NCBI GenBank assembly: GCA_963971425.1
Contig: OZ020517.1
Coordinates: 8,744,501-8,808,500 of the forward strand
DNA: 64,000 nucleotides
Origin: Bryoerythrophyllum caledonicum
Taxonomy: Eukaryota > Streptophyta > Bryopsida > Pottiales > Pottiaceae
Direction of reading: 5' to 3'
Shown: piece after piece, positions 1 through 64,000 of the stretch
Layout of the letters: each line of letters opens with the position of its first letter
Position numbering within the stretch: the stretch's first letter is position 1
The notes under the pieces: generated by a model
Told to the model about the DNA's origin: nothing
The model's database searches: none
What the model saw: the letters and a program-made list of their open reading frames with translations, nothing else
Translations under genes and position numbers: made by a program

Positions 1-912
1 AAGAACTGCATCTACAAAGACGTATAGATGTGAATTGAAAATTTTTGAACCTCTTTCCTTCATATCAATAGTTTTGAAATTGCTTCACCTCTCTTCTACC
101 TCTTAAATTCTACCTCTCATCCCTCCTAAAAGTTATAGCCAAATCTAGCGCCAGTGGATGGAGGTGGTAAGAACTTAGTAAAGGTCAAAAGTTAGAGGTG
201 GCTTTAGTAGAGGACTTGGTAACCTCAGCACAATGTCATCTCCATCCACCTACTATCATTTCCTAAAATTGGCCTAGCATCAAGCACCACGTAAGATGGC
301 ATGTGAAAATGTCATACGACCATGCCAACTTGAGTTGACCCTCTTGTACCCTGTTCATATACAAGTTGGATGGTTGAAATCTCAAAAAGTGTTTAAAAAC
401 ATGATTCAAAACATTCTTGAAAGGAAGATGGCAACACATGTAAGGATTGTGGCACTATTGTAATTGAATAGTGATCTTGTTGTGTTTGATTAGTGACATG
501 TGAAGGAATAGTAGCACTATTGAGTGATATAGTAATATAGTAATCGATTGGTCTGAAAAACATAAAACAACACATCATCTACCAATTATGTGCTTTACTT
601 CTCACACACGTCAACACTAGTCACATGGCAACACTAGTTAGAACTTAGTTGAGGTTATAGTTAGATAAGGTTATAAGTTAGTGGCATTATAACTTAGCAC
701 AGGCATAACTTATAGGAGGGATGACTGTACAAGGAAATAATGAGTCATGGCACACTGGTGAGGTGTTTGTGAGTTCAAATCCCTACGCGGGTGTGGTGCC
801 TACCACCACAGTCCACCCAAGCATGGTGGGGCGTCTTAAGACCTCGTTGTATTGGTACCCAAAAAGGCCTTGATGGAGACGGCATGTCAGTTGTCTTTAA
901 GGCACTTAGGGA
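1..912. other. Gene-free AT-rich sequence
   Basis: No reading frame here has recognisable protein features. The first 60 bases resemble a stretch (fragments such as GTGAATTGACAATTTTTGAACC) that recurs near 38.63 kb and 61.60 kb, so the left edge probably cuts a dispersed repeat. A short tRNA-like box pair near 748 and 773 is too closely spaced to be called an RNA gene. Confidence 0.5.
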
Positions 913-1675
913 GGCTTCACACATGGATCATGGTACCAAGGTACCAAAGGACCAAATTATGTCGAGGTGCCGAGGTGCCGAGATTTTGAGTTGGAAACTA
1001 TAATAAAATATGCAATTTGTGGAGTTTGGGACCATCCGTGTGTAAAGCCCAAGGTACCAAGTTGAGAGGCCGTGACACATATCATTTGGCAAACCCCTAG
1101 TCAATTTCTATTTCTTAAGGGTCTTACTTTTACAAAATTTTCCTCACATTCTCTAGCCATGGAGCCTACAAGGGAACACATATTCGGTAAAAAAATCAAG
1201 AAAATGGTCAAAATGCTCATTACACAAAAAATTCAGCACAAGCATTAGCACAAAAAAATTCAGGTAAAAAAATTTAGGTGAAAATTCAAATTAATTATTT
1301 GAGGAAATTTTATGTAAATTTTTTGGGTAAAGAACTTGGATAAAATATTTCAGGGTAAAATAATTTATTGTTTTAATCTAATGGTTGGGATCTTGTCAAA
1401 TCTTAATATTCTAATGAAAAAAATGTTCGGCACCTCACCAAGAGTTTGGCCCAAACGAGAATAGAAACCCAAACTTCCCTCAAGGGACCAAACTTTGGGT
1501 GCTAAAACCTCCAAAAAAGTGATGCCATATAGGCATTTTAGATGCCCTTGGTACCTTGGTACCTTGGTCCAAGTGTGGAACCCCAAGGTCCTAACCAAGG
1601 CCAATTTTGAGGCTCTACACCGATCAAATTGCTAGTAGCTCTTGTACCTTGGTACCATGGTTCATGTGTGAAGCC
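913..1675. mobile_element. Foldback/MITE-like element, copy A
   Basis: The ends form an inverted repeat. The left end (913-950) begins GGCTTCACACATGGATCATG, and the reverse complement of the right end (1641-1675) reads GGGCTTCACACATGAACCAT; both continue into GGTACCAAGGTAC. CTTAG occurs just outside both ends (905-909 and 1676-1680) and may be the target duplication, though three extra bases lie on the left. There is no coding capacity. A diverged relative of similar length lies at about 5570-6300. The superfamily is not assigned. Confidence 0.5.
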
Positions 1676-2348
1676 CTTAGCGTAGAAAAGTGTTTACCCT
1701 TGAAAGGGAGAAGTAGTTCTATTACACTAGCATATGCCTCGTGGCCATAGGCTTTGTGAAGAGAATGAACAAACCCTACATTCATGCCGGTTCTTGTCAG
1801 GGAGTGGAGTTCTTCTTCTACTTCTTACAAGGAACTCACATCATGTGTAACACTATAGTGGTGTAGAATTTAGACCTTACCTAGTCCAAAAAATTGACAC
1901 AAATGTTGGGTCAAAGTGTGCTAATCATCTTTACACAGGGATGAAAAAAAATAAAAATTCTTGACTTCAAACAATGCAATCTTTCAATTTGTGCTGTCAA
2001 CAAACACTTGGTCCTTTGGGGTTTATATTCCAAACAAATTTGAAACTTAACTCTTAAAGTACCCTGACAATTATTGGCCAAAAACACTTCAAAATTACCT
2101 ATTCCAATGTAAAAAATAGAATCAATTCTAAAAAAATCCAAATTTTGTTTGTGGTAGTTTAACGTAAACCAATATTTTAAAAAGATCTAAAAACTTCTTG
2201 AACTTCAGGGGACAACTTAAATTTGGACAGGTTCCATAAATATTTAATTTTGACAATGCTTTTTGGAATTTTTTATTGAAAATAAGTAGTTTGAAGAATG
2301 CATGAGGAATCTATATATCGTTTGGATTTTAGATCCAATTATTACTTA
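1676..2348. other. Gene-free AT-rich sequence
   Basis: No coding signal or clear repeat boundary was found. Short open frames are isolated and have no recognisable domain. Confidence 0.4.
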
Positions 2349-2558
2349 TCATACTACTAAAATCATAATTTGTGTAGTAAACCACGCAACAATCAATCTC
2401 GATGTCAACAATGTTGTGCACTACAGAATCACTGCAGTCAAGCGCGCAGTCAACAATGCAGTGAACCATGTTACCTTTCCTTTTTCAATATTTTGTAATA
2501 TAAAAACTACATTAAAATGGTTGAACTACTGCGTTGCAAAGCAAGCTCCAACTGCTAG
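2349..2558 (+). mobile_element. Helitron-like non-autonomous element
   Basis: It starts with TCATACTACTAAAATCATAA directly after an A. It ends with a short hairpin (TTGC AAA GCAA, about 2534-2544) followed by CTAG and then a host T. That is the usual Helitron arrangement: 5' TC, 3' hairpin plus CTRR, insertion between A and T. No target duplication is expected for this class. The same head and tail sequences recur at 19094-19920, which supports a mobile family. It is only 210 bp and carries no helicase. Confidence 0.45.
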
Positions 2559-3295
2559 TTAAAATTGTGCTAGTTAAAAAAGAAATCTTGTGCTAAGAAA
2601 ATGACATTGATTTATATCCCTAAACATTGCATGATTATTTTCCTTATCCTAAAATCCTTGATTACTCGTGATCTTTGGCATGTAATGACCTAACGTAAGA
2701 TAAAAAATAGTTTCATAAAATTATGCAAGGTGTAGTAGAAAATTATACCACTCTTTTTAGTCAAAGTACATTGATGCTGCTTAGAAAAGAAATTGAAAGA
2801 ATATAATACTCTTCAAATGTATGTACCTAATCCTTTGCATGGTCATAGTGTACGATTTGATCTTTTATTATTAAATGACTTTACAAACTTTGTGATTAAT
2901 TCAAACAAAATAAATAGATATTTTGCCAAAATCTTCCATGAAAGATGCTCTTAATTAGCCTTTCATATCATCCATTAGTGAATGTAAGATAGTGAAATAG
3001 GGCCTAGCTTTTACAAGGCTTTTCCATCAATGTGTTTGTAAATTTGACAAAATAACATAGAGTAAGAAGATGCAATATTAACCCTTAAATGTTAGAAGGT
3101 GCCACTGGTGGCCACAATATTCTACATGTATGGTGTCATATTTGAACATGATAAAGTAGAGATATTGAAATGACCTCCGAATGAAAAATGTTAATTGAAG
3201 AATCTTCAATTCAAAGGTGTAAGTCTTGCTAAACTTTGATACATTTTTTGTATCCTATAAAGTAAAATACGTGTCTATATATACTTGACCCTTAA
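2559..3295. other. AT-rich sequence with dispersed repeat
   Basis: No gene is seen. From about 3078 to 3260 there is a repeat (TTAACCCTTAAATGTTAGAA, then GGTGCCACTGGTGGCCACAA). A diverged copy lies at about 62120-62300, and the same sequence lies in reverse orientation inside the last intron of the TrpD-like gene near 14740-14870. Confidence 0.45.
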
Positions 3296-4087
3296 CCCTT
3301 TAGTGTCCACAAGACCCAAAATGAGATTTTGAAGGTGTTAAAACTCAATTTGCATGAAATTCATGGCAAATTAGGTTGTGAAGTTTCAAGCTCAAATTTA
3401 TGCACACATTACATGAACACTATGCAGAAATCATATCATGATTTGGAGTTATGGAACTCATGGTGAAGCTAGGAATACAACAAAAAATATAGAAAATCAC
3501 TAAAATACAATGAATACCCTAGTACATACTATGGTGTATATCATACACATACAAAATGATTTTGGTTTTAAATTTTGATTGAAATTTGTCTTTGAGAGCT
3601 TCTTCATTGTTTTGTGATTATTGATCTCTTTCATTGCATACAAAACTTCCGTTTTAATTCGTATAAGTTTGGAACATTTCTATATACAATCAAGTAGACA
3701 CAAGTTTAAAATCATCAATAATCATGTATAAATGTTTTCTTGACGTATGATATGTCAATGCGATGCTATCGACCTAGAGCATATGTGACCCTCTTTCATT
3801 CAAAATAAAAAAATTATTGCAAGAATCTATTGATGGATAAAGTAGTATACCCTCCAAAGTCCACAATTTTCAAAACCAAAATACAATAGTTTGAAACACT
3901 ATAATCTATTCCATCAACTGTTGAATGTCGTGCAAGTTTTCCCCAAAGTTTGAGTCATGGGTTGAGTTCAATTTTGTAAGATTACATACTAAATGTAGGC
4001 ATTCTATCTCTATCAAAGTTAGTACAAAGAAATAAATCATCACATATCTTCGTTTCGGAGAAACATAACCTGGGCACTAATAAGGGG
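3296..4087. mobile_element. TTAA-flanked TIR element (792 bp)
   Basis: TTAA borders both ends (3292-3295 and 4088-4091). The left terminus reads CCCTTTAGTGTCC and the reverse complement of the right terminus reads CCCCTTATTAGTGCCC, an imperfect inverted repeat. Similar termini with TTAA borders recur in this window (7649-8585, 12236-12436, 40300-40516). TTAA target sites with C-rich ends are known for piggyBac and Kolobok transposons. No transposase is present, so the superfamily is inferred only. Confidence 0.4.
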
Positions 4088-5569
4088 TTAAGGGTAAAAC
4101 ATGTCCTTCAAAACTCCCAATTATCTGGTCCCCATAGTGGTACCCGTAAGCATTTGTTACTTCTATTTTAAAAGCATCCAATATAGTTCTTATGTATTAG
4201 AACATCCGCACCCATTGTGCCACTGGGCACGCCAACAACTTGCCACTCATGGGGAGTCCCCATTTCATCATGCAATTCATGCACATTTGCCAAATTCAGG
4301 CATTTTCACGTCAACTTGGCATAGACCTGGTGTGCACTCCAAAATTTGCAGCCAACGCCATGGAAGTCGCCGCCGGATCGGCACGATTGACGAGGTTGTG
4401 ACCGAGCTCATTTAGGGGGCGAGGTGGTGACACAAGTTCCCCTAAATTTGGCGGGGATGGTTTAGGTGTGGTTGCGGCGTGGGATAGCTCCAAACCCTTG
4501 CAGGCCCCACACCCCGCCCAGCACCACACAATTTGACATCCCCGTACTGTCCTGAACGGTGTTGACACTCTTGTGGATAGAGTGTATTACAAAAGTAATG
4601 AACACATAAAGATAAATTGACAGGAATGTTTCAGAAGTTGTACATTCCATGTTGACTCCCAAAGGCATGCAACTCATGTAATCCATCTACGGTATCTCAT
4701 GTGCATCTTGACCTTTGTTCACCCAGCTAATTAATTGCTACTTGGAGGGAGGACAAAACTCATGTAATCCGTCCATTTCCCGTACAGCTTTCATCCAATA
4801 ATTCCTAAAATGCCCACACTAATTATGAAAACCTCCACTTCAAGACTCATTACTTAGGGCCTCTTTATGCTGCAAACTAAGGTGAGAGGCCGAAACTCCA
4901 AAAGCCTAGTGAAGGTCCCTTGCTTCAAATCCAAAGGATGCCTTTGGTAGCCATGGCCTTTGAAAGTAGTATAAAGTGAGAAGAGGCCATCAAGTGGACC
5001 AAATCATTTTTTAACATAAATTTTAATATGGGTGCCCGTATCTTCATCCTTTAGACTTAAAAAATTATATACATATCTTTTTTCATAGCTATTTCAGAAT
5101 GGCTTCTGCATTTTCCGTCAAGCCCACCTCAAAGAAGTGGGTCGGACGGAAATTCCGGAGGACGTAAAATTGAGGCAATTTTTCTGCCATGTAGGAAAAA
5201 ATAGCTTGCCACATCATTTTCTCATCCCTCCTCCTTTCAAGCTGATTTTTTCATCACAATGTTCAATAATGCTTCAACTTGTGGCTTCTCGCCTTTGGAT
5301 TTGCAACTTAAAGAGGTCCTTAATTACAAAAAAAGATGTTTGAGCCATCTCTATGTGACTATTGCAATAAGATGAATAATCTTCAAGAATATGGTTGGAT
5401 GAAAATAATGTTTGTTGATAAGAAATTAACCCCTAAAGGACCATGACTATGTTTCACCAAAACTACCTCAAAACTATTTATTTGAGTGCAAGAGGCGGGA
5501 ATGAATAATAAAATATTTATCTCCATCTCCAACCATAAGATCTTCATCTATTCTAAGGGGTGAATCACA
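4088..5569. other. Gene-free sequence with a GC-richer patch and a hairpin
   Basis: Positions about 4200-4560 are richer in GC than the surroundings but hold only short unsupported frames. A strong hairpin lies at 5112-5152: arms TTTCCGTCAAGCCCAC and GTGGGTCGGACGGAAA pair at 14 of 16 positions around a 9-base loop. No gene is supported. Confidence 0.4.
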
Positions 5570-6300
5570 TTAGTTCCAAGGACCGAATTCCACCAAAGAC
5601 CAAACTACGTTGAGAGACTGACTTTTGGAGTTGGAAAAAACAATTAAATATGCAATTTGTGGAGTTTGGATCCTTGTAGTGTGAAAGCCTAAGGGCTGAG
5701 GTGAAAGGCTGTAACCCAAACTATTTTGGTAAATTCCAAGTCAGTTTTTAGTTCTTGAAGGTCCTTAATCTTTAAAGTTTTCCTCACTTTCTTTGGTCAT
5801 GGAGTTTGAAGAGAACTTTTTCCTAAAATAAACATCAAGAAAATCGCCAAAATGCTCATTATGCAAAAATTCGAGCACATGCACTAGCACAACAAAATTG
5901 CAGGTGAAACACATCATGTGAAAATTCAAGGGAAGGGTTTGAGGTAAAAAAATTGAGGTAAAACATATGGATACAAAATTTAGGTAATAGAATTCATTGA
6001 TTTGATCTAAAGGCTGAGATCTTTTCAGATTTTGAATATGTTAATAAAAAATGTTCGGCACTATGGCAAGAGTATGGATTCTTCTCGTTCAAGCCAAACT
6101 TTCCTCAAGTGGCCGGAATCTTGGTGCTAAAACTCTCAAAAAATGTTGTTGTTTAGGGATCTGGATGTCGTCTGCCTCTTGACCTTGGTCCCTAAAGTAT
6201 ATAAGCCCAAACGCCAACCATGGCCTATTCTAAGGCTCTAGGCCAATCAAATTGCTAGTAGCACTTGGCCTCTTGACCCTTGGTCCTAGTATGAATTGGC
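5570..6300. mobile_element. Diverged relative of the 913-1675 element (copy B)
   Basis: Long blocks align with copy A in the same order. These include ATGCAATTTGTGGAGTTTGG near 5649, a TTTTCCTCAC block near 5780, a block with ATGTTCGGCAC near 6050, and ATCAAATTGCTAGTAGC near 6247. The terminal inverted repeat is degraded (CCAAGGACC on the left, CTTGGTCC on the right). The edges are approximate. Confidence 0.4.
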
Positions 6301-7648
6301 CCTAAACCACATGCTCACAAATTTTTATAATCTTTGACCATATAGATTGAGAGATCATAGAGTGAAGAAACAACTTTGATTTGCTTCTTCCCTGTGTTTC
6401 AAGGATCACCACACATTGACTTCACTTGAAGTTGAAATTTAGCATTAGAAAAGTTATAATTTTATGCCACTGTAATGTATATGATGTTAGTTCTTCATAC
6501 ACCAATATTTAAATGTATTGGAGAAGTATAGCGTTTTCAAAAAGGAAGTATGGAGAGAGGTTCAAAAATCACCAATTTGCATTTCTGGTCTTCTATTAAT
6601 TCATTCTTCTGTAAATTGAAAATCCAAACTAAATTTCAAGCTTCTCCTTGAAGAAAGAAAAATGAAATGAGATAAAATGAAGATCTTTGATTTTTGTGAG
6701 GAATTTACTTTTTGTGCACCTTGCCTAAAGAAGGTGAGAATATCTTTGACTTGTCTTGGTGTGAAAGGTTCAAACTATGGAAGGTTTTGTTTTACTATCC
6801 CAAATAAATTAGTGTTACTTACTTGACATTATCAAAGATATCATAATTAATAGAAGGTCGTAGCAAGAGTTTCCAATGTTGCCTGAAGTGCGCACCCTCA
6901 ACATTTAAAAAAAAATCTAGCATGACTTGTTTTCTATAGATATGATGAGATTACATATTATATTCTCAGGTAGCTCTTATAACCTTCTTGCATCTTTGTA
7001 CAAAAATTAAAGCATTGGAAATATAAATTGTAATCATCGAGACATGCCCAAGATTCGTAAGAGCCACTGGTCACCTCAAGGTTTTAGGTCTTCAAGCATG
7101 AAAGCTTTTGATAATAATCCAATATGTGGGTGCTTGGGCATCTAGGGAATAACCCTTTGGTGACCACTCAATCACTTCTTTGTCTTTAGATGAGTTAAAT
7201 CACAATTTGCATGAAATCCACAAGAAATTAGATTGGAAACTCTAAAGTTCAGATTTGCACATGAATTGCAACCACACTTTCAAAAAATCAAATCATGAAT
7301 TGGAATCATAGAACTCTTGGAATACCTCGGAATATGTTGCCAAATACACCAAATATACTCAACTACTGTAATGAATAATTACAAACTCGATGCCACTACT
7401 ATGTAGTTTTTCATACACATGCCAGATGGTTTTGGTTCAAACCTCATATTGAACTCTCCCCTATATCGTGAATGTCGCTTTTGCTAATCACATACAACCT
7501 TCATTCTGATTTGTATAAATTTTGGAACATCTTCATACACAATCTAGTTGACAAGAGATGAAATTCATTAGAAATCATGAATAAATTACGTGTTGTATGT
7601 CAATGCAAAGCTATCAACATAGTGCACTTCTCAACCTCGTCTATTTAA
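6301..7648. other. AT-rich sequence with dispersed repeats
   Basis: No gene is seen. The stretch around 7150-7420 is a diverged copy of 3300-3500 (shared AATTTGCATGAAATC block), so much of this interval is old transposon-derived sequence. Confidence 0.4.
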
Positions 7649-8585
7649 TCCCTAAAGGTCCACTAAGAGTTCCCTCAGGAGACTCTTGAAGGTTCAGGTA
7701 GGTTCCTATGGTGTCAATTTATAACATTCTACTTTGAAATTTCTACTATAGATGGACATTACCAAAAGCTTATTGTGAGTACAAATTTTTCCCAAACCTG
7801 ACATTTATTGAAAAAGTTATAGGGTTTTGAATTTCAAATGGGGAGAGTGGGCACGTCGGGCAACTCCAAAAACTTCTACTAGAATACTCTATCAAATGTG
7901 AGATCTTCAATAATAGCAAGTAGTATTAATTCCTTTAATATTATTTTAAAAAAAATCTTATCTTTGGTGAAAAATAGCACATTATCCCAAGTCAAACATT
8001 TTCACACATTGTCACACATTGTTGGGCAAGCTACCAAAAAAACTTCTTTGTTTCCACATAAAACTTAGAGATCTTCATATTTTTTTAACTTTATTTTTTC
8101 TACTACAAGATGTGGTGTAAAATTTCTTAGTGACTACTTGAATTCTCATTCTATAACATATTTAGTTCAAAAAATATATATAACGTGAATTGCACCACTA
8201 CTACTTGCACAATTGTTTTGAATGTGCTACAACTCTTCTCTACCTCTAAAACTTGGTGTACGAGGAGCTAACATCATGACTAACCTAATGGAAATGAATC
8301 CAGACCTTGTGTAGTGCAAATTTGGCACCAAATGAAGTCAAAATTTGATGATTGACTCAACGAAGCCAAGAAAATGAACCGTTTTCTCTAATTCAAACAT
8401 TGTAATCTTTCAATCCGTGCAATCAAAGTTTACGAAATGTTTTGAGGACGTCATTTAATAAATCTTAGTTGAGATCCTACAGTTAGATGTAGAAATAAAA
8501 GTTTTTGTTTCCCTCCTTACTCATCCCACTAGAAGGAGCGCTTATGAAGTGTTTTTGGTGTGAAAATGCCATGGGCCTTTAGAGG
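7649..8585. mobile_element. TTAA-flanked TIR element (937 bp)
   Basis: TTAA borders both ends (7645-7648 and 8586-8589). The left terminus is TCCCTAAAGGTCCAC and the reverse complement of the right terminus is CCTCTAAAGGCCCATGG. Inside, a block from 7740 to 7910 is strongly similar to 38165-38340, and the right half resembles 61420-62011. There are thus at least three related copies. No coding capacity. Confidence 0.5.
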
Positions 8586-8958
8586 TTAAGGAGTTCACCC
8601 TCAAAAATCCACAATTTTCACTACCAACATACTTTGACTTCGAACGCTATTACATCAGCCATTGGATGTTGTGGAGAATTTCCTCAAAATTAAGATCATG
8701 GATTAATTTCAGTTTGTAAGGTTAGATACTAAAAGTAGACATACTATTTCCATCATAAACAACTCAATGGGAAAAAATCAGTGCAGATTTTCACTTGGCG
8801 TAAGAAGTTCCCAATCACTAAAACAATTATCCTAGGTAACCAATTGTGACATGCAATGAGGACAAAATTGGCTAACTATATGCCATACGCAATGGATACT
8901 TTCCGCACCTACTTGCTGAAGTAATGATTTTTCCAAATTATAGTGGTTTGGACACAAT
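8586..8958. other. Gene-free AT-rich sequence
   Basis: Nothing recognisable. Parts resemble the interior of neighbouring dispersed repeats (compare about 3850-4070). Confidence 0.35.
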
Positions 8959-9070
8959 GGATATCACCTAGACATTACACAGATATCACCTAGGTATTAC
9001 ACAAATATCACCTAGGCATTACACAAATATCACCTATGCATAACATGGATATCACCTAGGCATTACATGA
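8959..9070. repeat. Short tandem repeat, ~22-bp unit x 5
   Basis: The core ATATCACCTA starts at 8961, 8983, 9006, 9028 and 9049, each followed by a variant of GGCATTACACA. A looser relative (GATACCCATGTA) occurs near 10575-10620 and 10915-10960. Confidence 0.7.
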
Positions 9071-9497
9071 CAAAATTGACCCTAAACCCTAAACCTAGGG
9101 AAGGCATTGACGTGAAAAGCACACCATCTCTGCTATTCCTAGTTTGCTACATCATTAAATTCTAGCCAACTTGGACCCAGCAAGATTCTGCTGACACACA
9201 CCATACTGCCCAATTGAACTTTTCTATTCCACCATGTGTTGTTGCAAAATCTCATCCTTTCCACAAACCAAGACAATGGAAAAGCATGGCATGCATGTTG
9301 GAAGAGTACGGTGGGCTTGCTTTGTCTCATTTGTGTGGTCTTTCCGTTTGAACTCACTTCACATTCTAGTACCACAAATTAACCGCGGTGGTCGTTTTTG
9401 GATCGATTCTGGTGCTTTCTACGGTATACCTCCTTTGGCGTAAGGTAGATGCAATTATTTTGTTGGGAACGTGTCTGGCACTAGTTCATACGCTTCA

Positions 9498-10098
9498 GGG
9501 GCGGTTTACACTACAGACCAAGAACTCGTCCCATGACCCTCTAAAATCTGTGATTGGCTCCATCAACTCGTCCCGGGATGACTTGGGTTTATACTACGAG
9601 GAAAAAAGAAAAGTGACCCGAAGGAGTTGAGGTCCTCAAAAAGCCTAGAAATAGGCCTAATGGATAATGTTGGAGGGTCCCCCGGATTTTGTGGTGAGAG
9701 AGGCTAAATGGGTTCTCTCATTGCTGAAACGAGGAGACCCTGGGCCTGAAATGTTGTTTTATTAATTTTAAATTGATTTTTTTTGTTTTTTTTTTAGAGG
9801 GGCCCAACGTTACTGTAGACACAGTGGCGGCCACCCTTTTTGTCTTTTTAAATTTTCTTTGTTATTTTAGGCAATACTGCCCTTTTTAGGCATTCATTAA
9901 AAAAATTAGCACGCCCACTTTTTAGTACATGGTCATTCCTCCCGGTCCAAGTTCGGTTTACACTTAGTGAGAGGCCCAAGGGCTTTAAAAATGACATTTT
10001 TATGAAGTGTGACCATGGAAGTGTGACCATGAAGTGTGACCATGGAATTAATCCATTTTCCTTGGTCACGGCTCTTGGTCTATAGTGTAAACCGCCCC
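9498..10098. mobile_element. Harbinger-like MITE (601 bp)
   Basis: The terminal inverted repeats are long: the left end begins GGGGCGGTTTACACTACAGA, and the reverse complement of the right end begins GGGGCGGTTTACACTATAGA; both continue CCAAGA. TCA flanks both ends (9495-9497 and 10099-10101), a 3-bp duplication as PIF/Harbinger elements make, although their usual site is TWA. The interior has three copies of a 14-bp unit (GAAGTGTGACCATG, about 9996-10045) and no transposase. Confidence 0.55.
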
Positions 10099-10109
10099 TC
10101 AATGGAACA

Positions 10110-10269
10110 ATTCCCGAGCCCATTGGTGCTAGCATTGGAGAGCTACAATGATTTATGTGAAGTGGGGTAAACATGAAATGTACCCTATGTATAGATATTG
10201 TTGTGCATTTTCTAGTACACTTGTGAATTCTCATGTGCCTTGTGAAGATCTCCACCGTTATAGGCTTAA
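10110..10269. repeat. Dispersed repeat, one of three copies
   Basis: The block around GAGCTACAATGATTT recurs at about 39760-39895 and 40040-40180 with the same downstream order (AATGAAATGTACC, a TGTAGAT stretch, GCCTTGTGA). It is non-coding and the element type is unknown. Confidence 0.5.
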
Positions 10270-12538
10270 CCCTTAAAAGAACGTGATTATGTTTCACCAA
10301 AATCACTTCAAGATAAGATTATAAGACTAAATTTAAACAATCTTCTACTATTTTCAAACGTAGGATCTTGAAGGTTAGTACTACAAGAAAACACTCAATT
10401 TTTTTTGTAAATTTTGGTCGGGTCGATTGTAATAGACATGCATTGGAGAAGTGCAATATATATATACTGGTTTTCAAAATTAGTGCAAGGGTCACTTTTT
10501 TGTACAGTACATCATTAATTCATAATGGAGAATGGTGATTTTTTTTGGAAAATTCAAGAGATTTGTCTAGGTGATACCCATGTAGGCCAAGACGATACCC
10601 ATGTAATACTGGGTGATACCAATTGTGTCCAAATTGCTTCAATTAGGAAAAAGAAATACTTTGGCAGGTAGGTGCCAAAAGTGACCACTGCCTATGGTAG
10701 TATAAGTATAAGTCAATTCTAATCAAATTGATTGATGAACCATTCATAAGTTTGAAAGGCCTCTGAAACAATTTTCTGGTTTGCACTACCCTTCACGTTG
10801 ATCAACTTTGTACATATTTAATTCACAATGGAGACTATCCAAAAAAATTGGAAAATTCAAGGGATTTGTCTACGGTGATATCCTTGTAATGCCAAAGTTA
10901 TACCCATGTAACATCTAGGCAATACTCATGTGATACCCATGTGATACCTATTGTGCTCAACTACTGTGATTCGGAAAAAACAGATAATTTGGTAGAGTGT
11001 GTCCATTCCTGGCTGTTAAATCGATTCACAAAAAAGAGGAAAATATAGAAAATCAAATTCTATAGAATTTTTTTAGTGACTTTTAACTATTTCTAAGTCA
11101 TTTGATACAATTTTTAGTGATCTTGCTAGTTTTTTTTAAAGGAAAACTATGGAAGACAAACTTTAGGAATACAAAAAAAGTATTTGTCTCATGTGTGGCT
11201 ACCTTGCTACAGTGCTATGGTGGTTATACAAATCAGAAGGGAGAAAAGTAAAAGTTAGAAAGAAATAGGCCAATAATTGACTAGAATCCCATGTTATGAG
11301 AAATCTTAATATCCCATGTTATGAGAAATTGGTTGATTATTATCTGAAAAAATCTACTAATACATAAAATTGAGTCTTTCTAAGGTTTGGTGTAGGCATT
11401 GCAATTAATACCTAAATGACATTTTGATCCTTGGAGGAACTTTGGCCATTTTGGGCTGGTTCCTATGATGTCAATTTTGATCACAAATTTTTGTATTTTT
11501 TTTATGAAGATGTGTCATAGTACTAGCTTCATGTAAATATAACCAATTTTCACATCAAACTTTTAGAATGAAAGTTATACTAATTTCAATGCAGATTGTT
11601 GGACTTTTTCTTTCTTCGACTCCTCCAAGATTGCTACAACCTTATATGGACGTTGAGATTTTTCATAAAAATTCACAATATCAATTTGCTTAAGATTATC
11701 AAAAGATGATTTTTGTCTTGATTCTTGTCAAAAGATAATTAGTGTAGGTATTATATTTTAACACAAGTGAAATATTTTTACACATTGTCAAGCGAGGTAC
11801 CCAAAAAACTTCTTTTCTACATAGAAACCCAAGAATTCACTTATTTTTTCACATACAAGAATGTTCTTTTTGAACATTTGATTCTTGTTTTGCATCAAAT
11901 TTGGTTCACAAAAAATTAAAATGTGTAATAAAAGTATTTGAACCACTATTCCTTGCACAATTGTTTTAAATATGCTACACGTGTCACCTACCTCTAAATG
12001 ATGTACAAGCAAGTGACATCATGTAAAACATGATGATATAATATTCATACCTTGGGTAAAATGCAAAAAGTTGACACCAAATGAAGTCGGAGTTTGTTGA
12101 TCTTCTCAATGCAAGGAAGAAAATGAGGCTATTTCTTCAATTCATACACTACAATCCTCCAATATATGTGGACATAGTTTATGAAATTTTGTGAACATGT
12201 TATATTATTAGCTTAGATTGAGATCATAAGGTTAATCCCTAAAGGACCAAGTGTCTGTTCACGGGACAAGATTCTTCACTTTGAATGCAATTATCTTTCA
12301 ATCCATATAGTCAAAATTCACATTTTTTTTACAAAATCATTTTATATAAGTTTAAAAGAGGATCTTGCTATGACATTATTAAAAAGTTCATCTTGGCGGT
12401 TTTTAATCCATGGAGTAGAGTTTGGTCCTTTAGAGGTTAAAGTTGAAAATAAAACGTTCTAGTTCTTTTTCTGCTCTTTCTAGTGGAATGGGCCATTTTG
12501 AAGTGTTTTTGGTGAGAAATAATCAAAGAACTTCAGGG
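10270..12538. mobile_element. Possible larger TTAA-flanked element (2.27 kb)
   Basis: TTAA flanks both ends (10266-10269 and 12539-12542). The left end reads CCCTTAAAAGAACGTGATTA and the reverse complement of the right end reads CCCTGAAGTTCTTTGATTAT; both run on to TTCACC or CTCACC. A smaller TTAA element is nested at 12236-12436. No open frame of note lies inside. The pairing of these two ends is a judgement by eye, and the interval could be two abutting elements. Confidence 0.3.
12236..12436. mobile_element. TTAA-flanked MITE (201 bp)
   Basis: TTAA lies on both sides (12232-12235 and 12437-12440). The left end is TCCCTAAAGGACCAA and the reverse complement of the right end is CCTCTAAAGGACCAAAC. 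It aligns along its length with 40300-40516 (shared CAATTATCTTTCAATCC and AAGTTCATCTTGGC blocks), giving two full copies of one small family. Confidence 0.6.
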
Positions 12539-12539
12539 T

Positions 12540-13327
12540 TAAAATGGATAGCACTCCAAGTGAGCATAACCACTAGCTTCCATTAATTTAGCTACTTTAG
12601 CTTTTAGAAAATGTTAATTTCATGCAATGAGAAGACATAGGAGAAAACTTAGAGTATATTATTATTGATACCTCTGTAAGAAATGAAACAAGTTTTAAAG
12701 TCTATGTCTTGTCCAAGAATACGTCTAGAGATCATCTAATAGATACATTTGGGATCAATGCTAGCCCATTGGGCACCTTTGTGGGTGACTAAACTCGGGC
12801 TTTTGAGTGATTAAACTCAGGATCACACTACTATCTTGTTGGAGACAATAGGGGTTTACTAGTAAAGTTATAAAAGCACCTACAGTATATGTCATTACTT
12901 CAATGCTTACACCATCTGAAAATAATTAAAGTATAGTAAATTACTCACTACAAAGAAAGTAATGGATCTTTATTATACTGATATTTCCACCATAAACATG
13001 AACTTAAGCCTACTATCAAATCAATGGTACACATAATGGATTAAAAAGTTCTTTTTGCTTCACATGAATCTTAGAACGAGATGGTTTTTGAATGTCTACT
13101 ACTTCCAAAGAGAATTGACCTTTCCAACACACTACACTGATTATAATGTTTAGTGTATCCACACTAGATGATTTATAAATGCTATTAAATTTTGCTCTTG
13201 ATGAAAGTCAAAAGAGAATTGAAATTTGAAGTATTGAAATTGACTAACAAACTCTATGTTAAAAACCTCATACTTCATACCCGAAATGCCAAATAGAGGA
13301 TATCACATAAAGTAGCAAGTAAAGTCA
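12540..13327. other. Gene-free AT-rich sequence
   Basis: No gene or clear repeat structure is seen. Confidence 0.35.
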
Positions 13328-13497
13328 GCTCCCTTTATATAAGCATTTGATACAACAACAATTTCATTACAACAAGCAACAAAACAAATCTTCTCTCTTT
13401 CCAACAACACTTGCTCTAACACAAATTACCCACCCCTTCCATTATAACAACTGCTCAATATAGCAGGCTGAACAAACAAGGCTATTGTAAAGGGAGC
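13328..13497. mobile_element. Possible small MITE (170 bp)
   Basis: A perfect 10-bp inverted repeat, GCTCCCTTTA (13328-13337) and TAAAGGGAGC (13488-13497), bounds an A/C-rich interior. No convincing target duplication is visible. It lies downstream of the TrpD-like gene. Confidence 0.3.
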
Positions 13498-13960
13498 CAA
13501 CTATGCGTTGGAACCTTGGCAACTCACATCAAGGAAGATTTACATTAAAAAAGTTTGGAATTTACATATTAAGAGAAGATTTGTGGGTGAAGTGCACACC
13601 TAGAATACAAGAAGAAAGAAAAAAAGCACACAACATGCAACCGTCAGATATGGAATTCCATCAAAACTATTTTAAAAAGCATGCTCTACAAGGTACAAAA
13701 TTTGCCTGCAAAAAACACAAAGATTTCAAGCAAATGGTGGAACAAGACACTTAGCAATTAGTACAAACCAGGAACCAGACATATTTACCGTTGTCATTTG
13801 ATCCAAAAAACAAAGACATATCCTCAGTCGGTAGATGGTGATGGTGTACCAGCTGGCCTGAATATGCAACAGCAACTTTGTTAGTAAGAAGCTAAAGCGC
13901 TTTGAAACAGCTTTTAAAACCATTCCTCTGTATCTTTGTTATAGAACTAAAAAGATATAC

Positions 13961-14180
13961 GAGAATACACAACAAGAAATCGGAAACTTTCAAGAGGAAA
14001 ATTGATAAGAACTTATATTAACAAGACAAGTACACAAACAACCCCAAGAGAGATGAGCTACAACTTCAAGAGATGATGCAGAATGCACAACAAGAAATCT
14101 GAAATTAAAAGAAAATTTCAAGAGGAAAACTGACAAGAACTTGAATTAACAAGACGAGGTGACCTAGAGCTTCAAGAGAT
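13961..14180. repeat. Tandem duplication downstream of the TrpD-like gene
   Basis: A unit of about 119 bp (from GAATACACAACAAGAAATC at ~13962 to ~14079) is repeated imperfectly at ~14080-14180. It lies within 320 bp beyond the stop codon of the minus-strand gene, probably in its 3' untranslated region. Confidence 0.5.
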
Positions 14181-14273
14181 GCGTTGTTGAGACTGAAGAA
14201 CTGGGTCTATAACTGCAAGACCAGCTAAAACTCAACAAAAAGTAACAACAGGATTTCTGAGGGAAGGAGCAAG

Positions 14274-17200
14274 TTACCATTTGCTCCTGTCGATGTAGTT
14301 TAGCATGGCATTCAATGCGCGGCCACTGTCGATGGCTTCCTTTGCTCTTTCCACTGCAATGAGGGGAGTTTCCGCACCCACGCACCCCAGTAGATGGTCT
14401 GCCACCGCTGCGTTGAGGACGATGCGGTCATATACAGGCCCTTTCTCGCCTCTGAGTGCTGCCATCCCCAGCTCTACGTTCTTCTCCACCTGCAATAAAG
14501 AGTCACAGAACATAAAACAATTCACGTGTCTGTCACGTAGAGATTGAGCTCATAGCTGCCAAAGTTTGCAAAGAAACAAAAGTAAAATAAACCAGATCAA
14601 TCAGAAACATAAAAGCTCTTTGTGAAGTCACCTAACATTTCAATAACTCTTAAACGTCAGTCAGGAACCATATACAGGCACGTATTTCACTCTGTAGAAT
14701 ACCAAAAATGTAGAAAAGTTAACAAGACTTGCACCTTTGGATTGAAGATTCTTCAACTAACATATGAACCTTCATTTCAATCAATCTGAACCTTATCATG
14801 TTCACATACGACACCATACATATATAATAGTGTGGCCACCAGTAGCACCTCCTGACGTTTAAGGGTTAAGATACCCCTCTTTTGTTTTTATTATGCTACT
14901 CATTCCTCGGTCTAAATAGTTATTAGATAGAAGAGCTAGGTGGTCTCAACTCAAGTCAACAGTAAATTTAGCTGTCCTTGAGAGTGGAAAAGAGTTTGCA
15001 TGAAATCAATAGTCATAGATATTAGCCGCCTTTCTCTCCTTTGCGCTCATTTAAGATGAATTCAAACCTATTTAGAGGTGACAAAAGAGTAGGGTTATCA
15101 TTGGTTGTTTCCACAAAGAAACAATTTTGTCAACTGTACGCACTTCACGAGTAACAAAAGAAAAGGCAAAAACTGGAGCCAGTTTTAACTGCCAGAAGAA
15201 GCACTTACCGATCTGTCAACTCGTGGTGTAGAGGAAGGGGCGATTCCATATTCTCTGGCGTTCAGCTCAAGGGCGAAAGTTTCTCTCAAAACTCCTGCAG
15301 GAATAATAGCAAACAATGCACAGATTCGTTGAAAGTGAGACAACCTTGAATGATGAGATCACCAGGTGAGTAGTAGAGTATTAGCTGGACCACCACCTTC
15401 TGGATTGCTAATGCCACTGCTAGAGAGCTGTTGGGGCCTAAACCCAGCAACGTAGTTCAATGGCCTCCCCTTCACTACAGCATCCTGCGACCTTGGTTTC
15501 GTTGTCAGAGACAAGGCCCCTTCCTCTCCCTGCAATGCACATTCACATGAGTCAAGGATCTGAAATAACATACTAAAAAGAAGAGAATTCCAACTCTAAT
15601 GTAGTGGCAACAGCAACATAGCTTTCCTGGAGCTCATGGAAACCACTGAGTTCATACCTTCGTCCGCTTGATCATAGAATCCTAAAGCTCTTGAGCACGA
15701 GAAAGCTTGACTTACGCACCTTGATGACTAAACCTGCCTGCACCCCTCTTCTACGTATGAGCATCAAAAGAGGGTCCTCATAGCCCTCGTGATAGAAGCT
15801 AGCTATCATTGCCTCACGACCAGTGGCCTGAACAAACAAAAACAACAAGTCTGTTATGAACAAACCAAGAGATTCTCTTCACAATAGAAGTGGTAAAAGA
15901 TGGTGACATAGCTCCTGACTTCGTGTGTATGAGAAGTGAATTTTATGATAGAGAGTGCAAAAAATCTTCGGTTGGCACTCATAGAAGCATGTTCTTACTA
16001 TGATACTAATGATCACCGCAATGGCGATTGGATTGATATCAAGATATCATGTTCTTAGTATCATACACTTGAAATGATACTAAGATACCATACCAAGCTG
16101 GACTAATCGGAAATCATGGAGATTCAGTATGTAGGATTGAGAAAAACCTTGATGTAGTGCTGCACTTTTTCTGTGGTTGCAATAGGCGGCCGTTTCTTGA
16201 TGTGCTCCCTCAGATCCACCAAAGAATATCTGCAAGAAGAAACTTTAGAGGCTGTCATTTGAAATGTATTACCATTTTATAAAGATATATGAAGCTAGCA
16301 AAGTTTTGCATAAGCAAGTAATAATTCTAAAGTTGCCTCCTGCGGCTACGATCAGTATACATACTTGAATCAATATTCACAGACCTGAAGTGGCATCAAT
16401 TGTCTAAACATTTCAAAAGCATCCATCCTCTGATGTTCATCCACAGCATAAATATGAAGTCCAGCTTATTGCAAACACTCACAATGATGGTCGAGCTTCT
16501 CGTTGGCTGATGTATGCAAATCCCACATTCTTATCCTGCCACTCCTCAAGAACAGAAACGGATCACCATGCTTATCACAACTCCACGATGAGATACAACT
16601 CCACTTTGATCTTAAACTATACCAACTCTAGCAACTAATTTCACAACCGAAAGGATTTATCATACAAGGGAACGAACCTCAAGAAGCCCCACTGCCTCTT
16701 TGGGCATCAAAGCGGTGTTAGCCCCCAAATGCCGCAACATCTGCTCGTCCGTAACGCCACCCTGCATTCATCAAATGCACAAACAAACACTCAGCAGATG
16801 AATCAACAACCCCTGGCACCACCTCATTTCACCTTCATCACCTGACCCACCTTCGGAGGCATCCACTCCACTCCGTGCAGAAGACAAGCCTCCCCATAGC
16901 TGCCGCGCACAGCTGCAACGAAGAGCGAGCTTCGAAAGAAGCGCGTGTTCCCATCGTAAGGCTCCCCGTAATGCGTCAACGATTTCACTTTCGCAATCGG
17001 CAAACCACCTGAATAAAAGAAAGAAGATTCACCACGATGAAATCCTGAAAGAATTTCATGTGGAAGGAGATCGATCGGCGTGAATAAAGTGTGTCTGACC
17101 TAACTCATCATCGAATGCCATGCAATAAGCTTTGAGTTCGCGATCCGTCTCGCCGTTCATGCGCGAGCAGATGAGGAATGCCGCGAGGAGCGCGTCGTTG

Positions 17201-17630
17201 ACGTCTCCCTTGGGCCCTTGGAGGGGCAGCACGCGCTTGAGGAGCATGACGACCTCCTCGTGGCCGAGGTGGCCCCCGACGAGGACCTCCCGGAGCGCGC
17301 CCACCAGGCGGACGTCCGGGGGCGAGGTGCCGGAGAACATGGGTCCGACGTGGGAGAATCCCCCCATGATGGTGCCCTCCGGATCCGCCAGGAAGAGCAC
17401 CTCCTCGGGCAGGCACTTGTAGAGCGCAGGCCACAGCTTGGTCATCGCCTTGCGCTCGCCCTCGCTCCACCGCGTCTCTGGCGGGAAGCAGTTGGCTCGC
17501 AGCGTCATGGCCCCGAAGTAGGCTCCCATCTGCGCCTTAGACACCTTCTCACAGTCCGCCAGCTCGCCCCTCGCTGCACCCACATCCACATCCATGAGCA
17601 TCCTGAATCGTCTCTATCCGCTACGGAACC

Positions 17631-17667
<37 letters not shown>

Positions 17668-17999
17668 GATTGCAGAATGGTGGTGAGCACTTTGAAGGCC
17701 TGCTCTTCATCCAGAGGCCGTGTCTGGGTAGGCCCGGTGCACACTTTGGCCTGCGCATCCAGCAGCGTCTTGTTGGGCCCAACCCCATCTTGCAACAGCT
17801 TCCCTCGCAACGCGTGGAGGTGATCATCCTCCTCGTGGGTCTTCAAACGCGAGGCCTTGCCTGAAATCGCCGCACAGACGCCTGGGTGTCTGATCGGACC
17901 CCTCCAACCCTTGCATCGGGGCAAGAATCTCACCTCCAAATTCTTCTCACAAATGCCTCGATTCGTCCATGCCACACATGCCGTGTGCAGAGCTTCCAT
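14274..17999 (-). CDS. TrpD-like (anthranilate phosphoribosyltransferase-fold) protein, ten exons
   Basis: Exons read on the minus strand are 17999-17666, 17573-17100, 17008-16851, 16761-16678, 16544-16483, 16229-16148, 15827-15720, 15529-15397, 15294-15209 and 14489-14274. All introns are GT-AG and all phases agree, giving 578 residues. Exon 5 could instead start at 16535. The protein resembles plant At1g70570-type TrpD-like proteins, which are of similar length. It contains GEPYDGNTRFF (about residues 284-294), LLHGVEWMPPK closing exon 3, and REARPSLYSL across exons 5 and 6. The C-terminal HLLGC and ALNAMLNYI segments match the family's end. The usual TrpD phosphoribosyl-pyrophosphate motifs (GTGGD and KHGNR) are not visible, so catalytic activity is uncertain. 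An in-frame ATG at 18056 would add 19 residues that look like an organelle-targeting peptide. Intron 1 holds a CA microsatellite. Confidence 0.85.
14640..14870 (-). repeat. Dispersed repeat inside the last intron of the TrpD-like gene
   Basis: The minus strand here carries TTAACCCTTAAACGTCAGGA followed by GGTGCTACTGGTGGCCAC. This matches the repeat at about 3078-3260 and the one at about 62120-62300. It explains part of the unusually long (719-bp) ninth intron. Confidence 0.5.
17633..17665. repeat. CA/TG dinucleotide microsatellite
   Basis: An uninterrupted CA tract directly abuts the 5' splice site of intron 1 of the TrpD-like gene (exon 1 ends at 17666). On the gene strand the intron begins GTGTGTGTG, so the repeat itself supplies the donor GT. 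Confidence 0.85.
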
Positions 18000-18279
18000 G
18001 GACGAACAAAACCTAGCTGAAGCTGCAAATCTTCTGCAAACCACAGAAACAAACACCCCAAGTCACAAGCATGGCACAAACAACAAACAAATGACAAAAA
18101 CCAGAAACTAGCTTCTGAATGCACCGAAAGAGAAGTGAGAAAGACGTGCCTGCGACTCACCAGCTCGCTTGCATTCGTGCGACCGCGAAGGAATCTGCAG
18201 CCTGAGGTGGAAACTTGGCAAGGAGAGATGCAAGCTTGGGTTTCAGCAACAGTAAGTGGCAGTGATCGGTGATGGTTGC
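18000..18279. promoter_or_regulatory. 5' flank of the TrpD-like gene
   Basis: This is the sequence upstream of the chosen start on the minus strand. A splice acceptor-like TTTGCAG occurs near 18020, so a 5' untranslated exon is possible. No TATA box is identified with confidence. Confidence 0.3.
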
Positions 18280-18282
18280 GGT

Positions 18283-18416
18283 GTTTGTTTGTATGTTTGT
18301 TTGTATGTTTGTTTGTATGTTTGTTTGTATGTTTGTATGTATGTTTCTATGTATGTTTGTATGTATGTTTGTATGTATGTTTGTATGTTTGTTTGTATGT
18401 ATGTTTGTTAGTTTGT
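18283..18416. repeat. TTTG/TATG tetranucleotide microsatellite
   Basis: About 134 bp of alternating TTTG and TATG units (TGTTTGTATG). It is open in several frames on both strands only because it lacks stop codons, and is not coding. It lies a few hundred bases upstream of the TrpD-like gene. Confidence 0.9.
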
Positions 18417-19093
18417 GAGGAGAGAGAGGGGCCAACTTCTTCTTCACAACTTGCTTGCAACATTGTTAATGATATTCTGGAGTGTGGTGATGCAGCCAAC
18501 ATGTCCTTTCAACAACACCATTCACACATGAGAGTTCACTTTGTAACGGCACTCAAAGTCTCACTAGGATAACAATCTTTTCTATTTCTAATGTGAATGT
18601 TTTTGGCTCTTTACGGAGATGATTGGAAAAGTGGAAACACAACAAATAGAATTCCTAATAATTCTCCTGCCTTTTACACATATTCTAAAATTTAAGAGCA
18701 TACTCAAGAGTTGTGGATTCCATGCCAACATCTCCTTTCAACAAACCATTCATACACAAGAGTTTACTTTGTAATGGTAATGTGTTATAATCTAATATAT
18801 TATGTTATGTTATATTAAAATATTAAAATATTGTTATATCATGATATTTTTTATATATAACAAAAAATGATTGTTGGAACATTTGCCGGTTCCGCCCAGG
18901 AGAATATTCATCCGACAATTCCTAACCCTTTCGATGTGCATTTCGAATCGAATGTGCCCTTTCAATTGTATGTGAATTTCAATAGAATCCCCCAAAAGTG
19001 CCTTTTCAATCGAATGTGAACTTTGAAGGAATCCTCCATATGTGCCCATTAGAAGAATACTTTATATGTGCCTTTCTATTAGAATTTGGCTTA
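18417..19093. other. Gene-free AT-rich sequence
   Basis: No gene is seen. A degenerate direct repeat around CAACATGTCCTTTCAACAAC (18497) and CAACATCTCCTTTCAACAAA (18727) is present. Another repeats TTTCRAT motifs between 18930 and 19080. Confidence 0.35.
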
Positions 19094-19920
19094 TCATACT
19101 ACTAAAATCATAATGTGCGCAGTGAACCACACAGCGATCACCCACGCAGTCAACCATGCAATGAACTATAGGAACGGTGCAGCCAACGGTGCAGTAAATC
19201 ATGTTACCTTTTTTGTAATATAAAAACTACATGAAAGTGGTTGGACTAATGCGTTGCAAAGCATTAGCTTGAGTTTTGGGGTGTGACAAATATGCATTTG
19301 TGTGTTGCAATTTGTGCTTTTGATTAGAAATTGGACGTTCAAAATATTTTTTGAGTTAAACACTAAAAGATTGAATTGTAAATTATGAGTTGTAAACTTG
19401 GAGTGAAAAAGTTGTGAAGTTGGAGTTGTGATCTTGGAGGTTGGCATACAAAGTTGGAGTTGCAAAATTGCATATTCGAGTTGTGGAGATTGAAATTACA
19501 AATTTTGAGGTGAGATTGCAAGTTTTGAGGTGAGATTGCAAGTTTTGAGATTGTAAATGCAAATTGAGTTTGTGCGTGTGTGAATTTGAGATTGTAATTG
19601 CAAGTTGAGTTTGTGGGTGTGTAAAATTTGCATTTGTGTATTGCAATTAGTGCTTATCCAAAATCAAATTGAAACTCTTGATTACAAATTTGACATTCAT
19701 CACATTTTTGAAATTCCATGTTAAAATGCAAAAAATCTAAAACTTAATTAATTTTTTTCTATTCTATTCTATTACATTATTAAAATTCATGCATAGGTTT
19801 CAAAGATATATTTATAATTTATGTAGATTGTTGTTTCTTTTCTTTTTTTATATTTTGTGATACAAAAACTACATTAAAATGGTTGAACTAATGCATTGCA
19901 AAGCAAGTGCCAACTGCTAG
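19094..19920 (+). mobile_element. Helitron-like non-autonomous element (827 bp)
   Basis: It begins TCATACTACTAAAATCATAA after an A, identical to the head of the 2349-2558 element. It ends with the same tail type: TTGC AAA GCAA hairpin (about 19897-19907), then CTAG followed by T. A false tail (GCGTTGCAAAGCATTAG) lies near 19251, suggesting one copy nested in or recombined with another. The middle (19380-19640) is made of imperfect repeats such as GTTGCAAA and GATTGCAAGTTTTGAG. No Rep/helicase is present. Confidence 0.45.
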
Positions 19921-21419
19921 TTAAGTTTTAATATTGTATTATATATCAAAAATAGAAAAAATACGGGCTACAAATACAATTCTAAAATCATGATTTCCTA
20001 CATATTGAGACTACATAGTATACTACTCCAAATATAAAAAATAAATGACACGTATCTAAAGACAATAACACGTATATGAAATAAATAATAGATATTTAAA
20101 GTAAATGATAGGTGTATCAAGTACATAACGTGTACATCATTGGTAAATTTGATTTTTGCATCTACAAATGTTTATTTAACTTGGAATTGCTCTCCGTCTG
20201 TCAATGACAACAGAGAATCTACTAATAATAATATAACATATAATTAAATGAACATTGTATAATATAATATATACTAGTGGAACCCCCGTCGTAATTGACA
20301 GGCTAGGAGCAATCCTCAGTGACATAAACTTGCAAACTATATCCTTTCCTAGCACAAGTCCTTGTCCCAACACAACCCTTTAACCTAATGTGATACCTTG
20401 TTCCAAGATATCCATCAAAACTTCCAACATGTTGAAGCTGGAGCCTTTCATATATAATGTCAACCAACACTCCGAAATGTTGGTGTCATTTTTTGCAATA
20501 ATTATAATTTTATTCATTCCAAGGATTGATTGGATTTGTCGATTGTGTGCACATTAGTTCAAAAATGCTACATTTTGTCACGTGGTGTTTTAGGATATTT
20601 CTTTGCTTTGTGCCATGTGGAGATTTGTAGTATGGAATAAAGTAAAATGAAGGAGTTCAAATGTCCTTATTTAAAGTAAGGACATTCAAATACTTGAAGT
20701 TCTTAAACAAATTATTCCCATTTAAAGAAAGAACATTTAAAGTAAGGACATTTAAATAGTTGAAGTTCTTAAATAAATTATTTAATTATTGCTTACTATG
20801 CTTAAACTAGAAATTGTGATTAAGATATATAATTAGATATATCAATGAAACCTTAGCAAGTTGTATAAGGTATGAAGATGCATATACAACATTTACATTT
20901 ACATTTGAATGCATCAACTTCTTCTTAGTATCATTACAATTAATTTTGTGTCAATTGCTTAAATAAAAAAGCAAGAACACAAGACACATTCTATGGTTAA
21001 AAAGAAATTAGAGTCTATAATGACATTTACAATATTTGATTCAATTATTACATGAACAATTGTTGCAATCCTTGTTAATTAAAAAGGCCATAGCCCATGG
21101 CCAAATATAAATGATTTTGTGTACATGATTGCCAAAAGTAAATAAAAAAATACACACACCTTGACAATCTTTGAAATCAATAATAGTTAATGACCACACT
21201 TTTAATCAAAGAAAGACAATAGATGATATTGGTGAAAAGGAATCAACATTATATATATATAAGGGGTGGACAAAAGCTTAGAAAAGGTGGGCACAAGGAG
21301 GAATGAGGCTTATACATGGTCCACATCTTCATTATGCCACTAGCAATAATTCAACGAGTTAAAGGAATTTAAAAAACACAAAATAGTAGAAGACGAGTTC
21401 TATTTGTGTTGAGCATGGA
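19921..21419. other. Gene-free AT-rich sequence with a local duplication
   Basis: No gene is supported. A ~90-bp imperfect duplication lies at about 20660-20785 (shared ATTTAAAGTAAGGACATT and GTTGAAGTTCTTAAA-type blocks). A TA tract lies near 21250-21262. Confidence 0.4.
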
Positions 21420-23300
21420 TGTGTATGCAAAGGAGATTGATAAGTGTGCATGGAGGCATGCGACTATATAAGAGGGGCGGGTCACTACAAAAGAAGAGCG
21501 GGTGGGTAGACAAGGAGGTAGGGCGCATACTCCAAAAGCTTGGGTGCAAACTTAAAAGGGTCGGACGCGTACATAAAGGGGTCGGCCGCGTACCTAATAG
21601 GGCTGCGTGTGTACCTATTGGGGCCGCGCGTACGCCAATTTTTATTTTTTTTCCTTTTGGGCGTATGCGCTCGGCCCTTGTACGTACGCGCCCGATCTAG
21701 AAGGTCAAGCACATGCTTTCAAGGGCTGAACTCGTCCCTAGAACAAAGAGAATCGCACGCGCCCATTCCTTGAACGTACACGCCCGATTTAAAAGGTTAG
21801 GCGTATGCTTACAAGGGTTCGGCCCATACTTCAAGGGATTGGGCCTGTATCTAAAGAGGTTCCGCGAGTACCTAAGGAGGTAGGGCGCATACTCCAAAAG
21901 GTTGAATGCAAACTTGAAAGAGTTGGGCGCGTGTCTAAAGGGGTCGAGCGTGTACTTAAAGGGGTCGGGCGCGTACTTAAAGGGGTCGGGCGCGTCTCTA
22001 AAAGGGTCGCGCGAGTACTTAAAGGGGTTGGGCCCATACTTAAAGGGGTCGGGCGCATCCCTAAAGGGATCGAGCGCGTACCTAAATGGATCAAGTGCGT
22101 CCCTAAAGGGGTCGGATGCGTTCCTAAAGGGGTCGGATGCGTTCCTAAAGGGGTCGAGCGCGTACCGACTAGGGCCGCGCGACACGCCAATTTTTAAATT
22201 TTTTTTTTTTGGCGTACGCGCCCAGCCCTTGTACGTATGCGCCCGATCTAGAAGGTCAAGCGCATGCTTACAAGGGCTGAGCTCGTCCCTAGAACAAAGA
22301 AAATTGCACGCGCCCATTCCTTGAATGTACGTGCCTGATTTAAAAGCTTAGGCGCATGCTTACAAGGGTTTGGCCCATACTTCAAGGGTTGGGCGCGTAT
22401 CTAAAGAGGTTTTGCGGGTACCTAAGGACGTAGGGCGCATACTCTAAAAGGTTGAGTGCAAATTTGAAAGGGTTGGGCGCGTGCCTAAAGGGGTCCGGCG
22501 CATACATAAAGGGGTCGGGCGCGTCCCTAAAGGGGCCGCGCGCGTACATAAAGGGGTTGGGCGCGTACTTAAAGGGGTCGGGCACGTCCCTAAAGAGATC
22601 GAGCGCGTACCTAAAGGGATCAAGCGCGTTCCTAAAGAGGTCGGATGCGTTTCTAAAGGGGTCGAGCGCACACCTCAAGGGGTCGGGCGAACACCTCAAG
22701 GGGTCGGGCGAGTACGTACAAGGGCTAGGCGCATATGCGTGAAAAAAATATAAAAGAATAAAAAAATGTGTAGGCGTACGTGCACAACCCTTATTTGTAC
22801 GCGCCTGGCCATTGTTCGTATGCGCCCAGCCCTTGGCTGTACGCGCCCGATCCCAAAGGTTGGGCGCATGCTCACAAAGGCTGGGCGCGTACCCAAAAAC
22901 AATTTTTTTTTTTCGGCGTACGCTCGCGGCTTTGTTTGGTACGCGCGCAACCTTTGTTCGTACGCGCCCAACCCTTCATGGTACGCGCCCAACCCTTGTT
23001 TGTATGTGCCCAGCCCTTATACGTACGCGCCCAGTCCAAAAGATCGGGCGCATGCTTACAAGGGTTGGACGTGTACGAAGAAAAAAAATAAAAAAAAAAA
23101 ATTTGGCGTACGTGCGCGGTCCTGTTTGGGACGCGCGCAGCCCTTGTACGTACGCGCCCGATCCAAAAGGTCAGGTACATGCTTACAAGGGCTGGGCGCG
23201 TACAATTTTTTTATTTTTATTTTTTTTGGCGTACGTGCGCGGTCTTGTTAGGTACGCGCCCAACCCTTGTTCGTACGCGGGCGACCTTCTAGTCGACGTG
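21420..23300. repeat. GC-rich degenerate satellite array, ~24-bp unit, mixed orientation
   Basis: From 21.42 to about 22.74 kb the sequence is mostly degenerate copies of a unit like GGGGTCGGGCGCGTACTTAA (about 24 bp). A block of several hundred bp is itself repeated: 21640-21950 and 22190-22480 align closely, sharing CGCCCGATCTAGAAGGTCAA. From about 22.77 to 23.28 kb the reverse complement dominates (GTACGCGCCCAACCCTTG), interspersed with T-rich patches. Because the unit length is a multiple of three, long frames such as repeated KGSGAYL open by chance on both strands. I treat them as non-coding. Confidence 0.8.
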
Positions 23301-23730
23301 TCAGCCATGTATTTGCCTTCGTGGCAGTGGATAAATTGATTTACCTCTAGTCATGGTCAAACCAGCGTTGACCCTTATCGGATGGACAACAACCTCTATC
23401 GGACGGACAGTGAGACGAACGGACACTACCGGATGGACGGACACTATCGGACGGACGGACGGCCGAACAACCCCGGGAAGTGGAGATTGATTTCTTTGTT
23501 TATCTTTTTGTTTATGAAATTGAGTGACGTGTCTGTCGCGCTTTACCATGGTTTTTGCTTTCACTCTTGATATAGTATGCCAGAAACACAAACACACGGA
23601 ACTTCATTCCAACAAGCGTTCTCGATATCTTGACAACAAGTCTGAACCCCAACTTTCTCAGAGAGATTGAGCTTGTATGGTTGTCGGAAGATTGGGTGGT
23701 CGTCTTCCAACTAAATGTAAATCGGTTTGC
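23301..23730. other. Junction sequence with CGGACGGACA repeats
   Basis: Short repeats of CGGACGGACA and CGGATGGAC cluster at 23368-23465, between the GC-rich array and the retroelement remnant. It could be part of the retroelement's lost 3' region, but no LTR was identified. Confidence 0.3.
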
Positions 23731-24545
23731 CTATGTAGCCCTCCAAATCATGGAGACTAAAGGCAAAACAACTACGATACAAACGTGTAAAAGCTCGTAC
23801 CCTTTGTGACTTGGCGCGGGTAAGATGTAGCCCAAATCCAAAGGCCAATCATCAAACTTTGTAGTCTCCTTCTCCACCGTAGAAGACTCACTATATACCG
23901 CCACGGCTGGTGATTGGTACTTGGTAGCAGAGAGGACATTAATGCCCCTAAAATCCTCACTCACGGGATCCACATAAAAATCCCTATTGTGATGATAAAG
24001 CCGGGAAAAGATGTCCCACGCATCCTCTTGCCCAAAGTCCTCAACCAAGGCTGCAAAGACACACTGAGCATGAAGCTCCTCAACTGCACGCCTCTTCAAA
24101 CAAAAAAACAACTCTACTTCCTCGATCTCTGTTAGATGTAGCACCAGTGCCCCCGGACCATCAGAGTCAGCCCCCAACACGCGTAAATGGTCACTCAAAC
24201 GGCGCTGAATAGCAAAACAAAGGCCACAAACCCAAACAAGGATGTTGAGGTCAATGGCTTAACCCAACAAATAACAACGCTTGCCTTCAGAGAGATCTGG
24301 TGCGGCGGTGGTGCCTGTCAAAAAGCCCATCGCTTGCTCCCTCTCATCGATACAAGGCTCCTTGTAAGTTTGAAAAGTAGAATCCCAAACCATGCCCGGA
24401 CCGTGTGTCCTAAAGGCAAAAGACCTCGGGTAGCACATCAACGTGGAAATGCCCCTCGAGTGAAACCATTATCGCTCATCATCCAGCTTGGAGACCTCCA
24501 TGGAAACACGGTGATTGTCATCGACCTCACGGTGCAAAGGTCGTT
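23731..24545 (-). pseudogene. 3' fragment of retroelement DNMT3-like methyltransferase plus following polyprotein
   Basis: This continues the methyltransferase of 28043-28888, interrupted by the insertion at 24546-28042. Without the insertion and one copy of TCGTT the frame runs on (LSQVQR, then PLHREVDDNHR). Stops occur near 24457 and at 24256-24258. The stretch around 24351-24262 has EREQAMGFLTG followed by RCYLLG, which fits the conserved C-terminal ERxxGF...RxxLLG region of DNMT3-type enzymes (motifs IX-X). Beyond it, 24198-23731 is an open stretch of 155 residues (including VEDFGQEDAWDIF) that I do not recognise. No reverse transcriptase follows before the element is lost. Confidence 0.65.
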
Positions 24546-27500
24546 TGTGGGAGTCTAAAACTCCCACTTGGTTGCCCCTACCAAAAAAATTAGTTAAAAT
24601 AGGATTTTTAGTATTAGCTAACTAGAAAAGTAGTTAATATTGTGTGAAATTAGATTAGATAGCCAATAGAGAAAATAGAGAAATGCTTAAGTAGTTAATT
24701 AGGTTTATAGTGGTGATAAAATCGGGTCTTAAAATCACTAATTTAAGTCCCGGGAAACAATATTAAAAGGATCCCGGGAGAGATCCCGGGACGTAAGTCT
24801 AAAATCACCACTTAAATCTAAATTAACTAGTTAAGTTTAGAAGGTAGTTAGAAGTAGTTGAGTGTTAGATACTAATTCTTGTTTGAATTAGTAGTAGTGG
24901 TAGAGAAAAGAAAAGAAAAGACAAAAAAAAAAAAGATTAAAAAAAAAAAAAAAAAAAAAAAGATTCCAAAAAATATATTAAAAAAAAAAAAAAAAAAAAA
25001 TTAAAAAAAAATACATACTCGGGTATCAACCCGGATATGAACTAGCTCGGGTACCAACCCGGGTATTGGCTGATACCCGGGTACACGGGTATCACCCGGG
25101 CAGCAGCCCGGGTATCTCCAGCTATCTTGGCCGACCTCCTCTCTTCCCGAAATTTTCCCTTCTCTTCAGAAACTGTTTTCTCTTCCAGGAACTTTCCTCT
25201 CTCTCCCTCCTTCTCTAAAATCTTGTCTTCCCTCCCTCAAATTTTCTCGTCTATCTCCCTCTCTAGTTCTCTCTGTCTTTCATAGGTTCTTCCTCTCTCT
25301 CTATTTTGTCTTTGTTTGGAGTTGGAGTTTGAAGAAGTAGTTGAAGAAGTGCAAAGAAGGAGATGCAACTAGGGTTTGAAGAAGAGAAGGTTTCAAGAGG
25401 AGGTAGCACAAGAGGTTTAAAGAAGAGGTGCGCGGGCTAGGCTTTGGTAGAAGAGGTGCGCGGACTAGGGTTTGGTGGAAGAGGTGCGCGAGCTAGGATT
25501 TGGTGGAAGAGGTGCGCGAGCTACGGTTTGGTGGAAGAGGTGCGCGGACTAGGGTTTGGTGAAAGAGGTGCGCGAGCTAGGGTTTGGTGGAGATTTTAGG
25601 GTTTTGTGGAAGTGGAGGAGATTTGTGGCCGAAGCGAGAAGATAAAAAAGACCAAAGAAGGAGGTTGCGGGTGCAACAACAAAGGTGACTCTTGCCCTTG
25701 TTGGGTTTCTTTTGTTTGTGAGAATTTCTTGTTTGTGAGTCTTTTCCTCTCTTGTCTACCGGGGTGACTCCCCGGTAATATCCTCCCCGGTCTAGAGAAA
25801 AAATTCCCCCCGGGGACTTCATCTAGACCTCATTGTGTTGTTTACATGTGTAGTTGTTGTCGATTGTCCTAGCCTTGTGGCAAGTTGTTATCTTAAGTTG
25901 TCTCCCTCCTCATATCATTTTAGGTCTTGCCCACAATTCCTATCTTTTTCCCGGTCAACCGATCAATCGGGAAGAACCTCTTTCTAAGTCCTTGTTTCCA
26001 AAGTCCTCTTCTCGATATCATTATATGTAACCTTGTGTTGTTAGTATGTTGCTAGATGTGTGAGACACCCATATCCACATACTCTAGTAAAGTGTTCCGG
26101 AGTTGTCTACCGGCTGACTGGTAGACTTGTGTTTCCGGGCCGGACCGGAGTTTGTGACAAGTTAATAGAGAGATTGGTGGAAGTACATGCATTTTGAGGA
26201 ATTTGTCCGCCCGGGACTACATGGCTCTCCGGTGAGTCGGGTGGATATCCCATCCTCCAAGGAATGGGACTAGAAGGTCTATGAGAGAAAAAGAAGCCTC
26301 CCGGTAGCTTCTACCGAGAAGGAACCGGTTGACCTCCCTTCCTCAACCCCGGAATCCTTGGTGGAGTCCTCTACGGCTATACTAATCGAGCTTAAAGAGA
26401 CTCCGCATGTATCTATAGATAAACCCGACCTTCCGGTCGATACTGCCAATCCACCGGTAGACCTCCCGGTTGAGACATCCGGCCTCCCGGGGGATTCTCT
26501 TGACCATGTTGGTACTTCCAGACGTGGTGACAATCTCTATACGTCTCAACCGGAAGAGTCTTCCGGATGAGTCTTCGTTATATGTCATGTGTTGGTTTAC
26601 CTCACCGGTTGGTGAGATGTTGTTTTAAGTTGCTAGAATTACACACTAGGGTGAGAGTAGTGATGTCGATGGGGCCCCATTGCGCATCTGGTCACTACCA
26701 CTTGAGTGGTTTCTCGGGCTACTTATTTTTGTTAGGAAAAGATTCACCGGTCCCGGGACTGCCGGACCGGAAGTCTTCCGGTTTACCGATCTTCCAGTTT
26801 ACCGGTCTACCGGTAATCCGCCGGTGACTAGGCTACCCTTGATTTTAGGATCTAGATGCCGTTTTGTCTTTTGGTGGAGCTACTTTTAAAGGGTAGCTAT
26901 TGACATTAGTGCACCTCCTAGATGCCGTTTTGTCCTTTTGCGGTCTAGTTTTAGAGCGTAGCTATTGACTTTAGTGCACTCTTTAGATGCCATTTCCACC
27001 TTTTGGGGATCTAGTTTTTGAGGGTAGCTAGTGGCCTTTGTATACTTAAGGGCCTTGGACTCTTGTGTTATGTACTCTTCTCTTTGTTGATCTCCTCGTG
27101 TTTTGCCTTCATTGCTTGTGTCTAGAGTCTTTGTTGAGCTTGTGTGAGTGGACCGGGAGAGAGTTGAGTCCTCCTAGTGTGTCTTTGCTAGGTGTGCAAG
27201 GTTGTGACTTGTTGTGTGTTAAGTGATTGAGTGTGAGTAGAGAAATCCCGAGGGGCTAGGATATCTGGGTTAGATAGGTAGAGTGAGGTCCGGAACTTGT
27301 GCTCTAGACTTTTCACCGGTGGGACCGGGAAGAGTTGCTTTACTGGATGGGATCCGGGAAGCCCACGGCTATTTATGATAGCCTCCCTTAAGTGGGAAGT
27401 GTTCGGATTGGTGGGGAATAGGGGGTGACATCCCCCTTCTCTCGGTACACCGGGAGACATCCCGGCTAAGCCTGAGTCTAGTGAATTCCGGGATTATTAC

Positions 27501-28042
27501 CCTTGCAGTGGATGAATTCCGACGATCCCCGTGGAAGGTTGTTTTGCTCATATGATTTACTTAGTACTAACTTTTTGTGAGTCTTGTATCTTCTTGCTTT
27601 GATTCATTGGGTGTGGTTGTAGTTGGAACCCGGGCTTGCGTGACCGGTTTACCGGGACAAGTTCCCGGTAGATTGTGAAGACCGATGAACCGGCTGCGAC
27701 CTTTTTAACTCTTTCAAGGTGTAGGGTTAGATTGTGGATATTGTGGCCTCTGGACTGCGAGAACGGAGGGCAGTGACTTTCCGGGCACTGTATAAACTTA
27801 CCGGAAATCTACTCTGACGCTCAACAGAGTTTAACTGAAACACATATGGTTACTTGTTACCGGTTACTAAGGTACCGGAGAAGCCATCCTCTGGGATGTG
27901 CCGAGGTATTATGTGTGAATTGTTGTTAAGATTTAAAGAGTTTGATGCACGATAAAAATCCCTGGAAACGATCTGGTAAGGTGGGCTTGTTTAAGGTTAA
28001 TTTCGGTTAATTTTGATAATAACGAACCACTAGACTACGACA
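24546..28042. mobile_element. 3.5-kb TG...CA insertion, probable solo LTR
   Basis: It begins TGTGGGAGTCTAAAACTCCC and ends ACTAGACTACGACA. TCGTT flanks it on both sides (24541-24545 and 28043-28047), and removing it restores the methyltransferase frame. TG/CA ends with a 5-bp duplication are typical of LTR elements. No internal direct repeat or coding domain was found, so a long solo LTR is favoured. The ends also match as a short inverted repeat (TGTNGNAGTCTA), so a non-autonomous DNA transposon is an alternative. It contains A-tracts (24905-25010), a CT-rich block (25130-25320), six 28-bp tandem repeats (25423-25590), a CCGG-rich region (25.75-27.9 kb) and three ~67-bp repeats (26850-27040). 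Confidence 0.65.
25423..25590. repeat. Six tandem 28-bp units
   Basis: The unit AAGAGGTGCGCGAGCTAGGG plus TTTGGTGG is repeated six times with few substitutions, in exact 28-bp register. It lies inside the 24546-28042 insertion. Confidence 0.9.
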
Positions 28043-28888
28043 TCGTTGCACTTGAGAAAGTGCAAACGTGAGTGTCGCCAATGATGCCATGTTGGTCCAA
28101 ATCCAACGTGGCCAATGGGCGTAAGAGCCCAACGCCGTGGCATCAATAAATGTGGGGGGACCAAGAAGGTGATGGATATATGCTTCATCCTCACGCACTT
28201 TCGTCCGTGTATTCCCCAATGGAGATACATTCTCAAAAATATACCCCGGTGGCGTCGATTGGTGGGTAGTCCACCATTGGATGAGCCTAAGCAATTCCGC
28301 AGAGAAATCCAACCTTGGATCATCCAAACCACGTCCACAACCCGCTCGTGAATGGCCTTGACAAGGCCATCCGGCAAGCACCAAGTCCACGTGATCTAAT
28401 CGGCGAAGATCATCCTTACTGATCAATGTCACATCACGTTACAACTTGCCAAAAGACCCTCGAATCGCAGAAGGTGGTAACTGCTCCGGTTACAACGCCA
28501 GAAGACGGTGAATGTGATGGTGAGCGGCATGGTTGGCTGCAATGCCACTATTTATGTGGATATATAGGCGTACCTTGAGCCCGACCTGAAACACAACCGC
28601 CAACCCCGTACCGATACCGACAAATAGCTCCACGAGGGTAATACCTTCATCCGGTAGTCGCCACTGAATAGTGCAAGCTAACAACGGAATGGAAGAGTCC
28701 ACTGAAAGTTGTAGAGCATCAATAGCATCCACAATCTCCCGACTGCGGCGTGTGAGCTTCAACTGAGTTTTCCATGGAGGAAGGGGATCTTTGCAATGAC
28801 GTGCAGAGATCTCCACTAATTCGTGCTCACATGATTCCGCTACCCTGACATAAAAGCATATGTCTCCTCCAAAAGCGTAGAACCACAT
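28043..28888 (-). pseudogene. Retroelement-borne DNMT3-like cytosine-5 DNA methyltransferase, 5' part
   Basis: Known C5 methyltransferase motifs occur in order in one frame. Motif I is VELFVGIGTGL (28633-28601), motif IV is AGWPCQGHS with the catalytic Cys (PCQ at 28366-28358), motif VI is YIFENV (ENV at 28234-28226), and a DNMT3-type motif VIII is DATALGSYAHWPRWIWTN (28144-28091). The GIxTGL form of motif I and the order I-IV-VI-VIII point to a DNMT3-like enzyme rather than a permuted DRM. Two TAA stops (near 28490 and 28433) and a Trp in place of the first Arg of the AHRAR block show decay. It lies downstream of gag and protease on the same strand, so it is part of the retroelement polyprotein. 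The 3' part is at 23731-24545. Confidence 0.8.
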
Positions 28889-29013
28889 GACAAATCAGAT
28901 GCCAAAGCATTGCACCCGAACATTGCATCCGTCGTGGAAGTCATCGCGCTAACTGCAAAGTCAACCGAAATGAGTTCATTTCTACCATCAACGGCAAACC
29001 ACCCAAGTCTAGT

Positions 29014-29505
29014 CTAAGCCTCCTCCGTCCAATTATCCACCCCGAAACCGAGGGGATAAAGCACCTGTTGACCCACCAAAATGTTGTAGTTGGTGGCGCC
29101 AGTCACAACGCACTGGAGAGATACGTGAGAGAACAAAGAACCAGATCTCACGCCAAATATCAAGTGCAACGGATGTTGGGTGTAGCCGATGACCTTCTCC
29201 GTGCCCCCCACCGATGTAAAAATCGTAAATGGGCAAGGCTCGAGGTCCGAAGCACCTAAACCCAAATCCAAGGCTAGTTGCTTGCCAATCATCACTGGCT
29301 GAGCTCCGGAGTCTAACGTAACACGGAGAGAGGTAGCTCGGGTGGGGTTGCCGTCTGTACGACCAACAACCATAATTCTATCATCGTTTGTCAAGCGTAC
29401 CACCCCTGGACGTACACTGCATCGCTCCCGTGCCGACCAGGCCGCAACGTCAGACAAATAAGCCATATTAGAGATCAAGGACTGATCCTCGGAGGAGTGC
29501 ACCAT
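29014..29505 (-). pseudogene. Retroelement aspartic protease region
   Basis: A frame of 163 residues contains LRVTLDSGAQPVMIGKQLA, the D-S-G active-site signature of retropepsins, followed by a hydrophobic segment ending in NYNILVGQQVLYPLG (compare the ILG-type second motif of these proteases). It lies between gag (higher coordinates) and the methyltransferase (lower). It is in a different frame from both neighbours, so at least one frameshift has occurred or was built in. It would release the polyprotein subunits. Confidence 0.65.
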
Positions 29506-31400
29506 AGGTGTGGAAGTGGCATGGGCCTCAACACGGAAATGGCCTCCGCCACCAACTTTGCCCGTATGGCCACCAAATCCTCCTCGGTGGATGGAGTTGT
29601 CACTGCCTACGACACCTCCAACGATGGCATGGGCACATTGCCCTCCGACATACTACCCGCCAAGTGGAATGCACCGGATGATTGAAAATCCGGTGTCAGA
29701 AAGTCCACATCGGCAAACATCGGCAACTACAACACCTTATACGTTAAGGAGTGTGTGGCATCTTCACGACTAGAGAAAATCGGTGGGACCGGGGTCGGAA
29801 TCGGAGCGACAGTTGAAGTTTCCGCATCCGCGATGCTGAAGGAAAGAGGTAATTGGAAGTGACCAATTTGGTCCGGCAAATCCACGTGGTGTGGACGGCC
29901 ACTAACCCCTTGCAAAGAAGGAGAAGGTGCCATCGCCTATGCGGTAGTGTGAGAACGAGTGGCAATTGCTGCCACCACCTCTTTAGAAGCGCCATACATG
30001 TAGCAATCTAGGGCTGAAGATAAGCCCTGACCCCTCACCGGAGGTTGTTTGTTCGCCACTTGCCTCGAAGAAGCCATCGCACTCATCTCCTTCCTCAATT
30101 TTGCCATTTCAGCTTGAAGTTTCTTCACAACCACTGATTCAGCAGCCAAAGACCTTTGGTGCTTCTCCGGGTGAAGAGCAATACAGTTCTCATCACTGTG
30201 GCCAGTCTTGCCACAATGAGAATATGTCAGAGCCTTCTTCCCCTTGCCCCGAGCCTTCTCTGTAGTCTTGACCGCCTCGGTCTTGGGCTTGGCTTTCACG
30301 GTGCATGCCTCCTTTTTCTTGGAGCAATTGAGGTCCCCCTTGGTGTGACCCGTTTTCCCACAAGCCCAATAATGCTCAATTTTTTCAGGTTGTGCCTTCG
30401 CCAAGCTTCTGGTTGCGGTGGCAACCTTCTTTGGCTTAAAAGTGTCCATAAGCACCGTGACCAAATCCGTGGCCTCGCTTACGCCCAACGCTCTATCAAG
30501 CGCTTCCACCTCGGCAAACGCTTGCGTCAAAGTGGCGTTCCAGTGATACCGAAAAAGAGGATGTGTACTAATCAACTCCACCATCCTCTTATCGAGCTTA
30601 AAGATGAAGATCTTCACCAGCTGGCGCTCCGTGAACACATCACCGGCCTCCGCTAACAACCGTGTCAATCAAATAAACGTAGTGCAAGGGACATCGGCCT
30701 TCTCCCCGCAGAAATCCTAGATGTAGTGCATCTGATCACGCTTGAACCCCTCGTATTCCACCTTTAAGTGCGCCATGAATTGCGCCAAATTATCAAAGGC
30801 AGGCGGATCGCCAACCGCCATCAATGTTGCATGTGTAGCTACGACCAAATGTGACATGGCCCCCATGCTAGACCGTTCGGCCACAATGGCAATGCCCTTG
30901 CTCCTGGAATCCTCATCGAAGAAACCTTCTTCCACCTAGGGCTCCTCGGTGGAAGTCGAGAGTTGGGCAACCCCACTTTCCTTAAGCGCAGTTACCAACT
31001 CCATGCGTTGGCTCCAGTACTCCTGAACGGGACGCAACTGTGCGTCGTGCTGCATGGTCCATCGTCCGTATGACAAAAGGGTCTCCAGCTCTAAATGTTG
31101 GGGCAAGAGCTCGAATGCATACCAGTTGTTAAACGACGACGTCCGCTAGCGCTTCTCCTTCATCCACGTTTGGAATCGAAGCCGCCAATTGGGCAGGGAG
31201 ATGCCTCCAGTCCGTCCAGAGAACTTATCTTGCACGACATGACGGAGATCGTTTTCCATGTCATCAAATGTGCCCACGCCCGAGATCCAAAGCGTACGGT
31301 AGGTATCCAACGCCGAAATAGGCTCAAAAGCCTCGACAATATCTGACCCTGGCCCAAAGTCTGTGGTGGAAACACTCTTTGAGTGGTCTAGTGAGGAAGA
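29506..31400 (-). pseudogene. Retroelement gag with zinc knuckles
   Basis: One frame can be followed from about 31310 to 29730, broken by single stops. TAG occurs in KR*RTS (near 31147), P*VEE (near 30938) and YI*DF (near 30719), TGA in FI*LT (near 30670), and TAG in TTA*AMA (near 29936). The core (30668-29937) has two knuckles, WACGKTGHTKGDLNC and SHCGKTGHSDENC. In both the first Cys is replaced by Tyr (TAT for TGT), so zinc binding is lost. Lys-rich linkers follow. The family's gag would package element RNA. Family assignment is open: no reverse transcriptase remains to tell Gypsy from Copia. Confidence 0.65.
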
Positions 31401-32036
31401 GCGGTAATTCCGACTTCATGTACTCACCATAAACAACAACCACCTCGGGACCTACCTACGGGTACTATCTAAAGGGTAAGGGTACGAACGTGCAACTTTG
31501 CACCTCCAAAACCACTAAACTCTGTGGTTCACCGTTCATCACCTCTAGCTAGCACATGTCCAATCACAATCCTCCACATAGAAAGGTCTTGCCGGCCATA
31601 AACCCGACTTCACCCATACATTACCATAACACGATCTAGTACAACAAGAAAGGGGCAACCGAAAAACATCAGCAACAAGCCCGCAACACGAGGGAGGTAC
31701 TGCACAAGAATCCAGAAATCAAAATCGGATCTTCTCCCCCACCAACATATAAGCAAAGAAGACAAAGAGTCAGAGCCACTGGCACACGCCTCTAGTGGAT
31801 GGCGAGAGTGGGAAACCTGCAATCCAAAGTCTAGCACGAAGGAAATAATGGAACTTGTCCTTGGTGTTCAAAAACAAAAACCCCCAAACAAAATCGAATT
31901 CAATAGTAAGAAACGCGACAAACGCCAATCCACTACTAAAATTGGATTTAATCGCGGAATCCCAAACAATAGGTGCAAATGTCACTATATACAAGTAAGA
32001 ATACTCTGATAATCTACATTCAAAGTTTAGCACTAA
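31401..32036 (-). other. Probable leader or LTR remnant of the methyltransferase retroelement
   Basis: This lies upstream of gag and before the 195-bp satellite. Two short minus-strand frames lack domains. No matching LTR was found at the other end of the element, and no convincing primer-binding site is visible, so the 5' boundary is not fixed. Confidence 0.3.
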
Positions 32037-32039
32037 TTT

Positions 32040-35000
32040 TTTTTTTATAAGGTTACATAAACATGAGATTGTTTACGAACGTCACGAAAAAAGGTCAAAA
32101 TATTTTATTTTTGTAGATAACAAATTTTTGCACCACTACTTTTAGATTTTTCTCGCGAACTCAAATCCGCAATTGGAATTCAAAAATGAGTTAAACCGCA
32201 AAATTTCTTGCGAACTCAAATCCGCAATCGGATTTCATAAATAAGTTAAACTACACTTTTTTTTTATAATGCTTCCATTACAGGGACGTCGTGAAATTTC
32301 GGTTGAAAACTCACGCATTCATGTGCTTGGGCATGAAAAAAGGTCAAAATATTTTATTTGTGTAAACTAAAAAAATTAGTAGCACTATTCTTAGATTTTT
32401 CTTGGGAACTCAAATCCACGATCGGATTTCAAAAGTAAGTTGAACTACAAAATTAAAAAAAAACAATGCTTGCTTAAAAGGGACGCCCTGTAATTTCAGC
32501 ATAAAACTCACTCGTTCATGTGCTTCTGCACGGAAAAAGGTCAAAATATTATATTTCTGTAAACCAACAAATTTTAGCACCCTTACTCTTAGATTTTTCT
32601 TGCGAACTCAAATCTGCAATCGGATTTCAAAAATAAATTAAACTACAAAATTAAAAAAATATGCTTCCATTATAGAGACGCTATGAAATTTCAGCTCAAA
32701 ACTCTCGCATTCATGTGCTTGGGCATGAAAAAAGGTCAAAATATTTTAATTTTGTAAATTAACAAATTAATGCACCGCAAGTATTAAATTTTTTTTCGCA
32801 AACTCAAATCTGCAATCTGAAATTAAAAATAAATCAAACTGCAAAATTAAAATAATTAAGCTTCCATTCTAGGGATGCCTTGAAATTTCGGTTCAAAACT
32901 CACGCATTCATGTGCTTCGGCACGAAAAAAGGTCAAAATTTTATATTTTTGTGAATGAAGAAATTTTTGCACTGCTACTCTTAGATTTTTCTCGCGAACT
33001 CAAATCCACGATCAAAATTCAAAACTGAGTTAAACTACAAAATTATAAAATTAATGCTTGCATTATAGGGACGCCCCAAAATTTCAGCTCAAAACTCACG
33101 CATTCATGTGCTTCGGCATGAAAAAAGGACAAAATATTTTACTTTTGTAAACTAACAAATTTTTGCACCACTACTCTTAGATTTTTCTCGCGAACTCAAA
33201 TAGGCGATCAAAAATTACGAAATATGTCAAATTCCAAAATTAATAAAATAATGCTTGCATGATAGGATCTCCTCAAAATTCCACCTCAAAACTCATGCAT
33301 TCATGTGCTTCGGCATGAGAAAAGGTCAAAATATTTTATTTTTGGAAAGTAGCAAATTTTTGCACCACTACTCAAAGATTTTATTCGCGAACTCAAATCT
33401 GTGATTAGAAATAAAAATGAAGTTCAACCGCAAAATTATAATATAGACTCCCTAAAAATTTCAGCTCAAAATTCACTTAATCATGTGCTTCGGCACGAAA
33501 AGGTCAAAATATTTTTTTTTGTAAATTTACAAATTTTTACACTACTAGTATCAGGTTTTCCCCGGGAACTTAAATCCGCAATCAGAAATAAAAAATAAGT
33601 TGAACTGCAAAATTAAAAAAATTAAGCTTCCATTCCTGGGATGCCTTGAAATTTTGGTTCAAAACTCACGCATTCATGTGCTTCAGCATGAAAAAAAGAC
33701 AAAATATTTCATTTTTGTAAACTAAAATTTTTTAGTACCACTACTCTTAGATTTTTCTTGCAAACTTAAATTTGCAAGCGAAATTCAAAAATCAGTTAAA
33801 CTGCAAAATTAAAAAAATAATGCTTGCATTATATGGGCGCCTAAAAATTTCAGCTCAAAACTCACGCATTTATGTGCTTTGGCATGAAAATAGGTCAAAA
33901 TATTTTGTTTTTGTAAACTGACAAATTTTAGCACAATTAGTATTAAATTTTTCACTGAAACTCAAATCCGCGATCTGAAATAAAAAATAAGTTCAACTTC
34001 AAAATTAAAAAAAGTAAGCTTTCATTCGAGTGACACCTCAATAAATTCGGTTCAAAACTCACGCATTCATGTGCTTTAGCACAAGAAAGGGTCAAAATAT
34101 TTTATTTTTGTAAACTGACAAATTTTTGCACCACTAGTATTAAAAAAAATTGCGCAAACTCAAATCTGCAATTCGAAATAAAAAATAAGTTGAATTGCAA
34201 AATTAAAAAAATTAAGCTTCTATTCAAGGGACCCCTTGAAATTTTTGTTCAAAACTCATGCATTCATGTGCTTCGACATGAAAATATCAAAGTATTTTAT
34301 TTTTGTAAATTAACAAATTAATGCACCACTAGTAATAAAAAAATTTGCGCAAACTCAAATCTGCAATCTGAAATAAAAAATAAATTATACCGCAAAATTA
34401 AAATAATTAAGCTCCATTCTAGGGACGCCTTGAAATTTTGGTTGAAAACTCACGCATTCATGTGGTTCCGCACGAAAAAGGGTCAAAATATTTTATTTTT
34501 GTGAACTAACAAATTTTAGTAGCACTACTCTTAGATCTTTCTTGCAAACTCAAATCCGCGATCGGAATTCAAAAGTAAGTTAAACTGCAAAATTAAAAAA
34601 ATAATAATGCTTGCTTAATAGGGACACCTTATAATTTTAGCATAAAACTCACTCATTCATGTGCTTCTACACTGAAAAAGGTCAAAATATATATTTTTGT
34701 AAACCAACAAATTTTTGCACCATTACTCTTAGATTTTTCTCGCAAACTCAAATCCGCAATCAGAATTCAAAAATAAGATAAAATGCAAAGTTTTAAAATA
34801 ATGCATGTATTCATTGGACGCCTTGAAATTTGAGCTCAAAACTCGCGCATTCATATGCTTTGGCACGAAAAAGGGTCAAAATATATTTATTTTTTTAAAC
34901 TAACATTTTTTTTGCACCACAATTGTTAGATTTTCCTCGCAAACTCAAATTCGCAATCGGAATTCAAAAATAAGTTTTACTGCAAAAATTTAAAAATTAT

Positions 35001-35665
35001 GGCTTGCATTGTAGGGACGCATTGAAATTTTAGCTCAAAACTCAAGCATTCATCTGCTTCGGCACAAAAAAAAGTCAAAATATTTTATTTTTATAAACTA
35101 ACAAGTTTTTGCTCCACAACTCTTAGATTTTCCTCGCGAACTAAAATTCGCGATCGGATTTCAAAAATAAGTTTAACTGCAAAAAATATAAAATAATGCT
35201 TGCATTCTAGGGATGCTCTAAAATTTCATGTCAAAACTCACGTACTCATGTGCTTCAGCACGATAAAAGGTCAAATATTTTATTTTTGTAAATTAACAAA
35301 TTTTTGCACCACAACTCTTAGATTTTCTCGAACTCAAATCCGCGATAGGAATTCAAATATAAGTTAAATTGCAAATGTTACAAACTTATGTTTCAATTCT
35401 AGGGACGTCCTCGGATTTTAGTTCAAAACTTACGCATTCATGTGCTTCGGTACGAAATATATTCAAAATATTTTTTTGTTGTAAACTAACAAATTTTTGC
35501 ACCACTACAATTAGATTTTCCTCGCAAACTCAAATCTGCCATCGTAATTCAAAAATAAGTTAAATTGCAAAAGTTAAAAAAATTATGCTTCCATTTGAGG
35601 GACGCCTAGAAATTTCAACTCAAAACCCACGCATTCATGTGCTTCGGCACGGATTTAGGTCAATG
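32040..35665. repeat. Satellite array, ~195-bp unit, about 18 copies
   Basis: A unit containing CGCATTCATGTGCTTCGGCA, then AAAAGGTCAAAATATTTTAT, a TTTTGCACCACTACTCTTAG block and CGAACTCAAATCCGCGATCG recurs in the same orientation. The CATTCATGTGCTT core lies near 32319, 32515, 32709, 32905, 33101, 33298, 33482, 33671, 33868, 34065, 34260, 34456, 34652, 34848, 35049, 35248, 35428 and 35632. Spacing averages close to 195 bp. Units differ by many substitutions and small indels. It is non-coding. Confidence 0.9.
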
Positions 35666-38091
35666 ATTTATTTGAGTCCTTGACGGATTTCGGTCTTAAC
35701 GTAGTGTGAACACTTATATAACCAAATCGGTTTAGAAAATAGCTCGAAAGCATAGTGTGAATGGAAATAAAATGAAACTGGTTTGAATATACCTCCACAG
35801 CGCAGTGTGAATAGAAAAAAAAGAACCGGTTCAGCCGCCACAACACAATCTAGGGAAGAAACTTGATAAACTTTGAAGCCTCCTAACTTCCTCAAAAATC
35901 ATCCGTTTTGAGCACCATTTGTTGCGTTACGACCGTTGCAACGTGCTCTACCGTAATATATTGAATACCTACAAATTTTATTTGATCACCCAAGCTCAAC
36001 TTTGGGAACCGTAGAAGAAAATGCGGGAGGTCTTTGTCAAGTGAACAAGTATGAAATCACTCACGTAGTCAAGTGCCTTGCACTTTACAAAGGAAGAATC
36101 AATGAGTGCAGGTAATATAAGAGAATGCGGAGCCTTCACTAATGATAAACAATCACTTACAAGCAAAGGCATCATTAAACACTCTCAAACTTACTCACAA
36201 AGCTTCACTTAACAAAGACGTCAAGTCAAGGATGTGTGCGACACTATACACACACAACCTTAAGTAGATGGAAATCATCCACGGATGAATGTTGTGCGCG
36301 GCCGTACGTTCCTAAACCCGTAGATTAGTAACAAACTAGTCTACACTAAAACACTACAATGGAAGAGGCCCTCGATGCCACGTCCCGTCATAGATTTATT
36401 TGTAAAGTGAAATATGAGTTTGATCTCATTTCTCATTTTAAGTATTTATTAAATCAACCCTAAATAGCATTAGATATCTACAAGATCAGCTCAAAAAGGA
36501 AAAAAACTAAAATATATGGAACAAAAAATTCCTTCTTTAATCTCAAAAGAGGCTAAATTATTTCAAGCTTGAGTTTAGATACCACTAAGCTCTTCAGTAT
36601 ATGGGCTATCAAGAGTGAAAAATTAAAGTAGTATTTTAAAAATCAAAGTAGTGTATTTAAATAGAATAGATACTTCATTAAAAGTTTTGGTGACTTTAGA
36701 AGTAGGTTGATTATTTCAATGAGCATCAAAATTTGTACTTTTCTTCCAAAATATGTAGTGATGAAACCCGAAATCGTAACATGTTGAAGTTGTCAATGAA
36801 AGAATGAATGTATCTACCTTAATAGACTCTTGAACAGGTTAGTGTGTGCATAATAAATCCCTCTTGAATAAACAGGGTTAAGGAGAGAATTTGTGTATGA
36901 GGGAGACAAAGAGAATGGGTGATATAAAAGAATTATGGTGAACATGCAAATTATTCACCATCAAGTGAAATACAAAGCTAATTTTGCCAAATAATCAATT
37001 TGCTTAGAAGAAATGTTTCCACAATAAATTTAAAAAATAAAATGAATACATAAATATTTAGGATTTTCATGTTAGATTTCGATAAAAGGAAAATAAGAGG
37101 CATAGAAGTAGCGCACTAACCAATTAAAATGTCAACCAAATTTAGGAGACATAAAGCAGAAAAAACTTATTACATTCACATGCATACAAAGTGTGTTGAG
37201 AGGCGGGTACAAAGTGGTTACAAGTTTGGTTGTAAGAAAAAAATGAGAATCATAATGATCATAGCATGGAACCAAAAAAAAGTTACTCAGTTACTAGTGG
37301 AGCAAGGGTTAGGGTTTAGAAAATGGTTTATCATCTATATTATTCAGAAGATTTTGTAGAGTCTTCTTAGTATGATTAATTTGAATGAGATCAATGAGGG
37401 CCATGAAGCATGACTTGGTTATGCATACCACTTTATATATCATAGAAAATGTTTTTTTTGGTATCAAATTTTAGATCTGTCATTCTTAGAGTTTTTTATA
37501 TTTTAATTATTATGTTAAATTTTGAGATATTTTAGTCAAAAAATTTAATTACTTTTTTTTTCTCTAAGAAAGTGGTAAAGGTAGCATGGGACATAAGCTG
37601 GGATGCATTCTACTACATGCAATTTGAACAAATATGTATAAGATAATTGGTTGAAGTTATCTTATTCACATCAAGGTGGGTTACATTGAGTTATTGTGAA
37701 TAATACAATCATACACGTCTTCTATCTAATTTAGGAGATTCATGTCATGCCATGACGAAGGCAAGAGTTATGGGATTTAGTTCATGAGTGTATAGCTACT
37801 TCCATATTGAAGCATTTATTTATGTGAGGAATATGTGGTAACTATCTAAAATATATTGGTATAATATGATACATGAATCTTGATGTTTATCTTTTTAAAA
37901 TTATTAGTGTAATACAAAAACTCTTACTAAAAATCACATGAGTTCACTCTCCATTCTCCATTCTATACAACTGCTCATAAAAATGCTATTCAATCATCTA
38001 CTTCAAATTATTTTGTACTAGTTGTTATCTTGGAAGATTAATGATCCTTTTTGTTTCTAATTTTTCAGCTCCTAGAAGATATGTGCTTTAA
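35666..38091. other. Gene-free AT-rich sequence
   Basis: No gene is supported. Short repeats around TAGTGTGAA lie at 35700-35810, just after the satellite. Otherwise it is AT-rich with isolated short frames and no recognised element boundary. Confidence 0.4.
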
Positions 38092-38850
38092 CCCCTAAAT
38101 TTTCCAAGAGTCCCCTTGGGGAACTCTTGAAGGTTTGGGCAGATTCCTCCTATGTCAACTTAGAACATTACTTTTTGAACTTTTTGTTACTGTAGATCAA
38201 CATTACTAAAAGCTTTGTGTGAGTCCAATATTTTCCTCAATCCAACATTTAATGAAAAAGTTACAGGGTTTTGAAGTTCAAATGGAGAGAGCGGGCACAT
38301 TGGGCAACTCCAAAAACTTTTGCTAGGATACTCTAATGAATGTGAGATTTTCAACAGCAACAAATAATATGATTTCCTTTCCTGTTGTCAAAAAACATCT
38401 CTTGTCTTTAGTGAAAAATAGCATATCAATCCAAGTCAAACAATTTCACACATTGTCACACATTGTCGGGCAAGGTACCAAAAAATCTTCTTCCTTTCCA
38501 CATAAAACTTTGAGATCTTCATATTTTTTACTTTTAATTTTTCCCACGGCATTATGTGGTGTAAACCCTTTTTATTGACCATTTGGATTCTCATTCTAAA
38601 ACATATTAAGTTCACAAACAAATAAAATGTGAATTGACAATTTTTGAACCTCCACTTGTTGCACAATTTTTTTGAATATGCTACACCCTCTTTTTACCTC
38701 TAAAAATTGGTAGATAAGGGAATAATATCATGCTTAATATGGTGGTAAGGAATCTAGACCTTTTGAAGTGCAGTAATTGGACATCAAGTGAAGTCAAAGT
38801 CTACTGATCCGCAAAACGCAAGGAAGAAATTGAACCCTTTTCAAATTGGG
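38092..38850. repeat. Partial copy of the 7649-8585 TTAA element
   Basis: It begins after TTAA (38088-38091) with CCCCTAAATTTTCC and runs parallel to 7649 onward (GAACTCTTGAAGGTT, GGGCAACTCCAAAAACTT, TTTCACACATTGTC). The right end could not be placed. Confidence 0.45.
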
Positions 38851-40299
38851 TCTTTGGTGTTTTAGAACCAAATGCATACCATACTCAACCCTAAGAACCC
38901 CATATGTGTTAAAAAAGGGTTAGGGTTGTCGAGATCAGCATCTAGGTCAGATGTAATGAGGTTTGATCTTGATCTACTCAACCCACAACTCCAAACTCCT
39001 AAAACACTCAAAACAAACTAGATCTCACTTTTGAGGACAGATTCCTCTCAAAACACACATTAGGGTTGCACTCAAAGAATTTACTTAGAAAAAACATGAA
39101 CAATCCGGCCCTAAATGGGCCAAACTTAAGCTGAAAACGTCTTACAAGACACAAGTCCGCCTCTAATCTCAATTCTAATCCCCTATAGAATTATCCAAAA
39201 AAATTAAAATGTGTATTGACAATTTTTGAACATCATTCTAAGCACTATTGTTTTGAATATATGAAATTCTAATTGATTGTGGAACTTGGCAACCACTGGT
39301 TCTATCAATTGTAACAAAAGTACTAATGTCAATAGCCACTTCTATCCTCTATCTCAAAAATTTGGTATATAAGCTATTCACATTATATGAAATATAGACT
39401 TTGTAGAATGGAAAAATTTGATTCTATTAAAGGTAGTAAAGTGTGCATATCCTCTCTACAGAGGAAAGAAAAAGAACCTCTTTTTTCACTCCAGAGTCCA
39501 AACACATTAATCTTGCAATCCTTGTGGTCAAAGTGTATGAAAATTTGTGAGCACGTGAATTTAATAATCTTCATCAAGACACTTTTGTTAAAGATTGAAA
39601 TAAAACAATTTTATCATCTATTTCTACTGTTTATCCTTTTAAAGACAATATGCTCATACGTGGTCATTTTTTACGTAATTTGCAAATAGCAAATCTGCTA
39701 GTTCATCGCAGTTTGATTTGCGACTTGAGATAACAATGCAATGAGAATGTGCGCCGGAGTCTGACGGGCAAACTACAATGATTTCCGTGAGGTGGGGTTG
39801 CAATGAAATGTACCTATGTGTAGATGATGTTGTACATGATATATTACACTCATAGAATCTCCGAGGCATGGTGAGCTTGTAGGCCTTAACCCTTTAGTGC
39901 CGACGAGACCCAAAACATGACTCTAGAAGTGTTAAAACTCTATTTGATACATGAAATCCATGAGGCCGCAGGCGGAGGAAGGTAGGCATCTCTTGGGACT
40001 GTTGTCACCAAAATCAATGCATTGGCGAGCATCATTGTAGCATTGGCGAGCTACAATGATTTCCGTGAAGTGGGATCACAATGAAATATATCCATTGCGT
40101 AGATGATGATTCCATAATCTATTATGCTTGTAGATTCTCCTAGGCCTTGTGAGCTCATCAGCCTTACAAGGTTAAATATCCATGGGGTCTTAGAGATTAA
40201 AGAAGGAAGGGTTTAGAGATTTTGCTCTAATCTTGCTTTCTTTCTTTCAATGTCAAAAGTACAAAATTTAGATATAAGTTTTATAAGGAATTAGATTAA
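38851..40299. other. AT-rich sequence with dispersed repeats
   Basis: No gene is seen. Two copies of the repeat also found at 10110-10269 lie at about 39760-39895 and 40040-40180. A TTAACCCTTTAGTGCC end like that at 3292 lies at 39893. Confidence 0.4.
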
Positions 40300-40516
40300 C
40301 CTCTAAAGGCCCAAATGTACCTACGGGATACAAAAATGTACACTTTGACCGCAATTATCTTTCAATCCGTACGGTCAAAATTCATGAAAATTTGACAACA
40401 TCATCTCATATAAGTTGAGTAGAAGTTCCTATGGTTATATTTTTCAATAAGTTCATCTTGGCAGCTTTTAATCAACGAAGTAGAGATTCCTCTTAAATGG
40501 CTTGGTCCTTTAGGGG
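40300..40516. mobile_element. TTAA MITE (217 bp), second copy
   Basis: It is preceded by TTAA (40296-40299), begins CCTCTAAAGGCCCAA, and its right end reverse-complements to CCCCTAAAGGACCAAGCC. The right flank is TTTC rather than TTAA, so that side has changed. It aligns with 12236-12436 throughout. It lies 38 bp outside the left target duplication of the Mutator-like element. Confidence 0.55.
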
Positions 40517-40563
40517 TTTCCTACATTTGAAATGAATTTGGCTTCGACCTCATCGTGAAGAAT

Positions 40564-40604
40564 GGATCACCGTAATCATGGGCTACGAGCGATCCACGGC
40601 TCGT
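40564..40604 (+). repeat. Left terminal inverted repeat of the MULE
   Basis: It matches the reverse complement of 51963-52004, clearly over the first 27 bases and again at CGGCTCGT. Further similarity inward is patchy (shared TGACAGCCC and CAGCCCGC), so the original repeat may have been several hundred bp long. Confidence 0.7.
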
Positions 40605-43001
40605 AGCTCGAGCCTCTAAATCCTTGCCCGCCCCCCGCACATGAAGACCTCCACTTGAAGCCCCCCCTCCAACCCTGTTGGCCAAACCCTCGCCACGTCA
40701 CCGCATCAGGTCTGACAGCCCTATCGACGGTAATCCAGCCCGCACAGTCCACAAGCCCGCCCTCCAGCCCGCGTTCGCTGTAGACTCCAGCCGCGGAAAC
40801 TCTAGGGCGTGCAGCCTAGCACCTCGCTTCAGCGCGCAGCCCTGCACCTCGCTCCACTGCAGCCCCGCACGAACCCTGCCCTCGCAACAAGCTTGTACTT
40901 GCTCAACGCAGCGTAACACGAACCCTGTACTCAGCGGCACGCAGTGCAGCGCCTGCCCTCGCGAATACAGTCCTCGCTCAACGAGCCCCACGTTTAGGTA
41001 TTGACGTTTTTGGTCCAATAGTGTTGTCTCCGGAGCCTGCAATATAGTCTTTGTCCCTACTTTGGTTTAGGTTGTCCGTGCAACAGTTTCGACGTCAAAG
41101 GTTTGGGACTTATCCAATGTCGTGTTTGTTTGTGAAGTTCTTACAAAGGTTCAGACGGTTTGAAGGTGGAGCTCCTTCGAAGATGCTACGTACCTTTCTC
41201 CCAGGTTTGTACAAAATTCCAAATTGCAATAAAAAATTTGAGGAGTTTATTGTTTGAATCACAAAAATGCCTATACCCTAGTAGTTACAAAATTCATAGA
41301 TGAATTCTAAAGTTGACATTAGAAGACCTCAAGTGCATAGTTATTTGGGTTTAGGGATTACAATGCAAAATTAACATGGAAGGGTTAAGGGTTTGCAAAG
41401 GAAGCTTGGAGTAACTAGGACGCAACTTTTGTTGAGGTTTAGATTGATGATATATATCATATTTCATTATGATGACTCAAAGGTGTTTTTATTTTATAAA
41501 TTTCATATAGGAATGGTTTAGGGAAGAGGGTGAAGATTTTGACCGTAATTGAGAGTAGAGCAAGGACTGCATCCTAGATAGTGGCACACAGTTTTAGTTG
41601 GGTCCTAGCTGAAGTTTAAGGTTGTTGCTTGCGTCCTACCCACTTTTTGGCTGCCATCCTCATGTACGTACCATGCTTAAGTATTCATTTTAAAAACATC
41701 GTGACTAAGGACTTTGTTGCAATGAGAGTTTAGGGGATGCATTCATTATTCAACTTTGTTCTAATTGTAAATAGTTGCTTGAGGATAAAAATAATTTGGT
41801 GGTCACGTAATCATATTGCTTATTAGTTTCTCTTTCATTGTGTATATATGCAATTTTCATAGTCATTTGAATTCATTTTTATTGAATCATATTGCTATTA
41901 TATTCTTACACTTCAAAAGTCATCCTGAATTCTTTTCACATTTCCAGTTTCTGAGGGATGGTCCATGGATTGCACGTTTATACATTATTTCCAGGACACA
42001 TCCACTTTCTCAAATCCCAATGGCCACTTTGGTATTTTACTAAACCAATTTCTTTATGGGTGATAGTCGACTAAGGTGGTACAAATAAACTGTCACAAAC
42101 CGTTTTTTTCCATGTCACAACTGCTCTTTTGCGTCACATGTCCGATTTGCTTTTGATTTCAGATATTGGTCTCCAAAATGTGAGTCTTGACTTCCATGCC
42201 ATCACACATATGATAAATTTTCACCGAATCGGTCTACAGTTCAATGAGAAGAAGTATATTTGTAATTACTATATACTTGTCACAGTTTTAAAAATGTAGC
42301 AAATATACTTCTTGTGGAAGATCAAAAGTTCACAATTCTACAAAACTTTCAGATTACATGCACAATATGTTCTTTTTGGTCATTCCAAATGAAAAATTAT
42401 GATCTGAAACTTAAATTTGCTTGCAATAGCAAAAAATGGGCTGATTGTCAAAAATGCTTTAAATGGGGGTTAAATGTTGATTTTTTCTCCAAATTCTTAT
42501 TGAACCTTCTTTAGCTTACAAAAATCTATCTTAAAATATAAGTATTTTCAGTTGTTTTTCCCCATCACTTTCTTCAAAACCTAGTTTTCGATGCCTTGAA
42601 AAAATTGATATACTGCGTAGTATTTTTGGTATATTTTCAGTCTCTGTAGTATGCAGTATTTTCATCTCGGGAAAGGGTTTGGCCACTTATAGAGCAACAT
42701 GTGTCATGACAACAAAAAGTCCCAAAAATTCAAGAGATTTTCAGTTCACCTAACATTTTGTTGACCATGATTTCTCCACACCTAAAAAATGGACGGTTGG
42801 CATTCAACAACAATTTAACAAAGGGCTTCAAAACTAACATTCTATGGAGTATATTATTTTTGCCCATTTTGTACCCCCCTTAGCATACTTACGCCCGTAT
42901 GCACAACATGTCTTATGTTTTCACATTCCACATCAACCTGTTAGATGTCTTCTAGATCATGTGTATGATGGAATACTGTTATGTTTTTGTCATGTGAATA
43001 G
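40605..43001. other. MULE left subterminal region and possible 5' exons
   Basis: 40620-40990 is GC-rich and open on both strands, with low-complexity Pro/Ala/Arg content and no domain. From 41.05 kb it is AT-rich. Splice-like signals occur at 41201 (CCCAG|GTTTGT) and 41947 (TTTCCAG), so the plus-strand gene may have untranslated or small exons here. None can be joined with confidence. Confidence 0.3.
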
Positions 43002-46000
43002 GTCACTGATGGAGAGTATCCAAACCTGTCCAAACTTTCATACAAGCAGGCGATGGATTTTTTGAAGGATCAAGCCACCATTTTAGATTTCAGCGCCTTG
43101 GATGACGAGTGGCAAGAGATCTTGATAACCACGCCGCCTGGAATCGTTCCTAAGGTGAATAAACTCTTTCACATGCTCATCTCGAGATTTCTATCTTGTG
43201 TTTTTACATCTCCTGTCATATTTTGAGGTGTCCTATTATGCTTTGAGATTAACTATCTTTCATTTAACGTGTTATTCATGTTTGAATCTACTATTAATTA
43301 GCTTCTTTGTGAATATCTTGTCTTGTGCAGCTGCTGGTGCCTGTCAAATATGGTGGATTTGTAGAGGTCATTGTTTGTACCACTGTCTCGACAGACGAAC
43401 CAAGGATGCGAGAGGCATACACCATGTCAGAGTTCGATTGGATGGTGGTTGAGGTCAATACACTATGGCGGAGGAAGAATAAGCCATTTGCATCGAATGG
43501 AACTAAGAAGGCCAGGTGAGTTCCCTTCTTTTGTCGCTACTGTAATTAAGACATGGTTGACAAGTCAGAATTAGCATGGCATAGGGTAAAGGATCTCTGT
43601 TCTATGTATGATGTTGCTAGCAAGGGTCCTCTAAAGATGTTTCCTGTAAATGGTAGCAAGGGCAATCATGAGATTGGCCTTGTTTTTTCCAAGTACAATT
43701 TGTCTGTCCCGACTCCCAAGGCTAAGTATGGGGTCGAGTAGAGGGCATGAGATTGAGGAACCTTCTCTACTTACCGTAGATGAGGACACTATTGTCTTAG
43801 AAAATACGGATGACTCTAGCGGAGATAACTTATCTCTGTTCAACCCGCCAAAAAAGAGGACCGATACATCCACAACAGGAGATGGAGATGTCGACGTATT
43901 GCAAAAGAAGATGGATTTTGGGAGGGAGAGGTTTGCAATGAAAGGGAAGGGGTAAGAATCACCTCCCAAGGCTAGGACAGTCATCTAGGACAGTGACAAG
44001 AGATGATAATGCGCCAAGGACGTCCTCTACACCCTCTACTGATGTCCGGTTTACACCACCAGCTCCATCCCAAGACACGGTCAAAGGCAAGGATAATGTC
44101 CACGACACAGGCGGAGGCAAAGAGGATGTCCGGGTCACGGGGAGGGCTAAGGAGAAGATTTAGGACACAAGCAGGAGCAATGATAAGGTCCATCACACGG
44201 TTAGGGGCAAAGGAAAGGTCCAGGACACGGTCTGGAGCAAGGAAAAGGTCAAGGATATAGTTCGCGGCAAGGGAAAGGTCCAAGACATGGTCGGCAAGGG
44301 GAAGGTCCACGACACGGAGAAGGGCAAGGGAAAGACTCAGAATACGGTCACGGGGAAGGGAAAGATCCAGGACAAGTTTAATTTGAAGAATATGGCTTCG
44401 GAGAAGACGCATGAAGAAGTCCAGGTGGAGGTATTGAGGGATGATAAGACCATGGATATGATAGATGTGATGCACATGTTGTGCACAAGGATTGTCACTG
44501 AGATTCCTAGAGTTGGTGATGAATTGATGAAGCCCAGTCATGCTTCAGGGTTGTATAGTTTGGTGGAGCAAACTAGAGACATCATTAATTTGGAAAGCCT
44601 CACCAGCCTAGAGAAATAAAAAGAAGCGATGTTGCACTTGCAGAGGACTGGTAACCTTAGCTGTATGGTTTTTTGTGCATGGGGCGTTTTCTCGTTGGAT
44701 CCTTCTATCCGGGTATGTAATTGTTTTTTCCCTTGGAATTTTTATGTACGCTCCTAAGATACAATATTTTTTCTCCATCTGAAGGTTTTTTATTCCACTT
44801 TCATATGATAATCCTTTCACGTTGTCTACATTCTTTGCAAATAGGACGGCTTGCCTATGGCAGTGTATGAAGCGGCAAAGAAATGTGTAGACGTGTTAAG
44901 ACACGAGACGAGGACAACATCTATCGTGAGGTGCAAGCATTTCTTCATCACCACAAAGACATCTACTCTTACGAAGAGCGTTTGGACACATGGAGGGAGT
45001 CCAAAGACAAAGTGCATGCGTCTAGGGCTGCTTTTGTTAATGAAGAGTTCAAGAAGCATGAACGGATTTTTTTATTGGATAAGGAGAAGGAAGCGTGGAG
45101 TTGGTCACCATTGCTTCACCAACTCTTTCAAGATCACACCCCAGACGTTTTGTCTTTGCCTTGTTTGCACAGAGAGAAGGAGTTGGAGGTCATTTTCGAT
45201 TGAATTCAAGAGCAGTTGCGGACTCTGTATGAAGTAATTGAACCTCCTCCTTTTGTCCTCGCTCTAAAACTATTTACTCATTACTTTTCTGGCATCCATG
45301 CACCTCTCATCTGTCCTTGTGTTGGAGCGCTGTGGTGGAGGATTTTTGATAAGCTCAGACAAGTGATAGTAGCCATGAAGGACCTATTGCTGTTAGGTCC
45401 TATATTTTTTCCTAACATTGACATGTCATCCCCAACATTTCTATCCTACTATTCTGTCTTGGAAGGGCCTGTTAGAGATTGGGAGACAATACAAGAACAA
45501 GCTGCGGCCTGGATGAGAGTGTGTTTCTTTCGAGCTGCTAAAGACATGTTTGCTTTGAAAAAGTAGGAAGACCCACGTATTCTTTGGCTTGGCGGATGTG
45601 AAGAGCAACAAGATGCGGCTTTGGACTCATTTTGGCGTGTCATGGTGCTTCGTGAGACCTTGGATATGGGATACACGTTTGCCCATGTTGATGTGCTTAC
45701 AGATGCGTCTTATATCTCGGAGGGTATGACTTTGGTTGCGAAGGACATGAGAGTTCAATCCCATCAGTTTCGTTTGGAGAAGTTACAACCGAAGGCGGCA
45801 ACTAAAGAAGAGGAGCATGACGCATCAGAGAGTCTTTGATATTTGGCAACTCCAAGGACATCAATGGGGGAAGATAGAGATCCTTTCACATTGGCGGACT
45901 TAGGGCAGTTTGGTCCATCGTAGATCATGTGCACTACAGACGTCTTGGGAGGCACTTTGCAGCAAATAGGACGTGTGAAGAATCCTTATAGTTGGTCTAA

Positions 46001-46077
46001 TGACTCATTGATAATCTGACTCAGATGACGAGGCGGAGGATATAGAGCCTGTAGTTGAGTTAGATTGTCATGATTAG
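43002..46077 (+). pseudogene. Second MULE gene: unknown protein with GKGK-type repeats, decayed
   Basis: Two exons are clear: 43002-43154 (ending PPGIVPK) and 43331-43515 (starting LLVPVKYGGFVEV), joined in phase 0 by a GT-AG intron. Further coding stretches follow with frame breaks. They are an acidic segment (43740-43950), a low-complexity run of GKGKVQDT-like repeats (44080-44390), a charged helical segment (EEFKKHERIFLLDKEKEAW, 45040-45100), and a C-terminal part ending in an acidic SDSDDEAEDIEP tail before the stop at 46077. In-frame stops occur, e.g. near 45201 and 45566. I do not recognise the family. Its position inside the MULE, opposite the transposase, suggests an accessory gene comparable in placement (not shown in sequence) to mudrB. 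Confidence 0.5.
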
Positions 46078-46669
46078 TGTCCTTCAGTTTTGTATTTCGG
46101 TCGTATAGTACATAGTTTTAGCGTCCTACACTACATAGTTTTAGCGTCCTATAGTACGGATCGTCCTACAACACTTAACATCTTGTAGTCTGTAACGTCC
46201 TATATTACGTTTTTCTATAAAGGTGATGAATATGAAGTGATTTTGTTCTCGATACGTGTCTTCAATTGATACTAGAAGTACAAATTATCCTCAAAAGAGG
46301 ATTAAATTCAACTTCATACAACACTCCTATCTTGTGTTCTGTCTTCTCGTAGACTTTAGATTACAATTACAAAAATGATATCAAATACAATTAGAATTTG
46401 TTACACATTTTCAATGAAGTTTGAAATACACATTACATATTAAGTTTTACCGTAAATACCATCGTTTGTCATATCATGTCCTGTGCGGTGCACTCTTCTC
46501 CCATCTTGTCCTATCTGATTGACATATTATTGTGTTGTCCTTCTACGCTTACCTCTCTACTCCAGAAAACCTCTATGGCATTTTGTCCTATTATCACAAT
46601 CACCAGCTACAAACTGAAGCTGCGACATAAAATATAGTAGACCTGCCCTTGCTTATACCTGCTTATCAT
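46078..46669. other. Gap between the convergent MULE genes
   Basis: This 592-bp gap holds direct repeats of CATAGTTTTAGCGTCCTA (46110-46150) and related GTCCTATA motifs. It probably contains both 3' ends and polyadenylation signals. Confidence 0.35.
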
Positions 46670-49600
46670 TTAATATCCCTTGCAATACTGAATCTGTGCA
46701 CAAGCAAAAGATGTCAAAGACCCATCACCTGCTATCATCATCTCAATCTCGTGAAGTCCTTCTAATAGCGTCTTATATTGTGCTTCCTTGCTTGAGATAG
46801 TTGACTCAGCATGACAGTTCCTTGTATCCTCTTTCAAGTTGTCTTCATCATTCACAAGTCTTGCAATGTTAAATGCGTCAAGGCTTGAGTTGTCATAACC
46901 TCCTTCGATGGTGCCTTTCAAAGTACCTGCATGTCTAATGATTGTTGCATCTTCAACCTCTGGATGTAGCATCTTGAATACCTTCATTGAGTGCTTGTAG
47001 ATATTGCCTCAAGATCCAATAGGGCAATTGCATTGCACCCAAACAGAACTAGGACACGTCACAGTCCATATGGTGGGATAGTTGTTAACGAAACAACCAA
47101 TGCAATGTCCCTGCCCTTGGGATACATGGATACATAGGTATCAAGTATTTCTTTGGCTTGTAAGATAGCTTCTGCAACAATTCCTTCCGCCTTTTGGTTC
47201 TTCACGAATCCATAAAGTTTGCATTGGACATTAGACTAGTAATGCAACAAAACATCACACACCAAATGGTAAATTAACCAATCCATTCTTCTACCATTAA
47301 ATTTTTGTCTTGTTTGGTTCAATATAGATTTCAAATTAGCATAAGAGGATTCAACTGCAACGTTAGTTTCTTGACCTAAATGTGGAAAATTCCGATTACC
47401 CATCACCCACATAGCAGTTTTTCCACTCCACGTCTCTAAAAAGTAGGTAACAAAGTCCTTGGCGTCCAGAAATTTTTCTCGTAGCGCTTGAATTTTCTGC
47501 TCCGCTCGTACAACAACTGCTGGTCCTTGAATGAGATCTGTAGAATACATTATTTCTTCCACAGCTTGAAGGACATGTACTCTAACTTCCGCGTCCTTGA
47601 TTTTTGTACAACATTCTCATTCCACGCCTTTCGCACATGCCATAAACATAGCATAATGGGCAATCGAGGCCAAACTTTTCTGTACACAGAAGACAAAGAG
47701 TCAAGGACAGTATGTTAGAATTTAAATCTCTCTAAATTACCTATCTATCATGTCTTAAATTTGAATCAAGCTGAGAAAACATATGCTATAGCCACTACAA
47801 GAAAACTAGACCAATGTGACTAGGTTTTACGACTACAGTTGGGCATAAACCAAAATGTGACTAGCACTGTTTCTAGTCATTTTGACTTAGTCGCTTCGGA
47901 CAATCTGACTGGGGGTCATATCGGACACTTCTTGTTCCCAATACTGCGTTCCCACAGTGTTTTGGGACCTCAAAACGGGACCTGCAGTGGGACTTGGGTC
48001 CATATGACTCCATATAGTCATATATGTATGACTACACGTAGTCATCCATATGTAAATAGTGACTGAATGAATGACTATTTCTAGTGAGGTATAAGTCAAC
48101 ATAATACTGGTTTTATCACTACGCATAGTAGTGAGATGGTGACTAAATTGAGTCATTCATTGAGTTGGGAGAACGTGACTCTTTGGAGTCACATCTATTT
48201 AGCAACCCCTAGTCACAAATACTCAAATAGCTTCCAAATGGTATGACTAAATGTAGTGAGGTATCAGTTAATACATGATTGGTTTTATCACTGCGCATAG
48301 TAATGAGATCTTGCACGCATTGAGTCATACATTGAGTTTGGAGAATAGGACTCTTTGGAGTCACTTCTATTAGACTACCCATAGTCACGAATATTGAAAT
48401 AGCTTATGAATGCTATGACGAATTGTAGTGAGATTTTTAAAGATTAAAGAAAAAAGGAAAAAGCTCCATATGGTACCTGTGCCTGATTGTTGACTCTGAT
48501 TGATGTGCGTGAAAGATGCTGAATCAAGTATTGTAAGCCTCAACTGTAGCAAACTAGCACCCAACAAGCACCCCAACTTCCAAACCTTCTATGTCTGCCA
48601 TCCCCTCTCCCAAATTGCTTGAAAGTACACAAGGAAGAAGCATCTCTAAATAAGAGAGAATATGTGACTTGTTCGCAAAGAATATGGGATAAATGTGATT
48701 ACATGTTTCAAATGTATGCTCTCATATATTATTATGTGACTACTACTAGTCAGGTTATTTACTACATGACTGCGTGTAGTCACCCAAACCAACTCTCTTA
48801 CTACAATAAGTCATACATAAACCAATTACCCTTACCATATGACTACATTACTATGACTACACATAGTAAGCACTCAGAGCATGACTCTGGGAACCGGGCA
48901 GGAGAACATATGTCCCATTCCCGTAGCTGTTCCCACCCAGGTCCTCAAAAATATGACTACATACATGACTAGTGCATGATTGGACCCTCTTAGGACTGAT
49001 TTTAGACTAAACCAATGACTGAGGTGACTATGCAGTCATATGCGCTTAGTCACATCCAGTCACATTGGGCTGGTTTTCTTGTAGTGAGCGTTCAACTTGG
49101 CCTGTGCATTGTCAACAAGAATGCTACCAGGTGTCCAATCGGCTTGGGCTTCTTTGCAACGGATATCAAGCTTCTTCAACCAAGCCTCTATGTCCTTCTG
49201 TCTTGATTTTGTTGTGATGATAAAAACAACTGGAATCTTGTTTCCCATTCGTCAAAGACCATGATGGTGAATAAAAGATATTGTCATATCAAAGGAGAGG
49301 ACATCGTAGATTAGGACAACCGCAAAAAACATGGCATCCACAAATGAAGTCTTATTTAATAACAACGTTGATAATAACAAAGTACATAACTAGGTCGTCC
49401 GAAACATATGGAAGGATGGCAACCTTAGATTCGTTTGTCCTGAAAGTGGCCTCCATAGACACCTACTGTTGATGTCCATACTTGAGCATCATATCTAGTT
49501 GCCATGGAGTTTGGATGGCAATACAAAATGGTGCTTCTTCTTTGTCCGGTGGTGTCACTTCATCATTTAGTTCAAAATTTCCAAACTCTTGGTAATGGAA

Positions 49601-50927
49601 GACGCAATCTGCATTCTCTTCCTTCCATAGTCTCACACTTAATGGATCACGTTTATGTTTTTCCCACAATTGACCTGCTCTTTTCTTCCCTAGGTTGTAC
49701 ACATTGTTTGACATGATAAAAGTATCTCTAGTACACGATATGCCTTGTTTTGCGCACTCATATACCTCTCTCATATGCTCAGCCATAATTTGAGCCGGAC
49801 TAAATCCTAAAGCTAATTTGGATCAAATCCACTCCTTTGTGCGCCATGACAACCTAGCTCTTAGAGAGTGTCTAAAGCCAATGAAAGACTTACCATGACA
49901 CAATTGTCCTTCGTTGTTGATATGATCCATTTCATGATATTGAATCTTGCAAATAGAATTGTCCATGTACAATTGCTTTGCCACAAAGTTGCATTGATAG
50001 CCTCGTTTAGACGTCAACCCCGCTTGTACTCAACTAGCTCGTCTTTTTCTACTTGCCACTTGAGTCCCTTGCATGGATATGGAAGAGGTATATGTCTTTT
50101 CCTCACTTTTTGATCCGTCCTGGAGCTCCTCATTAGATAGGACATGATGGTTTTGCAACGTCTCCGTATCTGGGACCTGCTGCACAATCTTCAGTGCTTC
50201 TTTTGCAACCTCATTTTTAGCTTTCTTGGCAGCTTTCTCTTTTCGTTTTAGGGCAAGTTTTGGATTAGTGGAGAGCTTCTTGTTGATGGCGCTTGCAAAG
50301 ATCTTGTCCACTTCCGGATTTGTGTTAGTTGTCTTATCTGCCGGCCCATATTCGCACCAAAACCTATCAAGTATTCCACATTTTATGTATCAAAAATTCC
50401 CTTCTTACATAAAAGACATGATACATTTGCAAATCAGACTTCGAAGAGACTAATAAACAAATGTTAGAATATCTTTAGATTTGAATGCAACACTAGAATT
50501 ATGACAAGTTCTAAGACAACAAAAAAGGCATACCAAATTAATTGAATGAAGCTTGTCTCACCAGTTTCTTCTACGTGGCCGGCTTTGGCCCTTTCGTTGA
50601 AGGTACATGGAAAGTCCCGCATATTGTACTTTGCTCTCCAGATATAAAATCTTCAACCCTATTCCAAGGAATAATGGTTGTCTTAGTAAACCTAGTCCTG
50701 CCATGCCCATTGTTAGCTCTTTCCTCCCACCGTAAGTTTGTCCTGTCAAAAGGACCTACATGGGGGGTGTCTTAACATGCACAAAGGTTTTGCAATGTCA
50801 CGTCACGTGTCTTTGTTCCTGTCTTAGTCTCTAGGGAATCTGTCCTGATGTAGTCCTTTGCATTAAAGTCAAGGGCACCTACGAAGAGGTTGTCTTTAGT
50901 ACCCAAGTCCACAATGTCATTCTCCAT
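46670..50927 (-). pseudogene. MULE transposase (SWIM-type family), interrupted
   Basis: Coding starts at the ATG at 50927 (MENDIVDLGTKDNLFVGALD). Recognisable blocks follow: DKIFASAINKK (50311), YQCNFVAKQLY (about 50000), TPWQLDMMLKYGH (about 49490), ATFRTN (about 49450), PVVFIITTKSRQKDIEAWL then ILVDNAQAKL (49240-49100), LCLWHVRKAW (about 47650), and NVAVESSYANLKSILN (about 47350). The end is KVFKMLHPEVEDATIIRHAG (46987). The VDNA Asp and the WHV motif fit MULE-type DDE transposases. The first catalytic Asp position reads Glu (MEATF). Stops (near 50782 and 50573) and a CACTA insertion at 47793-49086 inactivate it. Exon joins are not all resolved. Confidence 0.65.
47793..49086. mobile_element. 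CACTA (En/Spm-type) non-autonomous element, 1.29 kb
   Basis: Its left end is CACTACAAGAAAACTAGACC and the reverse complement of its right end is CACTACAAGAAAACCAGCCC; 28 of 31 terminal bases match. AGC flanks both sides (47790-47792 and 49087-49089), the 3-bp duplication expected of this class. The body is packed with short palindromic subterminal motifs such as TGACTACACGTAGTCA. It has no transposase. It interrupts the MULE transposase just after its LVDNAQAKLNA block. Confidence 0.9.
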
Positions 50928-51217
50928 GATACTTCAATCACAAAAAATGATATGACATAAAATAGGTGAAACAGAAATTTCCGTAGGATTGTTCTATCCT
51001 AAATGTATATCCACAAACCGTGATATAGTATACATTGTGGACGGTAAGGTATACAAAGCGACATTATGATTTCTTCTATAAAAGACAACTCAAAAGGAGA
51101 AGATTCGACCTGAATGGATTGTATCCAATATGAATGCTTGGTTGTATGACACGATTCTTGCCAATGGGAACTTCACGTCAACCCAATCGTGCATCCTAGT
51201 CTTCTTCTTTAAAATGG
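50928..51217. promoter_or_regulatory. Upstream region of the MULE transposase
   Basis: This is the AT-rich sequence before the minus-strand start at 50927, presumably holding the promoter. No specific element is identified. Confidence 0.3.
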
Positions 51218-51553
51218 TGAGCGGCATTTGCAATAGAGTGACCCATCACCACAGCAATGATTGTGTCATGGTCGTGCCCTGGTCATGTCACGGTCATGTC
51301 CGTGTCTAATGAGACTCAAGAGTAAAGGGAGTGCCTATTGCTCTTCAACAATGTTGTGGGAGCTTCCACGAGAGCTTGGCAATGGTGAGCGACTCTTTGT
51401 GATAAAGTGATCCATCACCACAACAGCGGTTGTGTCCTGGTTGTGTCTTAGTCATGTCATGGTCATGTCCCTGTCTAATGAGACTCAAGAGTAAAGGGAG
51501 TGCCTACTGCTCTTCAACAATGTCATGGGAGCTTCCATGAGAGCTTGGCAATG
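51218..51553. repeat. Tandem duplication, ~168-bp unit x 2, inside the MULE
   Basis: 51218-51384 and 51385-51553 align closely (shared GACTCAAGAGTAAAGGGAGT and GAGAGCTTGGCAATG). Each unit also contains short internal GGTCATGTC-type repeats. It sits between the transposase start and the right end of the element. Confidence 0.75.
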
Positions 51554-51962
51554 TCAACAAAGCTTCACGGTCAGGCGATCGTTGAGTTGTGGATTTTAGC
51601 AACTACAACTAGGACGAGGATGTTGTGATGGTGTCAAAGTTGAGGACCTTAAACCGTGAGTATTGTGCCAATCCTAAACTCAAAACCTAGTGCCAAATCC
51701 CAATGCCTGATCGTGATTAACAGTGGAGTTAAAGCCTAAACTCAGTAGACGTCATTGTTCACGGAGTAAACCCTAAACTCGTCACGTGAGTGAGGGCTAA
51801 GGAATCTCGGCGATGCTGGCTGGTCGCGGGCTGGAGGTTGAGGGCTGTCAAGACGCGGGGTTTCATGGCGCGGGGTGTCAGGACACCGGCTAAGACCTCG
51901 GGCTGGAGACGGGACTTGCTGGGTCTTGCTGCGGGGCGGGCAGCCCAGAAATTTTGGGCCCG

Positions 51963-52004
51963 ACGAGCCGATGGGAGGCTCGTAGCCCATAATTATGGTG
52001 ATGC
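51963..52004 (-). repeat. Right terminal inverted repeat of the MULE
   Basis: It pairs with 40564-40604. The adjacent inner 180 bp are GC-rich like the left subterminal region. It is followed directly by the GTGAAGAAT target duplication. Confidence 0.7.
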
Positions 52005-52013
52005 GTGAAGAAT

Positions 52014-52852
52014 CGAGACGAGCACGTTCTAAACGACGTGGATTCCTGGTGTGTTGATGCTTTGGGGGTCAGTTCCGCAGTGCTACTCGTTTTGGGGCTT
52101 GCGCCGTCCACTTGCACCGACACGATTCCTGGCAAGCGCGAGAGGACTGGTTGCGATTGCGGAGGCGTTGCTTGCCATGGTTATCACGTACATCAGATAT
52201 TTTATGCAGTCTCCTCTTAAATGGTGCTGCCTTCCGGGTTTGTGTTCCGCCAGCTTCGTATTGACAAGGTAATGGCCTGTACTGACTTTTCTGTAATTTC
52301 CAGAACCAGTTTAGGTAGGGAACTAGACTAGTAGTCTTGTGACGATTAGGTTTTAGTACTGTGGGAGGAGGAGTTGTTTTATCGGTGGGGTCCAACTTTA
52401 TACACGAAAATACTGGATCTGTCGATGAGCCAGAACATTTAAATGCAATATTCTGTTATGTGGTTATCACTAGGAGCTCGGGGGCTGGTTTGATTCTTGC
52501 TTTGATCGCTATATTGGTTGTATTGGGCATTCCACCGAGAAAAGCCTAACTGGTGACCACTTTTCATGCCTGGTAGCTTCTGTATCCAATTAATATGACT
52601 CCATGTTTACTAACTGGGATTGGCCAACATGGCGATTTTGGAGAATCTCACATCAGTGCTTGAAGCTGGTTTATGTACTAGCTTACACTCTGTTGATCTA
52701 TGTTCTGTCTAAGTCTCAGTTCACAAAGAAAGATGAGATGAGCCTGCATAAAGCTCATGACTTGTGTTGTTTAGTTGGATGCAGATCATTGTCATCGTCA
52801 AGTAGTACTCATGTGTGCAAGGAATTCGCTAGCTTGGTGATCATAATTACCG
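52014..52852. promoter_or_regulatory. 5' flank of the kinase gene
   Basis: 839 bp lie between the MULE target duplication and the kinase start codon. A TAA (52844-52846) in frame with the start bars an N-terminal extension in this exon. Short frames here are unsupported. The transcription start probably lies in this interval. Confidence 0.35.
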
Positions 52853-55800
52853 ATGGGGGAGTTTTTGGAGTCCGCGAGGGTAGTCATCGAGAAGTGGGAG
52901 AAGGCCATGTCAGTGAACCCCGAGAATTTGTTTCTTCTGAATGAGGCTCAGTGCACCCAATTGTGGCGTAATCTGAGACGGGTGTATGACGCTTTCGCAC
53001 CAAGCTTCTCGTATCCCGGTGATATCCAGCAGAAATGTCTCACTATCTTTATGGATTTCTACATCGTGGTGGTTCGTGGCGGTGCGATTGTGGAGATGTG
53101 CAGCTCGAAGAAATCGTGGCTGAATGCAGCCCTCTTTTACGGTGACAACCAACGGATGTTTCAGGAGCTATCCGTTGATCTTCAATCCTGCGCGGACATC
53201 GCCCACCAGATGACCCAGTCTCTGCTCTGCAGGTCTCATGATCACAGACCACTGAGTTTAGTTGACAACATTGTCATCCGTCACGATCAGGCGGATGTGG
53301 ACTTCCGCAGAGACACTACCAGGTTGAAGACAAAGCTTGTGGAACATGTACAACAGCCCGGTTTGCAGGAGAAGGAGAAGAGTCTCGCGGGTTACCTCCT
53401 GGAGCGTGAGAATTACCGGTCAAGCACTGATCCTCACCGCATCATTCAAGACCCTGGTTCTCTCGAATCAACCATCCCAAGCTTCTTTGAGTCGGCCAAC
53501 CGTGAGTACCCGACGGTGGGGAAGAATATCGCAAGGGGCGGACTAGACGGAGTCACGGTGGTGGAGGTAGAGTGGCTGGGGCTCAAGTGTGCCAAGAAGG
53601 AGTTTCTCAAAGTACTGTCAGAAGAGAGTTTTGCGAAAGAGGTGAACGCTTTGGTGGGACTCAACCACCCTAACATCGTGAAGCTTCTGTGCAGCCGGAG
53701 TGAAATGCCTGATCCCTCTTTCTTGATGGAATTCGTCGACATGAGCTTGTTCGAGTTCATCAAAGAAATGAAACGCAACTGTACACCGATCCAAATCGTT
53801 CCCGCAGTGGATTTGATGCTGCAGATGGCCTTGGGAATGGAGTACCTGCATGGACAAGGAGTGGTCCATCGCGACCTCAAATCTCCCAACATCCTCGTTT
53901 CCCCATCGCCACACCCAGGGCTTCGCAGCCTGGGGTACGCTGCAGTCAAGGTGACGGATTTTGGATTGGCGAAGGTGGAGGTGTTTGGTCCAGCCGTGCC
54001 TACTTGGAGGATGAGGGGGACAAAATACTGGATAGCGCCCGAAGCTATAGATCCGAAAGGGCGAGTTGATTGGAGGAAGGCGGATACCTACAGCTTTGCC
54101 GTCACCTGTTTGGAGATACTGGGATGTGAAGTGGGGTCCGAAAGTGCCACAGAACTCTTTCCGCAGGAATGTCCCATCTATTTGTATGACTTCTTACAGA
54201 AATGTAGGGATCGCAAAAATCCAAACAACCGTCCCTTTTTCGAAGAAATTGTTGGAACACTCAGATCGTTCAAGAAGCACTTGTTATTGGGCACTGCACC
54301 CATTGAGCAAGCTCCTGTGAAACCAGCCAAATCACGAGCGAAGCGTCCTTTGGCATGTGTGAAGAACATCTTTGGAAAGCTGTTTGGGCCGGGCTTGGTG
54401 GTCCTTCCACGTTTGGATGCCTTGCCGAGTTTGGAGGTGTTACCAGATTCCACCGTGAGTTTATCATCTCCCTTCACCCTTCCTGCCAGTCATAGCTAGA
54501 TAGTTTGCTCTTGGGAGACTTACGCAAGTCCTCCCACCTACCTTGTTATCCGGCAATGGAGTTCTTTGTGAATTATGACTAGTTCAATTCGGCCCCCACT
54601 GACTGGACTGGTGATCAATCCCTGCTCTTGTATTCCAGGAGAACGAGCTGTACAGAAGCACAATTGGAGACATTCGAAGCGGACTTGAAACTGTTGCATC
54701 ACAATGTGCCGAGTTAAACGGGCACTGGCTACAGCAGGTGAAAGTATGCCACATTCAATGTGATCATCTTGCCAAAGAGTATCTGGACGGGGTAGAGAAA
54801 CTGAAATCAACGTTCGACCACGTTTCGCGCAAAGACATGCTGAATCTCTTTAGATCCAGGAAACTACAGCATTTCGCCCGATGTTTGGGCAGGTTGGGCA
54901 CCTCGATTTTGTCTGCGAAAGGGCTTCTGGAGAAATGTGGAAACACTTATGATTTTCCGTACATATGGTCGTTAATGGCTTTGGCAATATCCGTCCCACT
55001 CCCTCCCACCGGGATCATGTACTCGAGGTTTGGCAGATGCTTGTTGGAGCTGTATTGGAACCTCTATGTCATCCATCATACCCTACACGATGCCAGACCG
55101 CATCCATCTGAAATGACTCCGCAGTTGTTGTCCACAAGAAGCAACTTTCGGTTTGAGTGGTGCAACCAGAGATGCAAGCTTATTCTGCAAAGAAACACTT
55201 CGGACACCGGTGGTCATGATGAGTTTCTAGCTCAAGATGCGGAGAGGCAAGAGCTAGATCGCAAAGCGCTATTGCACAGCCTCAACACGTCTTCCATAAG
55301 CCTTTCGGATGAGGATAATATTCATCTGCCTGAGTTTGAAGCAGTTTTGAGGAAGAGGCTGCAGAGTGCGTGGGATTCAGTTAATGAGTCTGGGCTTGCC
55401 AGAACTTCTGCACCGCAACAAGATTGTTACTTTATAGAGGTACCCGGGTCCACATCGTCGGATGCTGCTGTTGATGCTGCCACATGGTTTGAATTCTTCG
55501 ATAATCTTCGCAGTACTCCCTTGAAGATTGAGTATTGTTTTCGTTGGTGCGGAGCATTTGCATCACTGTTCACCGATGTCAGGCAATCAAAGGGTTCAGA
55601 AGACTTGTTCAGATCAAATTTTTTGGCTGAAGTCGAAGCATTGGCGAGAGTGCAACCTCATCCAAGTATCGTGCAGTTTCTAGGCTATGCTTATGATGTC
55701 GAGAATCGTGACGTGAGATATAATGAGTACGTAAGGGGCCACTTCTATCTCACCGAGCCTTCGAGCACACCGCTTTATATCCCCGCAAGACGACGCTCAC

Positions 55801-56447
55801 GCTATTTTCACGGACTTCCTTTTCCTCTTCGATTTACAGTGGAAATGCTGTTGCAAATAGCCGAGGGCATGATGCATGTGCACCAGTGTGGAGTGCTGCA
55901 TCGGAACCTGAATCCTTCCAACATCCTGTACGTATACACCGACAGTCCCGTGGAGATGCAAAGCAAGGGCTTCGGAGATACAGAAGCCGGTTTCTGCACC
56001 CTCACAGTGACTGGCTTTGAATTTGCTGTGACGTTGCCGTCCAGAAGGCCGTTGAATTCAAGCGATAAATTTTACTCTGACGTCCCTGTAGGAACTTTTC
56101 CTTTCATGGCCCCTGAGGTCTGGAAGAGCTCATTGACAGGTGAGGGGTATACATGGTCCGTGGATGTATGGAGCTTCGGAATGGTCGCTTCTTTCATCCT
56201 CACCGGGTCATTTCCCGGAGTCGGAGGCCGTGTACGCGGAGGTGATATGGTAGAGCGCAAGGATTGGACAACAGTCTTGAAAGAAGACGAGCTTGTATTA
56301 CTTGGTGAGGTTCGTGAAGACTGCCCGGCCCATTTGACGGAGCTTATTGCGAGGTGCTGTACTCGAAAGCCAGATGCCAGACCTTCGTTCGAACAGATTT
56401 GGAAGGAGTTATGGACCATCAAAAAAGACCATGACATGAGATTCTGA
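52853..56447 (+). CDS. Kinase-pseudokinase tandem protein (two exons, 1,136 residues)
   Basis: Exon 1 is 52853-54454 and exon 2 is 54639-56447. The 184-bp intron has a strong donor (ACC|GTGAGT) and acceptor (TATTCCAG) and joins in phase 0. The N-terminal ~215 residues are helical and resemble the plant kinase-associated DUF1221/MLKL-like bundles (inferred). The first kinase domain is complete: CAKK (Lys249), Glu263, HRDLKSPN (339-346), DFG (369-371), APE (395-397). A second helical region follows. The second domain keeps a kinase layout but reads HRNLNPSN (about 955-962), GFE for DFG (993-995) and lacks a clear beta-3 Lys, so it should be a pseudokinase; APE (1025-1027) remains. If the intron is not used, exon 1 ends at a stop at 54499 with a 548-residue kinase. 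The pseudokinase frame has no nearby ATG of its own, which favours one gene. Likely a signalling protein. Confidence 0.75.
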
Positions 56448-56629
56448 TCTAGTTGCATATTGTCACTCTGAGCATGTAAATAGGTGAGAAGTAGGAAAAC
56501 GGACAAGTGAAGTGTACAATGAGTGAGGCAAACCCTAACCATCACAGTCATGACCACATGTCCCAAAATGGGCTTTTTTAAAAATGTAGCAGGTTCTTGT
56601 GGTATTAATTTTCAATAATTCTCTTTGAG
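56448..56629. other. 3' flank of the kinase gene
   Basis: A short AT-rich interval between the kinase stop and the Copia target duplication, presumably 3' untranslated sequence. Confidence 0.4.
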
Positions 56630-56634
56630 GTTTT

Positions 56635-56947
56635 TGTTGAGAGACCAAGGTGAGAGAGAAAGAGACGAGCAAAAGAGCAGGAGCTCATTGTGAGGTCCAG
56701 GGTTTAATCCCTGGCTGGATGGTACAATAGGAGTCCGTTCACTGGTGATAGGATCCTAGTGTCGTACCATTAGTGGTAGTTAATCTAATATTAAGTGTCA
56801 TGATCAGGTGGTAATCCCACTACGATATGGTAATCCCACTACGATACAGTTAGGTGAACCGTACTTGGGTCTAGAGTAGGTTTAGACTAGGCTCTAGTTA
56901 GGAGAGGACCCTGGAGTGGATGGATGTGCTATCATCCTATCTCAACA
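56635..56947 (-). repeat. 3' LTR of the Copia element
   Basis: 313 bp, TG...CA. It contains a perfect hairpin (CCAGGG TTTAAT CCCTGG) and two tandem copies of TGGTAATCCCACTACGATA. It is 3' relative to the minus-strand coding direction. Confidence 0.9.
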
Positions 56948-57008
56948 CTCCTCCTCGAACGATGAACTTCCTCATTAAAAAACCTAAGTATTAGGAAAAA
57001 GAGTGAAT

Positions 57009-59193
57009 TCACCGTTTGCCTAATTCTTCTAGAGTTCGCATTCCGGCTGCCCTTATGAGTTTTCGATGTTGATGTGCGGGAAGCGCCTTCGAGAGTACGT
57101 CGGCTATGTTCTCCGCTGAAGCAATCTTCTTCACTTGGATCTGGTTTGTATCCGTCAAGTCCTGTGTGTATCCGAAGATGTGAGGACTTATATGTTTTAT
57201 TCTATCTGCTTTGATGAAGCCCGAGGTGACTTGTTCCACACACGTGGCATTGTCCTCGAAAATCGTTGTCAGCTTGTTTGAGTTGGCAATCCCACATTGT
57301 TGAGAAATAGCCTGTTGCATCGTCCTCAGCCACACAGCTTCCCTGGACGCTTCATGGAACGCAAGTAGTTCTGCATGGTTGGTGAAGGTGGCTGTCACGG
57401 TCTGCTTGGTGGATCTCCACGAGATTGGTGCACCGTTCTTCACGAAGATGTATCCCGTTTGGGATTTTCCGGAAACAGGGTCGGTCTTGAAGCCAGAGTC
57501 GGCGTAGCCAATGATATCTCTGCCGGCGCTCTTTTTAAAGTGTAGGCCAAGGTCTTCAGTGCCGTGTAGGTAGCATAGGAGATGATTGATCCCTTGCCAG
57601 TGGCGCATTGTAGGTCGCTGGATGTGCCTTGCTAACACACTAACTGCAAATGAGATGTCGGGTTTCGTATTTGTCGCAAGGTAGAGTAGCGCCCCCACTG
57701 CAGCTAAGTACTGTGTTTTGTCGACCTCCTCCTCGCCTTCATCAGCGAGTCTGTAGGGGTCATCTTCGGTCTTGCTTCGGCCAATCATGGGCGCGGACAA
57801 TGCATTCGCGTTTTCCATGTTGAATGTGGCCAGGAGCTTCTTAACATAGGTTTGTTGATGAAGTAGTATACTCCCATCAGGATAGTGCTGTACCTGTAAT
57901 CCAAGGCAGTACGACGTGCGGCCTAATACTTTCATTTCAAAAGTTTTAATTAGTATGCTCTCCACATGAGCGCATAAGGCTGCAGTGCCAATGGAATTTA
58001 AGTCATCAACGTATACTGCCAAAATGACAAACCCTGATTCGTCCCTCAAGACAAATACGCAGGGTAGCGCTGGATGATTAGAAAATCCATGCGCGAGCAA
58101 AAAACTTTTCAGGTGGTGGTACCATGCCCTACCCGCTTGCTTCAGGCCATATAGTGCCTTTTGGATTCTCAATCCAGTGAACTTGCCGGGCTTTACGGGA
58201 CTTGCAGTAGGCAAGAAATCAGGTGGCGGTTTAATATAAATTTCCGCGTCCAAATCTCCGTAGAGATAGGCTGTTACTATGTCGAGTAATCGTGTTTCAA
58301 GCGTCATTTCGACCGCGAGGCTCAGTATATATATGAAAGAGGTACTGTCCATAACTGGGGAATAAGTCTGCTCGAAATCAATGCCTGGTTTTTGAGTATA
58401 ACCCTGAGCTACGAGTCGGACTTTGAACCGGACCACATGTCCATTTTCATCACGTTTGCGCGTAAATATAAGCCTGTGTCCTATCGGTTTGGTGTCCAGG
58501 TTTGTGATTAGTGGTCCAAAGAGGCCACGTTTTCGTAGGGACTTGTATTTCGCTTGTAGGGCAGTTTCCCATTGCGGCCAATCGGCTCTACGTGTAGCCT
58601 GATCTAGGGTCATAGGGTCAGCGTCGAGGTTAGTCAATCTCGAGACGAATATTTCTGGATCCTCCCATGGGACTCCAGTGGACTCTATCACTGTTGACGT
58701 GAGACGTCGGTCCATGTGCATGGTAGCTACATGCGCATGCGAGGTGCTAGGGGCTGGACTAGAGTGCCGAGTTTTCCTCTTTTTTGTTGGGGCTATAGGT
58801 ACTGTGTTTCCCGAGCGTGGTAATGGGTTTCTGATTATACGTGGACCTGAATGAAATCTGTCTGGGATTTTCTCAGCTAGATTCTTTAGGTTGATTAGTT
58901 TTCGGACCTCTGCGTCAGCTAGTGCGGTCCGAGGATCAGGATTCAAGGTCAAGGTTTCTAAGGCCCTGAAATTCAAGTCAGAGTCTCGACTTTGGTGTAA
59001 CGAACCAGGGAATTTATTTTCCACGAAGTTACAGTTCAAAAATCTGGCTTTGTATATAGCATCGCTAGTTGGTAGTTTGTACCGTATTATGCTAGGTGTG
59101 TCATATCCTAGGTAGATGTCCTTATGCCTATGAGGTGCGACGGTTTTTAATTTTGGTTCAGGTAGAGGTATCCATATGGACCTCTTCTTTACT
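57009..59193 (-). pseudogene. Copia reverse transcriptase and RNase H
   Basis: The frame is open from about 59193 (SIWIPLPEPKLK) to the stop at 57009. The segment YLGYDTPSIIRY followed by FVENKFPG is the linker normally found between Copia integrase and reverse transcriptase. Numbered from 59039, the reverse transcriptase has LLDIVTAYLYGDL with the first catalytic Asp (253), ALYGLKQAGRAWY, and YVDDL (343-347). RNase H has IIGYADSGF, a NHAELLAFHEASREAVWL segment and RIKHISPHIF. These domains look intact. The frame differs from the upstream protease frame because the segment between them is deleted, so it could be made only with frameshifting or by a helper element. Confidence 0.85.
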
Positions 59194-60630
59194 CAAATGA
59201 GCAAGGCTTGCTTCCATATCAGAGATGGTAAGCTCGTATAGGCCGTTGGCTCCCGCGTGTGCGGTGGCGAGGATCCTCGGCCCTCGCCTGAGCTCCAACG
59301 CCTCTTCATCGTTCGCACTCGCAGTGGAAACGTGGATACGGTTCGCTCTCAAGTCTCGGTAGCTGATTAGGCTACGAGGAGCGTCCGGGGCGTACATAGC
59401 CCGTTCACAAATCAAAGGGTGTCCCCCGGGCAATGCGATTGTTGCCCGGCCCTCACGAAATCTGAAATTTTGTGGCCCTGCAATGGTGACGATCTCACAA
59501 CATTGCCATGGGTTGTTTTGATTTTTGAACTCAAAGAACCTAGAGTCCTGCAGTATGGTATGAGTTGATGCACTATCGAGCAAAGCTATTTTTGCTTTGG
59601 CCGTCTGTGATACTCTTTGAACCATGTCTATCTCAGGATCTAGTTCGCAGAGCGTGAGGGATGGTGCATCAAGAGTATGCGTTTCTCTTTTCCCATCCTT
59701 CAGCGCCTGGAGTTCCTTAAACATTTCAGTGAAATAGTGTGGAGCACGACATTCTTTGGCATAGTGTCCCTTTCGGCCACACTTATGACAAGCTCCTTTA
59801 ACACTTTTACTGGACGACTGTGACGACTTGTCTACTTTTGGTTTGTGTCCATACCTCTTGTGCGTTGAGCGTTCACCTTTCGGTTTGTTCCATTCTCCTT
59901 TCTGTTTCCGCTTGGGTGCATCTGTGACGTGTGACTCGCGGCTGGGGTTCGGCTCCTTCTTCGTGGATGAAGTCCCCGCGCTCGGAGTTTTCGGTGTCTT
60001 ATCAATCTCGCTCGCGTGAACCTCCTTTACTGGGCGATATTCTGCATTCTTGAACAGTAGCTGTTGTTGCTTCTCGGCTAACAGTAAGTATGACATTAGT
60101 TCTGAATGTTTTGTGAATTTCATGTTACGGTACTGCTGAGCTAGAATCGCATAAGCAGGAGGAAAGGTGGACAACGTCTTATCTATAAGATCGGTGTCGG
60201 TGAGCCTGTCTCCACAGAGTCGGAGTTGCGCCGCTATTCTGTGAAGCTCTGCGTTGAAGAGGAGGAAGTTCGGGAAGTCTAGTATGCGGAGATTTATCCA
60301 ATCACTCCGTGCCTGGGGCAAAAATATAGTCTCCTCATGCTTGAGTCGCGCCTCCAGCGCCTTCCATAGCTCCGCAGGTTCATCGACTTGTATGTATTGC
60401 AGTCTCAGCGACGTGTCGAGGTGTCGTCTGATGATAAGTAGCGTTTGCCATATGAATGGTGGTGGTAGGTCCACCGCAGTTGTCTCGTCCAGGGCTGCGA
60501 TCAGTTCCTCTGCACACAAGTAGGTGCGGACGTCAATACTCCATTCTAGGTAATTAGATCCATCAGGTTCCAGAGGATCAAAATAGAGTGGTTGTGTCCG
60601 GTTCTCCCGGACTCACGGCAGTGTAGCCAT
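59158..60630 (-). pseudogene. Copia gag and protease
   Basis: The frame is traceable from an ATG at 60630 (MATLP) but meets a TGA at its sixth codon. It then runs open through EPDGSNYLEWSIDVRTYL to the stop at 59158. The middle is the UBN2-type gag region. A single CCHC zinc knuckle (CHKCGRKGHYAKEC) lies near 59790-59745. The protease active site LLDSASTHTIL lies near 59585-59550. The frame continues to GLYELT, where the pre-integrase region normally begins, and stops soon after. The histidine-rich RLGH motif and the DDE integrase core expected next are absent. Confidence 0.8.
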
Positions 60631-61022
60631 GCATGTAGGTTCTATCGTGACCTAATTCGTGTAGGTTCTAGGATCTGAAGCTAAGTGTTGGTTCAAAGGC
60701 TTAGTCGCTAGGATCTAGTTTAAGTTTAACGTGTGCATGCAGTCACTGTGAGTGAACAGTCAGTGGGTTGTGTCTCTCGACGTTTACTGTTCCTGTGGGC
60801 TGTATCTCTAGGTATTGACGATTGTGTCCGTGTATGCTCTCTTGACGTCCACTATAGGCAGTATTCCTTAGACGTAAGACTACTAATGTGCTCTTCCTCT
60901 CCGCTGGTGTGCTCACTGATCACTGAAAAAATATAACTAATACAACATGAGGTGATCTATGGTCGATCCGCTCAGTAGAAGGAAAAAAAATCAGGATCTG
61001 GAGCAAGAGCGTGCTGATAACG

Positions 61023-61335
61023 TGTTGAGAGACCAAGGTGAGAGAGAAAGAGACGAGCAAAAGAGCAGGAGCTCATTGTGAGGTCCAGGGTTTAATCCCT
61101 GGTTGGATGGTACAATAGGAGTCCGTTCACTGGTGATAGGATCCTAGTGTTGTACCATTAGTGGTAGTTAATCTAGTATTAAGTGTCATGATCAGGTGGT
61201 AATCCCACTACGATATGGTAATCCCACTACGATACGGTTAGGTGAACCGTACTTGGGTCTAGAGTAGGTTTAGACTAGGCTCTAGTTAGGAGAGGACCCT
61301 GGAGTGGATGGATGTGCTATCATCCTATCTCAACA
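61023..61335 (-). repeat. 5' LTR of the Copia element
   Basis: Same length and ends as the 3' LTR, with four transitions between the two copies. Directly inside it the minus strand reads CGTTATCAGCACGC, which is not the common initiator-Met primer site TGGTATCAGAGC. Confidence 0.9.
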
Positions 61336-61340
61336 GTTTT

Positions 61341-62300
61341 TACTATCAATGGGCACTTCTGAAAGCCTTGTGGAAGACTATTTTTAGAAAACTATTTATA
61401 CTTCTGAAATTGAAAGATTAAAAATAAATCATTTTCACACATTGTCAGGCAACGTACCAAAAACCTTCTTCTTTTCAACATAAAACATAGAGATCTTTAT
61501 ATTAATTACTTTTCATTTTTTCTACTACAAGTCTTGTTGTAAACCTTCTTATTGACCGTTGGATTCTCATTCTAAAACATATTAAGTTCACAAAAAATAA
61601 AACGTGAATTTGCAATTCTTGAACCTCCACTCCTTGCACGATTAATTTGAATATGTTGCACCCTTCCTCTACCTCTAAAAATTGGTGTACAAGGAACTAA
61701 TATCATGCTTAACATGATGGTAATGGGTTTAGACCTTATGTAGTGTAAAAATTGGACACCAAGTGAAATCAAAGTCTGTTGATCCACTGAACGTAGTGAA
61801 GAAAATGAACCGTTTTCTCAACTTTATACACTATAAATTCAATCCTTGCGGTCAAAGTTTATGAAATTTTGTGAGGACGATACTTTGTAAGTATTTATTG
61901 AGATCCTACGATTGGATGCAGAAATAACAATTTTTTTCCTTCGTTAGTCATTGCACTAGAACGAGCAGTTTTGAAGTGTTTTTGGTGTGAAAATGCCTTG
62001 GGCCATTAGGGGTAATTTTTTTAAAAAAATTCTATAATAGATTCATGAAAGCTTACTATTAAAGATAAATGTACTTATTTGCCATAGGCTTCTTCAAATT
62101 AGAGCAACAAGATTATACCCTTAGATGTCAAAAGGTGCTACTCGTGGCCATAATATTCTACATGTATGGTGTGGTATTTGAACATGATCAGGTTCAAATT
62201 GATTGAAATGACCTCCAAATGAAAGATGTTAGTTGAAGAAGCTTCAATCCAAGGTGTAAGCGTTGCTTAAATTTAATACGTATTTTGAATCCTACAAAAT
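61341..62300. repeat. Dispersed repeats: partial TTAA element and a second family
   Basis: About 61430-62011 matches the right half of 7649-8585 and 38092-38850, ending GGGCCATTAGGGG. About 62120-62300 matches 3078-3260. No gene is seen. Confidence 0.5.
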
Positions 62301-62763
62301 ACGTGACTGTACATTCGGGAACCGACAGTAGATTCAGGATAAACCATCGTCGCGACGACGAACGAAACTCCTCGAACGTCGCCAGATTCCGTCGAAAAGC
62401 GTGGCCACGGCCACACCCTCCAAAACGCCGGGCCAACCCGACCCGGCCCGGCCCGGCGGAGGGAGGGGAAAGAGCCGGGGCAGCGAGCGGAAGGCGCTGC
62501 TGCAATGTTGCGTGATCTGCTTGAGCTGCTGAGCGTTCCGCGACGAGAAGGCAGCTCGACAAGCGACGCCGTCACCAGCAGACCACACGAATACTCAGTC
62601 GAAATCCAACAATAGGCGCTCACTCTCGTCTCTTCAGATGTTGTATCGATTCGGCCTCCGGAGGACTGACAATTATGGTGGAGTTTTGCTTCTTGGTTTG
62701 AGGATAAGGTACTAGTTTTCTTTTGTTTTTCGAATGTGCTCTTGCGGCCATGGTGTGACTGCC
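62301..62763. promoter_or_regulatory. GC-rich 5' flank of the PPR gene
   Basis: The base composition changes sharply from AT-rich repeats to GC-rich sequence at about 62330. The interval probably contains the promoter and 5' untranslated region. Open frames on the opposite strand here are unsupported. Confidence 0.4.
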
Positions 62764-64000
62764 ATGGCATCTGCTGCGAGTACTCCTCCGGCGCTGCAAT
62801 TGCGTCCGCCACTGTCATGCGCGCTACCGTCCACCATCCCGCCGTCGTTGCTGCTGCTTCCCTCGCGGAATTCCGCGTCGGCTCGGTGCTCGTGGTCGCG
62901 GACAAGCGCGGCGCCGCGGGAGCATGTCACGAGTCGAGAGGATGAGGAGCAGGAGGAGCGGGAGCGGGGAGTAGCAGCTGTGCGGGACGCGCCCGCCAAT
63001 GGCGCTGTGAACGGGGCCGCGAACGGGAATTCCAAGCCGCGGCAGCAGCTGGTGGAGGAATTCTTGTTTACGCAGGATTATTTAGAGTCGTTAGATTATG
63101 GCGCGTTTCGCATTGGAGTCGCGGCTGTGGAGGAGGACAGTGCTCCTCCTCCCCGCGAGCGGAGTGCAAAGGTTACGGTTGCATTGGATCCGAGTTCTGG
63201 TTCCGGGAAACGATTGAGATTGAAATTGGCGAGTGGAAATGCTGTGAAGCGCGACGTGCGGAAGCCTGGCGGCCGGGTGCTGCCCGCCACGGTTGCGGAG
63301 GTGCTCCCTTTTAAGCCCGAGACAGGCATGAAATTTTACATCGATTTGTATGCCGCCTTGTTGAGAACTGGAAGGTAAATCATCATCGATTGTTCTCTCC
63401 ATTGGAATATGATTCACCAGCTTTCGACATTTTGATTTTTGGATTCATGCCTAATTCATGCTTAATTTGCTAAACCTCTAAAACCTCTCATTGAATTAGA
63501 GGCGGTGAATTTGTGAACTGAATGTGGCAGGATCAAGGACTGCCTTGTGTTGCTGGGAGAAATGGACAAAGCGGGGAAATTGAGTTTGATGAAGGTACTG
63601 TTAGCGAGCCATGTATTCAGATTGAGGCATTTGGCATTTTAGAGATTTATGAGGTGGTTGTCCTAATTGTTCATCTAACTCTTGTAGGTGAATCACTCAA
63701 AATTTTACGAAGCGTGCAAATCGAGAGGATCTGTGGAAGCTGCATTCGCTTTCGTTAAGATTATGCGAATTTATTCAACAATAAAGCACTACACGATGCT
63801 GCTCGGTGTCTGCTGTCATTTCAAAGACGTCGATGGTGAGAATGACCTGGGCACTGGTCTAGGTTGGAGTTCAAGTGTACCGGTTGCATGTGGTGTTAGG
63901 CTTTCACTCGAGGAGAGACCGTCTCTAGTATGAATGTCTGGCTTGGGGTCAGCAATTGTCTTGATGATTTGCAACAGCGATTAACTTGGAATTTCATTCG
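62764..64000 (+). CDS. Chloroplast PPR protein resembling MRL1, 5' part (runs off the window)
   Basis: Exons are 62764-63374, 63531-63594 and 63688-63835, with GT-AG introns and matching phases; the gene continues beyond 64000. The start at 62764 is chosen for its context (GCCATGGC) and because the Ala/Ser/Pro-rich first ~60 residues look like a chloroplast transit peptide. An ATG at 62734 would add ten residues. The conserved part reads TGRIKDCLVLLGEMDKAG across exons 1-2, then NHSKFYEACKSRGSVEAAF and TMLLGVCCHFKDVDG in exon 3, which match the region just before the PPR repeats of MRL1. MRL1 is known in Chlamydomonas and Arabidopsis to stabilise rbcL mRNA in the chloroplast. The PPR tract itself lies outside the window, so the assignment is probable, not proven. 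Confidence 0.6.

What the first reader, a model, noticed from the sequence alone, without database searches (positions are those of the whole stretch)
23731..31400. A DNMT3-like DNA methyltransferase carried inside a retroelement polyprotein
Gag zinc knuckles, a retropepsin and then C5-methyltransferase motifs I, IV, VI, VIII and IX-X lie in order on the minus strand. Methyltransferases captured by LTR retrotransposons have been reported in dinoflagellates and charophyte algae. A copy in what appears to be a land-plant genome, placed after the protease, would extend that. A retroelement that methylates its own or host DNA is a rare strategy. Seen: motifs and order. Inferred: that all were one element.
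Basis: partly seen in the sequence, partly recalled or inferred. Interest (0 to 1): 0.93.

Follow-up and report, generated by a model that had tools for sequence, protein, structure and literature searches.

The report
Moss retrotransposon carrying a DNA methyltransferase
A plant genome, probably a moss, holds many copies of a mobile element that carries its own DNA-methylating enzyme beside its particle proteins and has an unusual end structure; the copy in this window is a dead one.

Summary
The window copy is decayed: broken frames, a 3.5-kb insertion inside the methyltransferase, its 3' end lost in the reverse transcriptase. Its genome (437 Mb, probably a moss) holds at least 35 near-full-length relatives of its ORF1; 11 of 30 fetched have ORF1 open. 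They show: A1 - 5'UTR - ORF1 (gag, protease, DNMT3-type methyltransferase) - UAG - ORF2 (RT, RNase H, DDE integrase, PHD) - B1-A2-B2. Of 22 copies testable at both ends, 19 have a perfect 4-bp target duplication at ends TGTC...GACA. There is no LTR pair: the repeats are split direct repeats, DIRS/Ngaro-like, with a gypsy-type integrase. The stop lies in the leaky context CARYYA in 29 of 30 copies (28 UAG, 1 UAA). The methyltransferase is under purifying selection (dN/dS 0.16) and by profile nearest to DNMT3. Precedents exist (Klebsormidium, Symbiodinium; de Mendoza 2018). New here: a land-plant host, the enzyme on the Gag side of a leaky stop, and target duplications on split repeats. What the enzyme does for the element is inferred.

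The parts
36043..36390 (-). A1, the 5' terminal repeat of the window copy
   Evidence: 81% identical over 352 columns to the A repeat of copy L002; ends read from the sequence printed (starts TGACGGGACG, two bases shorter than TGTCACGGGACG)
36030..36042 (-). primer-binding-like 13-mer ACTTGACAAAGAC just after A1
   Evidence: printed; the 13-mer is complementary to positions 182-194 of the A repeat of L002; self-priming is inferred
32204..35651 (-). 196-bp x 17.7 tandem array inside the element's 5' UTR
   Evidence: TRF; partial related units in the UTRs of L002, L004 and L010; 5' regions of other copies match on both sides of it
29529..31430 (-). gag with two zinc-knuckle-like motifs (broken)
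   Evidence: tblastn 61% identity to residues 1-623 of P0006
28843..29529 (-). retropepsin (LDSGA) and linker (broken frame)
   Evidence: tblastn 72-79% identity to P0003, P0005, P0006, P0009; Asp_protease_2 6.4e-3 in the window and 1.9e-4 in L002, both below Pfam's cut-off
28043..28858 (-). C5 methyltransferase, motifs I, IV, VI, VIII
   Evidence: PF00145 4.7e-9; 73-78% identity to P0002, P0003, P0005, P0006, P0009
24546..28042 (-). nested insertion, TGTCGTAG...CTCCCACA, between 5-bp AACGA duplications
   Evidence: flanks printed; no repeat shared by its two ends in a self-comparison, so solo-LTR-like (inferred)
23920..24545 (-). C5 methyltransferase motifs IX-X and ORF1 tail
   Evidence: tblastn 61% identity over residues 1100-1335 of P0006
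23917..23919 (-). site of the ORF1 stop; reads TAC here, TAG in 28 of 30 other copies
23615..23916 (-). start of ORF2 (reverse transcriptase side), truncated
   Evidence: tblastn of the ORF2 of L032: residues 1-29 and 28-101, 86 and 76% identity

Best explanation
This is a degraded copy of a retrotransposon family of a plant, probably a moss. Less damaged copies encode gag-protease-DNMT3-type methyltransferase in ORF1 and, after a leaky UAG, reverse transcriptase-RNase H-integrase-PHD in ORF2. Lying on the Gag side of the stop, the methyltransferase should be made in Gag-like amounts and enter the particle. The likeliest role is de novo methylation of the element's own cDNA, in the particle or on arrival in the nucleus, so that new copies enter chromatin already marked like resident DNA. 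Shown: structure, domain order, target duplications, conserved stop context, purifying selection. Inferred: readthrough, packaging, enzyme activity, self-methylation. Reverse transcription is probably self-primed (inferred). Integration uses ends (TGTC...GACA) that would lie inside an ordinary element's LTR (B-A): the integrated form A-body-B-A-B is a circular permutation of BA-body-BA, so a circular intermediate opened at a B|A junction is the simplest route (inferred).
For: 35 near-full-length matches of ORF1, a lower bound; domains. In-frame UAG with CAATCA in 28 of 30 copies and UAA-CAATCA in one; UAG-CAACCA in the one copy read of a second family; both fit CARYYA, the plant-virus readthrough motif (PMC3542737, one passage seen). 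Perfect 4-bp duplications in 19 of 22 testable copies. A1 found in 24 of 24 5' ends looked at; B-A-B in 21 of 24 3' pieces. Two copies end after a single B with perfect duplications, and one (L007) runs on into a further A: variable numbers of B-A units, all bounded at B|A. A1/A2 identity 97.2-100% in 19 copies. dN/dS 0.156 for the methyltransferase, 0.215 for ORF1. PCQ and ENV invariant in 14 of 14 aligned proteins. First 29 of 53 solved-structure matches are DNMT3A/B/C. Retrotransposon DNMTs can methylate CG de novo (PMC5890265, abstract and sections 9 and 11 read).
Against: No activity, expression or methylation data here. The single window piece alone ranks bacterial HaeIII above DNMT3B. 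One published retroelement enzyme (SymbioLINE-Dnmt) was inactive in yeast. C-to-T differences between copies are enriched at CG and CHG alike, as ordinary host silencing would give. L002 and L018 have no target duplication and L017 has one mismatch. Single-B copies and the L007 extension could also arise after insertion, by recombination between the B repeats. The 5' repeat of the second family was not found in the 2.35 kb fetched. Pfam's protease match is below its cut-off.
Confidence: 0.6

Rival explanations
1. Gag-protease and methyltransferase come from two adjacent unrelated elements that only look joined in this window.
For: In the window the two parts lie in different frames and the methyltransferase is split.
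Against: One frame from gag through methyltransferase in 35 of 35 scored matches and in database proteins of 1252-1437 aa; target duplications bound the whole unit.
Confidence: 0.01
2. The methyltransferase acts in trans on the host or on competing elements (altering host methylation, silencing rivals, or slowing its own spread) and not mainly on its own cDNA.
For: de Mendoza et al. discuss host-side and self-limiting roles (PMC5890265 section 11); copies are many; a PHD finger in ORF2 could place products on chromatin.
Against: The Gag-side position points to the particle. Nothing measured here separates the two.
Confidence: 0.25
3. The domain methylates the element's RNA, or protects cDNA from a nuclease or deaminase, rather than giving an epigenetic mark.
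For: A Gag-linked enzyme meets the genomic RNA; RNA methylation and protection from deamination are both raised for the published elements (PMC5890265 section 11).
Against: By profile the domain is nearest to DNMT3; tRNA methyltransferases of the DNMT2 kind score 23.5-29 against 68.2 bits. This does not bear on the protection variant.
Confidence: 0.12
4. It is an ordinary LTR element and the split repeats are deletion products.
For: Domain order is that of gypsy elements apart from the methyltransferase.
Against: The same ends TGTC...GACA with target duplications in independent insertions; B-A-B with the same GACA-GC-TGTC junction in a second family whose repeats otherwise show no similarity.
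Confidence: 0.03

Closest known systems
KnitGypsy-Dnmt3 of Klebsormidium nitens (de Mendoza et al. 2018, PMC5890265; section 9 read)
   Same: Gypsy-type coding domains with a Dnmt3-type enzyme without motif rearrangement; the figure legend says its repeats are structured as in a DIRS retrotransposon; purifying selection on the enzyme.
   Different: [quoted passage not shown] here in a land plant, in the same ORF as gag, upstream of a leaky stop. Sequences could not be compared, and whether its insertions have target duplications was not seen in the parts read.
SymbioDIRS-Dnmt3 of Symbiodinium (same paper)
   Same: Retroelement with a Dnmt3 enzyme; that enzyme methylates CG.
   Different: DIRS retrotransposon of a dinoflagellate; here a DDE integrase and 4-bp target duplications.
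PAT/Ngaro split-direct-repeat elements (recalled; DIRS order)
   Same: A1 - body - B1 A2 B2 repeat plan.
   Different: No tyrosine recombinase match in ORF2; integrase core and zinc-binding domains instead, with target duplications.
Tf1/Sushi and Tcn1 gypsy elements (PMC6317226, passages seen)
   Same: Self-priming; Tcn1 elements occur in mosses and club-mosses and are mostly predicted to self-prime.
   Different: Those are LTR elements; the word methyltransferase does not occur in the main text of that survey.
Marchantia polymorpha MARPO_0008s0049 (P0044)
   Same: Gag-like part, protease and methyltransferase in the same order by eye; 41% identity over 84% of the query.
   Different: Named hypothetical protein; its element context was not examined.

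Membership tests
Ty3/gypsy LTR retrotransposon | PR-RT-RNase H-integrase domain order | tested here: met
   with the methyltransferase between PR and RT (protease match below Pfam's cut-off)
Ty3/gypsy LTR retrotransposon | identical long terminal repeats at both ends | tested here: not met
   A at the 5' end, B-A-B (or single B) at the 3' end
Ty3/gypsy LTR retrotransposon | short target-site duplication | tested here: met
   4 bp in 19 of 22 testable copies
DIRS/Ngaro order | split direct (or inverted) repeats | tested here: met
DIRS/Ngaro order | tyrosine recombinase in place of integrase | tested here: not met
   Pfam at E up to 0.1 on one ORF2: rve and Integrase_H2C2, no recombinase family
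DIRS/Ngaro order | no target-site duplication | tested here: not met
DNMT3 methyltransferase | catalytic domain nearest to DNMT3, motifs in standard order | tested here: met
   profile: DNMT3 68.2 bits, DRM 40.7; motif order. The single window piece alone ranked HaeIII first
DNMT3 methyltransferase | ADD/PWWP domains of animal DNMT3 | tested here: not met
   no such Pfam match in one ORF1; these are the animal companions, land plants have another domain and algae none identified (PMC12344493, passage)
DNMT3 methyltransferase | de novo DNA methylation activity | not testable with these tools
   needs a bench assay
DRM methyltransferase | rearranged motif order | tested here: not met
   motifs run I-IV-VI-VIII-IX-X
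KnitGypsy-Dnmt3 family | sequence kinship to the Klebsormidium elements | not tested
   their sequences were not identified in what was fetched

The most novel reading that the evidence does not exclude
A group of retrotransposons, at least two families of it in this genome, has exchanged LTRs for split direct repeats while keeping a gypsy DDE integrase. It integrates from circular DNA with one or more B-A units, opened at the B|A junction (conserved GACA-GC-TGTC), and it delivers a de novo DNA methyltransferase as a stoichiometric particle component.
Probability: 0.5. Interest if true: 0.83.

Novelty: new variant of a known kind. Interest (0 to 1): 0.74.

Why it matters
[quoted passage not shown] Here a land-plant genome carries many such elements, some apparently recent. 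If the enzyme marks new copies before or at integration, the host's silencing signal has become part of the parasite's life cycle, testable in culturable mosses.

Tried and rejected
A viral-contig scan with A1 gave one locus, 30% identical over the motif I-IV stretch, not followed. A single-sequence search against solved structures ranked HaeIII first; the profile search ranked DNMT3 first. The A2 search gave no protein named DNMT3 or DRM among the rows shown (names are given for a part only, and the weak hits P0102-P0106 were not examined), so the tree has one DNMT3 row, made of printed pieces, on a long branch; its place is not used. The C-to-T spectrum does not separate self- from host methylation. 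The 5' repeat of the second family was not reached. Copy number by the A repeat was not obtained. I did not look for sister elements lacking the enzyme. Literature searches that bear on novelty: open PMC library only, judged by titles and abstract starts (a part of the hits was listed) and by passages of PMC6338049, PMC12344493, PMC10538959 and PMC6317226; none of what I saw described a methyltransferase-bearing retrotransposon of a land plant.
Full report
1. What is in the window. The piece 28007-28438 (minus) matches PF00145 at 4.7e-9; no other of the 9 pieces given passes a Pfam cut-off. Relatives settle it: a homology search scored on 261 residues of the methyltransferase frame gave 12 proteins, 11 of them 61-80% identical, 9 of these 11 being 1252-1376 aa long. 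tblastn of seven relatives (six, P0016) places gag, protease, methyltransferase and tail collinearly between 31430 and 23920, as far as each query reaches, with frame changes near 29529 and 28850 and a gap filled by the insertion 28042-24546, which has AACGA on both sides. The copy is dead.

2. The window copy is larger than reported. Its 5' repeat A1 lies at 36390-36043. The 196-bp tandem array (17.7 copies), which looks like a satellite, is part of its 5' UTR: sequence on both sides of it matches 5' regions of L002 and L018, and partial units occur in L002, L004 and L010 but were not found in L018, L029 or L031. On the 3' side it continues about 100 codons into ORF2 and stops near 23615; the stop between the ORFs reads TAC.

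3. Other copies. The genome is held as G000: 437,360,962 bases, 894 contigs; the window is C4:8744501-8808500. P0005 (1330 aa) matches 35 places over nearly its whole length at 73-75% identity, 11 of them without a stop (4114 candidates at the first look, 35 scored: a lower bound). Of the 30 fetched, 11 have ORF1 open and 24 keep the exact strings of motifs I, IV and VI. ORF2 is open in both copies for which it was fetched. Pfam on one ORF2: RVT_1 5.6e-31, RNase H 9.6e-38, Integrase_H2C2 2.7e-17, rve 9.2e-14, PHD 1.9e-10 at residues 990-1034; on one ORF1: Asp_protease_2 1.9e-4 (below cut-off) and DNA_methylase 8.8e-11.

4. Expression signal. ORF1 and ORF2 share a frame and are separated by one stop: TAG CAATCA in 28 of 30 copies, TAA CAATCA in one (L021), lost by rearrangement in one (L029). 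The one copy read of a second methyltransferase-bearing family has TAG CAACCA. Both fit UAG-CAR-YYA, the plant-virus readthrough consensus (PMC3542737, one passage). So the methyltransferase is on the Gag side. Readthrough itself is inferred.

5. Ends. Both ends were sought in 24 copies (20, four more). A1 was found in 24 of 24; it starts TGTCACGGGA in 22, AGTCACGGGA in L017 and TGTCACGGCA in L019. The 3' side reads B1 (about 105 nt) - GC - A2 (about 357 nt, 291 in L015) - B2 in 21 of 24. Of these, L007 runs on into a further A, so its true end was not reached. L012 and L019 end after a single B. In L029 only one B end lies in the piece fetched. Of 22 copies testable at both ends, 19 have a perfect 4-bp direct repeat of the target, including L012 (GGGT), L019 (GCCC) and L020 (TCTA); L017 has one mismatch, L002 and L018 have none. 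B was not found in the 1.5 kb upstream of any of the 30 ORF1s. A1 and A2 are 97.2-100% identical in 19 copies (only part of A1 was at hand in 10 of them), so some insertions are recent. In the second family B1 and B2 (233 nt) are identical, and the only match to family 1 found there is 14 nt at the B1/A2 junction.

6. Reading of the ends. One, two or more B-A units between the body and the end GACA, always opened at B|A, is what circles with one, two or three 'LTR' units would give if integrase cut at B|A. Single-B copies could equally come from recombination between B1 and B2 after insertion, which would keep the duplication; L007 could come from unequal exchange. The data do not decide.

7. 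Priming. Directly after A1 stands ACTTGACAAAGAC, complementary over 13 nt to A positions 182-194 of L002; 0 of 1342 control 14-mers from ORF1 match A that well. It was seen in 7 of 8 copies where the A1 end was located (the eighth, L018, has one extra A) and in the window copy. This resembles Tf1-type self-priming (recalled for Tf1; Tcn1 elements of mosses and club-mosses are predicted to self-prime, PMC6317226, passages). The transcript start is not known.

8. The enzyme. In 14 aligned proteins PCQ (motif IV), ENV (VI), the motif I glycines and two motif VIII arginines are invariant (motif names recalled). A profile of seven domains ranks DNMT3A/B/C in the first 29 of 53 solved-structure matches (68.2-57.7 bits), DRM next (40.7), then HhaI (33.7), HaeIII (31.1) and DNMT2-type enzymes (29 and less). 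Against: the single window piece alone prefers HaeIII (22.1) to DNMT3B (16.4). dN/dS over 36 pairs of nine open copies of equal length is 0.156 for the methyltransferase, 0.198 gag, 0.262 linker and protease, 0.411 tail, 0.215 overall; the pairs are not independent and the copies were chosen for being open. Two further open copies were left out for their length.

9. Distribution. The A2 search gave 91 proteins (8000 candidates scored), among them Marchantia polymorpha MARPO_0008s0049, one with methyltransferase and RT (P0042), and two with methyltransferase and integrase (P0056, P0078; P0013 is a third): in these last three the enzyme directly precedes the integrase, another place in the polyprotein (and 46 for P0013). 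In a tree of 34 rows the window piece and L002 are sisters (85/82), and L073, of the second family, lies outside the well-supported 21-row clade that holds them. PF00145 finds 123 places over its cut-off in G000 (1053 at the first look, 123 scored). Of these, 13 rows have frames of 1359-1371 aa; the one fetched (C2:18871154) belongs to the second family, 74-80% identical to the twelve database proteins listed for it.

10. Host. Chlorophyll-binding genes of G000 were compared with solved structures. An Lhca3-like piece fits 8htu, 7xqp, 7ksq and 6l35 best (430-422 bits, next 407); a second fits chain 9 of 7xqp and 8htu (408 and 406, next 350); a third was uninformative. I recall these entries as Physcomitrium patens photosystem I and chain 9 as the moss protein Lhcb9; organisms are not named in the tool output.

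11. Function. The best reading is particle-borne de novo methylation of the element's own cDNA, as proposed for the published elements (PMC5890265: abstract, sections 9 and 11 and passages seen). C-to-T differences between nearest copies are 1.77% at CG, 1.89% at CHG and 0.80% at CHH (18 pairs among 25 of 30 copies, unpolarised). This fits methylated copies, but not by whom.

12. Novelty. Methyltransferase-bearing retroelements are known from dinoflagellates and Klebsormidium, and the latter's repeats were called DIRS-like. A land-plant family, the Gag-side place with a leaky stop, target duplications on split repeats, and two families in one genome were not met in the searches and passages named in Tried and rejected.

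Noticed in passing
L074 (G000:C14:16016200-16017500, minus): An open, intronless C5 methyltransferase frame of 370 aa (PF00145, 218 bits, positions 3-322 of 324), bacterial-looking, inside a 22-Mb contig: possible horizontal transfer.
   Followed up: partly
window 56635-61322, minus: A separate copia-type element: 300-nt direct repeats 99% identical, ORFs of 484 and 727 aa, a YVDDL motif.
   Followed up: no
window 24546-28042: The nested insertion, TG...CA ends and a 5-bp duplication, with a 28-bp tandem array at 25394-25617; its coding content was not searched.
   Followed up: partly
P0018 (database): A piece of this element family is filed at NCBI as a methyltransferase of a Candidatus Obscuribacterales MAG, probably plant DNA in a bacterial bin.
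   Followed up: no
L073, L078, L079 (G000:C2, about 18.871-18.877 Mb): Second methyltransferase-bearing family with its own leaky stop, a PHD-like motif and a B-A-B 3' end; its 5' repeat was not reached.
   Followed up: partly
L012, L019, L007 (3' ends): Copies ending after a single B (with perfect target duplications) and one continuing B-A-B-A: either circle-derived insertions or later recombination.
   Followed up: partly
window 21750-23300: Arrays of 21-bp and related repeats beside the truncated 3' end of the element.
   Followed up: no
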